This document shows, one piece after another, positions 1 to 64,000 of a stretch of 64,000 nt of DNA. Below the pieces are notes generated by a model. The model did no database searches. It was not told where the DNA came from and saw only the letters and a program-made list of their open reading frames with translations. The number at the start of each line of letters is the position of its first letter. Positions within the stretch are counted from its first letter, which is position 1. The position numbers and the translations under genes are program-made. This stretch comes from Oscillospiraceae bacterium (GTDB lineage Bacteria; Bacillota; Clostridia; Oscillospirales; Ruminococcaceae), in the NCBI GenBank assembly GCA_017427265.1, contig JAFRTG010000027.1, positions 186,001 through 250,000 of the forward strand. Reading direction: 5' to 3'.

Positions 1-1
1 G

Positions 2-1759
2 CCGCTGCCGTTCCGCCGTTTTATTTCCGTCATCAAGGCGCTGAAATATATACGCAGGGGACTGCAATGCCTGCTGCGCGGCACTCTGGAAGTTGAGGTG
101 CTCGATGCGGTTGCAATCACAGTTTCCCTGCTGCGCGGCGATTACAATACCGCCGGAAGCGTGATGTTCCTGCTGAAAATCGGTGATATCCTCGATGAAT
201 GGACGCACAAGAAGTCGGTCGGTGATCTTGCCAGAACGATGTCGCTCGGCGTAGAGCAGGTCTGGATGCAGACGGCAGAAGGTCAGGAAATGCTCGTGCC
301 GGTTTCGCAGATTCAGAAGGGTGACTGTGTGATCGTGCGCACCGGCTCGATGATCCCGCTGGACGGCAAAGTGCTCGCCGGCGATGCAATGGTCAATCAG
401 GCGTCGATGACCGGCGAGTCTGTGCCTGTGCACAAATCTGAGGGTGCCTATGTTTACGCCGGAACGGTTGTCGAGGACGGCGAATGCACGGTGAAGGTTG
501 AGAACACAGCCGGTACGGGAAGATATGACCGCATTGTGAAAATGATCGAAGAATCGGAGCAGTTGAAGTCATCTGCGGAGAGCAGGGCGGCACATCTCGC
601 GGATAAACTGGTTCCGTGGTGTTTGGGCGGCACGCTGCTGACCTATCTGCTGACACGCAATGCGACAAAGGCTGTGTCGATTCTCATGGTTGATTTTTCC
701 TGTGCACTGAAGCTCGCCATGCCGATTTCCGTGCTGTCGGCTATGCGGCAGTGTGCGGAAGCCGGTGTTACGGTCAAGGGCGGCAAATTTCTCGAAGCGA
801 TCGCAGAAGCCGATACGGTCGTTTTTGACAAGACCGGTACGCTGACGCATTCGCAGCCGCGTGTTGCGCAGGTCATTCCGTTCGGCGGGCGCGATGAGGC
901 GGAAATGCTGCGGCTCGCTGCCTGTCTGGAGGAACATTATCCCCATTCCATCGCAAACGCGGTTGTGGCGGAGGCGGCGCGCCGCGGTCTGCTGCATGAG
1001 GAACGCCATTCAAAGGTGGAATATGTTGTCGCACACGGCATTTCCAGCATGATCGACGGCGAACGTGTGGTAATCGGCAGCCATCATTTTGTGGTGGAGG
1101 ATGAAGCCTGCAAAATCCCGGATGAGCATGTTTTCCGGCATCTCCCGAAAGAATATTCACACTTGTATCTTGCAATCGGCGGCGAAATTGCGGCGGTGAT
1201 CTGCATTGAGGATCCGATGCGTGATGAAGCAGGAACGGTCATTCAGCAGCTGCATGCGCTGGGGCTTTCCAACATTGTGATGATGACCGGCGATAACGAG
1301 CGGACTGCAAAAGCCGTCGCAGAAAAAGTCGGTGTGGATGCATATTATTCGGAAGTTCTGCCGGAAGATAAAGCGGCATTTATCCGTGCAGAGCATGAAG
1401 CGGGCAGGCGCGTCATCATGATCGGAGACGGCGTAAACGATTCTCCGGCGCTCAGTGAATCCGATGCGGGCATTGCCATCAGCACAGGCGCTGCAATCGC
1501 AAGAGAAATTGCAGATATCACAGTTTCCGCAAATGATCTCTATGCATTGATTTCGCTGAAACAGCTGAGCGATGCACTGATCCTGCGGATTCACCGGAAT
1601 TACCGCACCATAATCGGCTTTAGTCTCGGACTGATTCTGCTCGGTGCAGCCGGCATTCTCCCGCCGGCGACCTCCGCCTTCCTGCACAATGCCTCAACCC
1701 TTGCAATCGGATTGAAAAGCATGACAGATCTTCCGGTTCCTGAATTGCCCTGCAGTTGA
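2..1759 (+). CDS. Heavy-metal-type (P1B-like) cation-transporting P-type ATPase, 5' truncated by the window edge
   Basis: ATP-driven membrane metal transporter. The frame is open back to base 2, so the true start and N-terminal metal-binding region lie outside the window. A GTG at 98 is only an internal codon. The visible part has the actuator loop with TGES (about codons 429-419 upstream of the phosphorylation site; nt 412-423), the phosphorylation motif DKTGTLT (Asp codon 827), MTGD and GDGVND hinge motifs and two final membrane helices. The transmembrane motif that is CPC in copper and zinc pumps reads FSCALK here (Cys at about nt 701), so the first Cys and the Pro are missing and the metal cannot be assigned. 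The gene ends at a terminator hairpin about 230 bp downstream. Family call is secure; substrate is unknown. Confidence 0.9.
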   Translation, partial: PLPFRRFISVIKALKYIRRGLQCLLRGTLEVEVLDAVAITVSLLRGDYNTAGSVMFLLKIGDILDEWTHKKSVGDLARTMSLGVEQVWMQTAEGQEMLVPVSQIQKGDCVIVRTGSMIPLDGKVLAGDAMVNQASMTGESVPVHKSEGAYVYAGTVVEDGECTVKVENTAGTGRYDRIVKMIEESEQLKSSAESRAAHLADKLVPWCLGGTLLTYLLTRNATKAVSILMVDFSCALKLAMPISVLSAMRQCAEAGVTVKGGKFLEAIAEADTVVFDKTGTLTHSQPRVAQVIPFGGRDEAEMLRLAACLEEHYPHSIANAVVAEAARRGLLHEERHSKVEYVVAHGISSMIDGERVVIGSHHFVVEDEACKIPDEHVFRHLPKEYSHLYLAIGGEIAAVICIEDPMRDEAGTVIQQLHALGLSNIVMMTGDNERTAKAVAEKVGVDAYYSEVLPEDKAAFIRAEHEAGRRVIMIGDGVNDSPALSESDAGIAISTGAAIAREIADITVSANDLYALISLKQLSDALILRIHRNYRTIIGFSLGLILLGAAGILPPATSAFLHNASTLAIGLKSMTDLPVPELPCS

Positions 1760-1771
1760 CCAAAAAGCAGA

Positions 1772-2012
1772 CTGTGTATTTTTACGCAGCCTCAGCTTGT
1801 AGAAAAAGGTATCGCTGCGCGATGATTTTTGATGAGGGCTTTGTCCTCAAACTCCCACCGGGGACGTATCCCCAGACCCCATTTTGTATATATCAAATAG
1901 GGATTCCAAAGGGTTCCGACCCTTTGGCGGGGTTTGGGGCAGCGCCCCATGATCAATCCATCGGAGATACCTCTTTATCTATAGACTGAGGCTGTGTATT
2001 TTTACGCAGCCT
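1772..2012. repeat. 21-bp perfect direct repeat (1772-1792, 1992-2012) flanking a hairpin-rich insert
   Basis: CTGTGTATTTTTACGCAGCCT occurs at 1772-1792 and again at 1992-2012, exactly 220 bp apart. The second copy is the core of the terminator hairpin; the first lacks the T-run. Between them are three short perfect hairpins: 1860-1873 (GGGGA/TCCCC), 1906-1927 (CCAAAGGG/CCCTTTGG) and 1935-1949 (TGGGGC/GCCCCA). This fits insertion of a small non-coding element that duplicated its target, but no element family is recognised. No gene is seen in 1760-2257. Confidence 0.6.
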
Positions 2013-2020
2013 GCTTTTTT
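1989..2020 (+). terminator. Intrinsic terminator of the P-type ATPase
   Basis: Ten-base stem AGGCTGTGTA / TACGCAGCCT (one G-T pair) with a TTTT loop, followed by GCTTTTTT. Confidence 0.75.
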
Positions 2021-2119
2021 GAATGACGGCAAAAATATTCCTGTCCCTGCGCGCTTTATCCGTGTCAGTTTTACAGATTCTGCGTGAAAACAGGAAACTG
2101 ACGGACGCATCTCCGCAGA

Positions 2120-2148
2120 TTGACTTTTTCCCGCAGCTGTGATATAAT
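2120..2148 (+). promoter_or_regulatory. SigA-type promoter of the GH25 lipoprotein gene
   Basis: TTGACT (2120-2125), 17-bp spacer, TATAAT (2143-2148), leaving a leader of about 100 nt before the start at 2258. Confidence 0.75.
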
Positions 2149-2257
2149 TCATATAGACAGAAATGTGTCATGAAAACCGGCAAGGCCGTTTGCGCAGTCT
2201 TGCAGCATGATGCATCTTTCTGTGACGTCGTTATCCCGCTTCTTGGAAGGAAACCTA

Positions 2258-3574
2258 ATGAAATACTTTTTTTATTGTGCTGTTGCTCTTTCTGCCTTTC
2301 TGCTGACAGGATGTATGTTCAAACCGATTGAGAACAGCAGCACCGATTCACAGACAGAAGCAGTTACGACTGCTTCCGGAACAACCTCTGTCACAACAAC
2401 GACACTTACCACGGCAACAACCGTCACGACGACTGTTACGACGGCTCCGAAACAGATTGATCCGCCTGAGGATTTGAAAATGATTTATCCGGATACCGTT
2501 GAAGCAGGCGCGCAGCTGACGCTGGATGACTTCATCACCGACCGGAATGTTGCACTGAAAGACGGCTCTGCCATGCTCGATACTGCCACGCTCGGCTATC
2601 ACGAGGCTGAGGTGACATACCTTTATCACAGAGCAGAATTCACGCAGACGCTTTCATATCAGGTGATTGATACGACAGAACCCCATATCATCAATCCGGG
2701 CGTGAATTCCTACCACAAGGTTGAAACGGAATTTGATCTCAAAGAATACATCGGCTATGCGGACAATTTCGACAGCAATCCGCAGCTGACCTATGAAGGC
2801 GAGATAGATCCGGAGACCGTCGGTGCGTATCCGCTTACCGTGACAGTCACGGACAGTTCGGGAAATTACACGACATGGGATCTCACGGTCAATGTCGTCG
2901 AGGAAGTGCCGAAATCTGCCGATACGAACCCGCGTGTGAATTACAGCGATTTTATCGCGCGTTACGACAGCAGTGATGTGCGGTTCGGTATAGACGTTTC
3001 TGCATGGCAGGGCGATGTTGACTATAAAGCCGTGCGCGAGGCCGGATGCACTTTTGTCATCATCCGTGTCGGATATTTTTACAGCAAGGTCAAACCGGAC
3101 GATTTCTTTCAGCAGAACCTGAAAAATGCGAAGGCTGCCGGTCTGGATGTCGGTGTTTACTTCTACACGACCGACCGCAGCGAGGAAGAAGTCCGTGAAC
3201 ATGTACGCTGGATCACAGAGCAGCTGGACGGTGAGAAGCTCGATCTGCCGATTGTCTTTGACTGGGAGGAGTTTTCCCATTTTCAGGAGTTTGGCATGAG
3301 CATCCGCGATCTGAACGATGTCTATGCAGCGTTTGCAGACGAGGTCAGAAAGCAGGGCTATCAGCCGATGCTTTACAGCAGTAAGAATTTTCTCAATTCG
3401 ATCTGGAGCGAATATACGAAAAGATCTTCTCCGGTATGGCTGGCGCACTATGTAGACGAAACCAACTACGAGGGAGAATACGCGATCTGGCAGGCAAGCG
3501 CATACGGCCGCATCCCCGGAATTGACGGCGATGTGGATATGGATATTCAGTATTTGCAGAAAAAGCTCGACTGA
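2258..3574 (+). CDS. GH25 (lysozyme-like) lipoprotein with Ig-like domains
   Basis: Predicted N-acetylmuramidase anchored to the outer face of the membrane, acting on peptidoglycan. The start at 2258 is chosen because it gives a lipoprotein signal with lipobox LTGC (Cys19) and follows GGAAGG; an in-frame ATG at 2207 would bury the signal. A Thr-rich linker follows (about residues 29-63), then two Ig/cadherin-like beta domains (about 65-230), then GH25 from about residue 243 (DVSAWQG) with catalytic-type DWE at 335-337 in PIVFDWEEF. Length is 438 residues. The M6 protease gene follows after 91 bp with no terminator between, so they may be co-transcribed. It may serve in wall turnover or attack on other bacteria. 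Family call is strong. Confidence 0.92.
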   Translation: MKYFFYCAVALSAFLLTGCMFKPIENSSTDSQTEAVTTASGTTSVTTTTLTTATTVTTTVTTAPKQIDPPEDLKMIYPDTVEAGAQLTLDDFITDRNVALKDGSAMLDTATLGYHEAEVTYLYHRAEFTQTLSYQVIDTTEPHIINPGVNSYHKVETEFDLKEYIGYADNFDSNPQLTYEGEIDPETVGAYPLTVTVTDSSGNYTTWDLTVNVVEEVPKSADTNPRVNYSDFIARYDSSDVRFGIDVSAWQGDVDYKAVREAGCTFVIIRVGYFYSKVKPDDFFQQNLKNAKAAGLDVGVYFYTTDRSEEEVREHVRWITEQLDGEKLDLPIVFDWEEFSHFQEFGMSIRDLNDVYAAFADEVRKQGYQPMLYSSKNFLNSIWSEYTKRSSPVWLAHYVDETNYEGEYAIWQASAYGRIPGIDGDVDMDIQYLQKKLD

Positions 3575-3665
3575 CAGCCTGCTTCAATGCATGTATGCCT
3601 GGCTGAAACCGCTCCGGCGCCGGCAGAGAGGAAAGATTCTGCCGTATGGGATTCGGGAGGAATAA

Positions 3666-5294
3666 ATGAAATTCATCAAATCTGTTTTATGCAGTATCAG
3701 CGCGCTTCTGCTGCTGAATGCGTTCCCTGCGGCATCCGTGCAGGCAGCCCGGTCGTGGCATCAGATCGGCTATATGGGCGATCTGAACAACAACGCTGCA
3801 CTGGAAGCTGCCGATTCGGAGATTCTGGTTTCTCATCTGCTCGGTCGGCAGCCGCTGACGGATGAAAACAGCTATTATATCGAAAATTCCTTCATCGGCA
3901 TTCACGGGGCGGACGGCAAGCAGTACGGCGATTATTTTGTCACCGCTGATATGGATGAAAGCGGCCGGATTGATGCCGTTGACCTGACGCTGCAGAAGCG
4001 TTCGCTGCTGAACAACGATCCGAAAATTGTCTGGCGCTGGTACGAAGATCAGGCACCGCATCAGACCGATCCGCCGGAGGGCTTTATCGCCCCGCCGGTC
4101 GCGCCCGTCACAAAATATCTGCCTTCGCAGGGGAATGCGAAGCTGCTGATTCTTTACGTCGATTTCCCGGACTGCCGCTATCGCTTTGAACCGACTGCCG
4201 CGCAGATTGAAAATGCTGCGTTCGGTGAAAGTAATCCGGAGAACGCGAATTATCCCTTTGACAGCGCGCGCGGTTTCTATGAACGTGCGTCCAAGGGTGC
4301 CATGCAGCTGAGCGGCAGGGCATTCCGCTATACTGCGAAATATCCGGTTTCGTCCTATCCGGATGTGGCCGGCAGACAGAAACTTCTGGCAGAGACCTGT
4401 CAAGCGCTTGATGCGCAGTACGATTTTTCGGAATTTGACGGCGATCAGGACGGCTATATTGACGCAACGCTGCTTTCTGTCCCGACGGAAGCCGGCAACG
4501 AAAACTGGTGGCCTTGCGCCGGTGCCTACGGGCATGATGATTTCCGTATTGACGGAAAAATGTTCGGGCACTTCATCACAGGCAATGCGCAGATTGAAAG
4601 CAGTACGAGCTGCTACAATTTTAATTCCAAGCTCGTGCATGAAATGGGTCACTGCATGGGGCTGCCGGACTATTATCTCTATGTCGGGGAAAATGAGGAT
4701 AATCAGGGTATGCACGGCAAGGCGGGATTTGAGCTGATGGAGGACAACTCCACTGATCTCAGCTGTGTTTCCAAGCTGCAGCTTGGCTGGTACAGTCCGG
4801 AGCAAATTCTGACCTATTCGCCGGAGGACGGCGAAAAGACGTTTACGCTGTATAATGCACAGACCAACAGCGGCAATACCGTCATTATTCCGTACAGCAG
4901 CGGGATCCGCAATTATCACGGCGAATACATGATGCTGGAGTACGTCACGCAGACCGGAAACAACAGTCAGCCGGAATGGTGGGTGCAGACCGGCTCCGGC
5001 GTGCGGGTCTTTCATGCGGACACCACGCTGCATGACAACGGCTGGGGAATCGTCTACAAATACTGCAACGGTTCGGAGTTTACGGAAAATTACATGGGCA
5101 GACGCATGATCCGGATCATTGATGACCGCGACACGGATAATTTCTATCATCCGGGGCAGGTGATTGACGGCAGCATTTCAGGTTTTCACTGGTACGATGC
5201 ACAGAACCGCGAAACCGTGGAGACGGGGCTGGAGATAACGGTCGGCCGGATTTCCGATGACAGCTGCACTGTCACCATCCGCCCGAAGGGGTAA
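3666..5294 (+). CDS. Secreted M6-family zinc metalloprotease with N-terminal dockerin-like module
   Basis: Predicted secreted endopeptidase of the immune-inhibitor-A type. A Sec signal (about 1-27) is followed by two dockerin-like calcium loops, GDLNNNAALEAAD (from about residue 38) and ADMDESGRIDAVD (about 94-106), separated by a longer linker than usual. The M6 catalytic region has HEMGHCMGLPD: zinc ligands His325 and His329, catalytic Glu326, third ligand probably Asp335. GGAGG precedes the ATG at good spacing. A peptidase with a dockerin suggests protein-degrading or processing activity attached to a cellulosome-like complex. The N-terminal dockerin position is unusual for the class. The family call rests on the HExxHxxGxPD signature. 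Confidence 0.9.
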   Translation: MKFIKSVLCSISALLLLNAFPAASVQAARSWHQIGYMGDLNNNAALEAADSEILVSHLLGRQPLTDENSYYIENSFIGIHGADGKQYGDYFVTADMDESGRIDAVDLTLQKRSLLNNDPKIVWRWYEDQAPHQTDPPEGFIAPPVAPVTKYLPSQGNAKLLILYVDFPDCRYRFEPTAAQIENAAFGESNPENANYPFDSARGFYERASKGAMQLSGRAFRYTAKYPVSSYPDVAGRQKLLAETCQALDAQYDFSEFDGDQDGYIDATLLSVPTEAGNENWWPCAGAYGHDDFRIDGKMFGHFITGNAQIESSTSCYNFNSKLVHEMGHCMGLPDYYLYVGENEDNQGMHGKAGFELMEDNSTDLSCVSKLQLGWYSPEQILTYSPEDGEKTFTLYNAQTNSGNTVIIPYSSGIRNYHGEYMMLEYVTQTGNNSQPEWWVQTGSGVRVFHADTTLHDNGWGIVYKYCNGSEFTENYMGRRMIRIIDDRDTDNFYHPGQVIDGSISGFHWYDAQNRETVETGLEITVGRISDDSCTVTIRPKG

Positions 5295-5353
5295 CACAGA
5301 ATTTCCGGAACAGACCGGCATGAAACCCGTATCCGCGCATCACAATGAACACA

Positions 5354-5387
5354 GAACCCGAAGGCAGAGGCTTTCGGGTTCTTTTTT
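5354..5387 (+). terminator. Intrinsic terminator after the M6 protease
   Basis: Stem GAACCCGAAGG (5354-5364) / CTTTCGGGTTC (5371-5381) followed by T6. It ends six bases before the first direct repeat of the next promoter. Confidence 0.85.
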
Positions 5388-5392
5388 ACCGG

Positions 5393-5451
5393 TAAGCTGT
5401 CGTTTCAGAGGGGTAAGTTGCATTGACAACCGCATGTTATCATGTTACAAT
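5393..5451 (+). promoter_or_regulatory. Promoter of the SGNH/dockerin gene with two 21-bp-phased direct repeats
   Basis: TAAGCTGT (5393-5400) and TAAGTTGC (5414-5421) start exactly 21 bp apart. The second ends one base before -35 TTGACA (5423-5428); a 17-bp spacer leads to TACAAT (5446-5451). The same arrangement with three repeats sits upstream of the gene at 14584, indicating a shared activator that binds one face of the DNA. Confidence 0.7.
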
Positions 5452-5503
5452 AAAATTATAAACATGTGTGAGCCTTCCGGCGAAGGGAAAGGAGATGTGT
5501 CCT

Positions 5504-8194
5504 ATGAAACGATTTTTCGCAGCTGTATTGGCTTTTGCTGCGGCAGCGCTTCCTGTGCCGATGCAGACAGCCGCAGAATCCGGTTCACGGATTGCAATGA
5601 AATTTGATCTCGGCGGACTCGGTACGGCAGACGGCTATATCGGCGTATCCGCAGCAGACGGCTATGATACTGCAAAAGGCTACGGCTTTGCAAATACGAA
5701 TGCGGTTGAAGATGTTGCGGCAGGCGGCACGGGCGCTTTGTCAGACGCAGTGCGCTTCAAATCGGATGTCCCGAATCATATTTTCAATGTGGATTTGCCC
5801 GCCGGTGTCTATCAAATCACGGTCACAACCGGTGATGTCCGTTCAACGACGATTTCCGCGGAGGGACTTCCGCAGCTGTTCTTCCTGACGGGCAGCAATG
5901 CGGCGGATACCTTCACGATTCCGGTCACGGACGGTCAGCTGAATATCTATGCCGGTTCCGGCGTGGGGACGGCGTTTTCGATCAGTGCGATTGAAATTGC
6001 GCAGACATCATCCGGCACGACAACCAAACCGACGGTCTGGGTCGGCGGCGATTCCACGGCTGCAAGCTGCTACAATGTCGCGGATGATGCCGTACACGGC
6101 TGGGGACAGTATCTCTGCAATTATGTGGATACAGATAAATATGATGTGCGGAATATTTCGGTCAGCGGTATCACATCCGGCGATCTGCGCGGTTATTCAT
6201 TTGAAACTGCCGAGCATTACGGCAAACCCGGTGATATTCTGCTGCTGCCGGTCGGCATCAATGACTATATCAAAGCGCATCAAAAGAATCCGGATGCGCC
6301 CGATGCAGGCGATTATATCACAAATATGACAGATATGATCCGGCGTGCAAAGGCCAAGGGAATGACCGTATATCCGGTGAGACAGCACGGGCAGGAAAGT
6401 GACCTTTACAAGTATCCGCTGCCGGAATCCCAATGGTTCGGCAATGTGCTGGACGGGCTTGCAGAGGCCGAACAGACCGGCGTGATTGATCTGTCCCGCC
6501 CGTGGCTGGAGCTCTGTCTGGAGAACCGGTATTATGCACAGGAGGATTATTATACCGCGGACGGACTGTATCTGAATGCGCTCGGTGCGGACAGAATGGC
6601 GGAAATGGTCAGTGCGCAGCTTTTCCCGCAGGCACTTCCCGCGGAGACCGGCGATGACGGCTATGATCTCGGCATCCCGACCGCGGTTTACGAAACGGAA
6701 ACCGCCGGCAAACCGGTCTCCAATCCGCACAAGGGCTTTGTGATGACCGCATATGCGCCGTATATGATCGACTCGACACAGGGTTATCAGTACGGCATCG
6801 GCGGCTCAGCGGGCAACCGCGCATGGGATGTGGTGACGATCGTCAGCGGCTCGCCGCACTGGAATGACCTCAATCCGGCAAAGGGTGTTTACAACTGGGG
6901 CGAAATTGACGAAATGCTCGACGCCTGCGAGGCGCACGGGCTGACCTACGGCATCCGCATTATGCCGTATTCGTCGTATCTTGCGGAGGATTTTGTGCCG
7001 CAGTGGATCTATGATGCCGGCGCACAGAAGTACACGGCGGAGTCGCGGGACAATCCGGGGGAGGAGATCGTATTCCCGAAGTGGGACGACCCGGTCTATT
7101 TGCAGGCGCACAAGGATTTTGTCAAAGCGCTGGCGGAAAAATATGACGGCGACCCCAGAGTGGAATTTATAGATGTCAGACCGTTCGGCGATTACGGGGA
7201 ATGGCATAATTCGTTTGCAATCGGCGACGAGAAATATATGCCGGCTCTGGATATCCAGAAGGATATGCTGGACTGCTATGCGGCGGCATTTCACAAGTCT
7301 CTGCTGGTACTGCCGTCCAATGCGCGGGGCGAAATCTACCGCTATGCGCTGTCAATCGGCATCACCAAGCGCGACGACGGTCTGATTTCGACGCCGAATG
7401 CGGAATGGAGCCTGCTGCCGGCCTACCGTGCGAATATGCCGGTCATCGGCGAAAATTACTGGCCGTATGCGTGGGCGCGCGACACGGTTCGGGAAAATGA
7501 GTATTCGCTTGTGAACTGGACGCAGAAGCGCTTCCGCGAGACGATTGAGATTCCGCACATGTCGGTTTTTGCGCTCGATCAGGACAGCCATTGCAGCTAT
7601 GAATTCTATCAGGAGCAGCAGGAAGTCATTGACGAAATGTGCAACAGACTGGGCTACAATTTTACCGTGACCTCTGCGGCGCGGTACGGAAACAAGCTCG
7701 CTGTAAAAATCAAGAATACCGGTCTTGCGCCTGCGTATTTCAATCTTGATCTGTGCGCGGAAATCACCGATGCCGAGGGCAGCAAACTTGCGGATTTCGG
7801 GAAACCGGTCAGGATCGAAGCCGGCAGCTTCCGCGAGAATTCTGAAAAGACATATCTGTTTGAATACGACGGCACACTGGATGCAAATGCAGATATCTGC
7901 CTTGCATTGTACGACAGTGACAATCCGCTCTGTCAGGGCAAAAATCCGACGGTGCGCTTTGACAACAAGAATACATTGTCCACGAACAGATTCAAGCTCG
8001 TGCAGACGGAACCGGTCGCCGGGGATATCAATGCGGACGGTGCGTTTGACACTGCGGATGCGGTTCTGCTGCAAAAATGGCTGCGTTCCGTGCCGGATAC
8101 CCATCCTGCAAACTGGAAGGCTGCCGATTTCTGTTCGGATAACCGGCTTGATGCACGCGATCTTTCCGGGCTGAAGCGTGCACTGCTGAAATAA
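5504..8194 (+). CDS. Secreted multidomain protein: beta-sandwich, SGNH hydrolase-like, DUF4832-like and dockerin
   Basis: The start at 5504 is set by GGAG at 5491-5494 and the Sec signal beginning MKRFFAAV; the frame extends upstream to a GTG at 5468. Order: signal (1-30), a binding-type beta domain as found before rhamnogalacturonan acetylesterases (about 32-170), an SGNH domain with GDST (Ser184), an Asn block (GIND) and D353, a TIM-barrel-like region opening NPHKGF (about residue 407) that resembles DUF4832/DUF4874 glycosidase-like proteins, a beta domain, and a C-terminal type I dockerin (about 841-895). In SGNH esterases the last block is DxxH; here it is DGLY (Tyr356), so the catalytic His appears to be absent. 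Pectin side-chain deacetylation is the nearest family role, but the activity is doubtful. Confidence 0.8.
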   Translation: MKRFFAAVLAFAAAALPVPMQTAAESGSRIAMKFDLGGLGTADGYIGVSAADGYDTAKGYGFANTNAVEDVAAGGTGALSDAVRFKSDVPNHIFNVDLPAGVYQITVTTGDVRSTTISAEGLPQLFFLTGSNAADTFTIPVTDGQLNIYAGSGVGTAFSISAIEIAQTSSGTTTKPTVWVGGDSTAASCYNVADDAVHGWGQYLCNYVDTDKYDVRNISVSGITSGDLRGYSFETAEHYGKPGDILLLPVGINDYIKAHQKNPDAPDAGDYITNMTDMIRRAKAKGMTVYPVRQHGQESDLYKYPLPESQWFGNVLDGLAEAEQTGVIDLSRPWLELCLENRYYAQEDYYTADGLYLNALGADRMAEMVSAQLFPQALPAETGDDGYDLGIPTAVYETETAGKPVSNPHKGFVMTAYAPYMIDSTQGYQYGIGGSAGNRAWDVVTIVSGSPHWNDLNPAKGVYNWGEIDEMLDACEAHGLTYGIRIMPYSSYLAEDFVPQWIYDAGAQKYTAESRDNPGEEIVFPKWDDPVYLQAHKDFVKALAEKYDGDPRVEFIDVRPFGDYGEWHNSFAIGDEKYMPALDIQKDMLDCYAAAFHKSLLVLPSNARGEIYRYALSIGITKRDDGLISTPNAEWSLLPAYRANMPVIGENYWPYAWARDTVRENEYSLVNWTQKRFRETIEIPHMSVFALDQDSHCSYEFYQEQQEVIDEMCNRLGYNFTVTSAARYGNKLAVKIKNTGLAPAYFNLDLCAEITDAEGSKLADFGKPVRIEAGSFRENSEKTYLFEYDGTLDANADICLALYDSDNPLCQGKNPTVRFDNKNTLSTNRFKLVQTEPVAGDINADGAFDTADAVLLQKWLRSVPDTHPANWKAADFCSDNRLDARDLSGLKRALLK

Positions 8195-8214
8195 GGTGCG
8201 GGTCTGAAAACGAA

Positions 8215-8248
8215 AACCGGCTGACTGTCAGATGACGGTCAGCCGGTT
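8215..8248. terminator. Bidirectional terminator between the SGNH/dockerin gene and hup
   Basis: Stem AACCGGCTGAC (8215-8225) / GTCAGCCGGTT (8238-8248) with further inner pairing. The better T-run (TTTTCGTTTT) lies on the minus-strand side, but the two genes converge on it. Confidence 0.75.
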
Positions 8249-8262
8249 CTGTGTTATTATGA

Positions 8263-8574
8263 TTACTTTTTCTTGGATTTCTTTGCAGCCTTTGCCGGTT
8301 TGGTATTGACCTTCTCCTTGAGCGCTGCACCGGCCTTGAATTTGACCAGCGTGGAAGCAGCGATCTTGAGCGGTTCACCGTTTGCCGGATTGCGGCCGGT
8401 TCTTGCGGCTCTTTCAGCAGTCTCAAAGGTACCGAAGCCGATCAGCTGAACCTTGTCCTTCTTCTGGAGCGTATCCGATACGACATTGATAAAGGACTTG
8501 AGCGCAGCATCGACATCCTTTTTGGCAATGCCGGTTTCATTTGCGATCGCTTCAATCAGTTCTGCCTTATTCAT
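8263..8574 (-). CDS. hup: HU-family DNA-binding protein
   Basis: Histone-like nucleoid protein that bends and packs DNA as a dimer. The 103-residue product starts MNKAELIEAIA and carries the signature GFGTFETAERAARTGRNP and the arm residues PANGEP. A Lys/Ala-rich tail (KPAKAAKKSKKK) extends beyond the usual 90-residue HU, as in some high-GC and clostridial relatives. GGAGGAATTC precedes the ATG. It has its own promoter, so it is probably a housekeeping gene lying by chance among the secreted-enzyme genes. Confidence 0.97.
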   Translation of the reverse strand: MNKAELIEAIANETGIAKKDVDAALKSFINVVSDTLQKKDKVQLIGFGTFETAERAARTGRNPANGEPLKIAASTLVKFKAGAALKEKVNTKPAKAAKKSKKK

Positions 8575-8625
8575 TTTGAATTCCTCCGTTTTCAGTTTTC
8601 AGGGGTGATGGTTTGCAGTGTCCTT

Positions 8626-8654
8626 ATTATAGTACATTACAGGCGTTTTGTCAA
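8626..8654 (-). promoter_or_regulatory. Promoter of hup
   Basis: On the minus strand: TTGACA (8654-8649), 17-bp spacer, TATAAT (8631-8626). Near-consensus, as expected for a highly expressed gene. Confidence 0.8.
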
Positions 8655-8763
8655 TAGAAAATCTTATTTTTTTCGCTGTTGGGAAGAAAAATACCTGATA
8701 AAACAGAGAAATTCGGCATAACCGTTCACAAGTTCCGTTAAAAGACCGGCTGCGTGCCTGTTT

Positions 8764-11703
8764 TTATGCAAGCAGCAGGCGCTTCATCAGGGTGAGATCA
8801 AGTGCATTGATTATGCCGTCGCCGCTGCAGTCTGCCATCGGATAATTCGGGAGAATGCCGGAACCGAACAGATACTTCTGCAGGCACACAATGTCTGCGA
8901 TAGTAAGTTCGCCGTCGCCGTTTGCATCGCCCGGAACCTGAGAGCGGATTTCATCTGCGGGCTTTGCGTTCTCAAGCAGCTCTGCGGTTTTCCACGCGGT
9001 GCCGTCTGCAAAGACGATATTCTCAATGCCGTAGATCGAAACATAGCCGCTCATGTCACGGACATACAGCGTATAGTAATCGCCGAGCTTTTCCGCATAG
9101 ATTTCTTCCGGCTTGATATCCGCGCCGAATTTCAGCGTGTCATCGGAATCGCCCCAGATCGAATAATCGGTCAGCGAATCGTAGCCGTCGCCGTATTCAT
9201 AGATATAGGTATCGTCGCCGGTTGTGCCGCGGATAGAGTCGTTGCCCTTTCCGCAGTAGATGGTATCCGCATCGTCGGTGTCACGGAATACGTCATCGCC
9301 GTCCGTGCCGCGGAATACCTGCCGGTCAATCAGTTCCTGTACGCCGTTCCAGACTGTGCCGTCTGCGAAGCGGAATTCTTCGATCGGGAAGATGTTGGTA
9401 AAGCCGGATATCTGATTGCCGGGCATGGTAACGGAGCCGCCGACCTTATCAAAGCAGAGCGTGAAGGAATATTTGTCGAGCGAAAGCACAACCGTCACTT
9501 CGTCCGGATTGATGCCCTCACCGAAAATCACAACATCATGGCCGCCGTAAGGATAATAGCCTTGGCCCTTCTGCTCGTCGATGGTGTCGTCGCCGTCACC
9601 GGCATTGTAGTGGTAGGTATCATCACCGTTGCGGCCGCTGAGGTAATCATCGCCGGTGCCGCCGTAGAAGGTATCATTGCCGCCTGCGCCGTACAGTGTA
9701 TCATTACCGCCGTAACCGTATACCGTGACATCGCCGCTGTATTCCTTCCAGAACTGCGCGTCGCCGTCCACCAGCGCTGTGATTTCTTCATCTTCGTCGG
9801 TTCCGTACAGACTGCAGGTCAGCTCCAGCAGATTCTGCCGTGTCCACTTGGTGCCGTCCTCAAACCAGATCGCGTTGATCGGGAATACCGGGGAGGTGCC
9901 GGAATACATATTGCCCGGCAGCGTAACGGTTTCGCCGGTCTGCATGATATGCAGGACAAATGCATAGGTGCCATCCTTGGGTGAGAAGGTCACGCGCACT
10001 TCATCCGGTTTGATGCCCCCGCCGAGCCAGAGAACATCGTAGCCGTCATACGGATAGGTGCCTGTGCCGGTCGTTTCGTCAACCGTGTCGTTGCCGTCGC
10101 CGAGTGCGTAATAGAACAGATCATCCTGCGGGCCGCCGATCACGGTATCATCGCCCTTGCCGCCGTACAGAAAATCTGTATTGCCGCCGCCGGTCAGGAT
10201 ATCGTGGCCGTCCATGCCGTAGAGATAATGTGCTCCGCCGTCGTTGAAAATCGGTGCGAGACTGCCGGCCTTGATGGTATCATTTCCGTCATAGCCGAGA
10301 ATGTAGTTTGTATCGGACAGGCCGGTCAGCGTATCGTCGCCGCCCTTGCCGAAGATGCGGCACTTTTCGCGGTAGCCGGTATATTCGTCTGCTTCCTCCG
10401 TGCCGATGAAGTAATTGACGCGCCAGAGGATGTCCTCATAGTGCAGCACGGTGCCGTCCGCGAATTTGATGTTTTCAATGCGGTTGGTTGTGTTCGTTGA
10501 AAACTCGTCCGGGATATAGATATAGCGCTCGTTGACAAGATCATTGATGAACAGATCATCGCCCGAACGGATCAGCTCGATGTCATCGGGGGTGACGCCG
10601 TAATCAAAATAGATCGTGTCACCGAGTTCGTTCTTGCCCATGTTTCCGTTCTTTTCCTGAATGACAGCATATAGCGGCGTGCTGCGGTTTTCCGGTGAAG
10701 GTACGATATAGGTGTCATCGCCCGCATACAGATTGGCAATCAGTTCAGAAACATAATTAAATTTCTGTCCAACCGGAACACTGTCTCTGTTTTCCGGAAT
10801 ATCCGCTTCACCGAGCGTTGCAGTATCATCACTGACATTCCAGAGTCCGATTTCTGTCATGGAAAGTTCGATCTCCATCAGTTCCCGAAAGATCTCATTG
10901 TTTGCAAATGCGATGTTAGCGATTCCGCGGAGCGCAGCCGCCGTAATCATTGCATAGCCCTTGAACCAATCACCCAGATCAAATGTTTCATCCAGCTCAT
11001 CTGCCAGTTTTACACATACTTCAGCGACAGGAAACAAATCCATTCGTTCAGGCATCAGCGGAATAACCTGTTTGATCTCATCAGTGCCTTCATAGCGGAT
11101 GATGCCGAATGCACCGTCCAGAAAATAAAGACGGTATAAACCCGGATCAGATTCTGTCGGCTCAATTGCGCACATTCTTTCGAAATCTTCTTCCGGCATG
11201 GCACACTTGACTGCTTCATAAAGATACGGTGCAATGATATCGCGCGGAATCTGCTGAACATCAAGTGAGTAAATTTCCGAATTCAGTCTTGCCTCGAATT
11301 GGGATTTATCGGAATAATCGACTGGTTCAACTTCGCCCCTTTCAAGCTGTCCTGCATAATCCGCGATGATTGAAAAGGGGAGCCATGTTTCGCCGGCTTC
11401 CTCCGCGTAAAAAGCAGCCCAACGGTTTTCTGTTGCTTCGAGATCCGGCCGCTTGTTTTCCAGCTCGATGCATTCCTGCTGCCGTTCTTCCAGAATGCGG
11501 AGGCCTTCGGCAACACGCTCTTTGAGTGCTTCAAATTCCGCAGCCTGCTGTTCTTCCGGTGTTAATTCTGCAGGTTCTTCTGTTTCAGTTTCGGTGGTGT
11601 CTGTGATTTCTGTCTCTGTCAGGAGTTCTTCAGCAAAGGACGGGAGTGAACATGCTGATAACAATACTGCGCCTGACACAATGGTAGCAAATAGCCTCTT
11701 CAT
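8764..11703 (-). CDS. Large secreted RTX-like calcium-repeat protein with C-terminal dockerin
   Basis: The start at 11703 (979 residues) is preceded by AAAGGAATGG and gives a signal sequence MKRLFATIVSG with either an LSAC lipobox or a Sec cut after SFA; 72 upstream in-frame codons look like leader. A Glu/Thr-rich segment and a coiled-coil-like stretch follow (about 30-100), then an uncharacterised region to about 440. From about 450 to 850 come three clusters of RTX nonapeptide-like repeats (for example GGNDTLYGAGGNDTFYGG), each followed by a haemolysin-type calcium-binding-related segment with FADGTVW. The end is a complete type I dockerin (about 920-978, GDANGDGELTIAD and DCSGDGIINALD). 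No catalytic domain is recognised. Role is unknown: adhesin or substrate-binding component are possibilities. Confidence 0.85.
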   Translation of the reverse strand: MKRLFATIVSGAVLLSACSLPSFAEELLTETEITDTTETETEEPAELTPEEQQAAEFEALKERVAEGLRILEERQQECIELENKRPDLEATENRWAAFYAEEAGETWLPFSIIADYAGQLERGEVEPVDYSDKSQFEARLNSEIYSLDVQQIPRDIIAPYLYEAVKCAMPEEDFERMCAIEPTESDPGLYRLYFLDGAFGIIRYEGTDEIKQVIPLMPERMDLFPVAEVCVKLADELDETFDLGDWFKGYAMITAAALRGIANIAFANNEIFRELMEIELSMTEIGLWNVSDDTATLGEADIPENRDSVPVGQKFNYVSELIANLYAGDDTYIVPSPENRSTPLYAVIQEKNGNMGKNELGDTIYFDYGVTPDDIELIRSGDDLFINDLVNERYIYIPDEFSTNTTNRIENIKFADGTVLHYEDILWRVNYFIGTEEADEYTGYREKCRIFGKGGDDTLTGLSDTNYILGYDGNDTIKAGSLAPIFNDGGAHYLYGMDGHDILTGGGNTDFLYGGKGDDTVIGGPQDDLFYYALGDGNDTVDETTGTGTYPYDGYDVLWLGGGIKPDEVRVTFSPKDGTYAFVLHIMQTGETVTLPGNMYSGTSPVFPINAIWFEDGTKWTRQNLLELTCSLYGTDEDEEITALVDGDAQFWKEYSGDVTVYGYGGNDTLYGAGGNDTFYGGTGDDYLSGRNGDDTYHYNAGDGDDTIDEQKGQGYYPYGGHDVVIFGEGINPDEVTVVLSLDKYSFTLCFDKVGGSVTMPGNQISGFTNIFPIEEFRFADGTVWNGVQELIDRQVFRGTDGDDVFRDTDDADTIYCGKGNDSIRGTTGDDTYIYEYGDGYDSLTDYSIWGDSDDTLKFGADIKPEEIYAEKLGDYYTLYVRDMSGYVSIYGIENIVFADGTAWKTAELLENAKPADEIRSQVPGDANGDGELTIADIVCLQKYLFGSGILPNYPMADCSGDGIINALDLTLMKRLLLA

Positions 11704-11818
11704 GGGGTTCCATTCCTTTCTACTGTAGTTGGCTGCACAGGACGGATTTCTGATGCCGGGAAAACGGCATTCCGCGTATAGTATATTTGTGCAGAAATAT
11801 TGCTCCGCGGATAATGCT

Positions 11819-11847
11819 ATCATACCACACATATTTGTATATGTCAA
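11819..11847 (-). promoter_or_regulatory. Promoter of the RTX/dockerin gene
   Basis: Minus strand: TTGACA (11847-11842), 17-bp spacer, TATGAT (11824-11819). It leaves a leader of about 110 nt. Apart from this promoter and the terminator at 11979-12019, nothing else is seen in 11704-12044. Confidence 0.75.
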
Positions 11848-11978
11848 TAACTTTTTCTTGCGAAATGCAGCTGCGAGGCCAAAACTTTCATTTTGCGAAT
11901 ACGTACAATCGTTTGCCAATATCGGATTTTATTAGAAATAACTTGCTTTTGCAGCAGGAGAAGCGGTTCCTTTCTTCA

Positions 11979-12019
11979 CAAAAAAAGAGGGAGCAGGATC
12001 GTCCGGATCCTGTTCCCTC
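11979..12019 (-). terminator. Intrinsic terminator of the DUF4190-like gene
   Basis: Fourteen-base stem 11987-12000 / 12006-12019 (GAGGGA...TCCCTC) followed on the minus strand by a run of eight or so T. Confidence 0.9.
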
Positions 12020-12044
12020 TGTTCATACGGGCAAGGTGCAGATG

Positions 12045-12452
12045 TTATACCCCTGCGCTTCCTTCAAAAGTCTGATAGTAGTCGCTGATTTTCTGACTGC
12101 CGCTGTTCACAACGATGCTGATGATGAGCACGATGAGCGCGGTCAGGAGTGCTGCAGCGGAAAGCAAAATGCCGATTTTCCGCAGCTTGTCCGAATTTTC
12201 ATGCGCGGTATCGGACAAAATGCCGCAGGCGATCCCTGCGATGCCGAGAATGAATGCTGCGGGCGCTGCGCAGGATGTGCAGATCCCGGCCAGTCCCAGC
12301 AGCACAGAGGCGATTGCCAGCTTGCCGGGGCGCGTTTTCTGCTGCGGAACCGGTTTGTCCAGCGGGTCATGCCATTCCACTGCGCCGCTGGAGACCGGGT
12401 TTTTCTTTTCTTCCTCGGTCAGTTCTCTTTGTACGGTTTGATTGTCGTCCAT
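12045..12452 (-). CDS. Small two-helix membrane protein, DUF4190-like
   Basis: 135 residues starting MDDNQTVQRE at 12452, preceded by AGGAG; longer upstream frames are non-coding leader. A charged cytoplasmic N-terminus (about 1-40) is followed by two hydrophobic segments rich in Gly and Ala (LAIASVLLGLAGI and AAFILGIAGIACGIL), then a further helix near the C-terminus (AALLTALIVLIISIVV). This matches the DUF4190-type proteins common in Firmicutes, whose role is not established. It has its own promoter and terminator, so it is monocistronic. Confidence 0.75.
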   Translation of the reverse strand: MDDNQTVQRELTEEEKKNPVSSGAVEWHDPLDKPVPQQKTRPGKLAIASVLLGLAGICTSCAAPAAFILGIAGIACGILSDTAHENSDKLRKIGILLSAAALLTALIVLIISIVVNSGSQKISDYYQTFEGSAGV

Positions 12453-12500
12453 ATGTTTTTCTCCTGTGATATGATGGTGCCGGTGTTCTTCTTCATTTTC

Positions 12501-12529
12501 ATTATAACGCTTTTCTGTTTTGTTGTCAA
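12501..12529 (-). promoter_or_regulatory. Promoter of the DUF4190-like gene
   Basis: Minus strand: TTGACA (12529-12524), 17-bp spacer, TATAAT (12506-12501). Confidence 0.8.
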
Positions 12530-12545
12530 CCCGATGCACGGAAAA

Positions 12546-12572
12546 AGCACCCCTGTCAGGGACAGAGATGCT
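12546..12572. terminator. Bidirectional terminator downstream of the LRR metalloprotease
   Basis: Twelve-base stem 12546-12557 / 12561-12572 with a 3-nt loop, flanked by an A-run on the left and TTTTT on the right. It ends the minus-strand gene at 12624. Confidence 0.8.
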
Positions 12573-12623
12573 TTTTCCTTGGGATATGAAATTCTTCCGG
12601 AGGATTTTGAGAAATTGCACAGT

Positions 12624-14063
12624 TTAATCAAAATTGCATGCAGGTGTGTTTTCTCCGATCACAGCGTTGTAATCCTTTGTCAGGACGGTGTCGGTCCAGC
12701 CGAGATTGCAGGCAATGAACCAGCCGATATTCGGCCACTTGTCCTTTTCCATTACGTCACCGTTCATATATGTGCCTGTATAATCGGCATCAACGTCTCT
12801 GATCGGATAGACATCCATAGCGCCGAACAGGTGGCAGACCTCATGCATCCATGCATATTCATGGTTGCGGCTGTTGCTCCATTCGGTGTATACATATGCA
12901 AGCTCTCTGTAATCATATTCATAATCACGCTTTGCATATGCAGCCGACTGCCAGTTACCCTCTGCGAATACAACATAGGCGATTTCGTCATAACCGAGGA
13001 ACGCCTTCAGAGCCTGCGTTGCATCCTTCATGTTCTTGTAGCGGTACAGGAACGGATATTCCGACTTCACAGCATTCAGAACCTCATTACTTGTATCCAC
13101 AAAGTCTTCCGCTCTGTCATAGCGGTCCTTGTCGCTGTACATTTCGATGAAAGCATTGTCGATGCTGACCTCTACGCCGTACTTTTCGGCTTCCTGTTCC
13201 AGCAGGAGGCTGTCATTGGTTGCATCGTCGCGCATTCTCTTCGCCTTGTCCGGATTCCATGTCTTGTGATCCGGAGAAGCGACAAGCAGATTCACGATCA
13301 GGACATTGCCCTTCAGCTTCTTTGCATCGCCGCGGTTGTATCTTGCATTGTGCTCCTTCATGTAATCAGCTGTTCTGACTGCATTCGGGTTGTTCACAAT
13401 ACCGGTGCCGATAAATGCACCCTCCTGTACATACAGAGAGGAATGATCCTGACTGACGCTGTTCTCGTCGAGGTCTTTCAGGTTCATGCAGCCGTAGAAG
13501 GCCTTCGGCTTGATGATGATATCATCGCGGCACTTGAACTGAATCGAACGCAGATTGTCGCAGTTGTTGAAGGCATAGCTTTCGATCTCCAGTCTGGAAT
13601 CGTCCTCGACGGCGGTTTCGCTTCCGTCAAAGAGAACACTTTCCAGATTATCGCAGTCATAGAATGCGCACGGGGAAATCTTCTCGCACTTCTTGCCCAC
13701 AACGAATTCGGAGATGCCGCTGCAGCAGAAGAATGCGTTGTTTCTGATTGCGGTTACGTCCGCGCAGTTGATCTGAACAGGTTCGTTCATTTCAGAAAAA
13801 GCAAACGAACCGATCACAACCGGCAGTGCCTCGATCTCAGACGGAACATTGATGCACAGTCTGCCGGTTTCATCCGTGAAGCCCTTGCCTGCAACATCCG
13901 TGATTTCAGCAGTGTTGTCCCGGATTGTGTACTTGAATCTTGCGGTTTCATTTTCACAGAAATTGCCGGCTGCCGAAGCACTGACCTGCATCTGTGCAGC
14001 AAACGCTGCGCACATTACTGCTGCAGAAACCAAAGATGTCATGTTACGAAACGGTTTCTTCAT
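12624..14063 (-). CDS. Secreted BspA-like leucine-rich repeat protein with a zinc metalloprotease domain
   Basis: 479 residues from the ATG at 14063 (GGGAGG upstream). A Sec signal (about 1-32) precedes LRR_5/BspA-type repeats (about 60-225; phrases such as AFYDCDNLESVLF and AFNNCDNLRSIQF). The C-terminal half contains HEVCHLFGAMD: zinc ligands His407 and His411, Glu408 as base, Asp417 as a possible third ligand, so it resembles metzincin or snapalysin-like proteases. No dockerin is present, unlike most secreted neighbours. It is likely an extracellular protease whose LRR part binds a surface or substrate. Family placement of the protease is tentative. Confidence 0.8.
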   Translation of the reverse strand: MKKPFRNMTSLVSAAVMCAAFAAQMQVSASAAGNFCENETARFKYTIRDNTAEITDVAGKGFTDETGRLCINVPSEIEALPVVIGSFAFSEMNEPVQINCADVTAIRNNAFFCCSGISEFVVGKKCEKISPCAFYDCDNLESVLFDGSETAVEDDSRLEIESYAFNNCDNLRSIQFKCRDDIIIKPKAFYGCMNLKDLDENSVSQDHSSLYVQEGAFIGTGIVNNPNAVRTADYMKEHNARYNRGDAKKLKGNVLIVNLLVASPDHKTWNPDKAKRMRDDATNDSLLLEQEAEKYGVEVSIDNAFIEMYSDKDRYDRAEDFVDTSNEVLNAVKSEYPFLYRYKNMKDATQALKAFLGYDEIAYVVFAEGNWQSAAYAKRDYEYDYRELAYVYTEWSNSRNHEYAWMHEVCHLFGAMDVYPIRDVDADYTGTYMNGDVMEKDKWPNIGWFIACNLGWTDTVLTKDYNAVIGENTPACNFD

Positions 14064-14156
14064 AATATACCTCCCATACTGCCGGCGGGGTTCCGGCAAT
14101 ATTGTCTTATTCCTACTTCTTCACATCAGATTCGGCGCAGCGCTTTGCCTGGGGAA

Positions 14157-14185
14157 ATTCTATCACGATTTTCTTGCTGTGTCAA
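14157..14185 (-). promoter_or_regulatory. Promoter of the LRR metalloprotease gene
   Basis: Minus strand: TTGACA (14185-14180), 17-bp spacer, TAGAAT (14162-14157). Confidence 0.75.
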
Positions 14186-14376
14186 TCGAATCAAGCCGAT
14201 TTTCATAGATAATTCTGCTTATCTTAATAGAAATGAAATCTTTTTTTCATCTCTTGCACAGATTCTGATGATTATGATTTGTATTAACAACCGGTTTGCA
14301 AAATAGTACACATTGTTTGCGGGCGCTGCTGCCGGAACGGAAGGAGCGTCTGTTTTTTTATAACAAAATGTATCTG

Positions 14377-14456
14377 TAAGTTGCTTTGTGGAGCAAGTAA
14401 GTTGCGTTTTTTGAGGGGTAAGTTGCATTGACAACAGCCGGTTTATTATGATATGA
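14377..14456 (+). promoter_or_regulatory. Promoter of the dockerin/SH3 gene with three TAAGTTGC repeats at 21-bp spacing
   Basis: TAAGTTGC occurs at 14377-14384, 14398-14405 and 14419-14426, each exactly 21 bp from the next. The last ends one base before -35 TTGACA (14428-14433); the -10 is TATGAT or a nearby AT-rich hexamer around 14450-14456. GAGGGGTAAGTTGCATTGAC is identical to the copy upstream of 5504. The rest of 14186-14376 is AT-rich with no gene seen. Confidence 0.75.
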
Positions 14457-14583
14457 TAAAAACAGCAGGTTCCGGATGTACTGCAGCACGCCGGAGCTGC
14501 CGCTGATTCCGTACATAAGAACAGACAGCAGAGGTATCCTTTCCTGCCTTTGCATATTTTATTACAGAACGGAGGAATATTCT

Positions 14584-16851
14584 ATGAAAACGAAAAAGCT
14601 GGCATGTCTGACGGCATGTACAATGCTTGCATCCGCTGTTTGGATGCTGCCTGCTCAGGCTGCCGGTACAGACGGCGGGGTGACGGATCCGCTGTTCGGC
14701 ACGCTGCCGGACTGGGTTCCGCATGATTTTGTATCCGCGATGCAGTTTCTAAACACACACGGAAAATCCTATGTATCCGACGGCATCATCTGTCTTGTGC
14801 GGCCGATGGCGCATTTCCGGACGGACGATTATCAGTATGAAATTGGCGGAAGCATGGCTTTGGTGAACACGCCGGCCAGCACCCAGCCGAAAATCTATGA
14901 GCTGGAAATCCCGGAAAAGCCGGATCCGGAAGATGCGGAAGCAGTCAAGGCCTATGAGGATTTCTGCGACAGTGTCGGAAACTATACGCATGATTACAGC
15001 GTGTTTGAACGCTATGCAGAGTGCAGGACACAGACCGCCTTGGAAGTGGAGTTGTTCCGCGTGGCGGACGGAGAGGATCTGATTGTGACCTGGCTGGAAA
15101 AAGAAGGCGGGGAGCTCAATAAAAAAGAGGAGTTCCGCTTTGGCAGTGCAGACGGCAATATGTATGAGACCGATATCTGGGGCTGGCTGCCGGACTGCGA
15201 TGCGGAATACAAGGCGTTTCTCGATCACTACGGCAGGGCGTCTGTTTATGACAATTACATTGTTTACTGCGCAGACGTGAACGGCAGCACAGGGGAAACG
15301 CTCAAAATGACGCAGGAGAGCGATGACGGCTGCGAAATCAAGCAGGTGCTCGAATCTGACTGCATACCGTTTCTGCTGAATTACGAGGACGGCACAGGTG
15401 TCTCTTCGGTCCTTCTGTACAAGCCTGTCAAGGACGGTACAGTCGAAGTCAAATGGACGATTGAGCGGGATATTCCCGGTGAGGAGCCGTTTCAGCAGAC
15501 TGTCGGACTGTATGAGGCAAAAGATGACTGTGCGTTCGTTTATGACAACTCAGAGCATAAGAAGCAGAGCATTGTCGTAACATTTCTCGATCAGGATACC
15601 GGTGAGATGATAGATACATCTTCAGGGCAGGATGTGCTGATGAGACAATCCGGAGTCGGTGATCCGATAGATCCGTATGTCACGAAAACATTCAAAATCA
15701 CATCAAATCCGTTCAGATTTGATGTAAGCAGTGACATTGTTCAGACAGATGACTACTTCTACTATCCGAAATCGAACGGCGGCTATTACAAAAAAACAAA
15801 ATTTGAGACCACAGAGTATGACGCATATCAGACCTGCATGACCTGTAAAATGAAGTGGAATCCGAGCGGCGATCTGAACGGTACGGATGATTTTACAACG
15901 GCAGATATTACCCTGTTGAAAAAGCTGCTTTCCGGACAGGATGTCAAAATCAAAGACTGGAACGCTGCTGATTTCTGCCGCGACAACACGCTAAATGCGG
16001 CAGACCTCACTATGATGAAGCGCGCATATATCCTGAAGCATACAAAGATTGAAAAGCCGGATACCGTCAGTGATGATTATAACTCTTTCTATGTCATCGG
16101 CGACAATCTGAAACTGTATGCGGGCCCCGGCGACGATTATACGGTGATTGATACATTTGAACTTGGCGCCTTTTTCTTTGAAAGAGGCTATAACAAGGGC
16201 AATGACGACTGGGTTTATGTCGGAAACGGCTGGATCAAGACAAAATGCGACAACAGCGATGCGCCGAATATCCGGTTTACTGATCTGGCGTATGACAAGC
16301 CTGTCATTTACCTGTATCCTGAGCAGGAGACGGATGTGCATGTGGAGCTGGAGCTGACGACATCCACTCTGGCGACAACCTATCCGCGTTACAATGACGG
16401 CTGGGACGTCACGGCTTATCCGGACGGCACGCTGCTGAACAAAGCGGACGGCACGCATCACAGATACCTCTTCTGGGACAGCACCGACAGCACCACCAGC
16501 TTTGATTTCTCCAAAGGATTCTGCGTTGCCGGCAGCGAGACCGAGCAGTTCCTCAAGGAGAAGCTCACGTACATGGGACTGACGGAAGAGGAGATGAACG
16601 AATTTATCGTGTACTGGCTTCCTCGCATGGAGCACAATGCGTATAATCTGATTGCATTCCAGGGCGATGCCTATACAGATTCCGCAAAGCTCAGCATCAC
16701 CCCGGCACCGGACAGCCTCTGCCGTGTCTTTATGGCGTATATTCCGCTGGATGAGGCCAGGGAGATCGAACCGCAGCAGCTGGAAACCTTTGAAAGAAAA
16801 GGCTTTTCAGTTGTGGAGTGGGGCGGCACCGAGATCGGCGCGCGCAAGTAA
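14584..16851 (+). CDS. Secreted protein with internal dockerin, SH3-like module and a conserved C-terminal domain of unknown function
   Basis: 755 residues starting MKTKKLACL at 14584 (GGAGG upstream; 36 in-frame codons before it are leader). A Sec signal (about 1-27) is followed by an uncharacterised 400-residue region, a type I dockerin in the middle (GDLNGTDDFTTAD from about 429, then DFCRDNTLNAAD), an SH3-like segment (LYAGPGDDYTVID, about 500-558) and a C-terminal domain beginning about 563 with KPVIYLYPE and ending VVEWGG. That last domain recurs in Firmicute secreted proteins as far as I recall, but I know no function. The arrangement suggests a cell-wall or polymer-binding protein carried on the scaffold. 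No catalytic residues are recognised. Confidence 0.8.
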   Translation: MKTKKLACLTACTMLASAVWMLPAQAAGTDGGVTDPLFGTLPDWVPHDFVSAMQFLNTHGKSYVSDGIICLVRPMAHFRTDDYQYEIGGSMALVNTPASTQPKIYELEIPEKPDPEDAEAVKAYEDFCDSVGNYTHDYSVFERYAECRTQTALEVELFRVADGEDLIVTWLEKEGGELNKKEEFRFGSADGNMYETDIWGWLPDCDAEYKAFLDHYGRASVYDNYIVYCADVNGSTGETLKMTQESDDGCEIKQVLESDCIPFLLNYEDGTGVSSVLLYKPVKDGTVEVKWTIERDIPGEEPFQQTVGLYEAKDDCAFVYDNSEHKKQSIVVTFLDQDTGEMIDTSSGQDVLMRQSGVGDPIDPYVTKTFKITSNPFRFDVSSDIVQTDDYFYYPKSNGGYYKKTKFETTEYDAYQTCMTCKMKWNPSGDLNGTDDFTTADITLLKKLLSGQDVKIKDWNAADFCRDNTLNAADLTMMKRAYILKHTKIEKPDTVSDDYNSFYVIGDNLKLYAGPGDDYTVIDTFELGAFFFERGYNKGNDDWVYVGNGWIKTKCDNSDAPNIRFTDLAYDKPVIYLYPEQETDVHVELELTTSTLATTYPRYNDGWDVTAYPDGTLLNKADGTHHRYLFWDSTDSTTSFDFSKGFCVAGSETEQFLKEKLTYMGLTEEEMNEFIVYWLPRMEHNAYNLIAFQGDAYTDSAKLSITPAPDSLCRVFMAYIPLDEAREIEPQQLETFERKGFSVVEWGGTEIGARK

Positions 16852-16859
16852 TCTGCATA

Positions 16860-17350
16860 CAAAAAACCGGTTCAGATCTTCGGATCCGAACCGGTTTTTC
16901 ATAATCTGAGCAAGCAATCTGATGACAGACTCTTCCGCCGCGGGTTTCAAAATCATAGAAATTAAAAGGAAGTCATCATCCCTTGCGGGATGCAGCGGAG
17001 AACGCTTGCGAAACAAATTGGTACAGGCCATCCTGTGACTGACATACTCCGGGCTTGTCAAATTAAAAGTTTGATTGTAAAAGGAAGTCACATCAGCAGC
17101 CGAAGCTGCTGTCCCGAAGCAACGCCTGAACCGTGTGATACAGGCTATCCAGCGGCACGCTGCGTGAATGGAGCACATGGCACTGCGAATGCAATAAAAG
17201 GAAGCCGCTGAAAAAACATGTTCAGCTCCATGCGCAACGCCTGTATCGCTGCAGCAGGCAATCTGACAGCCGGCAAAAACCTGTACTGAAGAAGTGACGA
17301 ACTTTTTCATAAAAGGAAGCTGTCATAACGTACAGGCATACGCCTGCTGC
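16860..17350 (-). ncRNA. Candidate structured regulatory RNA: four-unit tandem array with CUUCCUUUU motifs every 115-117 nt
   Basis: On the plus strand AAAAGGAAG occurs at 16964, 17079, 17196 and 17311 (spacing 115, 117, 115). Read on the minus strand each motif is CUUCCUUUU and follows a stem-loop: CATCCC/GGGATG capped by GCAA, CAGCAGC/GCTGCTG capped by TTCG, GCTGAA/TTCAGC, and a weaker CTGT/ACAG. UUCG and GNRA loops appear only in the minus sense, which sets the strand. Upstream of these stems most units also have a GCCTG...CAGGC hairpin (unit 4 imperfect). A promoter at 17357-17385 and the terminator at 16861-16900 frame a transcript of about 490 nt. It lies between convergent genes, so it is not a leader of either. 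The CUUCCUUUU segments could pair with AAAGGAA-type ribosome binding sites. No known RNA family is recognised. Confidence 0.6.
16861..16900. terminator. Strong bidirectional terminator closing the gene at 14584 and the minus-strand RNA array
   Basis: Fourteen-base stem 16865-16878 / 16883-16896 with a 4-nt loop, flanked by A6 on the left and T5 on the right, so it can stop transcription in both directions. Confidence 0.9.
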
Positions 17351-17356
17351 ATGTTC

Positions 17357-17385
17357 AGTATAACACGGATTCTGCCCGGTGTCAA
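17357..17385 (-). promoter_or_regulatory. Promoter of the tandem-array RNA, overlapping the stop codon of the TerD-like gene
   Basis: Minus strand: TTGACA (17385-17380), 17-bp spacer, TATACT (17362-17357). Start of transcription expected near 17350. The -35 box includes the stop codon of the gene at 17382. Confidence 0.7.
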
Positions 17386-19388
17386 GCCTCTAAGAAGAAA
17401 TTGTGGTCAATGAGGCTGACCTCTTTGTCCGAAGCGGGCTTGCCCATCACGAGAACGATGTCTGCATCGTCCGGAGAATCGGTGAGTGCGGCATTCTGTG
17501 ATGTAAACAGAATATCAAGATAATTGCGCAGGCTGAACGAATTGTTCCGCACGGCTTCCGCGTAATAGTTCCTCTGGTTGTTCTGTGTTCCGTCAAAGAC
17601 GAGCACGCGGTTCTGCACATCAATGAAGCCGTAATTGAGCATTTGGGATTTGCCTTTGAGATAATGCGTGAAGAAGCAGTTTTTCGGGTCGTAGAGCTTG
17701 ATTTCTGTTCCTGTTTTGGAAACGCCCATGATGCCGACGAAGCATTCGTCGATCTCCCCGAAGGTATTATAACCGGAAAAGAGATGAATGTTGAGCGTCA
17801 CGCAGCGGAGTGTTTCCTTTGCCTTGACCAGATCGAGATCCATATATTCCGCAGCGTCGGAGTGTGTGATATCGCCGCTGAAAACGAGTTCGCCGGATTT
17901 GAAGCAGGCATTCCAGCCGATATTGATTTTTTCACCGTTGATGCCGGTTGCAGCACCGTGCAGATCGACATCCACACGCTCGCTGTCGTTCCAGTAGACG
18001 AAGAAGCGGATGCAGGTGACATCCTCCGGGATTTTGTATGCAAGACCGGAGCGGATATAGCCGCCCTCGTCGGATTTGTCCGCGATGCGCAGCGCGGAGA
18101 GATCGAGGTCAAATTGGGGCATGTCAAGATAAATCTTTTTGCCGCGGAGCACGGTCTCATTTGCGGCAAGGCGCGTCTGCAGCAGATGCTGCACCATGAG
18201 CTTCAGCCGGACAGATTCCTGATAGCGCATCTCGTCCAGCGTATTGATTTCAGGGCGCGAGAAGAACGCCGCCAGACTTGTGAGCGTCTGCGGACTCAGT
18301 TCGGGCGCATGGGGCAGGAGCTTGTCAAAGAGATCCTTGATCGCATAACCGTTCCGCAGCAGATAGGTCAGATGCCGCAGCATCATGCCGGGACGCTCCG
18401 CGTAGGCGTCAAGCGCTTCGGGCGCCTTGCGGCTGACCATTTCCTTGACCTCGGATTCCCATGAGCGCAGTTTGCCTGCCCTGAGATCTGCGACGGCTTT
18501 TGCGTAGTCTGATTTGCGAGAATATTCGTTGAAATCAATGAACTTGAGCATCAGCAGCGTGCGTTCTCTCTTTTTGCCGGAGAGGATGAGGTTCGAGCGG
18601 AAATCCCACAGCGGGAAACTCTCCAGCAGCTTGACGGTCAGGCGCTTCTGTGCAGTCCGGAGATGAAAATGTGATCTTGTCAGCGTATAGTCAAGGCATT
18701 TCCAGACATCGCCTGTATGCTGGCAGACGGCGCGGAGGAAAGCGGCCTTTTCAGCGGAAGAAAGTGCTTCATCCGCAAAAACCGTATGGAACACAATCAG
18801 CAGATTCTGCTTGAAGGTCACGCGCACACCGGCCATTTCCTCTGCGGTGAGATGCTTTGCGCATTCCGCAATCATCATGCACTCTTTATTGTTCATGCGC
18901 TCGGTTTTGGTGAGGATTCTGCGGAACGGCGCTGTATATTTTTCGTCACTGCCAATCAGTGCGATTGTTTTTGCTGCAAGCAGTTTATCGTCAGGCTCTG
19001 TTTTTTCGGTCTCCTGCATTTCGGGGAGCCAGCCTCTGGTGACGGACATGCCGGTGATCTCCTCGATGCCGTAGGTCGAAAGATAATGAATCATCTGATG
19101 AAACCGGAACACGGCTTCATCCATTTCCATGACCTGAGACGGGAAATCCGGATACATCGGCTTTGCCTTGACGTCGCCGAGATAGGATCGGACGCGCGCA
19201 GCAAAATCGGTCAGGTCGGCAGATTTTGCGAGTGTGACAATATCCTTCGGGGCAAGCGTATAGCCGAGCGCCAGCAGCTCTTCATTTGTTGTCATGGCCC
19301 GCAGGATATTTTCTTCGCAGAGCGGAACCGCATTCATGGAAACGGAAACGAGCCGGAGCTCGGAAAAAAGCAGTTGATCGTAAAGCAT
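17382..19388 (-). CDS. TerD-like domain protein, 668 residues
   Basis: AGGAGGGCACGTT precedes the ATG at 19388. The N-terminal 400 residues are alpha-helical with no recognised domain. The C-terminal part (about 420-640) matches TerD-type calcium-binding stress proteins: VDVDLHGAATGINGEKI, then a segment ending HSGD-like FSGDITHSDAAEYMDLDL, then FGEIDECFVGIMG. The architecture recalls the MXAN_6230/SCO0854 family, although no RING motif is visible here. TerD proteins are cytoplasmic and linked to tellurite, phage and oxidant resistance, but their biochemical role is unsettled. It is divergently transcribed from a small beta-grasp-like protein and a DUF4132 giant, suggesting a common stress or conflict module. 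Confidence 0.7.
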   Translation of the reverse strand: MLYDQLLFSELRLVSVSMNAVPLCEENILRAMTTNEELLALGYTLAPKDIVTLAKSADLTDFAARVRSYLGDVKAKPMYPDFPSQVMEMDEAVFRFHQMIHYLSTYGIEEITGMSVTRGWLPEMQETEKTEPDDKLLAAKTIALIGSDEKYTAPFRRILTKTERMNNKECMMIAECAKHLTAEEMAGVRVTFKQNLLIVFHTVFADEALSSAEKAAFLRAVCQHTGDVWKCLDYTLTRSHFHLRTAQKRLTVKLLESFPLWDFRSNLILSGKKRERTLLMLKFIDFNEYSRKSDYAKAVADLRAGKLRSWESEVKEMVSRKAPEALDAYAERPGMMLRHLTYLLRNGYAIKDLFDKLLPHAPELSPQTLTSLAAFFSRPEINTLDEMRYQESVRLKLMVQHLLQTRLAANETVLRGKKIYLDMPQFDLDLSALRIADKSDEGGYIRSGLAYKIPEDVTCIRFFVYWNDSERVDVDLHGAATGINGEKINIGWNACFKSGELVFSGDITHSDAAEYMDLDLVKAKETLRCVTLNIHLFSGYNTFGEIDECFVGIMGVSKTGTEIKLYDPKNCFFTHYLKGKSQMLNYGFIDVQNRVLVFDGTQNNQRNYYAEAVRNNSFSLRNYLDILFTSQNAALTDSPDDADIVLVMGKPASDKEVSLIDHNFFLEA

Positions 19389-19438
19389 AACGTGCCCTCC
19401 TTATCGTTACATTCTGATTGTTTTCGGGAAAGTACCAT

Positions 19439-19467
19439 ATTATAACACAGTTGACAGAATTTGTCAA
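19439..19467 (-). promoter_or_regulatory. Promoter of the TerD-like gene
   Basis: Minus strand: TTGACA (19467-19462), 17-bp spacer, TATAAT (19444-19439). It diverges from the promoter at 19552-19580. Confidence 0.8.
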
Positions 19468-19551
19468 GTGCTTTGATGAAAAAGGGAGCGGTCAATCGGG
19501 GGATATATAAAAAGAGGGATCCGCTGCGCGGATGCTGCAACAGCGTCCGGC

Positions 19552-19580
19552 TTGCTTTTTGTGAAAATATATGATATACT
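19552..19580 (+). promoter_or_regulatory. Promoter of the beta-grasp-like / DUF4132 operon
   Basis: TTGCTT (19552-19557), 17-bp spacer, TATACT (19575-19580). Confidence 0.65.
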
Positions 19581-19639
19581 ACAAGCATAGACCGGGAGCG
19601 GGAACGCGCCGGCCAAGAGCATGAAAAGAGGGTGATGCG

Positions 19640-20053
19640 ATGGAAATACTGGTCAATATGAAGCAGCTCGGTGCAAAACGCGACAAGATCAAGGCAGTGC
19701 CGTTTGTGCTTGCCGGTGAGCCGAAAACTGTGCGGGAGCTGATTGTATCTGCTGTGCAGACCTGTACGGAAGCCTTCCGGCAGCGCGGCGCGGCAGGGGA
19801 GCAGCCGCTCACAGAGGAGCAGATGCGTCAGATGGAGGAAATCGGCAAAATTGCATTCGGCGTGCACTGGGGCAATGAGGAAATTGATCCGGAGCAGGCC
19901 AAGGCTGATGCGCTGCAGGCCTATGAGGACGGTCTTGTCCGCATTTTCATCGGAGAGGAGCAGCTTGGTGCACCGGATAACAGCATCCGCCTGCACGAGC
20001 ATGATACCGTAACATTTCTGCGCCTGACCTTTCTGGCAGGCAGAATGTGGTAA
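19640..20053 (+). CDS. Small conserved protein, possibly ubiquitin-like beta-grasp, partner of the DUF4132 protein
   Basis: 137 residues, starting MEILVNMKQLG after GAGGGTGAT. I do not recognise a named family. The N-terminal strand (MEILVNM), TVRELI helix start, and the C-terminal strand pair (IRLHEHDTVTFLRLTFLAG) look like a ubiquitin or ThiS-type beta-grasp with a helical insertion, but this is inference. The stop is 14 bp upstream of the start of the next gene, so the two are translated from one message. It may act as an adaptor or regulator of the DUF4132 protein. Confidence 0.6.
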   Translation: MEILVNMKQLGAKRDKIKAVPFVLAGEPKTVRELIVSAVQTCTEAFRQRGAAGEQPLTEEQMRQMEEIGKIAFGVHWGNEEIDPEQAKADALQAYEDGLVRIFIGEEQLGAPDNSIRLHEHDTVTFLRLTFLAGRMW

Positions 20054-20067
20054 AGGAGGAACAGGAT

Positions 20068-23000
20068 ATGCCGCTGAGCAAGGAAGAAACCGCAAGACTG
20101 AAACCGCTGAGCGATGCGTTTTATGCGGAGACGGAAAGACGGAAAAAGGAGGCAATCGGCAAGCTGAACCCCGAGCAGAAGGATTTTGCGGAGAAGCATT
20201 TCTATTACGGCGATTCGGTCTGCGATATTGCGCTGGGAAAAAAGCTGTATCAGGCGCTGAAAAACGGCGTCCGCCCGTCTGAATATCTGAAAAAGAATAT
20301 GGAGTGGCTGTTCACATCCGGTTTCCTGTATGAGCGTTACCGTGACGTGCTTTATGATGCTGCTGACCGCATGACGGAGCGTCAGTATTCAGCGGGCTGG
20401 TACCGCCGCTCGCTCCGGACGAAGGATTACAGTGCCTATACGGCCGGGCTGGTCGAACTGATCCGCGCATTTCATTCGGATCTGTTCCCGGATCTTTCGG
20501 CTGCAGATGTGCTGCTGAAGCGCTGCCCGGAAGGGTTTCTTGCATACAGCGCGGTCACCAATTATCCGCGGAAGGGATATCTGCCGGAAACGGTTGCTTA
20601 CGCGATTGACCGCGGCGATTCTGAGGTAATCGGCGCCGTCACCGATATCATCAACGGCGAGGGCGAATGGGATCTGAACACGGAGATCATCCGCGCCGTG
20701 ATGCGCTGTCATGATCCGGCGCTGCATCAGCAGCTCTGCAAATTACTGAAAGCAGCCAAGCTGCAGGAGGGTCTGCGGCAGGCAGTCTGTGAAAACGCCG
20801 ATGCCGGCAATGCAGATGCGTTCCGCGCAATCCTGCGGACGATCACAGAGGAAAAGATGCTGCGCTATTCCTCTGTCAAGCGTGCAATCGGCACATGGAC
20901 AGGTCTGCTTTCGCCGGACGAAAAGGATGTTGACCGCATCAGCGAGAAAGTGCTCGGCATGATGAATGCGGTGCTGGATTCCGAGGAAACAAGGCAGACT
21001 TATCTGCACTCTGAGGACAGCATGGCGATTTTCATGGCACTCTGGGGCTACGGCTTCTATGAGGTGCAGGATGCCTGCAAGCAGATCCGGATGATTTCGG
21101 AATCCGGCACGCATCATCAGCTGCTGTCCGCAGGTTATTTCCTCAACAATATTGAAATGAAAACCTTTGCGCATCAGATTGCCAAAACGGTGATTGCGTC
21201 GCATCACACCGAGCCGGATATCATGGCGGTCATGCTGCCGCATTTCATGTCAGACTGGAGCAGCGCTGTTCCGGGGCGCTATCACCGGAGGTTCAAATCC
21301 TATGCGGCAGCGCCGGACTGGTCTGCGCCGGCATACTATAAAGACAACCGGGAAGCGGCGCAGTATTATGATCTGCTGCAGGAACTGCTGAAAGCGGTTC
21401 CGAAGAAGGAGCTTGTCTTTTCGCCGTGTATCTTCCCGTGGTACAGCGCAGTGCTGACACGCGGCTGCATTGCTGCGCGGCTTGCCGTGACGGCATCTCT
21501 GCTCGGTGACCCGGACAGGACAGATGCATTTTTGCCGCTGATTCCGCATGTATCTCCGGATGACCGTTCACAGGTGCTGCGCGTGCTGCTGTACCGGCAG
21601 CAGACGGATGCACAGCGTGCGGCACTGGCAGAGGCGCTCTGCGACAAGGAAACGATCACCCGCGAGACCGCTTTTGCGATCATTTCGGATACGGAGATTA
21701 CGCCGGCGCAGTACCGCATCATGGAGGAGCTGCTGAAATATAAGGCGGCAGATGCGCGTTCAAATCTGATTAAGCTGCTGCTGCGGCAGGACGACGCAGC
21801 GCTGCTGCAAAGCATTGAGCGGCTGCTCGGTGATAAAAAGGAAGAAAAGCGCACGGCCGCGCTTGACCTCATGCTGCAGGTGACTGCAGATGAAAACCGG
21901 CAGACGCTTGCGGCACAGTGCCGCAGTCTTGCAGCCAAGGCGGAGCTTCCCTCTGACAAGGAGCAGATTCTGCTGCAGCAGATCATCGGGGAAGGGGAGA
22001 CAGAGCAGGCCGCCGCTGCAAATCCGCTGTTCACCGAAGCGGATGTCTACGAGCCCGCAGAGCCGGATGCCGCGTATCTCGAAGAATGCCTTGCGGTGTA
22101 CCGGCGGTATTATCCGGATGCGGCGCCGCTTCCCGGCACAGAGAAGAAAACTGCGCTGAAATCCGCGATGGAACGGCTTGCGAAGCATTTCCCGGCCGCC
22201 GCGAAGAAGCCGGCGGGAGACTGCGCGACATATACGGAAGCAGTCCGGCTGCTGCATGATCTCGACGACCGGCTCGTGCAGATGCGCACGCGCGAATTTA
22301 CGCGGAACGGCGAGGCGTTCACGATCGACTGCCGGTCGTATGACTTCTATGTAATCTCGGAGGACGGCAAGCGGCATGTGCCGTTTTATGAGGACTGGGA
22401 AAAGTGGTATGCAGAAAACGGCTGCACACCGGAAATCATTGCGCGGATGCAGACGGCTTTGTACAGCGGCCATCAGAAGCCGCAGTATGCAGACCCGTTT
22501 TTCGGCAGCGGCTTTTCCAAATCCTTGACGGTGACATATCCGGAGCAGATGCGCTCGATTCTGCGCAGTCTGGCAGAGATTCCCGCCGATGATGCCCGGA
22601 TGGTCGCGTATGCGGTCGGCTGCAGATTCATGCAGGAATATCCGAAGGAGGAGCAGCTTTTCCTGGCGGAACCGGAACAAAAACGCTATGTGCATTTTCT
22701 GGACAGCATGATGTTCTACGACTGGATCAAAGCGCTGGACAGCGGTCTCGGTCCGCATGACAAGGAAGAGGTTGATCTGCGGCTGCAGCTGGAGCGCACC
22801 GTGCGTGCAGATGAACACTACGAGCCGTACAGCCGTTCCTACAGCACCTATGTGCGCTATCTGTTCGTCGGACTGGAGGAACGCATCCGCATGGTATACC
22901 GCGGCAGTATGCCGGAAGCAGCGATGCTCCGGGAGGTATTCCGGGATGACGAAACGCTCGGCAAGGGACTGTTCCTGCTGTCCTCTGCAAACGGCTTTGT

Positions 23001-25245
23001 GCGGGATGCGGGCGTTCAGCGTGCCAAGCGCGGCGGCAATTCTTACTGGCAGGCGAACTGGGCAAGGAACGCCTGCAATGATCTGGCCGGCAGGGCGCGC
23101 GGCTATCAGGAGCCGTTTACGGATGAAGAGCAAAAGCTGCTCTGCTATGCAGCGGATTTGTTTGACCGCATCATCGCGGTGATTCTGCCGGTCGAGCTGC
23201 ACCGCGGCGATACGCCGACGAAGTATTCTTCCTGTATCCGCAGGACGCAGCGCATTTACGGGCTGGACAACTTCCTTGCGATTCTGCAGGCACTCGGCAA
23301 GGATACGCTGGAACGTGCAACCTATTATCATTCTGATTCCAAGAAGAGCAATCTGAGCTATCTGCTCTCGGTCTGTATTCCGGCGGAGGGGGATCTTGAT
23401 CCCGCTGTGTTCACGGAGAAGCTGAAACAGACCGATATCACAGAGCAGCGTTTGATTGAAGCGGCACTCTACGCGCCGGAATGGCTGCCGGTGATTGCGG
23501 CGCATCTTGGCTGGGAAGGCTTTGTCTCCGGCTGCTACTATTTCATGGCGCACATGAATGAGCGGTTTGATGACCGCCGCCGTGCGATGATTGCAAAATA
23601 CACCCCGTTGACCGAGGAGGAGCTGAACCTCGGTGCATTTGATATCAACTGGTTCCGCTCGGCGTATGAAACGCTCGGCACAAAGCATTTCAAGCAGATT
23701 TATGACGCGGCAAAGTACATCTCCGACGGTGCAAAGCATACCCGCGCGCAGAAATATGCCGATGCCGTTCAGGGCAAGCTCGATCCGGAAAAGACTGCGG
23801 CACAGATCGCGGACAAGCGCAACAAGGATCTGATTATGGCGTATGCGCTGATTCCCTTCAAGGACGAGGACGCGCTCTGCAAGCGGTATCTGCGCATTGT
23901 GGAGTACCGGAAGGAAGCGAAGAAATTCGGTGCGCAGCGCAGTGCCAGTGAGCGCAAGGCTGCGGATATCGCACTGCAGAATCTGGCGATGAACGCAGGG
24001 TACGCAGATGTGATGCGTCTGACGCTGCGCATGGAGACCAAGCTGCTGGACGACAGCCAAGCGTATTTCGACGGGCTGCAGATCGACGATCTTTTTGTCC
24101 GCCTGGATGTCAGTGCGGACGGCGATGTCAGCATCGGCGTCGAAAAGAACGGTAAGGCGCTGAAAGCAATTCCTGCGAAATACAAAAAGCATCCGGATAT
24201 CGCGGCCATGACCGAGACGAAAAAGAAGCTGACAGAGCAGTACCGCCGCACGCGCGAGATGCTGGAACAGGCGATGGAAGAGGAGACGCTCTGGCGTGCT
24301 GATGAGCTGCAGACGCTGATGCAGAATCCGGTCGCGGCGCCGGTGATCGGGCGGCTGGTGTTTGCGCATGACGGGAAATTCGGCTTCCTGCGCGGCAATG
24401 CGCTCGTACCGGCAGAGGGTGAGCCACTGACGCTGCAGCCGGACGATCAGCTGACGGCTGCGCATCCGTTTGCAATGCGGAAGGCCGGTGTCTGGGCGGA
24501 TTATCAGGCATACTGCTTCCGGGAGAAGCTGGTGCAGCCGTTCAAGCAGGTGTTCCGGGAGCTCTATGTCAAAACGCCGGATGAAGCGGAAAACACGAAG
24601 TCGATGCGCTATGCGGGCAATCAGATTCAGCCGGCCAAGACGCTCGGCTGCCTGAAAACCCGCCGCTGGATTGCAGATGTCGAGGACGGACTGCAAAAGG
24701 TGTTCTACCGGGAGAATCTGGTCGTGACGATCTATGCACTGGCAGACTGGTTTTCTCCGGCGGATATCGAATCCCCGACGCTGGAATATGTCGCGTTTTA
24801 TGACCGAAAAACCGGAAAGCCGCGGCAGATTTCCGAGGTGCCGGATGTGCTGTTCTCCGAGGTCATGCGCGATGTCGATATGGCAGTGAGCGTTGCCCAT
24901 GCCGGCGGCGTCGATCCGGAAACGAGTCATTCGACAGTCGAGATGCGTGCAGCGCTGCTGGAACTGACCAAGCCGCTGCTGAAACTGGAAAACGTCGAAA
25001 TCAGCGGACATCACGCGCATATTCACGGCACGCGCGCGGATTATACGGTTCACCTCGGCAGCGGTGTTGTGCATCTCAAGGGCGGCACGATGCTGAATAT
25101 TCTGCCGGTGCATTCGCAGCACAGAGGACGCATCTTCCTGCCGTTTGCCGATGACGATCCCAAGACGGCAGAGATTCTCAGCAAGATTCTGCTGCTCTCC
25201 GAGGACAGCAAAATTCAGGATCCGTCCATTCTGGCGCAGCTGTGA
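20068..25245 (+). CDS. Giant MolR-like protein (DUF4132 / DUF5724 / DUF7737 type)
   Basis: 1,725 residues; the ATG at 20068 follows AAAGGAGG at 8-nt spacing, preferred over a GTG at 20047 that overlaps the upstream gene. No signal peptide or membrane helix is evident. Most of the length is helical, HEAT-like repeats. The C-terminal region carries the family signature: AHAGGVDPETSHSTVEMRA, then HLGSGVVHLKGG, then HSQHRGRIFLPFADDDPKT and KILLLSED, typical of E. coli MolR/YehI relatives. Function of the family is not established; relatives sit with MoxR AAA and vWA genes or with stress proteins. Here the partners are the small gene upstream and the divergent TerD-like gene. A cytoplasmic complex or stress system is inferred. 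Confidence 0.85.
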   Translation: MPLSKEETARLKPLSDAFYAETERRKKEAIGKLNPEQKDFAEKHFYYGDSVCDIALGKKLYQALKNGVRPSEYLKKNMEWLFTSGFLYERYRDVLYDAADRMTERQYSAGWYRRSLRTKDYSAYTAGLVELIRAFHSDLFPDLSAADVLLKRCPEGFLAYSAVTNYPRKGYLPETVAYAIDRGDSEVIGAVTDIINGEGEWDLNTEIIRAVMRCHDPALHQQLCKLLKAAKLQEGLRQAVCENADAGNADAFRAILRTITEEKMLRYSSVKRAIGTWTGLLSPDEKDVDRISEKVLGMMNAVLDSEETRQTYLHSEDSMAIFMALWGYGFYEVQDACKQIRMISESGTHHQLLSAGYFLNNIEMKTFAHQIAKTVIASHHTEPDIMAVMLPHFMSDWSSAVPGRYHRRFKSYAAAPDWSAPAYYKDNREAAQYYDLLQELLKAVPKKELVFSPCIFPWYSAVLTRGCIAARLAVTASLLGDPDRTDAFLPLIPHVSPDDRSQVLRVLLYRQQTDAQRAALAEALCDKETITRETAFAIISDTEITPAQYRIMEELLKYKAADARSNLIKLLLRQDDAALLQSIERLLGDKKEEKRTAALDLMLQVTADENRQTLAAQCRSLAAKAELPSDKEQILLQQIIGEGETEQAAAANPLFTEADVYEPAEPDAAYLEECLAVYRRYYPDAAPLPGTEKKTALKSAMERLAKHFPAAAKKPAGDCATYTEAVRLLHDLDDRLVQMRTREFTRNGEAFTIDCRSYDFYVISEDGKRHVPFYEDWEKWYAENGCTPEIIARMQTALYSGHQKPQYADPFFGSGFSKSLTVTYPEQMRSILRSLAEIPADDARMVAYAVGCRFMQEYPKEEQLFLAEPEQKRYVHFLDSMMFYDWIKALDSGLGPHDKEEVDLRLQLERTVRADEHYEPYSRSYSTYVRYLFVGLEERIRMVYRGSMPEAAMLREVFRDDETLGKGLFLLSSANGFVRDAGVQRAKRGGNSYWQANWARNACNDLAGRARGYQEPFTDEEQKLLCYAADLFDRIIAVILPVELHRGDTPTKYSSCIRRTQRIYGLDNFLAILQALGKDTLERATYYHSDSKKSNLSYLLSVCIPAEGDLDPAVFTEKLKQTDITEQRLIEAALYAPEWLPVIAAHLGWEGFVSGCYYFMAHMNERFDDRRRAMIAKYTPLTEEELNLGAFDINWFRSAYETLGTKHFKQIYDAAKYISDGAKHTRAQKYADAVQGKLDPEKTAAQIADKRNKDLIMAYALIPFKDEDALCKRYLRIVEYRKEAKKFGAQRSASERKAADIALQNLAMNAGYADVMRLTLRMETKLLDDSQAYFDGLQIDDLFVRLDVSADGDVSIGVEKNGKALKAIPAKYKKHPDIAAMTETKKKLTEQYRRTREMLEQAMEEETLWRADELQTLMQNPVAAPVIGRLVFAHDGKFGFLRGNALVPAEGEPLTLQPDDQLTAAHPFAMRKAGVWADYQAYCFREKLVQPFKQVFRELYVKTPDEAENTKSMRYAGNQIQPAKTLGCLKTRRWIADVEDGLQKVFYRENLVVTIYALADWFSPADIESPTLEYVAFYDRKTGKPRQISEVPDVLFSEVMRDVDMAVSVAHAGGVDPETSHSTVEMRAALLELTKPLLKLENVEISGHHAHIHGTRADYTVHLGSGVVHLKGGTMLNILPVHSQHRGRIFLPFADDDPKTAEILSKILLLSEDSKIQDPSILAQL

Positions 25246-25309
25246 CCGCTGCGGACGGATAACGGAGACAGGCAAAGTTTAAAAGAATATGAAATTGCGG
25301 GCGCATCCC

Positions 25310-25338
25310 TTGTATTCTGCATGTTGCCGTGCTATAAT
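25310..25338 (+). promoter_or_regulatory. Promoter of the GH114 dockerin gene
   Basis: TTGTAT (25310-25315), 17-bp spacer, TATAAT (25333-25338). Confidence 0.65.
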
Positions 25339-25387
25339 GACGGTAAGCAGCAAAAAGCTGCAAATTTACAGATATCAGGGGGATACT

Positions 25388-26422
25388 ATGAAAAGAAACC
25401 AGAAAATGCGAATGGCCTGCTTCCTCGCGGCGGCAATCGTGCTTGCACCGCTGACCCTGCGCAGTCCGGTCTTTCCGCCGGTTCTGGCCGCGGAAACCGG
25501 TGATCTGACGGGCGACGGCAAATTCGATGCAGACGATGTTCTGAATTTGCAGAAATGGCTGCTCGGAAACAAGGATGCAAAGGCAGATGACTGGCAGGCG
25601 GCAGACTATAACGCGGACAGCAAACTGGACGCACGCGACTTCACTTTGATGAAGCGCGCCGCATCTGCACCGAAGGAATATACGGATCATTCCTACGGCG
25701 TCTTTCTCGGCATTGAGCCGGAAGACATCGAACGGACGCTGGATTATGATACCATCGTGATTGATGCGCAGTATTTTGAACCGGAGCAGATCGACGCGCT
25801 GCATAAATCCGGACATACCGTGTACAGCTATATCAACATCGGTTCCGTCGAGGATTTCCGCTCGTACTACAATGACTATGTCAAGTATACCATTGCAGAC
25901 TATGAAAACTGGGAGGGCGAACGCTGGGTCGATGTTTCGCAGGAGGCATGGCGAGACTTTATCCTGAAAAAGCTCGCTCCGAAGATTCTTGCCAAGGGCG
26001 TAGACGGTCTGTTCGTTGACAATGTGGATATTTATTATATTAAAAAGACGCCTGAGATTTTTGAAGGTGTCACAAAGATCCTGAAGGGTCTGCAGGAGAT
26101 GGATACCTATGTGTCCATCAACGGCGGCGATACATTTGTCATGGACTATATCAAAAAGGGCGGAAAGTTTACGGATGTTGCAGACGCGGTGAATCAGGAG
26201 ACCATATTCAGCGCGATTGACTTTGACAATGAGCGTTTCCTGCAGCACGATGAAGAAGAGCGTGGTTATTTCCAGAATTATGTGGAAACGGTTGCGAAAA
26301 ACGGCGGCGACATTTATCTTCTGGAATATACCAAGGATGCCAAGCTGATTGAACAGATCAAGGAATACTGCCGTGCACATCATTTCAGATACTATGTATC
26401 AAGTACACTGGAATTGCTGTAA
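25388..26422 (+). CDS. Secreted GH114-type endo-alpha-1,4-polygalactosaminidase with N-terminal dockerin
   Basis: 344 residues from the ATG at 25388 (preceded by CAGGGGG), with 33 in-frame leader codons discarded. Sec signal about 1-35; a complete type I dockerin follows directly (about 38-93: GDLTGDGKFDADD and DYNADSKLDARD). The rest (about 100-344) is a TIM barrel of the GH114/TM1410 type with YSYINIGSVEDFRSYY, GVDGLFVDNVDIYY and the terminal YYVSSTLELL. The family hydrolyses galactosaminogalactan-like polymers, so it may act on fungal or bacterial matrix polysaccharide. The dockerin being N-terminal is less common. Catalytic Asp and Glu assignments are not made here. Confidence 0.85.
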   Translation: MKRNQKMRMACFLAAAIVLAPLTLRSPVFPPVLAAETGDLTGDGKFDADDVLNLQKWLLGNKDAKADDWQAADYNADSKLDARDFTLMKRAASAPKEYTDHSYGVFLGIEPEDIERTLDYDTIVIDAQYFEPEQIDALHKSGHTVYSYINIGSVEDFRSYYNDYVKYTIADYENWEGERWVDVSQEAWRDFILKKLAPKILAKGVDGLFVDNVDIYYIKKTPEIFEGVTKILKGLQEMDTYVSINGGDTFVMDYIKKGGKFTDVADAVNQETIFSAIDFDNERFLQHDEEERGYFQNYVETVAKNGGDIYLLEYTKDAKLIEQIKEYCRAHHFRYYVSSTLELL

Positions 26423-26445
26423 GCGCCGCAGGTGATACAAACAGA

Positions 26446-26492
26446 AACATCACCGGTCAGATACCGAATGCTCTGACCGGTGATGTTTTTTT
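26446..26492 (+). terminator. Strong intrinsic terminator of the GH114 gene
   Basis: Sixteen-base perfect stem 26446-26461 / 26472-26487 (AACATCACCGG... / ...CCGGTGATGTT) followed by T7. It can also help end the converging gene at 26516. Confidence 0.95.
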
Positions 26493-26515
26493 AGAATGTG
26501 TTTATAAGCCGGAAA

Positions 26516-28042
26516 TCAGGTCGTCAGGATGCGGGTGCGGAGCCACCATGACTGCGTGATGTTTCCGCCGTACATGGAGACCAGATTCTGCCGGATGCGG
26601 GTATCCTGCTGATTGACTGTGCCGTTGAAGTCCCAGTCGTTATCCAGAATGCCGTCTGCGTTTGTATCGTTGAGTGTATAGATGCACTGGTTCAGTGCGG
26701 CATCGCCCTGTGCCTTGTTATAATTCAGCAGCGGGTGCTCAGGGGTGTAAATAACCGGAATCGTGGGTGCGGTAAACAGCAAACCCTGTGCATTGCTGTG
26801 CAGGGTTTCCATGACGGCCCGGTTTTTCAGAAAGCACGTATAGATTGTGTTGTACGAGCCGGTCGCGCCGGTCTGCCATGCAGCGCAGTCATCTGCAGTG
26901 ATATCGCACTGATAGTATTTTCCGTCTGCTTTCACCAGATTCCATGCATGACCGCTGATCGTCTGATCGGGATACTGCTGGCGCCCGATTGGAGTCAATC
27001 CTGCTGAAAGAACATAGGATTCAATGCCGGCCTGATTCAGCAGCATTGTATACGCCTTTGAAAAGCCCTCGCAGACCGTTTCGCCGACGCCTGAGCCTCT
27101 TTCGTTGAGACCGTAGCTGAGGAACACAGAGGAATAAATGTGATTGTTTTCATCACCGAGCGTTTCGGTTCCGGTTCCGTTCCAGCCGTATCCGTCCTCA
27201 TATTCGCAGTGGCGAACCAGCCAGTCATGCAGCTGGCGTGCCTTGACGGTCTCGCTCATCCATGAACGGGTTTCGGTATCCACGACATATTTGCAGATCG
27301 CGCTGCAATAGGTGTCAATAAACTTGACCTTCGAGGTGTCAGTGAAAAATGTCCGGATGAGTCCGGCTGTTGTGCTGCTGACGGAAAGAACCGGCATCGG
27401 ATTGCCGTTTTCATCCGTGCTGTTCCGCACGACCGGATTGCCGTTCAGATTCACGAGGGAAGTGCAGCTGTTGAAAATATGAGCTGCGCCCTGTGCCCGT
27501 GTGCAGCCGGCATTCAGGCGGACGTTCCGCAGCTTTGTGCACGCTGCGAATGCACTCGAATACAGTGCTGCAGCGCCCTGTACATTGACAGACGTCAGCT
27601 CATAGCAGGAAGAGAAAGCACTTCCTTTGATCGCTGTAACATTTGCCGGCAGAGTCAGAGATGTCAGCGGGCATTTGCAGAAGGCATATTCGCCGATTGT
27701 TTTGACCGTGTTCGGGAATGTTACGGATGTAATGTTCAGGCCGCGCCGGACATTGTGATCGTCGAGATAGGAGAATGCTTCGTCGCCGATCTCGGTTACG
27801 GTTTTGCCTGCGACCTTTGAAGGGATCGTGATGCTGGTTGCGGTACCGGTATAGCCGATGATCTTTGCCTTGCTGGAACCGGACTGATAGGAATAGCGGA
27901 AGCCGTCCGCGGTGGTGCCGGTCACGGTGGATGCTGCTTCTGCGACAAGTGCTGTCGGCAGCTCCGCGGCAAGCGGGAGTGCGGCTGCAGAGATGCCTGT
28001 CATGACTGCAGTCAGTGCGGTGATGATGTTGCGTTTCTTCAT
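26516..28042 (-). CDS. Secreted LRR (BspA-like) protein with a transglutaminase-like domain and degenerate dockerin
   Basis: 508 residues; AGGAGGAATCCCC precedes the ATG. A Sec signal (about 1-37) is followed by LRR_5 repeats (about 75-215), then a transglutaminase-like cysteine protease domain (about 255-400) with the triad in order: Cys324 in GETVCEGFSKAY, His365 in SGHAWNL and Asp380 in QCDITADD. The C-terminus (DTNADGILDNDWDFNGTVNQQD, about 450-490) has the spacing of a dockerin calcium loop but poor consensus, so cohesin binding is doubtful. Likely a surface peptidase or crosslinking enzyme. It has its own promoter. Confidence 0.85.
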   Translation of the reverse strand: MKKRNIITALTAVMTGISAAALPLAAELPTALVAEAASTVTGTTADGFRYSYQSGSSKAKIIGYTGTATSITIPSKVAGKTVTEIGDEAFSYLDDHNVRRGLNITSVTFPNTVKTIGEYAFCKCPLTSLTLPANVTAIKGSAFSSCYELTSVNVQGAAALYSSAFAACTKLRNVRLNAGCTRAQGAAHIFNSCTSLVNLNGNPVVRNSTDENGNPMPVLSVSSTTAGLIRTFFTDTSKVKFIDTYCSAICKYVVDTETRSWMSETVKARQLHDWLVRHCEYEDGYGWNGTGTETLGDENNHIYSSVFLSYGLNERGSGVGETVCEGFSKAYTMLLNQAGIESYVLSAGLTPIGRQQYPDQTISGHAWNLVKADGKYYQCDITADDCAAWQTGATGSYNTIYTCFLKNRAVMETLHSNAQGLLFTAPTIPVIYTPEHPLLNYNKAQGDAALNQCIYTLNDTNADGILDNDWDFNGTVNQQDTRIRQNLVSMYGGNITQSWWLRTRILTT

Positions 28043-28190
28043 GGGGATTCCTCCTGAAAAATGTTTTATACCGAGCCCTGACCGGTATGCAGCGGAACAG
28101 GGCGGGGTGCCGTTGAAAGCAGTGTCGTTTGGATGGAGGATAATATAAATATATTGTCTTTTTCTTATCTTTTCTGATCGAACATATTAG

Positions 28191-28219
28191 ATTATACACG
28201 ATTTTTCATGCAGTGTCAA
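28191..28219 (-). promoter_or_regulatory. Promoter of the LRR-transglutaminase gene
   Basis: Minus strand: TTGACA (28219-28214), 17-bp spacer, TATAAT (28196-28191). The leader is about 145 nt. Confidence 0.8.
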
Positions 28220-28274
28220 GCAGTTTTAGAGATTTTATTGCTGCGGCAGGGGCGGGCCGGAAAATTTTTTTCAA

Positions 28275-28313
28275 AAAACACTTGACATTGACGTAACGTC
28301 AAGTGGTACAATA
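28275..28313 (+). promoter_or_regulatory. MerR-type promoter with 19-bp spacer and palindromic operator
   Basis: TTGACA, a 19-bp spacer, and TACAAT just before the MerR gene. CACTTGAC and GTCAAGTG form an 8-bp inverted repeat around an 11-bp centre, with TTGACGT/ACGTCAA inside. A 19-bp spacer holding a dyad is the hallmark of promoters that MerR proteins untwist. A related promoter lies at 30817-30850. Confidence 0.8.
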
Positions 28314-28328
28314 GAGAAGGTGATGATT

Positions 28329-29018
28329 ATGAATGAACTGAAAACCATCAGCGAGGTTTGCGATATGCTTGGTATAACGTCACGCACCGTGCGTTATTAC
28401 GAGCAGTGCGGGCTGATCTGCACCGAGCGCATCAGCAAAAACGCGCCGCGCAGGCTCGATGCGGAAAACATTGAACGTCTGCGGAAAATCCGCTTTCTCA
28501 AGCAGCTCGGCCTTTCGCTCGAAGATATTGCTGCGGTCATTGACAGCGAGACACAGGCGGCGCAGCTGATCTTTGAGCGTTCTTCCGAGCTGAAAGCGCA
28601 GGTTCGTGAAATGATCGAGCGCATCGGTCTGCTCGAAGAGGTCATGCTTGCGGCGGAACAGGGCAGGAACATTTACAGTGCCCTGCAGGAGCCTGAACCG
28701 GCTGAGGATCCGGAAAAGCTCAAAGAAATTGCGGCGGCGTGCGCGCATCTCATCCGCGAATGCCGCATTGAGGAGCTGAAAACGCATCTCTGCGCGGATA
28801 TGCGTATGCATCCGGCGGAATTTTTTTCCGCTGCGTGGGAGATGCACATCAAACCCTGCGGCAATTTTATTTCATTCGGCGAACAGACCGTCAGCGGTAA
28901 TACGGTGTACACCGTGCTGCATTACGAAAAGCTGGATGTCCGCATCAAGACGGATATTCTGCACGGCATCGTATGCGGACTGCTGTTTCAGCACAGCCCG
29001 CATACAAAGAAAGACTGA
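28329..29018 (+). CDS. MerR-family transcriptional regulator
   Basis: 229 residues. ATG at 28329 is chosen for its 8-nt spacing from GAAGG; ATG 28323 and GTG 28320 are too close. N-terminal winged helix: ISEVCDMLGITSRTVRYYEQCGLI (about 7-30), then FLKQLGLSLEDIAAVID and a dimerisation helix to about residue 110. The C-terminal 110 residues form an effector domain I cannot place; there are Cys residues but no standard metal-binding loop of MerR or CueR. It probably controls its own promoter, the S41 gene 12 bp downstream and the metallo-hydrolase at 31010. Effector unknown. Confidence 0.9.
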   Translation: MNELKTISEVCDMLGITSRTVRYYEQCGLICTERISKNAPRRLDAENIERLRKIRFLKQLGLSLEDIAAVIDSETQAAQLIFERSSELKAQVREMIERIGLLEEVMLAAEQGRNIYSALQEPEPAEDPEKLKEIAAACAHLIRECRIEELKTHLCADMRMHPAEFFSAAWEMHIKPCGNFISFGEQTVSGNTVYTVLHYEKLDVRIKTDILHGIVCGLLFQHSPHTKKD

Positions 29019-29030
29019 GGGGAAAAGAAA

Positions 29031-30746
29031 ATGGATATGGTCAACTTTTTCGGTATGCTCCGTTATGCGTTCACGCTTGTCAATCCTTTCATAACGGCTG
29101 CGTGTGTGATTCTGCTGCTTGTGCTTTTGGTACTGGCCGTTCTGCATCACAAATGGCGGGACGACGACAGAATGCTCAGCCGCTGGCGCGTGTTCGCGCT
29201 GCTGCCTCTGGTGCTGGGCGCTGTGCATTTCTTTCTTTTTGTTTTCCCGCATGTACATGAGAAGCTCGGGTTATATATCTGGGTCTATCTGATCGCGTTC
29301 GGCGGCTTTTTTCCGATGCTGCTGGCAAAGCGCCGTTTCGGTTACCGCTATTTTGCTGCACTGACTGCAATCTGTGCAACCGGAATCTTTGCGATTTACA
29401 TTTTTTTGTCGCCCATGATCCCGCGGGTTGCATTCCTGTTTGACAAAAGCTATACGGAGACCTTCAAGGGGATTGTCACGGAGCTTGACCGGAATTATAT
29501 CCTCAAGGAATGGAAAGGCGTGGATCTGTCCGCGCTGGAGACAAAGTATCTGCCGCGCATTGAAAAAGCAGAGCAGGAGCAGAATCAGATGGAATTCATT
29601 GATGCACTGGAGGATTTCGGTGCAGAGCTCCACGACGGCCATATCTGGGTCAGCTATTCCCATGAAGTCGATGAATCCCAGTCCGGGTACAAGGAGCATG
29701 AATACGGACTCGGCCTGATTCCGCTGGACAGCGGCGAGGTCATTGCAGTCTGCACGACGGAGGAAGTCAATCAGCTCGGTATCGGGGACGGCACGGTCAT
29801 CACGAAATGGAACGGCAAGCCCGTGAAGCAGGCCGCGCAGGAGGATGTCCGCGATCAGGGCTGCCCTGTGCAGGAAAATGAGGACATTCTCCGCGTCAGC
29901 AATCTTGCCGCTGTCGGCGGGGACACCGTCGAAGTTGCATTCAGGGACAAATCCGGCAGGGAGCAGACCGCGGTGCTGAAGGATCTCGGTGAGATGCACA
30001 CACAGCAGGAAATGGCCGCTGCTTTCGCGCATAAATCCGGCGAGGACGGCAACGATGAAAATTACAGTACGAAAATGCTGAATGATACCTGCGGTTATCT
30101 GCGGGTCAACAGCGAAAACACAGACACAATTCACGATCTTGCCGGATTCTGGAGCGGCAATCATAAGTTTGCGCGTGAAATGTTCCGGAAAAAGCTGCGG
30201 GATCTGAAATCGCAGGGCATGGAAACGCTGGTCATTGACCTGCGTGCGAACGGCGGCGGCTTCCATGAGGTCGGTATCGCACTGGCGGAGCTTCTGACCG
30301 ATCAGGATTTCTGCGGATACGGACTCGGCATTCGCCGGAACGGGCAGTACCATTGTGTCGCAGAGCACGGCATTCACGGCGACGGCGAATTTGCTGATTT
30401 GAAGGTCGTTGCGCTGACAAACTTCTGGTGCGAGAGCGCCGGAGACGGGACTGCACTTTATCTTTCCAGGCTGCCGAACGTCACGCTGGCAGGCATCACG
30501 AACCCGTGCGGCTGCGGCCAGCTGACCGGCGGCGATATCAACTGCGGATTTGTTTCATTCTCTTATCCGATCGGTCTCTGTCTGAATGAAAGCGGAGAAC
30601 CGAACATCGACACCGGCGCCGACCGCATCAGCCGCAATCCCGTCGAGGAGAAAATTCCGCTTGACAAGGACGCCGCGATGCAGATTTTCTGCGACAAAGA
30701 GGATTATGAGCTCAGCTGGGCTTTGGATTATCTTGGCAGGCAGTAA
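29031..30746 (+). CDS. Membrane-anchored S41-family (tail-specific) peptidase-like protein
   Basis: 571 residues, 12 bp after the MerR gene, with GAGGGG as ribosome binding site. Three or four N-terminal membrane helices (about 20-145) place the rest outside the cell. A PDZ-like stretch (LGIGDGTVITKWNGKPV, about 245-265) precedes the S41 core with LVIDLRANGGG (about 400) and the nucleophile-like Ser469 in ESAGDG. The Lys that normally completes the Ser-Lys dyad is not obvious about 25 residues later (GITNPCGCGQ), so catalysis may differ. A paralogue at 35797-37533 shares every segment. It is the likely target of the MerR regulator. Confidence 0.85.
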   Translation: MDMVNFFGMLRYAFTLVNPFITAACVILLLVLLVLAVLHHKWRDDDRMLSRWRVFALLPLVLGAVHFFLFVFPHVHEKLGLYIWVYLIAFGGFFPMLLAKRRFGYRYFAALTAICATGIFAIYIFLSPMIPRVAFLFDKSYTETFKGIVTELDRNYILKEWKGVDLSALETKYLPRIEKAEQEQNQMEFIDALEDFGAELHDGHIWVSYSHEVDESQSGYKEHEYGLGLIPLDSGEVIAVCTTEEVNQLGIGDGTVITKWNGKPVKQAAQEDVRDQGCPVQENEDILRVSNLAAVGGDTVEVAFRDKSGREQTAVLKDLGEMHTQQEMAAAFAHKSGEDGNDENYSTKMLNDTCGYLRVNSENTDTIHDLAGFWSGNHKFAREMFRKKLRDLKSQGMETLVIDLRANGGGFHEVGIALAELLTDQDFCGYGLGIRRNGQYHCVAEHGIHGDGEFADLKVVALTNFWCESAGDGTALYLSRLPNVTLAGITNPCGCGQLTGGDINCGFVSFSYPIGLCLNESGEPNIDTGADRISRNPVEEKIPLDKDAAMQIFCDKEDYELSWALDYLGRQ

Positions 30747-30816
30747 GAAGTACCGCCCTTTCAGCGGACGTTTTTGACTGCTGTGATCGGGAACAGGCTG
30801 AAAAATTTTCCAAAAC

Positions 30817-30850
30817 ACTTGACATTGACAGGGGATCAGGTGGTATAATG
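30817..30850 (+). promoter_or_regulatory. Second MerR-type promoter (19-bp spacer) upstream of the metallo-hydrolase
   Basis: CACTTGACATTGAC, then a spacer of 19 bp between TTGACA and TATAAT. Both flanks (ACACTTGACATTGAC and GTGGTA) match the MerR gene's own promoter, although the central dyad is weaker (AGGGGATCAGG). It implies common control by the MerR regulator. Confidence 0.7.
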
Positions 30851-31009
30851 GAGATAATGATGCAGACGGAAACAGCTATGCATCTCAGTGCTGTCATCAA
30901 ACTGCGGCACGATTATGCGCAGCATTCGTACTGCGCGCCTGCTTTCCTTTATCGGGGGAGCAGATCTGCGGTATCATTTCTCACGACCGGAAGTAAAAGG
31001 AGAATTCAG

Positions 31010-31744
31010 ATGTTCGATCAGAATGTACTTGACCGTATTCAGGTCATCACGCACAGCAGCATCCGGATTGCCGGAAAAACTGTGATCTATATTGACCCGA
31101 TCGGGATTGCCGGAGAGCCGCATGATGCGGATCTGATTTTGTTTACGCATCCGCATTTCGATCACTTTTCGCCGAAAGATGTCAAAAAGCTCATGAAGGC
31201 GGACACCGTGATCGCCGCACCGAAGAGTATGGCGCTGCTCTGCACGCTTCGGCTGCAGAAAAAGCCCGTGACACTGCTGCCCGGTCAGCAGACAGAGCTT
31301 GCCGGCATTCCGGTGACGGCCGTTGCAGCATATAACAAAGCAAAACCCTCTCATATGAAGCTGATGAACTGGCTCGGCTATCTGCTGACAATCGGGGCGA
31401 CGCAGGTCTACATCTCCGGCGATACCGACGTCACTGAGGAAAGCAAGCGCGTTTCCTGTGATATCGCGCTGCTGCCGGTCGGCGGTTTTTATACGATGGA
31501 CGCCGTGCAGGCGGCGGAGCTTGCAAACACCATTGCGCCGCATACGGTCATTCCGGTGCATTACGGCAAGCTGCTCGGCGGCGCGCAGGCACCCGAACAG
31601 TTCCGCAATGCACTGCAGCCGGGGATTCAGGCCGATATCCGTCCGTCAGTTTACAGCAATGTGATGATTCCCATGCTGATCCGGGCGGCTTTGCTTGGAG
31701 CGGCAGCGTTTGTTCTCGCGTATCTTGCATTCAGATATCTGTAA
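31010..31744 (+). CDS. Metallo-beta-lactamase-fold hydrolase (UlaG/UPF0173-like) with C-terminal membrane helix
   Basis: 244 residues; AAAAGGAG precedes the ATG at 31010. An upstream in-frame ATG at 30848 is rejected because it would start inside the promoter region. The metal site is HPHFDH (His47, His49, Asp51, His52), with further ligands in GDTD (about 143) and HYG (about 183). The short body resembles UlaG-type lactonases and UPF0173 proteins. A C-terminal helix (PMLIRAALLGAAAFVLAYLAF) would tether it to the inner face of the membrane, unusual for the family. The 160-nt leader holds no recognised element. Substrate unknown. Confidence 0.85.
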   Translation: MFDQNVLDRIQVITHSSIRIAGKTVIYIDPIGIAGEPHDADLILFTHPHFDHFSPKDVKKLMKADTVIAAPKSMALLCTLRLQKKPVTLLPGQQTELAGIPVTAVAAYNKAKPSHMKLMNWLGYLLTIGATQVYISGDTDVTEESKRVSCDIALLPVGGFYTMDAVQAAELANTIAPHTVIPVHYGKLLGGAQAPEQFRNALQPGIQADIRPSVYSNVMIPMLIRAALLGAAAFVLAYLAFRYL

Positions 31745-31803
31745 TGAAACGCATGAAGCGGTTTGCCGGATTTTTCCGCTTTCAGCTGTCAAAAATATTT
31801 CTG

Positions 31804-31835
31804 ACTTGACAAATTGAATGAAATCCCTTATAATG
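31804..31835 (+). promoter_or_regulatory. Promoter of the first Cys-rich peptide gene
   Basis: TTGACA, 17-bp spacer, TATAAT. The sequence TGACAAATTGAA at the -35 box is shared with the promoter of the second peptide gene. Confidence 0.8.
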
Positions 31836-31899
31836 GATTCAGCGCATTCAGTTCAAAACTTTGATGCGCACATAACAGAACGATGGAGGGAATCAAGCT

Positions 31900-32196
31900 A
31901 TGTTGAAAAAGAGGATTGCAAAAGGCATTCTCGCAGCGGCAATGGCATTTACGACGGTTCTGGGGGCTTCTCAGTACGCAAAAAGCGAAAATATGATCGT
32001 CGCACATGCAGCATGCAGCCATAACTGCAGACATTATGCGTATAAACACAGTTCGTGGTGTGCAAACCGAAGCACGAATATAGCTTGCAGAACTGTTTAT
32101 ACGAAATGCGTGAACTGCGGCGGAGACCGCAGATCGTATAAAGAATACAAAACGGTGGACAGCAGTTTCTGGAAGATGCTGGATGATGCAATTTGA
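31900..32196 (+). CDS. Small secreted Cys-rich protein, family A copy 1
   Basis: 98 residues after GGAGGG. A Sec signal (MLKKRIAKGILAAAMAFTTV) is followed by a propeptide-like KSENMIVAHAA and a mature part with seven Cys, including CSHNCRHYAY and VYTKCVNCGGDRR. The paralogue at 32308 keeps KGILAAA, NMI-AHA, HN-RHYAY and RTVYTKC-NCGGDR. CxxC near the C-terminus suggests a zinc knuckle or disulphide. No family is recognised. Each copy has its own promoter, so expression may differ. Confidence 0.75.
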   Translation: MLKKRIAKGILAAAMAFTTVLGASQYAKSENMIVAHAACSHNCRHYAYKHSSWCANRSTNIACRTVYTKCVNCGGDRRSYKEYKTVDSSFWKMLDDAI

Positions 32197-32227
32197 TTCT
32201 CCGATATTTCCGCAAATGTGCAGTGAC

Positions 32228-32262
32228 CTGACAAATTGAACCCAATCGTATATAAAATGCAG
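32228..32262 (+). promoter_or_regulatory. Promoter of the second Cys-rich peptide gene
   Basis: CTGACA, 17-bp spacer, TATAAA; duplicate of the promoter at 31804. Confidence 0.65.
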
Positions 32263-32307
32263 CTGATCTGTCGTTCTGACATTACAATTTAGAAAGGATC
32301 CGGTACA

Positions 32308-32634
32308 ATGAAAGCAACTATGAAGAAAAGACTGGCAAAAGGCATTCTCGCAGCAGCATTTGCATTTGTGACTGTCCTCGGCGTTCCGCAGAGCGCGGCT
32401 CAGAATGCAAAGCGTGACAACATGATTGCTGCTCATGCAGCAAGATGCACGCACAATTACAGACACTATGCGTATGATTACGATCCGTGGGAGCCGGCCG
32501 GCATAGGTTATACCTATCGCAACGGCGTTCTGGTTCGGTGCCCGCAGGAAAAAAGAACTGTCTATACGAAATGCGCGAATTGCGGCGGAGACAGAAGCCA
32601 CTATACGCAGTACAGAAATCTGTATATCATGTAA
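32308..32634 (+). CDS. Small secreted Cys-rich protein, family A copy 2
   Basis: 108 residues after AGAAAGGA. Signal sequence MKKRLAKGILAAAFAFVTVL, then a mature part with four Cys: RCTHNYRHYAY, an insertion WEPAGIGYTYRNGVLVRC, and TVYTKCANCGGDR. Compared with copy 1, three Cys are lost or moved but the CxxC-GGDR end is intact. The product is of unknown function; secreted signal, toxin-like or surface-binding roles are all possible and none is shown. Confidence 0.75.
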   Translation: MKATMKKRLAKGILAAAFAFVTVLGVPQSAAQNAKRDNMIAAHAARCTHNYRHYAYDYDPWEPAGIGYTYRNGVLVRCPQEKRTVYTKCANCGGDRSHYTQYRNLYIM

Positions 32635-32660
32635 TCCCGTCAAACATATTCTGACGAATA

Positions 32661-32698
32661 AACCGGAGAGCCCTGCGCGGGTTCTCCGGTTTGCTTTT
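32661..32698 (+). terminator. Terminator after the Cys-rich peptide genes
   Basis: Stem AACCGGAGA-CCC / GGG-TCTCCGGTT (32661-32692) followed by a weak T-rich stretch. Confidence 0.65.
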
Positions 32699-32744
32699 AT
32701 GGGAATGCTGTTCTGAGCTGAGAGCAGATTTTCCGGCAGACAGC

Positions 32745-32780
32745 GCAGCGCACAGCGTAATTTCTCACGCTGTGCGCTGC
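32745..32780. other. Strong 14-bp hairpin without a T-run
   Basis: GCAGCGCACAGCGT (32745-32758) and ACGCTGTGCGCTGC (32767-32780) pair perfectly around an 8-nt loop. It lies just downstream of the minus-strand sensor gene and may stabilise its 3' end. Confidence 0.6.
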
Positions 32781-32822
32781 ACCTTCTCAGAAAAGCGATT
32801 ACACGAGTTTGGCAATAAGTAA

Positions 32823-34376
32823 TTAGTCCGAAAGATCGGAGAAGTCAATCATGCCGACAATGGCCTCGCCCTTGGCGTTGGTCATTTCCTTCAGGATCGT
32901 GATAACGGAAGCATCAATGCCGCTTGTCTTTCTGATGACAGAGACCTTGTACTTCGGATACAGTGTGCCGACACCTTCGATGTTCTGCGGAACGACGAGC
33001 GTTCTCAGTGCATTGTCAACATCGGCAATCATGACATCTGTCCGCGGCTTGCCGTTCTCGGAGCGTACCATGACGACGAATTCATCGGAACCGGTACGGT
33101 AAACGCTGCCGTTCGGGAAGGCCTTGGCCAGCTGATTTGCGGTGCGGACGAGCATTTCATCACCGGTATCGCTTCCGAATGCGGTGTTGATGCTGCTGAA
33201 GTCCATGAGATTGAACATTGCAAAGTAGTACGGATTGGTTGTGCCGTCCGTGATATCAGAGACTGCAATCGTGAACTTGACACGGTTGCCGGCGTCTGTC
33301 AGAACGTCATTGAACATAGCGGAGTTGAGGGACTGCTTTGCCTGGTTCATTCTCTCCATCGAGGTAACGAGCTTCTGGTTGACCTTTTCCTGCTTCTTGT
33401 TGAGAAGTGCGAAGAAGATCATGAGCGCGAGAATCAGAGCGGAGAAGATACCGAGGAACATCTTCATGGCGTTCACCAGCGAGTAAACCTCAGACTTCTG
33501 GTCGTTCATCATCAGAACCCATTCCTGCTCCGGCATCCAGACGGAAGCGCCGACGAAGGAGCCGAGACCCGGCAGGGCGTATTCATATGTGGTCGTGATA
33601 TCGGTGTTTGTACCTGAACGGTAGTCTTCACAGGTACGGATCAGGTCGGGCAGCACAACAGGCTTGCCGCAGTTGCTCGGGTCATCCTGGTCAAAGACGT
33701 AAGCCGCTTCGATAACATCCATCATGGTATAGGTGGAATGCTGCAGACCGGGCGTCTGAATTTCAGCGAGCTTCTGCATGACGTAGTCAGCATTCAGATC
33801 CAGACCGACAAAGCCGATCGGTGTGCCGTCCTCTTTATAGATACCCTTGTACAGTGCGAGAACTTTTCTCTGCGAAGTGGGAGTTTCCACAACGCCGGCG
33901 TTATAGATTTTATTGTCACGCCGTCTGATCTTGCTCTGCAGTTCCGCGCGGGAATCGCCTGCTTCGCGGATGATCGTTGCGACGACGTCTTCATTCGAGT
34001 GCATCAGGATTTTTGTGTCCCAGCTGGCGATGTAAAGACCTTCACAGCCGGTGATTTCTTCAACATACTCCTTGATCAGCGATTGCGTATTGATCTGAGT
34101 ATACCGGTCGTTCGGTTCTTCAATCAGCTTTCTGACATCCGGGTTCTCAACAAACAGACGCAGCTTGCTTTCTGCCTGACTGATAAACTCGGTAACAATC
34201 AGCGCACGCTCATTTGCGATTGCACTGAGGTGTTCGTTTGCATTTGTCTTTGCACTGTCGCTGACCTTCTTTGTGATAAACAGGGACAGCGCGAGCATCA
34301 AAACAAACTGAATAATCATGAAACGGTTTAAGAAATTGAAGGTTATGTTCTTCTTTTTCTTAATGGATTTAGCCAC
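32823..34376 (-). CDS. Membrane sensor with extracellular Cache-like domain and degenerate GGDEF domain
   Basis: 517 residues. Helix 1 (about 18-36), an extracellular dCache-like sensor (about 37-300), helix 2 (about 305-325) and a cytoplasmic GGDEF-fold domain (about 345-510). The active-site loop reads GSDEF (429-433) in place of GGDEF; other signature pieces (DVLTDAGNR, FNLMDFSSINTAFG) are partly kept. A Gly to Ser change at this position makes cyclase activity doubtful; it may bind nucleotide or act by protein contact. It follows a cytidine-deaminase-like gene by 79 bp in the same direction and is probably co-transcribed with it. The extracellular ligand is unknown. Confidence 0.85.
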   Translation of the reverse strand: MAKSIKKKKNITFNFLNRFMIIQFVLMLALSLFITKKVSDSAKTNANEHLSAIANERALIVTEFISQAESKLRLFVENPDVRKLIEEPNDRYTQINTQSLIKEYVEEITGCEGLYIASWDTKILMHSNEDVVATIIREAGDSRAELQSKIRRRDNKIYNAGVVETPTSQRKVLALYKGIYKEDGTPIGFVGLDLNADYVMQKLAEIQTPGLQHSTYTMMDVIEAAYVFDQDDPSNCGKPVVLPDLIRTCEDYRSGTNTDITTTYEYALPGLGSFVGASVWMPEQEWVLMMNDQKSEVYSLVNAMKMFLGIFSALILALMIFFALLNKKQEKVNQKLVTSMERMNQAKQSLNSAMFNDVLTDAGNRVKFTIAVSDITDGTTNPYYFAMFNLMDFSSINTAFGSDTGDEMLVRTANQLAKAFPNGSVYRTGSDEFVVMVRSENGKPRTDVMIADVDNALRTLVVPQNIEGVGTLYPKYKVSVIRKTSGIDASVITILKEMTNAKGEAIVGMIDFSDLSD

Positions 34377-34455
34377 AGTTCATTCACCCTTTCCTTAATA
34401 ACTTACTTTTGCTTACTTCTTACTTCCTGAATGTTTAATGTTTCTTTTTGTTTTC

Positions 34456-35061
34456 TTACTTTTCTTTCTTGCCGAATATTCCGCCGAACAGACCCTTCTT
34501 TTTATTGTTGACACTGTCGGCCAGTTCGTTCATGAGGTCAATATCCTCATCAGTCTGTTCTTCTTCCTTTGTCGCTGCGAGCAGGCCGTTGACCTTGCCG
34601 CTCAGAAGTGCGCTTTTTGATTTGCCTGTCATAACCATAGATGACCTTGTTGCGGAAACCAGATTAACGGACTGATGCACGGATGCATAAGCTTGTGCCT
34701 GATTCTGTGCCATGACTTCCTGGAACGGAACCGGGCGGTCCGGCATGTTCACCATTGCACCGGTGTTGACCGGATTCAGCGAGATGATGTACCGGATACA
34801 GTTTATACACGGCAGCAGCGCGACGCGCGTATTCGCATCCACCAGAATGAGAGATTCAACGGCATTTTCGTTGAAGCTCTGCATATTGCGAACCGCTTCG
34901 ACCTCAGCATGTACCTCATTATGGCTTACGCCGTTGAAGACTCTGCCGGATTTGGCCAGTATGATACATACGGTTGTATTCGGTTCAATGAATCCGCGTG
35001 ATGAAACCGTATAGTTGATCAGGTCAATGGCCATTTTATAAATCTGGTTAAAATCTATCAC
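34456..35061 (-). CDS. Cytidine-deaminase-fold protein with C-terminal extension
   Basis: 201 residues. The first 115 residues match the cytidine deaminase fold: HAE at 51-53 (zinc-ligand His and catalytic Glu) and PCINC at 84-88 (two zinc-ligand Cys), so the metal site looks complete. The rest differs from housekeeping Cdd: no nucleoside-recognition motif is evident, and residues 115-201 form a low-complexity, Gln/Ser/Lys-rich tail ending in GLFGGIFGKKEK. AGGAGG precedes the start. Coupling to a Cache/GSDEF sensor suggests a signalling or modification role rather than pyrimidine salvage. Substrate unknown. Confidence 0.75.
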   Translation of the reverse strand: MIDFNQIYKMAIDLINYTVSSRGFIEPNTTVCIILAKSGRVFNGVSHNEVHAEVEAVRNMQSFNENAVESLILVDANTRVALLPCINCIRYIISLNPVNTGAMVNMPDRPVPFQEVMAQNQAQAYASVHQSVNLVSATRSSMVMTGKSKSALLSGKVNGLLAATKEEEQTDEDIDLMNELADSVNNKKKGLFGGIFGKKEK

Positions 35062-35282
35062 GTAGCATTCCTCCTTTCACTGAGGTAATAAAAAAGGATT
35101 TGGGGTTTGGGGAAAGTTGAGAAAAGTTTGGAAAGTGACAATGGCCGCATCACGTCAGAGTTTTATTACTGCGAGTATAATTTCAGGCAGATTTTCCGCT
35201 GCCGTTGTATCGGCCGTTTGATGGATACACCGGAATCGGCGGGTGGAATCGCCGGAAATTCGGTGCATGCTCTTACAATAAA

Positions 35283-35311
35283 TTTATACCATACTTTGGG
35301 AGAATTGTCAA
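35283..35311 (-). promoter_or_regulatory. Promoter of the deaminase-like / sensor operon
   Basis: Minus strand: TTGACA (35311-35306), 17-bp spacer, TATAAA (35288-35283). The leader is about 215 nt; no c-di-GMP riboswitch consensus is seen in it. Confidence 0.75.
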
Positions 35312-35745
35312 GTCATTTTATGTATAATAATTCGCATAATTTTGCTACAATTTGCACAAAAGGAAAGCAGATTGTAATTGTTTAAGGTTGACAGCAATCA
35401 TAAAATAATAAACATTAAAACGCTTATTTATATATGAAAAATACGTAAATACAAATAAAACGATGCTCGATGATAGAAAAGACTATCTTTGAGGAAATTG
35501 CGACAATCGGACAGAATGAGAACCTGAAAAAACATTTAATGTGAAAATTATTTCAAAAATATTTTGCGGAAGAGCCTCCGGAAAGCGATTTTCGGGGGTG
35601 TCGGAACGGGCCTTGGGAGCGCAATATAATACTCGCAATAATAGACGGTCTATCAATTACAGTTTGTATAGAAAAATGCCGTGCAAGAACGCATGTTCTT
35701 TCCGTGACGGAGCGTATTTTCCGTTTTGGATTCTCCGGGGAGGAC
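35312..35745. other. AT-rich intergenic stretch, no gene seen
   Basis: Markedly AT-rich to about 35560, with short open frames lacking ribosome binding sites. Possibly the relic of a lost gene; nothing can be named. Confidence 0.5.
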
Positions 35746-35779
35746 AAAAAGATTCCCCCTGCGAATTGCAGAGGGAATC
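35746..35779 (-). terminator. Intrinsic terminator of the second S41 gene
   Basis: Stem 35751-35762 / 35768-35779 (GATTCCC... / ...GGGAATC) followed on the minus strand by T5. Confidence 0.9.
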
Positions 35780-35796
35780 CTGCATGCTGGATGCGG

Positions 35797-37533
35797 TTAT
35801 CCGGCCGCCTGAGCTTCCAGATAGGTGACCGCCCAGTTGAGTTCATAGTCTTCCTTGTCACGGAAGATCTTCATGGCAGCATCGCGGTCGAACGGGATGC
35901 GTTCCTCGACCGGGTTGCGGGAGATGCGGTCTGCGCGGGTATCGACATTCGGCACGCTGTTCTCATCGAGAATCAGGCCGGTCGGGAAGCCGACCGTGAC
36001 AACACCGCCGGACAGAACGCAGGTGCCGCCGGTCTCCTGATTGCAGCCGTTGGGGTCTGTGATGCCCGCGACGGTGACGTTGGGCAGCCTGGAGAGATAC
36101 AGGCAGGTGCCGTCGCCGGCGCTTGCGCAGCCGTAATTGGTCAGTGTAACGACGTTCAGGTCAGCGAATTCGCCGTCGCCGTGAATGCCGTGCTCGGAAA
36201 CACAGGTATAGGTTCCGTTTCTGCGGATGCCGAGTCCCTGTCCGAACCAGTCACCGGTTGTCAGCAGATCGCACAGTGCGCAGCCGATCTCATCGAACCC
36301 GCCCATATTGTTGCGCATGTCGATCACGAGATACTCCATGCCCTGCGCTTTGAGATCGCGCAGCTTCCCGCGGAACATTTCGCGTGCCCATTTGTGGTTG
36401 CCGCTGACATAACCGAGCATATCCTGCGTGGTGTTGGCAGTTCCTTCCATGGTGATCTTCAGATAGCCGCATTTGTCGTTCAGCATTTGGGTGCTGAAGT
36501 TCTCTTCCTGGAGCTTCCGGAAGGAATCCGGGGATCCGATATCTGAAATCTGTGCGAACGCCTGGAACGCTTCGTTGTGCGTATGCTTGTCTTCCTGATC
36601 AGAGAGTGTAACGGTCTTTTCCTTGCCGGATTTGTCGAGGAATGCGACTTCAACGGTTTCGCCGCCGACCCAGTCGAGGTTCATCGGCGCAAGACGGTCC
36701 TGGTTGGCTTTGACAGGCAGAGCTTCATCTACGACAACCTCTTCGACACTCTGTTCAATGGGCTTGCCGTTCCATTTCGTGATGACAGTACCGTCCGTGA
36801 TGCCGAGCTTGTTGACTTCCTCTGATGTGCAGACAGCAATCATGCTGCCGTCATCCAGCCGGACAATCGTGAGGCCGTATTCGTGGAGCTGCGACTGCGA
36901 GGGGTATGCTTTCTCGTCGAAATTACGCTCCACAAAGATATGTCCGTCATGCATCTCGGTGCTGAACTGCAGGATCGCATCATAGAATTTGCCGGGGTTC
37001 TGCTCTTTTTCAGCCTCCTGAATCAGCGGCATATATTTTGCTTCGAGTGCAGCAAAATCGACTTCCTTCCATTCCTTCAGAATATAGTGCCGGTCCATCG
37101 CAGTGATAAGACCGCGGAAGGATTCTGTATAGCTCTTTCGTACATAGTTGAAGAAGTTCGGGCTTTGCAGAATGAAGAGCGTGCCCGCGAAGGCGATGAT
37201 CACACCGGTGAGTGTTGAAACGATGCGGTAGCCGATTCTGCGTTTTGCAAACAGAACCGGAATCAGGGAGATGATGCCGATGAAGTAAATTGAGATGAAC
37301 ACCGTTGCAGCCTGAAGATAGCTCAGGCTGTACAGCAGGAAATGCGCCAGTGCTGCAAGGAACGGCAGCAGTGCGAGCCAGCGCCATTTTTTGAGCTTTT
37401 GGGGATCGTCGCGCCATCGGTGATGCAGAACTGCCAGAATCAGCAGAAGGAGCAAAATGCCGATGCACCACAGCATATGTGTTTTGTTGCCCGTTGCAAG
37501 TAAATGCCGGATGGAACCAAGTACAGTTTTCAT
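35797..37533 (-). CDS. Membrane-anchored S41-family peptidase-like protein, paralogue of 29031-30746
   Basis: 578 residues from the ATG at 37533 (AAAGGAAAG upstream); 6 extra upstream codons are not used. It shares the N-terminal membrane block, the PDZ-like GITDGTVITKWNGKP segment, YLVIDMRNNMGGF and the Ser motif ASAGDG with the copy at 29031. As there, no Lys is visible where the S41 dyad needs it (GITDPNGCNQE). It has no MerR-type promoter. The two copies flank the Cys-rich peptide and sensor genes, which points to an old duplication. Substrate unknown. Confidence 0.85.
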   Translation of the reverse strand: MKTVLGSIRHLLATGNKTHMLWCIGILLLLLILAVLHHRWRDDPQKLKKWRWLALLPFLAALAHFLLYSLSYLQAATVFISIYFIGIISLIPVLFAKRRIGYRIVSTLTGVIIAFAGTLFILQSPNFFNYVRKSYTESFRGLITAMDRHYILKEWKEVDFAALEAKYMPLIQEAEKEQNPGKFYDAILQFSTEMHDGHIFVERNFDEKAYPSQSQLHEYGLTIVRLDDGSMIAVCTSEEVNKLGITDGTVITKWNGKPIEQSVEEVVVDEALPVKANQDRLAPMNLDWVGGETVEVAFLDKSGKEKTVTLSDQEDKHTHNEAFQAFAQISDIGSPDSFRKLQEENFSTQMLNDKCGYLKITMEGTANTTQDMLGYVSGNHKWAREMFRGKLRDLKAQGMEYLVIDMRNNMGGFDEIGCALCDLLTTGDWFGQGLGIRRNGTYTCVSEHGIHGDGEFADLNVVTLTNYGCASAGDGTCLYLSRLPNVTVAGITDPNGCNQETGGTCVLSGGVVTVGFPTGLILDENSVPNVDTRADRISRNPVEERIPFDRDAAMKIFRDKEDYELNWAVTYLEAQAAG

Positions 37534-37673
37534 ATTCTTCTTTCCTTTCACGGGTGCGCGGAAGCGGGGCGGCAGCCGGGCATCCTGTATTTGATACTTT
37601 ATTATAGCACAGTTTCCTTATTTTTTCATGAACAAAGCATTATCATTCGCATAAAAGCAGCGCTTTTCATGCC

Positions 37674-37702
37674 TTGACATGGCGGTGATTCTGTGCTACA
37701 AT
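37674..37702 (+). promoter_or_regulatory. Promoter of the small lipoprotein gene
   Basis: TTGACA (37674-37679), 17-bp spacer, TACAAT (37697-37702). Confidence 0.8.
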
Positions 37703-37728
37703 GAACAGAAACCGGAAAGGAGATGCGC

Positions 37729-38322
37729 ATGGAGCATATCAGAAAAATGATTCTGCCCGCGGTCTGTGCGGGACAGCTGCTGACGGGCTGCGCAGCTGAA
37801 TCCGTGCCGGCGCAGACTTCTGCGGCGGAGACATCGCAGACTGTTCCTGTGACAGAAGCCGTCACTGCTGAACCGCAGACGTCGGCCGCAGAGACCGCGC
37901 CGGCTCATGACCCGGCACTGCTGCATTCCGCAGATGAGATTGCGCTGCACGATACGGACGGGCAGGGAAAGCATTATCTGTTCACGTATAACGACACGGA
38001 ATACAGCGCGGAATATACGCCGGACAACTGGAAAATCATCGACTCATATCAGATCCGCAATGCGGCGGATATGACACTGATCTGTCAGGCGCTTGCGGAC
38101 GAACATCCGGTGCACGGCGCAGATCTTGTCTCGTACCGCACCGCTGAGGACATGGCCTATGAATGGCAGCAGCATAATATCGCGTATCAGCTGCTTTCGG
38201 ATGATTCACCTTTTCGGAACAACGCGAAGGATGTGGACATCAACCCGGCCGATCAGGGCAAGAGTGTGTATGATCTATATGAAAGCCGCACCGGAAATGC
38301 AGATTCATCGCAAAAGTCTTGA
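37729..38322 (+). CDS. Small lipoprotein of unknown function
   Basis: 197 residues. ATG 37729 is 6 nt from AGGAG; the ATG at 37723 touches it. The signal ends in lipobox LTGC (about Cys18), followed by an Ala/Thr/Glu-rich linker (about 22-58) and a compact domain of about 130 residues that includes YLFTYNDTEYSAEYTPDNWKIIDSYQI. The domain is not recognised. It is surface-exposed and likely membrane-tethered. Confidence 0.75.
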   Translation: MEHIRKMILPAVCAGQLLTGCAAESVPAQTSAAETSQTVPVTEAVTAEPQTSAAETAPAHDPALLHSADEIALHDTDGQGKHYLFTYNDTEYSAEYTPDNWKIIDSYQIRNAADMTLICQALADEHPVHGADLVSYRTAEDMAYEWQQHNIAYQLLSDDSPFRNNAKDVDINPADQGKSVYDLYESRTGNADSSQKS

Positions 38323-38347
38323 CTTTTTTTCATATATATGGTATACT
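38319..38347 (+). promoter_or_regulatory. Promoter of the queuosine operon
   Basis: TTGACT (38319-38324), 17-bp spacer, TATACT (38342-38347). It overlaps the stop of the lipoprotein gene. Confidence 0.75.
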
Positions 38348-38353
38348 ATGATC

Positions 38354-38480
38354 CGGAATCTGCGGATTCCCGCGGCAGTGCGCCGCTGACAGTTCGCTTG
38401 CGCCATCCTGTCATAAAACAAAACCAGGGCAAATCACAGAGCATCACTGCGCCTGTCCGATTGCCGGACAGGCGTTTTTT
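38354..38480 (+). promoter_or_regulatory. Structured leader with intrinsic terminator; candidate preQ1-type riboswitch
   Basis: A 10-bp stem CGCCTGTCCG / CGGACAGGCG (38450-38459 / 38465-38474) plus T6 would stop transcription before queD unless prevented. Upstream is stem TGACAG / CTGTCA (38387-38392 / 38408-38413) followed by an A-rich tail TAAAACAAAACC, resembling the stem-plus-A-tail shape of preQ1-I aptamers, though the loop is longer than usual. Two small hairpins precede it. The queuosine genes downstream make preQ1 or a related ligand the natural candidate; the class is not settled. Confidence 0.6.
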
Positions 38481-38526
38481 GATATTGCAAACCCGGATAA
38501 ACGGGCAGGGAGAGAGGATTGCATTC

Positions 38527-38946
38527 ATGTACAGACTGAAAACGACGGCCGCGTTCGACAGCGCGCATTTTCTGGCGGGATACTGCGGAAAATGTGCGAA
38601 TCTGCACGGGCATCACTGGGTAATCGAAGTCGAGGCCGGGCAGGATACGCTGCAGGAGGCCGGTGAAAAGCGCGGCATGGTCATTGATTTCGGTGATCTG
38701 AAAAAGACGGTGCGTGCGCTCGCGGACAGCTGCGATCACGCACTGATCTACGAGACCGGCTCGCTGAAGGAGACGACGCTTGCAGCGCTCCGGGACGAAC
38801 AATTCCGGCTGATTGAGGTGCCGTACCGGCCGACGGCAGAAAATTTTGCGCGTGCGTTTTATGAGACACTCAAAGCAGAGGGGCTTCCGGTGCTGCGCGT
38901 GACAGTTTATGAAACGCCGGATAACTGCGCGAGCTACGAGGTGTGA
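38527..38946 (+). CDS. queD: 6-carboxytetrahydropterin synthase
   Basis: Converts dihydroneopterin triphosphate to 6-carboxy-5,6,7,8-tetrahydropterin, the second step of 7-deazaguanine (preQ1/queuosine) synthesis. 139 residues from ATG 38527 (AGAGGA upstream); a longer frame from 38338 runs through the promoter and leader and is rejected. Zinc ligands His14 (SAHFL), His27 and His29 (LHGHHW) and catalytic Cys23 are all present. The stop is one base from the start of queE, so translation is coupled. Confidence 0.96.
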   Translation: MYRLKTTAAFDSAHFLAGYCGKCANLHGHHWVIEVEAGQDTLQEAGEKRGMVIDFGDLKKTVRALADSCDHALIYETGSLKETTLAALRDEQFRLIEVPYRPTAENFARAFYETLKAEGLPVLRVTVYETPDNCASYEV

Positions 38947-38947
38947 G

Positions 38948-39616
38948 ATGGGACATACATTCAAACTGGCTGAGCATTTCATCAGCATCAACGGCGAGGG
39001 ACAGTGCGCCGGAGAGCTGGCGCTGTTTCTGCGGTTTGCGGGCTGCAATCTCCGCTGCGACTGGTGCGATACGGCATGGGCCTGCGGCAAGGACGCGCCG
39101 CATGCGCTTGTTTCGCTGCACCGGATTGCGGAGATCGCAGAGGATGCGCTTGCAAACGGCGTGCGCAATGTCACGCTGACCGGCGGCGAGCCGCTTCTGC
39201 AGCCGCATATCAATGAGGTAATCGGCAGGCTTTCGGGGCTGGGAATGCAGCCGGAAATCGAGACAAACGGCTCTGTACCGCTCGAAGCGTTCTGTGCGCC
39301 GCACCGTCCGAAGTTCACGATGGACTACAAGCTGCCGTCCAGCAAAATGGAGCAGCACATGTGCACGGAAAATTTCGCGCTGCTGCATGAGTGGGATACG
39401 GTCAAATTCGTCTGCGGCTCGCGGGCGGATGTATTTCGGGCCAAGGAGATTGCAGAGCAGTACAAGCCGCAATGTCCGCTGTATCTGAGCCCGGTATTCG
39501 GGCGCATTGACCCTGCGGAGATCGTCGAGATCATGAAGGAGCAGAAAATGGGCAGTTTCCGGCTGCAGTTACAGCTGCATAAGCTTATCTGGGATCCGGC
39601 GGCAAGGGGCGTGTGA
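38948..39616 (+). CDS. queE: 7-carboxy-7-deazaguanine synthase, radical SAM
   Basis: Third step of preQ1 synthesis. 222 residues; ATG 38948 immediately follows the queD stop. The cluster motif is CNLRCDWC (Cys33, Cys37, Cys40, CX3CX2C), with NGEGQCAGELALFLRFAG before it and LTGGEPLLQ after it, typical of QueE. The stop codon abuts the next start. Confidence 0.95.
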   Translation: MGHTFKLAEHFISINGEGQCAGELALFLRFAGCNLRCDWCDTAWACGKDAPHALVSLHRIAEIAEDALANGVRNVTLTGGEPLLQPHINEVIGRLSGLGMQPEIETNGSVPLEAFCAPHRPKFTMDYKLPSSKMEQHMCTENFALLHEWDTVKFVCGSRADVFRAKEIAEQYKPQCPLYLSPVFGRIDPAEIVEIMKEQKMGSFRLQLQLHKLIWDPAARGV

Positions 39617-40375
39617 ATGGAGATAACCGTTTTTGCGCTGGTTTCAGCGCTCATGCGCCGCAGCCGGACTGTATACGGCCTTGACCTGCAGCGCCTTGCG
39701 AATAAGCAGACCCGCGAAGCGGACGAGCCGGATTATGCGAACGGCGAAAACGACATTCACCGTCTGTTCCGGTATGTGCGGGAGATCACGGCTTACGGTC
39801 TGCCGGACATGCAGTCCGTGCGCAATTTTGCCGAGCCGTTTGCGCTGAAATCGCTTTCTCTGCGCAGGAAATACTGCAAGCAGCAGCATGATTCCTGTCT
39901 GGGACTTTACAGCAGGCAGCCCGGCGGATTTGCAGACGAATTGCTGCCGTACTGCGGAACGGAATTCGTGCAGAGCCTTCCGCCGGAGCTGCAATACGGC
40001 AGTAATGTTATAGATCATATTTTGCAGTGCTTCAGCACAACGGGCGTATATTGTGCGGCATATTTCAGTTATCTGACGCTGCTTGCACAGGGAATCCTGC
40101 CTTATGAGCCGGAATGCTTCCGGAACTGCTGGCTCATTGACGTATCCGAGTCGCCGGATGACGTGGAAGCAATCTCACATTTTGATTTGCGGGTACAGAA
40201 CGGCACTGTCCGGATGGTTGCCTCCGGCAGCGGCGAAACGCTGGATGTGCTGTTCAGCAGGCTGCTTGCGCATCCGGATTATGCTGCAGGGCTGAAACGG
40301 CGTCATCGCGGCGTGCCGGCCGGTGCGGTGCAGACAGCCGCGGAGGACATCCGTGCGCTGCTGATGCATTTTTGA
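39617..40375 (+). CDS. Unknown protein encoded within the queuosine operon
   Basis: 252 residues, starting at the base after the queE stop. No signal peptide, membrane helix or recognised domain. It contains scattered Cys residues (RKYCKQQHDSC, CFRNCW) but no spaced metal motif. Tight coupling argues for a role linked to the pathway or its regulation; nothing in the sequence says which. Confidence 0.7.
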   Translation: MEITVFALVSALMRRSRTVYGLDLQRLANKQTREADEPDYANGENDIHRLFRYVREITAYGLPDMQSVRNFAEPFALKSLSLRRKYCKQQHDSCLGLYSRQPGGFADELLPYCGTEFVQSLPPELQYGSNVIDHILQCFSTTGVYCAAYFSYLTLLAQGILPYEPECFRNCWLIDVSESPDDVEAISHFDLRVQNGTVRMVASGSGETLDVLFSRLLAHPDYAAGLKRRHRGVPAGAVQTAAEDIRALLMHF

Positions 40376-40403
40376 TGCAGAAGATTGACAAACGGAGCAA
40401 ACT

Positions 40404-40913
40404 ATGAAAATCAGAACAATCAGAACGAGTGATACCGAGCCGTTTTTTCAGATGATGTGCCGGCTCGATGAGGAAACGGATTATATGATGTACGAGCCGG
40501 GCGAGCGGGAACGGACATCGCCGGGGCTTGATCTGCTGCGCGGCAATATTGAACGTGCAGTCAGCGGCGGCGACCTGCTGCTTGTCGCGGAAACGGACAG
40601 CGGCGAAATCGCCGGATATATCTGGGCGAACAGAGGAAACCTGAACCGGACGCAGCATATGGCGTATATTGTGACGGGCATCCGGCAGGCGTACCGCAGT
40701 CAGGGCATCGGCAGTGCATTTTTTGAGCGGCTTATGCAATGGGCCGGAGAGAACGGCGTGCGCCGTCTGGAGCTTTCGGTCGTATGCAGCAACAGCATTG
40801 CGGTGCATTTATATGAAAAGTTCGGCTTTGCCGTGGAAGGCGTGCGCCGGCAGGTGATGAAGATCAACGGCGAATATGCCGATGAATATTATATGGGGAA
40901 GATTCTGGAGTGA
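40404..40913 (+). CDS. GNAT-family N-acetyltransferase
   Basis: 169 residues, GGAG upstream of ATG. GNAT fold features: [40 protein letters not shown] (acetyl-CoA loop QGIGS) and [17 protein letters not shown]. The position between queE and folE is likely hitch-hiking or a linked modification; substrate not predictable. Confidence 0.9.
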
Positions 40914-40950
40914 AAAGTCCGTGCGTGAACGGACGGAGAGGAACGGTAAT

Positions 40951-41520
40951 ATGATTGATCAGAAGGCAATCGAAGAACACATCCGCGGCATTCTGGCGGC
41001 GCTCGGTGAGAATCCTGACAGAGAGGGACTGCTCGAAACGCCGGCGCGTGTGGCGAGAATGTATGCAGAGGTGTTCGACGGTCTCAACTATACAAACCAT
41101 GAGATTGCGGAGATGTTCGGCAAGACCTTTGAGGCGCCGCAGAACGCAGGCCCTGTTGTCGTGCGGGATATCGAGGTATTCTCCTACTGCGAGCACCACA
41201 TGGCGCTGATGTATGACATGTCGGTCAATGTGGCCTATGTGCCGCAGGGAAAGGTCATCGGCCTTTCAAAGATTGCGCGCATCTGCGACATGGCGGCGAA
41301 GCGTCTGCAGCTGCAGGAGCGTCTCGGCTCCGATATCGCGGAGATCATGATGGATGCAGCGGGCACGCCGGATGTCGGCGTGGTGATTGCGGGTACGCAC
41401 AGCTGCATGACGGCACGGGGCATCCGCAATGCCTCTGCGCGGACGGTCACGCAGACATTCTGCGGCAAATTCCGCGAGGACTGGAATCTGCAAAGACTGA
41501 TTACGGAAGGAGTCAAATGA
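40951..41520 (+). CDS. folE: GTP cyclohydrolase I
   Basis: Opens the purine ring of GTP to dihydroneopterin triphosphate, feeding QueD (and folate). 189 residues; ATG 40951 with GGAGAGGAA upstream. Signature zinc motif CEHHMALMY and SCMTARGI with GTHSC. The stop overlaps the queC start (ATGA), so this copy is wired into queuosine synthesis. Confidence 0.97.
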
Positions 41521-42200
41521 TGAAAGCACTGGTTTTATTCAGCGGCGGACTGGACAGCACAACCTGTCTGGCGCTTGCAGTCGAACAGTACGGCGCGGAC
41601 GAGGTGCTCGCGCTGTCGGTGTCCTACGGACAGAAGCACACAAAGGAGATCGAAGCGGCGCAGGCGGTTGCCGCGTATTACGGCGTGAAACTGATGACGC
41701 TTGACCTTGCTGCAATCTTTGCGGATTCAGACTGCTCCCTGCTCAAGGGCAGTACGCAGGAGATTCCGAAAGAGAGCTATGCAGAGCAGCTCAGCGAAAC
41801 AGACGGCAAGCCGGTCTCGACCTATGTGCCGTTCCGGAACGGTCTGTTCCTGTCCTCGGCGGCGAGCGTTGCGCTCTCGAACGGCTGCGGCGTGATCTAT
41901 TACGGCGCCCATGCCGATGACGCTGCGGGCAATGCCTATCCGGACTGCAGCGGAGATTTCAATGATGCGATCAACCGCGCAATTTACCTCGGCAGCGGCA
42001 GACAGCTGCGGGTAGAGGCGCCGTTTATCGGAAAAACAAAGGCGGATGTGGTCGCAGAGGGACTGCGTCTGCACGCACCGTATCATCTGACATGGAGTTG
42101 CTATGAGGGCGGCGGGAAGCCCTGCGGCTGCTGCGGCACCTGCCGCGACCGTGCAGCGGCGTTTGCTGCAAACGGCATTGCCGATCCGGCGCTTGGGTGA
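41517..42200 (+). CDS. queC: 7-cyano-7-deazaguanine (preQ0) synthase
   Basis: ATP-dependent conversion of carboxydeazaguanine to preQ0. 227 residues; overlaps folE by 4 bp, with GGAAGGAG upstream (ATG 41517 or 41520). P-loop SGGLDSTT near residues 9-16, and C-terminal zinc Cys set in [15 protein letters not shown]. No queF is seen in the window, so preQ0 reduction is encoded elsewhere. Confidence 0.96.
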
Positions 42201-42542
42201 ATGCACATGACAGGTGCGGAATTTGTCAGGCTGTGCCGTGCCGAAAAGGACGACATCCTGCAGGAATATTTCAGTCCGGCATCCGGTTCAGAGGCGGCAG
42301 AGCGGATCAGAGCGCTGATTGCTTCGGGAACCGACCGGGACGCGCTGCTTACGCTGATTGACCTTGTCATGACCGAAAGCTGGTACCGGCTGCTTCTGGG
42401 GCTGGACGGCGCGGCCTCTCTCGGCGGAACGCAGATGACCTATCAGGTTCTGGACGAGGACGGCACGCTGCTCAACGAATGCGGTGAGCTCGAAGAAAGT
42501 GCATTTGCGTACTTTCAGGAAGAATCCGGCACAGAGACCTGA
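42201..42542 (+). CDS. Small unknown protein at the end of the queuosine operon
   Basis: 113 residues; start immediately follows the queC stop. Acidic, helical, with no recognised motif (YRLLLGLDGAASLGGTQMTYQVLDEDG). Coupled translation supports it being real. Function unknown. Confidence 0.65.
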   Translation: MHMTGAEFVRLCRAEKDDILQEYFSPASGSEAAERIRALIASGTDRDALLTLIDLVMTESWYRLLLGLDGAASLGGTQMTYQVLDEDGTLLNECGELEESAFAYFQEESGTET

Positions 42543-42583
42543 ACTGCGTGCAGTTTATCTGCTGTTCAGAAACAAATGCATGA

Positions 42584-42612
42584 TTGACTTTTTCACAGAA
42601 ATATGCTAAAAT
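42584..42612 (+). promoter_or_regulatory. Promoter of the phospho-signalling operon
   Basis: TTGACT (42584-42589), 17-bp spacer, TAAAAT (42607-42612). Confidence 0.65.
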
Positions 42613-42683
42613 TTTAATGTGTATTTTATCCGGAAAGGACGGAAATCCTGCGATGCGCCGCATCGGACGGAGCGGATCGGTAT

Positions 42684-43406
42684 ATGGATTATCAAATTTA
42701 TACTGCACCGGGAAACCGGGAGATCAATGAGGACTGTGCGGCAGCCGCGGTGAACGGCAGCGCAGCATGTTTTGTACTGTGCGACGGTCTGGGCGGTCAC
42801 GGCAGAGGCGAGGTTGCATCGAAAACAGCCGCAGACCGCTTTCTTGCAGCATTTGCGGAGAATCCGACGCTTTCGGCGGAGCAGCTCAGCGCGGCGTTCG
42901 AGGCTGCACAGTCGGAGCTGCTTGCAAAGCAGGAGGCGCTGCACGCGCTCAATGAGATGAAAACAACAGCTGTCGTGCTGATGACGGACGGACAGTCTGC
43001 GCTCTGGGGGCATGTCGGTGATTCCCGGCTTTATCTGTTTTACAAAAACAAGGTTGTGCTGCGGACGCTTGATCACAGTGTTCCGCAGATGCTCGTGCTC
43101 GCGGGCGAAATCCGCGAAAAGCAGATCCGGCAGCATCCGGACAGAAACCGCCTGATGCGCGTGCTCGGCAGCGAATGGGGCGAGCGGAAATATGAGATTG
43201 CAGAGCCGGTCAGCCTTTCGGCATGTCAGGCGTTTCTGCTCTGCTCAGACGGCTTCTGGGAATACATCACGGAACGGCGCATGTGCAGATATCTGAAAAA
43301 AAGCAAAACGGCTGCAGAGTGGCTGCAGCTGATGACAGACGAGGTGAACCGGAACGGAGCCGGTTCCGACATGGATAATAATACGGCGGTCGCAGTGCGA
43401 TTCTGA
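42684..43406 (+). CDS. PP2C-type protein phosphatase 1
   Basis: 240 residues. Metal-dependent Ser/Thr phosphatase with the PP2C motifs NREINEDCAA, CDGLGGHGRGE, GHVGDSRLYLF and LCSDGFWEY, and the closing SDMDNNTAVAV. Start after GGAGCGG. It opens an operon that encodes a second phosphatase, an FHA protein and two kinases, so it should reverse their phosphorylations. Confidence 0.93.
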   Translation: MDYQIYTAPGNREINEDCAAAAVNGSAACFVLCDGLGGHGRGEVASKTAADRFLAAFAENPTLSAEQLSAAFEAAQSELLAKQEALHALNEMKTTAVVLMTDGQSALWGHVGDSRLYLFYKNKVVLRTLDHSVPQMLVLAGEIREKQIRQHPDRNRLMRVLGSEWGERKYEIAEPVSLSACQAFLLCSDGFWEYITERRMCRYLKKSKTAAEWLQLMTDEVNRNGAGSDMDNNTAVAVRF

Positions 43407-43427
43407 GACCGGTTTGGAGAGCGCGAT

Positions 43428-44216
43428 ATGAAAGAACAAGAATACCAGACCCTGCAGTATGACTGCGGGCAGAGCGTGATTTCGGTCTGTGTCCATTCGG
43501 ATATCGGGGACCGTTCGGCGCAGGAGGATAACTATACCGTTGCGGAAAACGGCAGCAGAGTCTTTGCCGCGGTCTGTGACGGCATGGGCGGAATCCGCGG
43601 CGGTGCAGCGGCGAGCCGTGCGGCTGCGGAATGCCTGACGGATGCTTTTGACCGCAGCACGGAGACCGGCGCGGCATTTTTCATGGATCATCTGGATGAT
43701 GCGGACGCAGCGGTCTACTTCCTGAAGGATGAAAACGGCAAGCGGCTCGGCGGCGGCACGACGATCGTTTCCGTGCTGATCTACGGCGACAAGCTGAACT
43801 GGCTTTCGGTCGGTGACAGCCGGCTGTATCTGTTCCGCGGCAGCGAGATGGTGCAGGCGACGGCCGATCATAATTACGGTATCATGCTCGATCAGCTGCT
43901 TGCGGACGGTGAGATTACACAGGAGCAGTATGATGAGGAGATACCAAAGCATGCTGCGCTGACCAGCTATCTCGGCATCGGCGGCGTCAAGATCTACGAT
44001 ATCAGTACAGAGCCGCTGATCCTGCAGGACGGCGATCTGCTGCTGCTGACCTCGGACGGTCTGTATCACGCCTTTGATGTCCGCAGCATCGCAGAGATTG
44101 CATCGCAGACGCCTGCGGAGATTGCAGAGAAGATTCTGCAGTCGATTGCAGAGCATCCGACTGTCAAGCGCGATAACACGACGTTTATCCTGCTGCAGTA
44201 TTCGGAGAAGAAATAA
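43428..44216 (+). CDS. PP2C-type protein phosphatase 2
   Basis: 262 residues, 21 bp after phosphatase 1. Motifs: DIGDRSAQEDN, CDGMGGIRGG, LSVGDSRLYLFRG, LLTSDGLYHA and KRDNTTFILL. Two PP2C genes in a row, of only moderate similarity, suggest different substrates (kinase, FHA protein, or kinase target). Confidence 0.93.
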   Translation: MKEQEYQTLQYDCGQSVISVCVHSDIGDRSAQEDNYTVAENGSRVFAAVCDGMGGIRGGAAASRAAAECLTDAFDRSTETGAAFFMDHLDDADAAVYFLKDENGKRLGGGTTIVSVLIYGDKLNWLSVGDSRLYLFRGSEMVQATADHNYGIMLDQLLADGEITQEQYDEEIPKHAALTSYLGIGGVKIYDISTEPLILQDGDLLLLTSDGLYHAFDVRSIAEIASQTPAEIAEKILQSIAEHPTVKRDNTTFILLQYSEKK

Positions 44217-44235
44217 GAAAGAGAGGCCTGCCGCG

Positions 44236-45204
44236 ATGAAACTGGTACGGTGCAGCGGAGAAATCCGCCATTATTATGACGGCGATCTGTACGGTGAATG
44301 CCCGGAGTGCAAGCGACTGCGCGCGAATGCGCCCGCACAGGCATTTGTGCCGGTTGACGGGAGAGAACGCACGCTGAATGCGGTGTTTTCGCCGGAGATA
44401 TTCAGCGATGAACCGGAAGCGCCGCAGCAGGATGTACCGGCTGCAGTGCCCGCAGCGGAACCGGTTCCGGCATCTGCTGCTTCGGTTCCGGAGACCGTGC
44501 CGGATCTCCCGGTGCAGACGGCTGCTCCGGCAGAACCTGTTCCTGTGCCGGCACCGCCGGTTCCGCAGCAGGATCCTGCGGCAGAGCAGAAGCACGGCGG
44601 CCTGATGAAGCGGCTTTTCGGCAAAAAGGACAAGCTCGCAGAGCAGCAGGCGCCTGCTGCATATGTTCCGCCGGTATCTGCGCCCGTGCAGCCTGTTTCC
44701 GCACCGGTTCCGCCGGTATCTGCGCCCGTACAGCCCGCTCCGGCACCGGCTGCGCCGCCTGCCGAGGGGAGTCTTGCCTCTGCGGTTGCCGCGGTACAGA
44801 AAACGCATCAGGAAAGCTCCGGCAAGACTGTTGCATACTATCATTTCGGCAGCACAGAGCCGGTTGTCGGCTGGCTGGTCTGTGCAAAGGGCATGTATCA
44901 GGGCGAGAGCTTCGAGCTGCACGCCGGACAGAATTTCATCGGCCGTTCGCTCGCAATGGACATCGTCCTGAAGGACGATCAGAGCGTCTCGCGGGAAAAT
45001 CATGCGGCCGTGATGTTCGAGCCGAAAAAGGGCAGCTTCTTCCTGATGCCGGGGCAGAGCACGGGCATCACCTATCTGAACGATGATCCGCTGCTTGCAC
45101 CGGCGGCGCTTTCCGCCTACGATCAGATCGGCATCGGCGATACGCTGCTGATCTTTGTGCCGTTCTGCGGTGAGCGCTTCCGCTGGGAGGATTATCAGGA
45201 ATGA
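44236..45204 (+). CDS. FHA-domain protein with N-terminal zinc-ribbon-like motif
   Basis: 322 residues from ATG 44236 (AGAGAGG upstream). The N-terminus has CPECKRL, which with an upstream Cys (VRCSGE) may form a small zinc site. A long Pro/Ala-rich linker (about 60-195, PVSAPVQPVSAPV-type repeats) joins it to a C-terminal FHA domain (about 215-315) with NFIGRS, SVSRENHAAV and the end GDTLLIFVPF. FHA domains bind phosphothreonine, so it probably reads phosphorylation made by the adjacent kinases. Confidence 0.88.
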   Translation: MKLVRCSGEIRHYYDGDLYGECPECKRLRANAPAQAFVPVDGRERTLNAVFSPEIFSDEPEAPQQDVPAAVPAAEPVPASAASVPETVPDLPVQTAAPAEPVPVPAPPVPQQDPAAEQKHGGLMKRLFGKKDKLAEQQAPAAYVPPVSAPVQPVSAPVPPVSAPVQPAPAPAAPPAEGSLASAVAAVQKTHQESSGKTVAYYHFGSTEPVVGWLVCAKGMYQGESFELHAGQNFIGRSLAMDIVLKDDQSVSRENHAAVMFEPKKGSFFLMPGQSTGITYLNDDPLLAPAALSAYDQIGIGDTLLIFVPFCGERFRWEDYQE

Positions 45205-45226
45205 CAGAAGAAAATAAGGATTCGGA

Positions 45227-47209
45227 GTGTTCGGCAACATGATTATCAAGTGCAATGACTGTTTTCAGGATTACGATTCGGAGAACGCGGTCTGTCCGCA
45301 CTGCGGCTATGTGCCGGGCTCGGATCACCGCGAGCTGAATCATCTTCCTGCGGGAACGGTTCTGCAGAACCGCTATATCATCGGCAGGATCTGCGGCTTC
45401 GGCGGCTTCGGCGTCACCTATAAGGCCTTTGACACGCAGCTGGAGCATATCGTTGCAATCAAGGAATACTTCCCGAACGGCACGGTCAACCGCGTGCCGG
45501 GAACGGAAAATGTCGTACTGTTTACGGGCAACCGCCTCAAGGAATACCGCTACGGCCTGCAGCGCTTTCTCGACGAAGCGCGCATGACGGCGCGGTATGT
45601 TTCGCATAAAAATATCGTCAATGTATTTGACTATTTCGAGGCAAACAAAACGGCATATATTGTCATGGAATATCTCGACGGCATTGATCTGGCGCAGTTT
45701 CTGGAAACATCGACCGGCGGAACGGAAAAGCTCAGCGTGGAGCAGGCCGTCGATATTGCGCTGAACGTCTGCAATGCGCTGAAGGAGATTCACAAGGACG
45801 GCGTCATTCACCGCGATATCTCGCCGGATAATATTTTTCTGTGCCTGAACGATACAATCAAGATCTACGACTTCGGTGCAGCGCGGTTCTCGATTGATAA
45901 GGACAAGCTGCTGACGGTCATCCTGAAGCCGGGCTATGCGCCGGTGGAGCAGTATGTGGAGCAGGATGCGAAGGTCAGCAATCAGGGGCCGTGGACGGAT
46001 ATCTACGCGCTCGGTGCAACGATCTATAAAATGCTGACAGGCGTGAAGCCTGTGGAATCCATGAACCGCAAGATCCGGGACGATCTGAAACCGCCGAAGG
46101 AACTGGAACCGTCTGTCCCGCAGTATCTGAACGATGCGGTCATGCGTGCCATGGCCGTGGAGCCGCATCTGCGTTTTCAGACGGTCGGGGAATTCGAGGC
46201 GGTGCTGAAGCAGGAAAAAGCAGTTGTGACAGTGGATGAAACGATTCGGCTGCGGAAGCGGAAGCGTCTGCGCGGGATTGCTGCGGCCTCTGCTGCGGTG
46301 CTGGTCGGTGCGGGCGTTTTTGCAGCCGGCTGGTTCCGGCAGCGAAAGGCGAATACCCTGCCGCCGGTCTCGGTGCAGGTCTGGTACCGCGCATCGGAGA
46401 CGGCGCTCGGCAAAGCGCTCGGCGAGATCGGCGATGTGTTCTGCGAGAACAACGAGGGCGTCGGCATTGAGCTGCTGGCGATCCCGGACGCGGAATATCA
46501 GGCGAAGCTCACAGAGGCAGACCGCGCACAGCAGATGCCTGTGCTGTTTCAGTCGGACGGCGTGGACATCTCCGTACTCAGCACGGCGCCGCTGGAGCCG
46601 GTTCTGGAACGGACAGATCTTTCCGGCGTCTGGTTCCTCGAAGAAAGGCGGGAGCAGCTGCTTGCGGAAAAGCGGATTCCGCTCGGCTTTGACATGCCTG
46701 TGTTTTATCTGAATACGGCGCGCTGCGGCTATGACGGGGAAAGCCCGGCACAGCTTTCCGCGCTGACGGAAGGCGGCACGGCTGCTGTCGCGGAGGAGCA
46801 GCGTGCGCAGTTTGCGGCGCTCTCCGGCAGCGAGGGCTGTACGCAGACGGATCCCGCAGCGTTTTACGCAGGGGAGGCCGATCTGATGTTTGCAGATACC
46901 GCAGTCTGCTTTGCTGTCCGTGAGGCTTTGCCCGGACAGTACCGGATTGTCGGCGCGGACGGGGCATCCTGCCGCTTTGTGAACAGCTGGAGCCTCGGCA
47001 GCACGGAGAACCCCGGCGAGGCCAAGGTCGCGCAGTGGTTTCTTGCGTATCTGCTGAGCGACAACGCACAGGATTATTGCTATATCCGGAACACGGTGCC
47101 GGGGCTGCCGCTGAACCGGACAGCACTGGATGTCTACCGGGATGTTTACAGGAACGACATGGAGCAGCTTCTCTCTGATCCTGCCGCATGTCAGTTCGCA
47201 TCTGAATGA
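45227..47209 (+). CDS. Transmembrane Ser/Thr kinase with extracellular solute-binding-protein-like domain
   Basis: 660 residues. GTG 45227 lies 6 nt from AAGGA; ATG 45239 is the alternative. N-terminal zinc ribbon (Cys9, 12, 23, 26), Hanks-type kinase (about 48-330) with GFGGFGVTYKAF, Lys79, HRDISPDN (near 195) and DFGAAR, then a membrane helix (about 350-370). The outer part (about 375-655) resembles family 1 or 8 extracellular solute-binding proteins (SVQVWYRASETALGKALGEI, LAIPDAEYQAKL), not PASTA. So it may sense a small ligand directly. The next gene encodes a PASTA kinase; the two probably share targets. Confidence 0.85.
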   Translation: MFGNMIIKCNDCFQDYDSENAVCPHCGYVPGSDHRELNHLPAGTVLQNRYIIGRICGFGGFGVTYKAFDTQLEHIVAIKEYFPNGTVNRVPGTENVVLFTGNRLKEYRYGLQRFLDEARMTARYVSHKNIVNVFDYFEANKTAYIVMEYLDGIDLAQFLETSTGGTEKLSVEQAVDIALNVCNALKEIHKDGVIHRDISPDNIFLCLNDTIKIYDFGAARFSIDKDKLLTVILKPGYAPVEQYVEQDAKVSNQGPWTDIYALGATIYKMLTGVKPVESMNRKIRDDLKPPKELEPSVPQYLNDAVMRAMAVEPHLRFQTVGEFEAVLKQEKAVVTVDETIRLRKRKRLRGIAAASAAVLVGAGVFAAGWFRQRKANTLPPVSVQVWYRASETALGKALGEIGDVFCENNEGVGIELLAIPDAEYQAKLTEADRAQQMPVLFQSDGVDISVLSTAPLEPVLERTDLSGVWFLEERREQLLAEKRIPLGFDMPVFYLNTARCGYDGESPAQLSALTEGGTAAVAEEQRAQFAALSGSEGCTQTDPAAFYAGEADLMFADTAVCFAVREALPGQYRIVGADGASCRFVNSWSLGSTENPGEAKVAQWFLAYLLSDNAQDYCYIRNTVPGLPLNRTALDVYRDVYRNDMEQLLSDPAACQFASE

Positions 47210-47219
47210 GGGAAAAAGC

Positions 47220-50200
47220 ATGAGCCAATTCTGCATGGGCTGCATGGAGCAGTTTGACGATGCGCTGGAGGTCTGTCCGTACTGCGGCTATGTCCGCGGC
47301 ACAAAGGAGGACAATGCCATCCATATTGAGCCGGGCGAGGTACTGCACGAGCGATACATCATCGGCCGGGCGATCGGCTGGGGCGGCTTCGGCGTGACCT
47401 ACATCGGCTGGGACGCGCTGCTTGAGCACAAGGTTGCAATCAAGGAATACATGCCGAGTGAATTCTCGACGCGCTCGATGGGCACGAAAGAGGTCACGGT
47501 GTTCGGCGGCAAAAAGGCCGAGCAGTTCGAGAGCGGCAAGCAGAAGTTCCACGAGGAAGCCAAAAAGCTCGCCAAGTTCAACACCGATGACGGCATTGTC
47601 CGCGTCTATGACAGCTTCGAGGAGAATCAGACGGCATATATCGTGATGGAGCTGCTTGAGGGCGAAACGCTCGACAGCCTTCTGAAACGTGAGAAAAAGC
47701 TGCCGTATGAAAAGGCGATCAGCATCATTCTGCCGATTGCAGAGGCGCTGAAAACCGTTCATGCGGACGGTGTCATTCACCGCGATATCGCGCCGGACAA
47801 CATCTTTCTGACGAATGACGGCAAGGTCAAGCTGATCGACTTCGGCGCCGCGCGCTTTGCGACAACCTCGCACAGCCGCAGCCTTTCGGTGCTGATTAAG
47901 CCGGGCTATTCTCCGGAGGAGCAGTACCGCAGCCGCGGCGATCAGGGGCCGTATACGGATATCTACGCGCTCGGCGCAGTGCTGTATCACATGATTACCG
48001 GCACCGTTCCGCCGGACGCGCTGGAACGCCGCGCATATTTTGAGAATCAGAAAAAAGATATTCTGACGCCGATTTCCAAATATACAAAGGATGTTCCGGA
48101 GAACCGGCAGAACGCAGTTCTCAATGCAATGAATGTCCGGATTGAGGACAGAACGCAGTCCGCGGAGGCTTTTATTCAGGAGCTGACGACGGACGGTCCC
48201 GTGCAGCGGCGCAGCGGCAAAATCAAGGCGGTCGATTTCTTCTCGTGGCCGCGCTGGGCGAAGATTGCGCTGCCGGCCGCAGCCGCAGTGATTGTGATTT
48301 GCACGGTGCTGCTTGCAGCGGGCGTGATCGGCTTCCGCGACCGGACACAGAAGGAGATCATTGTGCCGTCGGGCATGGCGCGTGTGCCGTCGGTCATCAA
48401 TACGCAGGTCGAGGACGCCGAAGCGCGGCTGACCGAGGCCGTTTTGCTGTACGCTATCAGCGGAAAGACTTATTCGGAGAATGTTCCTGCCGATCTGATT
48501 CTCTCGCAGAGCATCGAAGGCGGCGCAGTCGTGCAGCAGAACTCCGTGCTGGATCTGGTTATCAGCGGCGGCCGGGAGACAGCCGTTGTCCCGAATGTGA
48601 TCGGCACTTACCGCGATGAAGCGGAGCGCATCCTGACCGAAGCCGGATTTCTCTGCCGGTTTGAGGAGGAATACAGCGATGCGGTCGGCATCGGCGGCGT
48701 GCTGAAGCAGAGCGCAGAGCCGGACAGCGAGCTTGCGGCCGGCGAGGTCATCACGCTGACGGTTTCGATGGGACGCGACCCGTCAAAGACCTATGAGGAA
48801 ACCGAAACAGAAGTGCCGGATTTCACCGGCATGACATATCAGGAAGCGATGCAGCTTGCGCAGGAAAAATCGCTGCTGATTGTCGCAAAGGAGAAAGCCT
48901 GCAGCGACAAATTTGCGAAGGACACCGTCATGACGCAGCTGACGCCTGCCGGACAGAAGGTTCCGGGCGGTTCGACGGTTGAGCTGACTGTCTCGCTCGG
49001 CAGACAGATTGTCAAAATTCCCGATCTGCAATATAAAACAGAGCAGGATGCGGTATCCGCGGCGGAGCGTCTCGGCATCAAAGCGGAGATCAGCTATACC
49101 GAAAGCGATAATATCCGTGCGGGGCTTGTCATCTCGCAGACGCCCGCAGCGGGAACGACCGGCGATTCCGGCACGGTCATGAAGCTGGTCGTCAGCAAGG
49201 GCGCGGCCGCATTTGCAATGCCGGATGTGAACGGACAGCAGGCAGATGCTGCACAGTCTTTGCTGAGCGGCAAGGGATTGTCCGTCAGCATTGCGTATGA
49301 GCGGAGCAGCTCGGCGCCGGGCATCGTGCTGCGGCAGAGCGTTTCTGCCGGAACCAATGTCCGTGCAGGCGATGCCGTGATTCTGACAGTCAGCACCGGC
49401 GAGGAGCTTGTCAGTGTGCCGGATGTCACCGGCATGAGCGAAAGTGAAGCGGTTTCTCTGCTGAAGAGCAAAGGCTTTACGGTCGGCAACCCGAATCTTG
49501 CCTACAGCGATACGGTTGAAAAGGACAAGGTCATTGCACAGTCTCCGGCGGCAGGCAGCGCCCAGAAAAAGGGCAGCGATATTCTGCTGACGGTCAGCCG
49601 CGGACGCGAACCGGTCACAGTGCCGGATGTCGTGAACAAATCGAAGAGTGCAGCGGAATCTGCGCTTGCGGAGAGCGGTCTGCGCGCGGAATGCAGCGAG
49701 GAGTACAGCGATACCGTCGCAGCGGGCGCAGTCATGCAGCAGAACCCTGCTTCCGGCAAAAAGGTCACCCGCGGCAGCACGGTTACGCTGGTCATCAGCA
49801 AGGGCAAAAAGTATACAGTTGAACCGGATATCAATCTGAGCAGCAATGAAATCACGCTGTACCCGGAGGGCGATCAGTCTACCTACAAGCTGAATGTGAC
49901 GATCATGCCGAGCGGCATTCCGATATCCAATATATCGTACATCGGCGGAGACCGCAATGTCGCGCGCATTTCAGCGGCCGGCATCATCAAAGCCATTGCC
50001 CCCGGTGATACGGAAATCCGTGTGCGTGTGAGCATGATGAACGGAACGCTGGAACGCGAAGTGGTCTGTAAGGTTCATGTGGTTGCGAAAGCGCCGGTGC
50101 GCGCGGTCTATACGCCGGCACCGGGCGGAGACATATATTATATCGGCGAATCTGTCGATCCGGATATGGCCAAGCTGGAAATCACCTATAACGACGGCAC

Positions 50201-51107
50201 ATCGGAAACCGTCGGCAGCGGATTCAGCTATAGCCCGCAGGTGCTCACGCAGCCGGGAACGGTTGATGTCGATGTGCTTTATCACGGCGAAAAAATCACG
50301 ACATACCGCGTCACGGTTCGTGAACCGGAGATCAGCATGACAATGAGGCCTGAGAATCTGGAAATGCTCAGCGGTGATGAGCTGGATCTGCTGATTACCT
50401 ATGCAGTAATGGAGCACGGCAGCGGTCTGGGCGGCGCGAGCGCAATCAACCTGATGAGCTACCGCCGGTATCTGCTTGTGGATTACAAATCGACCGGTAA
50501 AAATCCGATGACCCTGACGAGCTCGGATCCGGGTGTTTTGCGGGTTGACGAGGAGGCTGGCAAGCTGGTTGCAGTGAGCGAAGGAACCGCACGGATTACC
50601 GCCTCGATTACGGAGGGCGGACAGCAGTTTTCGCAGTCCGTGGAGATTTCTGTGCTCGATCATTATAACTCGTATCAGCGGTATACGGTTGAGGAATCGG
50701 TGCAGGCAGAGACGACGGATGCGGACGGCAATACATGCAGCTGTCTGAAATATACGTATTCCGTGCCGATGACAGTCGATCTGTGCGGCATGAGCCTGAA
50801 ATTTTATTTCACCGAGGATCTCCCGCTGTATAAGGTGCGCCTGAGCAAAGGCTTCCGTTCGGAGGAGGTCGGGGAGATGTCGTTCGGGAAGGAGACATAC
50901 GAGGGAACAACATACCGGACAGCGTCCATCCGCTGCGACTTCCTCAATGACGGCATGGGACAGGCGGCGCTTGAGCTTTTTGCGGCACCGAATGTCCTGA
51001 CGGATACGCATTATAAGATTATTATGGATAAGCAGCATTTCAAGATCAAATATATGAACGGCAAGGATGCTAGTGTCGGCATTGTCGGAGAAGAATACGT
51101 ACATTAA
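47220..51107 (+). CDS. Transmembrane Ser/Thr kinase with seven PASTA repeats and Ig-like domains
   Basis: 1,295 residues from ATG 47220 (GAGGG upstream), 10 bp after the first kinase. N-terminal zinc ribbon (Cys5, 8, 19, 22), kinase domain (about 45-310) with Lys75, HRDIAPDN (His187) and DFGAAR, membrane helix about 345-367, then seven PASTA repeats (about 386-864; openings such as VPNVIG, IPDLQY, VPDVTG, VPDVVN), then Ig-like beta domains and a C-terminal region to 1295. PrkC/PknB-type kinases carry three to five PASTA repeats, so seven plus Ig modules is long. It should sense muropeptides or wall state. Likely phosphorylates the FHA protein. Confidence 0.92.
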   Translation: MSQFCMGCMEQFDDALEVCPYCGYVRGTKEDNAIHIEPGEVLHERYIIGRAIGWGGFGVTYIGWDALLEHKVAIKEYMPSEFSTRSMGTKEVTVFGGKKAEQFESGKQKFHEEAKKLAKFNTDDGIVRVYDSFEENQTAYIVMELLEGETLDSLLKREKKLPYEKAISIILPIAEALKTVHADGVIHRDIAPDNIFLTNDGKVKLIDFGAARFATTSHSRSLSVLIKPGYSPEEQYRSRGDQGPYTDIYALGAVLYHMITGTVPPDALERRAYFENQKKDILTPISKYTKDVPENRQNAVLNAMNVRIEDRTQSAEAFIQELTTDGPVQRRSGKIKAVDFFSWPRWAKIALPAAAAVIVICTVLLAAGVIGFRDRTQKEIIVPSGMARVPSVINTQVEDAEARLTEAVLLYAISGKTYSENVPADLILSQSIEGGAVVQQNSVLDLVISGGRETAVVPNVIGTYRDEAERILTEAGFLCRFEEEYSDAVGIGGVLKQSAEPDSELAAGEVITLTVSMGRDPSKTYEETETEVPDFTGMTYQEAMQLAQEKSLLIVAKEKACSDKFAKDTVMTQLTPAGQKVPGGSTVELTVSLGRQIVKIPDLQYKTEQDAVSAAERLGIKAEISYTESDNIRAGLVISQTPAAGTTGDSGTVMKLVVSKGAAAFAMPDVNGQQADAAQSLLSGKGLSVSIAYERSSSAPGIVLRQSVSAGTNVRAGDAVILTVSTGEELVSVPDVTGMSESEAVSLLKSKGFTVGNPNLAYSDTVEKDKVIAQSPAAGSAQKKGSDILLTVSRGREPVTVPDVVNKSKSAAESALAESGLRAECSEEYSDTVAAGAVMQQNPASGKKVTRGSTVTLVISKGKKYTVEPDINLSSNEITLYPEGDQSTYKLNVTIMPSGIPISNISYIGGDRNVARISAAGIIKAIAPGDTEIRVRVSMMNGTLEREVVCKVHVVAKAPVRAVYTPAPGGDIYYIGESVDPDMAKLEITYNDGTSETVGSGFSYSPQVLTQPGTVDVDVLYHGEKITTYRVTVREPEISMTMRPENLEMLSGDELDLLITYAVMEHGSGLGGASAINLMSYRRYLLVDYKSTGKNPMTLTSSDPGVLRVDEEAGKLVAVSEGTARITASITEGGQQFSQSVEISVLDHYNSYQRYTVEESVQAETTDADGNTCSCLKYTYSVPMTVDLCGMSLKFYFTEDLPLYKVRLSKGFRSEEVGEMSFGKETYEGTTYRTASIRCDFLNDGMGQAALELFAAPNVLTDTHYKIIMDKQHFKIKYMNGKDASVGIVGEEYVH

Positions 51108-51194
51108 CCCGGCTTCCGTGTGCTTCCGGTCGGCGCGCAGGACGATGCCAGAGAAGCTGCCAAAAGAAAGTGACCGCGTTTCAATCACTTTATC

Positions 51195-51238
51195 AAAAAA
51201 GAACCGCCTGACTGTTCTGTACGGAACGTCAGGCGGTT
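51195..51238 (-). terminator. Intrinsic terminator of the SulP gene
   Basis: Stem AACCGCCTGAC (51202-51212) / GTCAGGCGGTT (51228-51238) with inner pairing, followed on the minus strand by T6. It also lies downstream of the converging PASTA kinase gene. Confidence 0.85.
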
Positions 51239-51313
51239 GATTTGTTTGTTGAAACCGGTATTGCCAGTGCGGTGATGATGCAGTTCCCGGTGTCAGTCCG
51301 GCGGAGCATCCGC

Positions 51314-52996
51314 TTATTTTGCAGCGATTGCTTTTTCGAGTTCCTCTGCGCGGAGCAGAGCAGAGTCGATGTGTACACAGAAGTTCTCTTTGCCGACGGC
51401 CTCGATGAGACCTGCTTTTTCCATCGCGTGCATCGGCTGCTCATTGACATGCGAGAACACAGCCTGCACATGATGCCGCTCGCAGCGGCGGACGATCTCA
51501 GCGAGGGATTCCACGCCGGCGGAGTCGATCGCAGGCACATTCCGCATCCGGATAATCAGAACGTCGATATCACGGTCGTCGAGCATATAGCGGAACTTTT
51601 CAGATGCTGCAAAGAACATCGGGCCGTTGATTTCGTAAACTCTGGTGCGTGCGGGGATCTTTTTGCGCAGGATGCTGTCGGGATCGGTGTCCTCGTCGTC
51701 TGCGTCGATCCATGCGTGTGCCTCGGTGACATCGGCCATGCGCTTGATGAAGAGCAGTGCCGTCAGGACAAGACCTGCGCCGATAGCGACGACCAGATCA
51801 AACACGACCGTCAGCACCATCGTGGCAATCAGCACGAGGATATCGCTTTTCGGTGCGGTTCTGAACATGCTGCGGATGTTTTTCCAGCCGCTCATATTAT
51901 ATGCGACGATAAACAGGATGGCAGCGATGGTCGGCATCGGAATGAGTGCAGCGCGCGGCATCAGCAGCACGAGAATCAGCAGCACGACAATCGAATGTAC
52001 GATACCGGCAATCGGCGTTCTGCCGCCGTTTTTGACGTTTGCAGCGGTTCTTGCGATTGCGCCGGTCGCAGGAATGCCGCCGAACAGCGCAGAGCCGATA
52101 TTGGCGGCGCCCTGTGCGATAAGCTCCATGTTCGGGCGGTGCTTCGAGCCGATCATGCCGTCCGAAACGACGCAGGAGAGCAGCGATTCGACCGCAGCGA
52201 GAATTGCAATGGTGAAGGCATTCGGGAGCATTGCCTTGATGCCTGCAAAGCTGACGGCCGGAACCGTGAGCTTCGGCAGAGAATTGGAAATGGTATAGAG
52301 TTTGCCGATCGTGTTGACCTGCATACCGGTCAGCTGCACGATCGCGGCGCAGAGAATGACCGCGACAAGCGAGGACGGGATGATGCTGAGCTTTTTCGGC
52401 CAGAAGATCATGACGGCCAGCGAGATCACGCCGATCAGCACAGCCTGCGGGTTGATTGTCCCGATGCAGCGGCAGATTTCCGCGACCTTGTCCACGCTTT
52501 CAATCGGCGCGTTCCGGAAGGTCAGACCGAGAAAATCCTTGATCTGTCCGATGACGATGGTCACGGCAATGCCGAAGGTGAATCCGGCGGTAATCGTGTT
52601 CGGGATGTATTTGATGAGCACGCCGAATCTGCAGAATCCCATGATGACAAGGATGATGCCTGCGAGCACGGTCGAGATCACGAGTCCGTCCATGCCGTCC
52701 GTGGCGACAATGCCGGCAACGATGGTTGCAAAGGCAGCGGTCGGGCCGGCGATCTGGACGCGGCTGCCGCCGAGCAGGGATACGAGGAAGCCTGCGACGA
52801 TTGCCGTATAGAGGCCCTGCTCCGGGTTGACACCGGAAGCGAGTGCAAGCGCGATCGAGAGCGGAAGGGCAATGATCGCAACGATGACACCGGCGACAAG
52901 ATCCTTAACGAACTGTGCACCGGTATACTGCTTCATGACTGAAAACAGCTTCGGTTTGAGGCGGTCTGCGGGCTGAACAGTGCTGTTTTGTTTCAT
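51314..52996 (-). CDS. SulP-family anion transporter with STAS domain
   Basis: 560 residues; ten or more membrane helices (about 30-430) with the SulP signature PLSIALALASGVNPEQGLYTAIVAGF near the start, and a C-terminal STAS domain (about 455-545, INGPMFFAASEKFRYML and VPAIDSAGVESLAEIV). Family members carry sulphate, bicarbonate, or dicarboxylates; the substrate cannot be told from sequence. GGAGATG precedes the ATG. Convergent with the kinase operon. Confidence 0.93.
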   Translation of the reverse strand: MKQNSTVQPADRLKPKLFSVMKQYTGAQFVKDLVAGVIVAIIALPLSIALALASGVNPEQGLYTAIVAGFLVSLLGGSRVQIAGPTAAFATIVAGIVATDGMDGLVISTVLAGIILVIMGFCRFGVLIKYIPNTITAGFTFGIAVTIVIGQIKDFLGLTFRNAPIESVDKVAEICRCIGTINPQAVLIGVISLAVMIFWPKKLSIIPSSLVAVILCAAIVQLTGMQVNTIGKLYTISNSLPKLTVPAVSFAGIKAMLPNAFTIAILAAVESLLSCVVSDGMIGSKHRPNMELIAQGAANIGSALFGGIPATGAIARTAANVKNGGRTPIAGIVHSIVVLLILVLLMPRAALIPMPTIAAILFIVAYNMSGWKNIRSMFRTAPKSDILVLIATMVLTVVFDLVVAIGAGLVLTALLFIKRMADVTEAHAWIDADDEDTDPDSILRKKIPARTRVYEINGPMFFAASEKFRYMLDDRDIDVLIIRMRNVPAIDSAGVESLAEIVRRCERHHVQAVFSHVNEQPMHAMEKAGLIEAVGKENFCVHIDSALLRAEELEKAIAAK

Positions 52997-53183
52997 TTTT
53001 TCATCTCCGTTAATTTTGAATGCTTAGATATTATACTGCGAAATATCGTGAGAATCAAGCGGAAATGGTTCGTTTTTTGAAATTTCGTAGCTTTGGATAT
53101 TTATTCGTAGATTTGTGCGGTGAAATCTGGTGATGTGGCTTCTGCAAACGTCCGGTTTATGCAGATAAGCAGCTGCTCCCGGC

Positions 53184-53212
53184 TTGCATTTTGCAGGGAT
53201 TTATGATAGAAT
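53184..53212 (+). promoter_or_regulatory. Promoter of birA
   Basis: TTGCAT (53184-53189), 17-bp spacer, TAGAAT (53207-53212). No biotin operator is seen here. Confidence 0.6.
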
Positions 53213-53250
53213 AATACTGAACAGGATTCTGATGAGAGGGGGGGACGCAT

Positions 53251-54228
53251 ATGCAGATAAAGGAACGGGTGCTTGAACTGCTGGAATCACACCGCGGAGA
53301 ACGGATTTCCGGAGAAACGATTGCCGAAACGCTGTCTGTATCCCGGAATGCCGTCTGGAAGGCCATCCGCACATTGCGTGCAGAGGGCTATGCCATTACG
53401 GCAGCGACAAACAGCGGCTACTGTCTTGCAGCGGAAAACGATGTGCTTTCAGCCGCCGGAATCCGCGCATTGCTGCCGCCGGAATTCAGCGCATATGCAT
53501 CGCTTCTGCAGGTTTATCCGACGCTGGAATCCACAAACCGCACGGCCAAGGAGCTGGCGCTTGCAGGCGCCGCACACGGCACAGCCGTCATAGCAGCCGC
53601 ACAGACGGCGGGGCGCGGACGCTGTGCACGGGAATTCTTCTCCCCGCCGGGCGGACTGTATATGAGCGTGATTCTGCACCCGGATCGCCTTTGCTTTTCT
53701 GAAATCACCGCAGTGACGGCCTTTGCGGCGGTCGCGGTCTGCGAGACGCTGGAGGCGGTTTCCGGCAGAAAACCGCAGATCAAATGGGTCAATGACATCT
53801 TTCTGGACGGAAAAAAGGTCTGCGGCATCCTGACGGAAGGCGTCACCGATCTGGAGACCGGCGCGCTCGGATGGGTTGCGGTCGGGATCGGCATCAATGT
53901 CAGTACGCCGGCGGAGGCATTCCCGGAACCGCTGCGCAGCATTGCGGCACCGGTTTTTCCGGACGCATCGCAGCCGGATGCGAAAAACCGCATCGCAGCC
54001 GGCATTCTGACGCGGCTGCTCGGTACGCCGCCGGAGCAGGACGCACTGTTTGCCGCCTATGCAGACCGCCTGATGCTGCTCGGGCAGGAAGTTACGGTCG
54101 TGCAGGGGGAGCGGGAATTCCGTGCGGTCGCAGCAGGAATCGACAGCGTCGGACATCTGCGCATCCGTATGCATGACGGCACAGAGCAGACGCTTTCTGC
54201 CGGAGAAATCCGCATCCTTCCGGAATAA
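53251..54228 (+). CDS. birA: Bifunctional biotin-protein ligase / biotin repressor
   Basis: 325 residues; strong GAGAGGGGGGG ribosome binding site. N-terminal winged helix (about 1-60: RISGETIAETLSVSRNAVWKAIRTLRAEGY), then the ligase domain with GRGRCAREFFSP (biotinyl-AMP loop), KWVNDIFLDGKKVCGIL and VGIGINV, and a C-terminal SH3-like cap. The DNA-binding domain makes it a repressor as well as a ligase. Its predicted operator lies at 54245-54276, in front of DUF1284-bioY. Confidence 0.96.
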   Translation: MQIKERVLELLESHRGERISGETIAETLSVSRNAVWKAIRTLRAEGYAITAATNSGYCLAAENDVLSAAGIRALLPPEFSAYASLLQVYPTLESTNRTAKELALAGAAHGTAVIAAAQTAGRGRCAREFFSPPGGLYMSVILHPDRLCFSEITAVTAFAAVAVCETLEAVSGRKPQIKWVNDIFLDGKKVCGILTEGVTDLETGALGWVAVGIGINVSTPAEAFPEPLRSIAAPVFPDASQPDAKNRIAAGILTRLLGTPPEQDALFAAYADRLMLLGQEVTVVQGEREFRAVAAGIDSVGHLRIRMHDGTEQTLSAGEIRILPE

Positions 54229-54244
54229 AAGCGCACCGCGCTGA

Positions 54245-54298
54245 TTGTCACCCTTATCTTATATCAAGGTTGACAATCGGTGCGGTTTGTGTTATAAT
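54245..54298 (+). promoter_or_regulatory. BirA-type operator overlapping the DUF1284-bioY promoter
   Basis: TTGTCACCC (54245-54253), 14-bp spacer, GGTTGACAA (54268-54276): an inverted repeat close to the Gram-positive BirA site (TTGTTAACC-N14/15-GGTTAACAA). The right half contains the -35 TTGACA (54270-54275); the -10 TATAAT is at 54293-54298 after 17 bp. BirA bound here would block transcription of the biotin uptake genes when biotin is plentiful. Confidence 0.8.
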
Positions 54299-54332
54299 AG
54301 GAGACAGATTTTATGGAAAGGCGGTTCCGGAG

Positions 54333-54764
54333 ATGAAGCTGCGTCCGCATCATCTGCTCTGCATTCAGCTGTTTACAGGCCACGGCTATGACGAAGCATT
54401 TACGGCACATATGACAAAAACCGTTTCGCTGCTGCGTTCAGATCCGCAGACGGAGATTCTGCTGCAATGCGGCTGCGACGATCTCTGCGCAGTGTGCCCG
54501 CATAACCGCAGCGGCGTCTGCACCGAACAGGAAAAAACGAACCGGCTCGATGCAGCCGTTCTGCACGAATGCGGCCTGCACGACGGGCAGTCCGCAAAAT
54601 GGCAGATGCTTTCTGCGGCTGCCCGTGAACGGATTCTGCAAACGGACAGATTTGCCGCGGTCTGCGGTGACTGTCAGTGGTATGCACTTTGCCGCGAAAC
54701 CGCCGGAAAAGAGGTTTTTTATGCAAACAACATATTCCCGGAAACAAGGGAGCCGGACGATTGA
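54333..54764 (+). CDS. DUF1284 protein
   Basis: 143 residues from ATG 54333 (GGAG upstream; frame from 54270 contains promoter). Signature MKLRPHHLLCIQLFTGHGYDE, followed by several Cys (CGCDDLCAVCPHN, CGDCQWYALC) that suggest a metal or iron-sulphur site. DUF1284 has no settled role. Sharing an apparent BirA operator with bioY and overlapping it by 44 bp suggests a biotin-linked job. Confidence 0.85.
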   Translation: MKLRPHHLLCIQLFTGHGYDEAFTAHMTKTVSLLRSDPQTEILLQCGCDDLCAVCPHNRSGVCTEQEKTNRLDAAVLHECGLHDGQSAKWQMLSAAARERILQTDRFAAVCGDCQWYALCRETAGKEVFYANNIFPETREPDD

Positions 54765-55308
54765 TACGGTGATGATTGCCGCCGGCGCAGCCCTGATTGC
54801 GGTCTGCTCGTGGATCAGCATTCCGCTGACCGTGCCGTTTACGCTGCAGACCTTTGCAGTCTTTTTCCTGACGGTGCTGCTCGGCGGAAAGCGCAGTGCC
54901 GTTTCCGTGCTTGTCTATCTGCTGATCGGCGCTGCCGGCATTCCGGTATTTGCAGGCTTCACATCCGGCATCGGGATTCTGCTCGGCAGCACCGGCGGAT
55001 ATATGTTCGGCTTTCTGCTGATTGGCCCGGTTTACAGTATCGTGACGCGGCTGTTCGGAAAGAAGATCCCGACGGAAGCGGCTGCGCTGACAGTCGGTCT
55101 GATTTTGTGCTACGCATTCGGAACAGCGTGGTTTCTGTTTGTTTATACGAGAAACAGCGGTGCAGTCGCCGTCGGGACGGTGCTTTCGTGGTGCGTGCTG
55201 CCGTTTATTCTGCCGGATCTCGGCAAGCTGGCGCTTTCGATGCTGCTTGCACGCCGTGTCCGCCGGGCAGTACCGGCACTCAGCAGTCAGCTGGAGAATG
55301 CAGACTGA
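54721..55308 (+). CDS. bioY: Biotin transporter substrate-binding S component
   Basis: 195 residues, starting ATG 54721 inside the 3' end of the DUF1284 gene, with AGAGG upstream. Six membrane helices with BioY landmarks (SIPLTVPFTLQTFAVF, LLIGAAGIPVFAGFTSG, GSTGGYMFGF). It would take up biotin, alone or with a shared ECF energizing module that is not in this window. Regulated by BirA through the operator at 54245. Confidence 0.95.
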   Translation: MQTTYSRKQGSRTIDTVMIAAGAALIAVCSWISIPLTVPFTLQTFAVFFLTVLLGGKRSAVSVLVYLLIGAAGIPVFAGFTSGIGILLGSTGGYMFGFLLIGPVYSIVTRLFGKKIPTEAAALTVGLILCYAFGTAWFLFVYTRNSGAVAVGTVLSWCVLPFILPDLGKLALSMLLARRVRRAVPALSSQLENAD

Positions 55309-55380
55309 TGCCGGACGGCATTTTTCAGCAAGTTCCTTTTCGGAATGATGCTGCTAAGATCAATATAAGTGAGAAAAACT

Positions 55381-55815
55381 ATGATATTAAAAAGAGGTAT
55401 TACGGGTTTTTTTGATGCTGATATTTTCGCCGAAAATGACTTTACAGCGTTCAAACAAGTCTGTTATTGCATCCAGACGAATACAGCTCATTTTCATTTG
55501 CTTGATGTTTGCAGACCGGATCACGCGAATTATTATTATGCTCATTTTCATACAAACGGACAGGATTTTTATATGCTCCTGAATAAGTATTACCCCCTTG
55601 TTGCTTTTACAAATGAACTTGCATTTACGAATAAAGTATTTATCAATGTTTCAGAAAACGCTGTTTATCTTATGAATTATGATACGGTGAATGCAGATAT
55701 CTTAAATGCTCCGTTCATTGATATTGAACACGATTTATCCAAAGCAGAATTGGCACAAATAAAATACTGGAATCCGGCTTCTGTTGGAAATATTATTTTT
55801 AATGAATGGGATTAA
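55381..55815 (+). CDS. AT-rich orphan protein
   Basis: 144 residues from ATG 55381 (or GTG 55369). Base composition is clearly lower in GC than its neighbours, with codons such as TTA, AAT and TAT frequent, so recent transfer is likely. It is rich in Asn, Tyr and Phe and contains HFHLLDVCRPDHANYYYAHFH. The compact size recalls immunity-type proteins, but no toxin gene is adjacent and no family is recognised. The AT-rich tract continues to about 56000 without a gene. Confidence 0.6.
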   Translation: MILKRGITGFFDADIFAENDFTAFKQVCYCIQTNTAHFHLLDVCRPDHANYYYAHFHTNGQDFYMLLNKYYPLVAFTNELAFTNKVFINVSENAVYLMNYDTVNADILNAPFIDIEHDLSKAELAQIKYWNPASVGNIIFNEWD

Positions 55816-56011
55816 GGATGAAAATATTGATTTATCGCAATAGGCTGACGGAAACAAACGCGCTGAAAGATGCGCATGACGCTTCCGGCGAGCTTTAGAT
55901 CAATGGAGGCGGGCACTGCCCGCTGTTGCAGAAGCATATTTATTGAATTATAAAATGGTAGTTCTGCAAAAGGCTACAATGTTACAGTCAAAGTTATCAT
56001 TGGGTATTGAA

Positions 56012-56041
56012 ACCCCCGTTCCCTTGTGCTACAATAAATAA
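56012..56041 (+). promoter_or_regulatory. Promoter of the pectin methylesterase gene
   Basis: TTGAAA, 17-bp spacer, TACAAT, about 45 bp before the start at 56083. Confidence 0.6.
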
Positions 56042-56082
56042 AACGGCGGACTCCGCCGAACAGAAAAACGGGGGAACTGCAT

Positions 56083-57897
56083 ATGAAATCACTGAAATAC
56101 ACAGCAGTATCGGCAGCTGCTGTTCTGCTGCTGCACGCACTGCCTTCCCTGCCCGCAGCGGCTGCAGGTGCCGATCTGTATGTCGGTTATCCGGGCAAAC
56201 AGGATAATTACAGTACGGTGCAGGCTGCGGTCAATGCCGCGGCCGGACGGAAGCCTGCCTCAGAAAACGACCGTGTGACGATTCACATTGCACCGGGCAC
56301 TTACCGCGAGCAGGTCACGGTCAATACGCCGTATCTGAGCTTTGTGAACGACGAACCTTCCAAGCAGGTGATGCTGACATGGTATTACGGCATCGGATAC
56401 AAATATTACAGCGTCGGCAGCAACGGCGAATACAGCGCTGATGCTGCACGGGCGAAGAATGCAAAAAATGAGCCGACGGTTCGCTGGGGCTGCTCCGTGC
56501 GGCTGCGCGGGAATGCCGATTATTTCCGTGCGCAGAACATCACCTTTGAAAATTCCTTCAACCGCTATGTCACGGATGAGGAGCTTGCAGACGGCGTTGA
56601 GGTTTCCGGAAGCCAGAACATCAATTTCTACCGCACGAAGGGCGCAGATGTCCAGTCCAAGGCCGCAACGGAGCGTGCTGCGGCGCTTGCAATCGAAGCG
56701 GATTACTGCGAATTTTCCGGCTGCGGCTTTATGAGCAGTCAGGATACGCTGTATATCGGCGGCGGGACCGGCTATTTCAAGGATTGTATGATCGAAGGCA
56801 ACACAGACTATATTTTCGGACAGGGCGGAACCTACGTGTTTGAGGACTGCGAGCTGCGCTTCAAGGGATACAGCTCCAATGCCGTCGGCGGATACATTAC
56901 CGCGATGAAGGACAGCAAGCGCACGCTCTTTTATAACTGCAGCGTCACGGCCGGTTCGCTGAAGGTCAGCGCGGGCTATTTTGGCAGACCGTGGGGCGCA
57001 TCGGCGGACGTTGCCTTTGTCAATACGCAGCTGCAGTATGAGGGAATTATTACCGGTGCAGGCTGGACGTCGATGAGCGGCAATCAGCCTGAAAATGCAA
57101 AATTCAAGGAGTACGGCACAACGGCAAACGGCGCACCGGTCAACACCTCCGGCAGAGTCCGCGGCACGGTGCAGTATTCTGCAAACGGCCTTGACCCGGA
57201 AAGCTATCTCGATCCGTGGGTGCCTGCTTACCGCAACGGCGGAACGCCGTATGAGGTTCCGGCAATCAGCGGTACGCTTGTCAGGGATCTGAAGCCGGTG
57301 AGTGCGGTGTATCCGTGGGAGATTCGTGAGCACACAAAGCAGGGCGATCTGCTTTATACCGACCGCACGTTCAGATTTGAGTCTCTGCCTGAGGTGCTCT
57401 CGGACGGCGAAGCAGTGGTGACGCCCTGCGACGGCAAAAAGCTGAGCGGTACGCTTGCGTCCTTTACGGCTGCAGCGGACGAGATTGTCTATGTCATCCT
57501 CGATGACCGCGTGGAGAAATGTCCGGGCTGGCTTGCTGACTGGGAACTGACCGGTCTGACCGCCCGAAACAATGACAATGTCGGATATGTGATCTATAAA
57601 AAAGCGTTTGCGGCAGGGGAGACCGTGGAGCTCGGAGAGAACGGGCAGTCGTCTTACTGCACAAATTATACAGTGATCGTGAAGGAGGACTACGGCAGCG
57701 TGACAGCCGGCGACATCAGCGGAGACGGGTCAGTTGATGTGCGGGATCTGACGCTTCTGCGGCGGCATCTGCTGCAGCAGGGAACGCTGGAGGGCAAAGC
57801 ACTTGCCGCAGCGGATTTCGATGCAGACGGCAGTGTCACCGTGAATGACGCAGTCCGGCTGACGGAGTGGCTCGTATGCTCCGACGGTGCGGCGTGA
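56083..57897 (+). CDS. Secreted CE8 pectin methylesterase with C-terminal dockerin
   Basis: 604 residues; Sec signal (about 1-26), right-handed beta-helix CE8 domain (about 28-375) with catalytic-type QDTL, GNTDYIFG and GRPWG motifs, a beta domain, then a C-terminal type I dockerin (about 543-600: GDISGDGSVDVRD and DFDADGSVTVND). It removes methyl esters from homogalacturonan so lyases can act. GGGGG precedes the ATG. A terminator follows at 57952. Confidence 0.95.
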   Translation: MKSLKYTAVSAAAVLLLHALPSLPAAAAGADLYVGYPGKQDNYSTVQAAVNAAAGRKPASENDRVTIHIAPGTYREQVTVNTPYLSFVNDEPSKQVMLTWYYGIGYKYYSVGSNGEYSADAARAKNAKNEPTVRWGCSVRLRGNADYFRAQNITFENSFNRYVTDEELADGVEVSGSQNINFYRTKGADVQSKAATERAAALAIEADYCEFSGCGFMSSQDTLYIGGGTGYFKDCMIEGNTDYIFGQGGTYVFEDCELRFKGYSSNAVGGYITAMKDSKRTLFYNCSVTAGSLKVSAGYFGRPWGASADVAFVNTQLQYEGIITGAGWTSMSGNQPENAKFKEYGTTANGAPVNTSGRVRGTVQYSANGLDPESYLDPWVPAYRNGGTPYEVPAISGTLVRDLKPVSAVYPWEIREHTKQGDLLYTDRTFRFESLPEVLSDGEAVVTPCDGKKLSGTLASFTAAADEIVYVILDDRVEKCPGWLADWELTGLTARNNDNVGYVIYKKAFAAGETVELGENGQSSYCTNYTVIVKEDYGSVTAGDISGDGSVDVRDLTLLRRHLLQQGTLEGKALAAADFDADGSVTVNDAVRLTEWLVCSDGAA

Positions 57898-57951
57898 AAA
57901 GCAGTCGGAAAAAAGCGCCGGTGAAAGGCCTGCGCGCATATTGATGATTTC

Positions 57952-57996
57952 AGCCATAGTATTTCTGATGGGAAGTCAGAAGTACTATGGCTTTTT
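57952..57996 (+). terminator. Intrinsic terminator of the pectin methylesterase gene
   Basis: Stem AGCCATAGTA (57952-57961) / TACTATGGCT (57983-57992), extended inwards by TCTGA/TCAGA, followed by T5. Confidence 0.9.
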
Positions 57997-58072
57997 GATT
58001 GATCGTGCAGCTTTGCGCACGCCGCTGACCGCTGCGGGGGTGAACCGTCATACAGTTTGCAGCTTACCGCTA

Positions 58073-58102
58073 TTGAAAAAAAACAAATTATATGGTATAA
58101 TA
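58073..58102 (+). promoter_or_regulatory. Promoter of the GH16 gene
   Basis: TTGAAA, 17-bp spacer, TATAAT within the AT-rich stretch. Confidence 0.6.
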
Positions 58103-58185
58103 AAACAGGAATACGCCTGGGGGTATAATGAAGGGCGCATTTCATCAGAAAACAGAAAAAATTCAGATTAAAGGGGTGTATTGTT

Positions 58186-60402
58186 TTGAAGAAAATGCGT
58201 TTCATATCGTGTCTGCTGAGCGGAATGACCGCCCTGCTCTGCACGGCAGGTCTCCGGATGACACCGGCAGCCTATCCGAGCGTGCTGATTCCCGAACGGG
58301 AATATTTATCCGAATCTTCCGGATTTTTCTGGGAACGTGCCGAACCGGAGGGACAAAACAACATCACATGCCACTGTTCAACCGGCGGCACTCTTTCCGC
58401 TTCGTGGCAGCAAGCTGAGGGCTATGTTTCACTCGGATACAGGCAACCCAACGAGACGCGCAGCCTTGAGAATTACGCATTCCGGTATTCGATGACGGAT
58501 ACCTCAATTCATGGTCTCAGTTATTACGGATTCCACGGCACGCTCTCAGAGCCGCACGCCGAATTCTACCTGATCGACGGGTGGGCGATGTGGCGGCCGA
58601 CGAATAACGCAAAGCCCTCTCCGACAATTGTCGATCCCAGGGGAAACCGGTATGAAGTATATCGGACGAAGATTGAACCGGAGACACCCGGCGCAGACCC
58701 CTACTGGGAATACTGGTGTGTCCGATATGAAAATACGTCCCAAAAAGGTACATTCACAGGTCAGTATGAGCTTTCCCTTTCCCCGTTCTTTACGGCACTG
58801 CGTCAGTGCGGTTTTCCGGTCGGACAATGCGATGAGGTAGATGTTCGCGTCATCTCTGACAGAACGGACAATAACGTAAGGATTTCGGACATGGCCTTCC
58901 AGCCTGAAATCTTTTCCTCCTCCTCTCCGTGGAAGGCCTATGACGCGAGCGGCAATCAGATTGATGTACCGGTTACCAAGCCGGAGGATTCTTTTTTTAC
59001 AAACGCTGATATCGGCTATATGCTTTCATATATGCTCTGCAAGCCAGACAGCGCGCTGACTGCCTACAGCGCACTGCAGCGTGACCGCGACGATAACGAA
59101 ATCCTCGATGCGCGCGACCTCACGCTGATGAAGCAGATGCTGCTCGAACGCTCCGGCGGCAGAAGAACAGTCTGGCAGGATAATTTTGACGACGATTTGC
59201 TGGACACGCAAAAATGGGATTACGAAACCGGAAACTGGCTGCTCGATGCCGACGGCAACAAGATCACCGAGGGCTGGGGCAACAACGAACAGCAGTGTTA
59301 CACCGAAAACAACGCCTCGATAGAGAACGGCATTCTGCGCATCGAAGCACGGCAGGAAGACTTTACACACTACAATCAGGGCAAATTCTCCTACACCTCC
59401 GCGCGGCTGACCACAAAGAGAAAGTTTTCCGTCTGCGGCGGCAAAATCTCCGTGCGTGCGCGCTGCGATTCCGGAAAATCGCTCTGGCCTGCGATCTGGA
59501 TGCTACCGGCGGAGAATGTCTACGGCACATGGCCGAATTCCGGCGAGCTCGATATCATGGAAGGCTGGGGCAGCGATCCGAGCCGCATCTGCGGCACAAT
59601 CCACTACGGCAATCCGTGGCCGAATAATACCTACCGAACCCAGGAATACAAGTTCCCGGCGGGCACCTCCACGGAGGACTGGCATGTCTACTCCGTCGAA
59701 TGGGAGAACGATGCGATCCGCTGGTATGTCGATGGCAGGCTCTATCACGAGGAAAGCAACTGGATGGCCGACCTGAATCCATACTTCCCGGATACGCCTG
59801 AAACCGCTTTTCCGTTTGACCAGGAATTTTATCTGATTCTGAATCTTGCCGTCGGTGGCACGTTTGACGGAATCGACGGCGTCGCAGCCGATCCTGCAAC
59901 CTTTGCAGACGGCCGCACACCGGCCTTCGAGATTGACTATGTCATCGTGGAGGAACCGAAGGCGCATGTGACATCCTATGCGCCGAAATCCGCGCCGCTC
60001 CGTCTTTACACCGAGGACGCCGACGCCAGAATGCTGAACTTCGGCGACCGCTCTGAGATCGTGCTCGGACATACAGGCGAAAAGGAATACGGCGTCATGG
60101 CGCTGCTTGAAAACTGCTTTGTCTATGCAAATGAACCGAGAACGCTCAGCTTCGACTGTTTCTGCACGATCGACCGCGAAATTCTTATCACCGCAGAGGA
60201 CGCCGCGTATAACCGGATTGTGGAAAAACGGATTCAGGTAACACCGGATGCAGCGGTTATGCATTTTGATATACCGGTCAGTGTCGAGCAGGATATGTTC
60301 GTCGATCTGAAATTCCAGCTCGGCTATAACGGCACCGCGTCCGACGGTTTTCTCCCGGACGGGATGCACCGCGTCATTCTGCGCAATGTTCAATTCAATT
60401 AA
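58186..60402 (+). CDS. Secreted GH11-like / dockerin / GH16 fusion
   Basis: 738 residues; Sec signal about 1-29. Residues about 45-240 resemble a GH11 xylanase: the first catalytic Glu motif is kept (AEFYLIDGWAMW) but where the acid/base Glu normally lies the sequence reads VISDRTDNN, so Glu is replaced, at best by Asp. A degenerate dockerin follows (about 265-320; only DRDDNEILDARD matches well), then GH16 (about 328-600) with GELDIMEGWG (catalytic ExDxxE intact), and a C-terminal beta domain. GH16 predicts beta-1,3-1,4-glucanase (lichenase) or laminarinase activity. The layout recalls R. flavefaciens XynD (GH11 plus GH16). Confidence 0.85.
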   Translation: MKKMRFISCLLSGMTALLCTAGLRMTPAAYPSVLIPEREYLSESSGFFWERAEPEGQNNITCHCSTGGTLSASWQQAEGYVSLGYRQPNETRSLENYAFRYSMTDTSIHGLSYYGFHGTLSEPHAEFYLIDGWAMWRPTNNAKPSPTIVDPRGNRYEVYRTKIEPETPGADPYWEYWCVRYENTSQKGTFTGQYELSLSPFFTALRQCGFPVGQCDEVDVRVISDRTDNNVRISDMAFQPEIFSSSSPWKAYDASGNQIDVPVTKPEDSFFTNADIGYMLSYMLCKPDSALTAYSALQRDRDDNEILDARDLTLMKQMLLERSGGRRTVWQDNFDDDLLDTQKWDYETGNWLLDADGNKITEGWGNNEQQCYTENNASIENGILRIEARQEDFTHYNQGKFSYTSARLTTKRKFSVCGGKISVRARCDSGKSLWPAIWMLPAENVYGTWPNSGELDIMEGWGSDPSRICGTIHYGNPWPNNTYRTQEYKFPAGTSTEDWHVYSVEWENDAIRWYVDGRLYHEESNWMADLNPYFPDTPETAFPFDQEFYLILNLAVGGTFDGIDGVAADPATFADGRTPAFEIDYVIVEEPKAHVTSYAPKSAPLRLYTEDADARMLNFGDRSEIVLGHTGEKEYGVMALLENCFVYANEPRTLSFDCFCTIDREILITAEDAAYNRIVEKRIQVTPDAAVMHFDIPVSVEQDMFVDLKFQLGYNGTASDGFLPDGMHRVILRNVQFN

Positions 60403-60416
60403 AAGTGAGGACCCCC

Positions 60417-61256
60417 ATGAAGCAAAAATCCAAAGCAATCGCATTTTCCGTGCTGATCGGCGCAGGCTATCTGATTCTGTTCAAGCTGATCGGCTTTGCA
60501 GTCAAAAAAAGCAGCATCCCCGGTTACTGGACCAAGCAGCTGATTGTGGAGTGTATCGGTACGGCCATCGGCATCGGGCTGCTGGCGCTGTTCCGGAAGC
60601 TGCCGGTACTCCGCGAAAAGGGCAGACCTTTCAGCGAATACAGTCTGCCCCTGATGCTCATTCTGATATTTTTCTGCGGCTTCCGGCTGATTGCCGGGCT
60701 GTATCAGATGCGCGGCGCTTCCGGTCTGCGTCCCGTGACTGAAATCGTGCTGTTCTGTCTGAGTATGCTGATGATCGGCGTTTCCGAGGAGCTTGTGTTC
60801 CGCGGCCTGATTCAGAATCTCCTGCAGGATGCATTCCGTGACAAGCAGGAAGCGGGCATCCGCGCAGCCGTGTTTCTCTGCGGCACGCTGTTCGGCCTGC
60901 TGCACCTGATGAATGTCTTTTCCGGCATCCCGTTCTCGGCAGTTGCCGTACAGGCAGTCGGCGCAGGGGCAATGGGCTGGATTCTCTGTGCGCTGTATGC
61001 GCGCTGCCGGAATATCTGGATCCTGAGTTTGGTGCATGCGTTTTTTGATTTGACCGGTATGTTTCAGGTCGCAATAATTGCGGACGGCGGAACGGTCGAG
61101 GAGGTCATCTCGTCATCGGCCGGCGATCTGACCGGAAAGCCGCTCACGACCGTTCTCACGCTGCTGGCACGCACAGGCATTTTTGCTGCGATTGCACTTG
61201 CGATGCTGCAAAAGAAGAATTTGCAGCCATTGCTCCGAAACGAAGAAATAAAATGA
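60417..61256 (+). CDS. CPBP-family (CAAX-type) intramembrane protease
   Basis: 279 residues from ATG 60417, 14 bp after the GH16 stop (GTGAGGA upstream; GTG 60405 is not preferred). Eight or so membrane helices with the ABI signature EELVFRGLIQNLL and a later HLMNVF and HAFFDLTG. The family makes intramembrane cuts, often linked to bacteriocin immunity or signalling. Probably co-transcribed with the next gene. Confidence 0.88.
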   Translation: MKQKSKAIAFSVLIGAGYLILFKLIGFAVKKSSIPGYWTKQLIVECIGTAIGIGLLALFRKLPVLREKGRPFSEYSLPLMLILIFFCGFRLIAGLYQMRGASGLRPVTEIVLFCLSMLMIGVSEELVFRGLIQNLLQDAFRDKQEAGIRAAVFLCGTLFGLLHLMNVFSGIPFSAVAVQAVGAGAMGWILCALYARCRNIWILSLVHAFFDLTGMFQVAIIADGGTVEEVISSSAGDLTGKPLTTVLTLLARTGIFAAIALAMLQKKNLQPLLRNEEIK

Positions 61257-61266
61257 GGTAATTATC

Positions 61267-62085
61267 ATGAAACTGAATCCGAATGACCAGAGCTTTCATT
61301 ACAGTCAGCGCCAGTGGATTTTCCCGGACGAAGCCCGTGCGATCATATCTGAGCTGCAGTTCCGGGAAATCCCGTCAAACGGCAGCAGAGTCCGGTTCAC
61401 CGCCTCGCCTGTACTGCTTTCAGGGGCAGCCATGCTCGGCATTACGGTGCTTTCATTTGTGCTGTTCAGCGATCATCTTGAAAAGATGACCGGCATTATC
61501 TTCCTTGCGATGGGCATTCTGCTGATTCTGACCGCCCTGTGCTGCGCACTGAAAAAGGATGCAGACGGCGTGCGCAAGGGCTTCGGAAAGCGCGAGGTTT
61601 TTATGCTGTTGTTCGGCATCTGCATGATTCCGAGCGCGTTTATCGCATTTTCCGGCTATTACGGAAAATCCATCCTGCTCTTTTTCGCGCTTGTTATGAT
61701 AACCGGCGGCATCGCAGTCATTGTCCGGTTCGTGCTGCACAATGCAGGCATCTCTCTGCTTGGCTCCAATGCAACGCCTGCAGAATGCATCGGATATCTG
61801 CGGTATTTCAGCAAAATACAGCGCGCCCTGCTTGCCGCGCCCGTTTACCGCTACGAGTATGACGGGATGCAGTACGAAGCCTGTGCGCAGGATTTTTCCG
61901 TCAACACACCGCTGACCGCCGTCGGAGATACCGTCCGGCTGCATGTCAGCAGAGAGGATCCGTATCAGATCAGCACGGTCAGCGGACACAGGGAGCAAAA
62001 GAAAAATTTTGTCTCATCGCTGATTGTCGGTCTGTTTCTGGCCGCGCTGGGGCTTCTGATTCTCATCAATCTGCCCCGCCTATAA
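61267..62085 (+). CDS. Membrane protein, DUF3592-like
   Basis: 272 residues, 10 bp after the CPBP gene. Four helix clusters and a soluble loop near the C-terminus (VYRYEYDGMQYEAC, then VGDTVRLHVSREDPYQ) of the DUF3592 type, then a final helix. No enzymatic motif. Function unknown. Confidence 0.7.
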   Translation: MKLNPNDQSFHYSQRQWIFPDEARAIISELQFREIPSNGSRVRFTASPVLLSGAAMLGITVLSFVLFSDHLEKMTGIIFLAMGILLILTALCCALKKDADGVRKGFGKREVFMLLFGICMIPSAFIAFSGYYGKSILLFFALVMITGGIAVIVRFVLHNAGISLLGSNATPAECIGYLRYFSKIQRALLAAPVYRYEYDGMQYEACAQDFSVNTPLTAVGDTVRLHVSREDPYQISTVSGHREQKKNFVSSLIVGLFLAALGLLILINLPRL

Positions 62086-62150
62086 GCAATACGCGCAACA
62101 GCATTCTCCGGCGGGCTGTTCCTCAGCAAACCGGGAAATAATATGAAAAA

Positions 62151-62195
62151 AACAGCGAACGCTCCGCTTTGATGCGGAGTGTCCGCTGTTTTTGT
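62151..62195. terminator. Bidirectional terminator between 62085 and 62242
   Basis: Seventeen-base stem 62151-62167 / 62174-62190 with two mismatches, A-run before and T5 after. Confidence 0.9.
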
Positions 62196-62241
62196 TTATG
62201 CAAAATGCGTCATTTCAGAAATGATGCTGGGGGGGAATCGT

Positions 62242-63084
62242 TTATTCCACAAAATCCTTGAAGCGGACATCCTCGATGCCGTCCGGCCATGTCGGCTTCA
62301 GCTTCACCATTGCGGTGGTGTAGAACGTCAGAATATAGCGCTGATCACGCAGGCCGATCTTGCCGTCCGCGTCGATGTCGCAGGAAGCAATCTGCATCGG
62401 ATTTGCGGCATCATCCCGCTCGGTGCCGACAAAATTATAGACATATTCTTTGAGCGTATCACGGGAATCATGCAGATCCGTTTTGGTGTCATTGTTATAG
62501 TCGCCGCGGTGGCAGTCATAGCGCTCCAGCGTGACACTGTTGATGATCTGCTTGGCGCCGGCCTTGAACTGCGTCTCGGTATTCGTCAGGACGGACTCAG
62601 CCTTCTTTTGCGCCTCAATAAACTTCGATTCGAGCTCAATGTGGTACTGTGTCTGGGAGAAAATCTCCGGTTCTGCGGAGTAATCCGCATTTTCGATGGT
62701 AAAGTCGCTGACGTAGCTGCCGATCATCGGACCGCTGTAAACAAGCGGATAATTGATTGTGACCGTATACTGACCGGGCTCGACATGGTACATGTAGACC
62801 GGGTTTTCAGCCTGCTCAAACTGGTTGTCGTACATCACGAGGTTTTCGCGTTCCGGGGAATGCTGCACGACCTTGATATGCAGGGGCGTGCCGCTCTTTC
62901 CGTGGACGGCAATGACGTCCGTGCTCGTCGGGACATAGTCACTGATGACGGATTCCACAACCGTGACAACCGGCGCTGCCTCGTCGGCGGGTGCGCTTTC
63001 CGCTGCGCTTGCCGGTGCTGCGGCCGCCGTGCAGGCGGTTGCTGCGCAGAAAATCGCGGCAATACGCAGAATAAATGTTTTCAT
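62242..63084 (-). CDS. Secreted protein with C-terminal dockerin
   Basis: 280 residues from ATG 63084 (GGAGGAATC upstream; 14 in-frame leader codons dropped). Sec signal about 1-27. The middle (about 45-185) is a beta domain not recognised (YMYHVEPGQYTVTINYP), and the end carries a divergent dockerin: GDYNNDTKTDLHD (about 195) and CDIDADGKIGLRD (about 233), with RD/RY in place of the usual hydrophobic-Lys pattern. Could be a scaffold-borne binding protein. Function unknown. Confidence 0.75.
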   Translation of the reverse strand: MKTFILRIAAIFCAATACTAAAAPASAAESAPADEAAPVVTVVESVISDYVPTSTDVIAVHGKSGTPLHIKVVQHSPERENLVMYDNQFEQAENPVYMYHVEPGQYTVTINYPLVYSGPMIGSYVSDFTIENADYSAEPEIFSQTQYHIELESKFIEAQKKAESVLTNTETQFKAGAKQIINSVTLERYDCHRGDYNNDTKTDLHDSRDTLKEYVYNFVGTERDDAANPMQIASCDIDADGKIGLRDQRYILTFYTTAMVKLKPTWPDGIEDVRFKDFVE

Positions 63085-63116
63085 ACTGATTCCTCCGATA
63101 TATTTTTTTCGCATAT

Positions 63117-63145
63117 AGTATAACATATGATTCTGATTTTGTCAA
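63117..63145 (-). promoter_or_regulatory. Promoter of the dockerin gene at 62242
   Basis: Minus strand: TTGACA (63145-63140), 17-bp spacer, TATACT (63122-63117). Confidence 0.8.
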
Positions 63146-63253
63146 TCTGATACGGACGGTTTTCAACAAGGTTTCATATTTGCTTCATATACCGGAACGG
63201 ATTCCGCGGCGGCCTGCTTTGGAAATACCGGCTTGATCGCTTTCTGTTGCCGC

Positions 63254-63282
63254 TTGCTTTTTTCCGGGAAATGTATTATAAT
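63254..63282 (+). promoter_or_regulatory. Promoter of the CNNM/CorC-type gene
   Basis: TTGCTT (63254-63259), 17-bp spacer, TATAAT (63277-63282). Confidence 0.75.
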
Positions 63283-63320
63283 AGAGCTACCTATCCGATT
63301 GATCCAGAAAGGAACTGTTC

Positions 63321-64000
63321 ATGTTTTATCCTGTTGCGATTCTGTTGCTGCTTGTACTCTCGTCGGCCTTTTCTGCCTGCGAGACAGCATTTTCCAGTGT
63401 CAATAAGATCCGCCTCAAATCTGATGCGATGCAGGGCAATCAGCGCGCCGGTCAGGCCCTTGAGCTGGCCGAATCCTTTGACCGCGCGCTCACGGCCATT
63501 CTCATCGGCAACAATCTTGTCAATATTCTCTCCGCCTCGCTCGGTACCATTCTCTTTACGCGATGGTTCGGGCAGGGCGGTGTCGGTATTTCCACCGCTG
63601 CGATGACCGTGCTTGTCCTGATTTTCGGTGAGATTCTGCCGAAGAGCTACGCGAAAACACATGCCGAAAAAATTGCTGTCAGTTTTGCCGGACCGCTCCG
63701 CGGACTGATCTTTCTGCTGACGCCGCTGATTTTTCTGCTCAATCAGCTTTCCAGACTCGTGCAGAACAAGAGCGGCGCGCCGTCTGTGACCGAGGATGAG
63801 CTGAAGGTCATCGTCGAACAGATCGAGGAGGAGGGTGTGCTGGAGGAGCAGGAAAGCGATCTTGTGCGGTCTGCACTGGAATTTGACGAAATTTCCGTCG
63901 ATGAGGTGCTGGTTCCCCGTGTGCGCGTTACCGCAATCGAGCAGAATATGCCGATCAGCGAAATCAAATCACTGTTTCTCTCTGAGCGCTATTCGAGACT
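63321..64000 (+). CDS. CNNM/CorC-type (HlyC/CorC) membrane protein, 3' truncated by the window edge
   Basis: Frame open to the end of the window. ATG 63321 follows AGAAAGGAA. The visible 226 residues include the DUF21 membrane domain (SACETAFSSVNKIRLKS, NNLVNILSAS, FGEILPKSYAK) and the start of the CBS-pair region (VDEVLVPRVRVTAIEQN). Family members are implicated in magnesium or cobalt export and tolerance; older 'haemolysin' names are not supported. Confidence 0.92.
   Translation, partial: MFYPVAILLLLVLSSAFSACETAFSSVNKIRLKSDAMQGNQRAGQALELAESFDRALTAILIGNNLVNILSASLGTILFTRWFGQGGVGISTAAMTVLVLIFGEILPKSYAKTHAEKIAVSFAGPLRGLIFLLTPLIFLLNQLSRLVQNKSGAPSVTEDELKVIVEQIEEEGVLEEQESDLVRSALEFDEISVDEVLVPRVRVTAIEQNMPISEIKSLFLSERYSR

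Follow-up and report, generated by a model that had tools for sequence, protein, structure and literature searches.

Tandem pseudoknotted RNA units beside the gene for a predicted TROVE-like/TerD protein in an Oscillospiraceae bacterium

Organization of the locus and fold of the repeated unit

The window, i.e. the whole stretch of 64,000 nt analysed here, derives from a contig of an Oscillospiraceae bacterium. Within its region 16860-17385, four copies of AAAAGGAAG are found at plus-strand positions 16964, 17079, 17196 and 17311, at spacings of 115, 117 and 115 nt; in 1000 dinucleotide shuffles the count had a mean of 0.009 and a maximum of 1. One additional copy is located at 21836, within the 1732-aa ORF at 20047-25245. 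The four CUUCCUUUU copies at 115-117-nt intervals, which a preliminary description of the locus had reported, are exact in their coordinates and far above shuffle expectation.

The features of the locus are collected in Table 1. The array is bounded by a predicted promoter, TTGACA-17-TATACT (17385-17357), and by a terminator whose hairpin arms (16862-16878 and 16883-16899) are 94% complementary; both are present as previously described, and so are the hairpins capped by UUCG and GCAA. In relatives, promoter-like boxes, judged by eye, also follow the homologous gene. The folding z-score of the region is -5.9 for the minus strand and -6.2 for the plus strand; since it is strong on both, folding energy alone cannot pick the RNA strand, and the minus strand was assigned from the promoter, the terminator and, in relatives, the orientation of the motif with respect to the gene. 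The RNA does lie between convergent genes, as had been stated, but it is co-directional with the gene at 17382-19388, whose stop codon the -35 box overlaps.

Table 1. Coordinates of the features of the RNA locus within the window
Feature	Position	Strand	Details
Predicted partner gene (668-aa protein)	17382..19388	minus	immediately 5' of the RNA; predicted from co-occurrence and predicted structure
-35 box TTGACA, predicted RNA promoter	17380..17385	minus	overlaps stop codon of upstream gene
-10 box TATACT	17357..17362	minus	17-nt gap to -35 box
Unit A (first)	17252..17349	minus	P1 17342-17349/17252-17259; P2 17330-17337/17279-17286; P3 17319-17324/17265-17270
CUUCCUUUU copy, unit A	17311..17319	minus	C closes P3, then UUCCUUUU
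Unit B1 (second)	17138..17246	minus	P1 17239-17246/17138-17145; P2 17225-17231/17168-17174; P3 17204-17209/17151-17156
CUUCCUUUU copy, unit B1	17196..17204	minus	
Unit B2 (third)	17021..17131	minus	P1 17124-17128/17024-17028; P2 17113-17121/17045-17053; P3 17087-17092/17034-17039
CUUCCUUUU copy, unit B2	17079..17087	minus	
Unit C (fourth)	16908..17011	minus	P1 17004-17009/16910-16915; P2 16992-16999/16934-16941; P3 16972-16977/16921-16926; GCAA hairpin
CUUCCUUUU copy, unit C	16964..16972	minus	
Intrinsic terminator, predicted RNA	16861..16900	minus	palindromic; could also terminate the plus-strand gene

Divergently from the partner gene, a 137-aa ORF and a 1732-aa DUF5724/DUF4132/DUF7737 protein are encoded on the plus strand (19640-25245); neither the 137-aa ORF nor the DUF5724/DUF4132 protein found a match, as a conserved partner, in the flanks of 16 loci, most of them short. 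Elsewhere in the window, an RTX-repeat protein (8764-11919, minus strand) and another large protein (14476-16851, plus strand), both carrying a dockerin domain, suggest a cellulosome-type Ruminococcus relative.

By computation, each unit of about 100-115 nt folds into three helices. P1 (CAGGC/GCCUG and variants) is the outer stem, and P3 is an inner stem that runs up to the motif. The 5' strand of the third helix, P2, is placed between these two stems and its 3' strand within P3; P2 and P3 therefore cross, and a pseudoknot results. The 5' strand of P3 stops at the C of CUUCC. An alternative 8-bp register of P2 scores slightly higher in unit B1, and a UUCG hairpin is located between P2 and P3 in unit B2. 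Against model R1, a covariance model of P1 and P3 built with all four window units included, units A, B1, B2 and C score 63.4, 65.2, 70.8 and 60.2 bits, respectively (E 9.5e-14, 3.4e-14, 1.4e-15 and 6e-13).

At all six positions of P3, 24-25 of the first 25 units are paired, and every one of the 25 has a P2 helix with 5 or more pairs. A larger alignment, made of the model R1 matches from genome searches, comprises 66 units from 24 loci. In this set 96.7% of the P1 and P3 cells are paired, two-sided changes occur in 12 of the 14 pairs, and the covariation score was reached by none of 500 shuffles; these counts lean towards the P1/P3 structure, since the alignment was fitted to the model of it. 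P2, which is absent from the model, scores 19.2 with its own partners and 12.0 with the partners of other units, a result reached in none of 10,000 permutations; at the level of single units, letter shuffles reach the score in more than 5% of cases for 15 of the 66 units, and the own partner is ranked first in 20. A covariance model from homologous loci had been proposed as a check, and P1 and P3 covary in it over the 66 units. By its fold and its covariation, the window RNA is a real RNA family. Three sequences were left out: one locus identical to another one (L008, G027:C24, identical to L007) from the alignment, one near-identical member of the 26 first units (L004:1811-1919) from A1, and, before A3, the lowest match (L009, plus strand, E 0.016), which is devoid of P3.

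The consensus of the motif is N-U-(C/A)-C-UUUU-(A). At its third position, 50 of the 66 units have C and the other 16 have A, while U2, C4 and UUUU are invariant in all of them, a conservation partly built in, since the units were found with a motif-containing model.

The Rfam/Infernal check, also proposed beforehand, was run, and the window RNA matches no known family at gathering scores. At relaxed thresholds five low-scoring, chance-level hits were obtained in the window, falling on the terminator hairpin (four of the five) and on stems, and none in seven relatives. Drum RNA is a tandem clostridial RNA. It is recorded in Rfam as RF02958 (PMC7657543), and was ruled out, since no Rfam model matched the window RNA at the thresholds used.

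Distribution of the RNA and association with one gene

Eight further loci sharing these features, all from the same genus and two of them identical in sequence, were detected by a DNA search of 100 related genomes. The RNA is present in 10 of the 30 genomes of the genus sample and in 12 of 396 genomes, belonging to 6 of 126 genera, of the family sample; the own genome is the only positive one in the order sample (1 of 394), under stricter filters, which lose weak matches. A pattern scan of named genomes, requiring the CUUCC form, produced 13 hits; four lacked a model match and were dropped, and the nine supported by the model are Ruminococcus, Oscillospiraceae, Clostridiales or Clostridia assemblies. 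The named records L089, L091, L093 and L094 are not independent of the counted genomes G028, G021, G025 and G026. A decaying repeat scattered at random sites, named in the preliminary description as an outcome that would speak against a functional RNA, is not what is seen: the own genome contains only these four units (model, E<=0.01).

The partner gene was detected in 11 of the 30 genomes of the genus sample, including all 10 with the RNA. For the gene, the family sample was a draw of 392 genomes made independently of the 396; 14 of these genomes have the gene, and the 12 RNA-bearing genomes are all among them. One genome with the gene and no match in the family RNA search (G014) has one unit 5' of the gene (model R2, E 3.7e-9), followed by an apparent terminator and then by the start codon, an arrangement also found in G301; in another one (G388) no unit was found in 5.5 kb. 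In the family sample, ten of the 12 genomes with the RNA carry an array directly 3' of the gene, on the same strand. The remaining two are G301, where the array is 5' of the gene, and G347, where gene and array are on separate contigs, the 3' end of the gene lying 240 nt from the contig end. Among the nine named RNA loci, the protein is encoded in the fetched piece in eight, one of them partial, and not in L096. RNA and gene are also found together in a contig from a viral collection (L107). The RNA structure and its genetic pairing with the gene are as secure as computation can make them.

In L104, L050, L101, L105 and L096, extra units or arrays are located off the contig of the gene, or there is no partner gene in the available piece; RNA copies can therefore outnumber the protein.

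The encoded protein and its distant relatives

The 668-aa protein is predicted to have a helical, TROVE-like N-terminal part, which over residues 150-412 gives predicted-structure matches to Ro60/TROVE proteins (PDB 9l5y, 9kop, 2nvo, 1yvp), and a C-terminal TerD domain at about 452-613, also from a structure match; families which the VIA-align lists do not name are not thereby ruled out. The predicted resemblance to TROVE (Ro60) is structural and does not come from sequence profiles: the window protein has no Pfam match to PF05731 (TROVE), and hhalign gave no match with three canonical TROVE sequences, a fourth TROVE match being unused. No vWA domain was found at Pfam, the C-terminal part matching TerD instead; in canonical Ro60, the vWA domain occupies the place where the window protein has TerD. 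Similarly, no endoribonuclease family of the ToxN/CptN/TenpN type was found at Pfam (E<=10, nine members), and three proteins gave no match in PADLOC. Over the TerD part the protein matches NF041916 with E 4e-17 and 61.7 bits, below the NCBIfam cut-off of 600. In stress systems, the TerD domain has been proposed to sense signals derived from nucleotides (PMC7159879, PMC7824862).

Weak relatives of the protein were revealed by tblastn in Xanthomonas phage XacN1, in another phage and in Streptomyces, where the relative is an MXAN_6230/SCO0854-family protein; further searches starting from distant relatives added more phages and plasmids. A search of viral contigs with the XacN1 protein gave no relative. 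Motif units are located near the gene in 12 of 15 distant loci fetched, phages, Streptomyces, Variovorax and Niallia among them. Here the motif is mostly U(C/A)CUUCU and directly follows the 5' strand of P3, near the related protein gene.

In all of the first six distinct records, the noncoding stretch beside the gene contains U(C/A)CUU(U/C)U motifs on the strand of the gene. The stretches were picked after the motifs had been seen; in 1000 shuffles of each, the observed count was reached 7 times for XacN1 (3 motifs), 3 times for Rhodococcus phage Weasels2 (3 motifs), 88 times for Streptomyces (1 motif), and never for a human faecal phage (4 motifs), Rhodobacter phage RcXuper (4 motifs) and the uncultured phage LR745208 (3 motifs). 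The Ruminococcus model has no good match on XacN1 (best 13.9 bits, outside the units), and for this reason the phage units were identified by reading the sequence and the motif, and then evaluated by swapping partners. Over 19 distant units, 18 from phages and one from Streptomyces, the score is 17.0 with the own strands and 10.7 with swapped ones for P3, and 17.1 and 11.5 for P1, neither value being reached in 20,000 permutations each; the units were placed by eye and their right limits fixed by hand, Weasels2 unit 3 (TACTTCG) was entered one base off, P3 is doubtful in RcXuper units 1 and 3, and P1 in XacN1 unit 1, Weasels2 unit 3, RcXuper units 1 and 3 and faecal phage units 1 and 4. Weasels2 unit 2 has TACTTCC.

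Nine further loci were chosen on protein match alone. Motif units with P3 are found near the gene in six of them, namely S. halstedii, which is close to the first Streptomyces, Kitasatospora, Variovorax, where one small annotated ORF lies in between, Niallia, Ruegeria phage RpAliso and Lactobacillus phage LpeD. The other three (Deinococcus, phage WXIN and phage SCTP-2) have no motif units near the gene.

The window RNA has no match to RF02553 (YrlA) at gathering score, nor have seven relatives, and a tRNA-like domain was not found in it. In three phages, matches to the tRNA-like core of YrlA lie inside four motif units, with 26.4-42.3 bits against a gathering score of 69: one in RcXuper (40.7 bits, E 1.7e-5 over 68 kb), one in Weasels2 (26.4 bits, E 0.22 over 68 kb and 0.0013 over a 401-nt stretch) and two in RpAliso (42.3 and 34.7 bits). 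As a control, canonical TROVE/vWA genes were inspected: YrlA upstream of two of the three also scores below gathering (39.9 and 39.8 bits), and these loci have no motif array, a single TACTTTT occurring in one. An extra weak YrlA match falls on a phage tRNA, outside any unit.

Several RNA-related genes are located around the distant homologues. RNA-repair genes are found by the Variovorax one (rtcR, L120 1-914) and a few kb from the Weasels2 one (RtcB, L116 7902-8023). Permuted tmRNA genes (RF04321) lie upstream of the units in RcXuper (L115 1788-2090) and RpAliso (L124 707-928), and in the human faecal phage the motif units are closely preceded by a tmRNA gene within a tRNA cluster (L114 808-1108). 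Between units 1 and 2 of XacN1 (L112, about 5430-5510), a stretch that resembles a tRNA and ends in CACCA was identified by eye; neither ARAGORN nor Rfam called it. A gene annotated as a PemK-type mRNA interferase is close to the LpeD homologue (L125 4634-4972), and an RNB-domain ribonuclease and a VWA-domain protein are encoded beside the Streptomyces one (L113 8389-13050).

Interpretation and comparison with known systems

Taken together, the data make it quite probable that the array encodes a tandem, pseudoknotted, Y-RNA-like partner of the TROVE-like/TerD protein encoded immediately 5' of it; predicted structure and the phage relatives make the Y-RNA-like role likely. Y RNAs gate and tether Ro60. 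The Ro60 toroid is described as holding single-stranded and misfolded RNA (PMC11277228), and in Deinococcus Y RNA serves as the tether between Ro60 and PNPase (PMC7790460). By analogy with the toroid and with this tethering, the free-standing noncoding RNA, of about 490 nt and four pseudoknotted units, would present as many docking sites, each made of P1, P3 and the N-U-(C/A)-C-UUUU-A strand leaving P3, to a protein predicted to combine a Ro60-like RNA-binding toroid with a TerD domain. That the conserved motif sits within a fold and travels with one protein fits a protein-binding module. One RNA could thus gather several proteins, storing, inhibiting or scaffolding them. The loop beyond the motif would face the effector, probably so since it is variable and is, in some phage relatives, the site of the YrlA-like tRNA mimic. 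We infer transcription, binding and stoichiometry, and the pair may help to control RNA quality or to repair RNA under stress.

An RNA acting in trans in some other way, as a sponge for a different protein or as a stress-induced scaffold, merely linked genetically to the TROVE-like/TerD gene, appears unlikely. Arrays away from the gene would agree with it, and the link to the protein is a genetic one, from which binding is predicted; against it stand the strict co-occurrence over the sampled genomes and the units near distant homologues. Slightly less probable still is a pair like the type III toxin-antitoxin systems, with the tandem RNA as an antitoxin neutralising the adjacent toxin protein. 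As in ToxI and CptI, computed tandem pseudoknots adjoin one protein gene, and the order promoter, unit, terminator, gene, read by eye in G301 and G014, recalls the repeats-terminator-toxin layout described for these systems (PMC5086642). However, most arrays here are 3' of the gene, mostly the opposite order; the units are diverged and about 100-115 nt long, against repeat units of 34-36 nt in three ToxIN-family examples (PMC5086642); and the protein, devoid of a ToxN-like nuclease or other endoribonuclease family at Pfam, looks like TROVE plus TerD.

It is improbable that the array acts in cis, as a leader or riboswitch-like element with tandem aptamers. In its favour, the RNA is pseudoknotted, tandem and followed by a terminator, and the gene of G301 and G014 is preceded by one unit and a terminator. 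Against it, in the window and in most of the relatives read, the array has a promoter of its own, sits 3' of the gene and stops at a terminator, and on the minus strand of the window no gene follows the array before the convergent one. Least probable is the regulator originally proposed, in which the four pyrimidine-tract copies of CUUCCUUUU would block the complementary AAAGGAA-type ribosome binding sites of many mRNAs, since the A at position 3 in 16 of 66 units breaks the pairing with AAGGAA in UACUUUU units while UUUU and the P3 context are invariant, and the motif reads U(C/A)CUUCU where the protein-RNA pair has distant relatives. Complementarity to AAAGGAA is therefore not what is conserved, anti-Shine-Dalgarno pairing was rejected as the conserved function, and blocking of mRNAs is probably not the function that evolution maintains. 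What survives of the preliminary description is the predicted free-standing, tandem, minus-strand structured RNA, with stems that covary in relatives, and not the pairing with ribosome binding sites as its conserved function.

With somewhat less confidence than for the partnership in the window, we favour a broader reading, in which TROVE-like/TerD proteins and unit RNAs make up a class of Ro-like ribonucleoproteins that is widespread and has gone unrecognised, with members in gut Firmicutes, Actinobacteria, Proteobacteria, Bacilli and large phages. One to several RNA units sharing P1, P3 and the U(C/A)CUU(U/C)U strand would be encoded with each protein, with tandem copies for multi-protein assembly; some phage members would carry tRNA mimics, and the Ruminococcus branch a pseudoknot instead. 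Among the matches listed for open-licence PubMed Central, no description of such an RNA, or of a TROVE-TerD/RNA pair, was found, and the data suggest a new kind of structured RNA, associated with the gene in gut bacteria and, more simply built, in distant bacteria and phages, and an unrecognised family of RNA-protein particles. If this is true, an orphan RNA gains a likely partner, the role of the TROVE fold can be told apart from that of vWA in a sister class whose second domain differs, a modular and countable RNA reveals the purpose of a multi-site Y RNA, and phage and gut-bacterial systems become available for testing Y RNA function. Ro60 is a human autoantigen, and Ro60 and Y RNAs are relevant to lupus and Sjogren's disease. 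According to a 2020 account, Deinococcus was the only case studied functionally among bacterial Ro60-Y RNA particles (PMC7790460); the rsr-yrlBA-rtcBA operon is known in Salmonella from the same source.

Compared with known families, the window protein is homologous to the MXAN_6230/SCO0854 RING-TerD family (NF041916) over the TerD part, and the three Streptomycetaceae members examined have a motif unit upstream; it differs in having no named RING and in scoring below the family cut-off. With Ro60/TROVE it shares the predicted fold of residues 150-412, and differs in giving no Pfam or profile match and in having no detected vWA domain. The RNA resembles YrlA, the partner of Ro60/Rsr, in being a noncoding RNA beside a Ro-like gene, here TROVE-like by predicted structure only, in its closed stem with a variable domain beyond, and through the YrlA tRNA-like core matched inside units of its phage relatives. 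In contrast to YrlA, it is tandem and pseudoknotted, is devoid of a tRNA-like domain and of an Rfam match, carries a conserved U(C/A)CUU(U/C)U beside P3, and accompanies a protein in which TerD stands where vWA would be and which TROVE models do not match by sequence.
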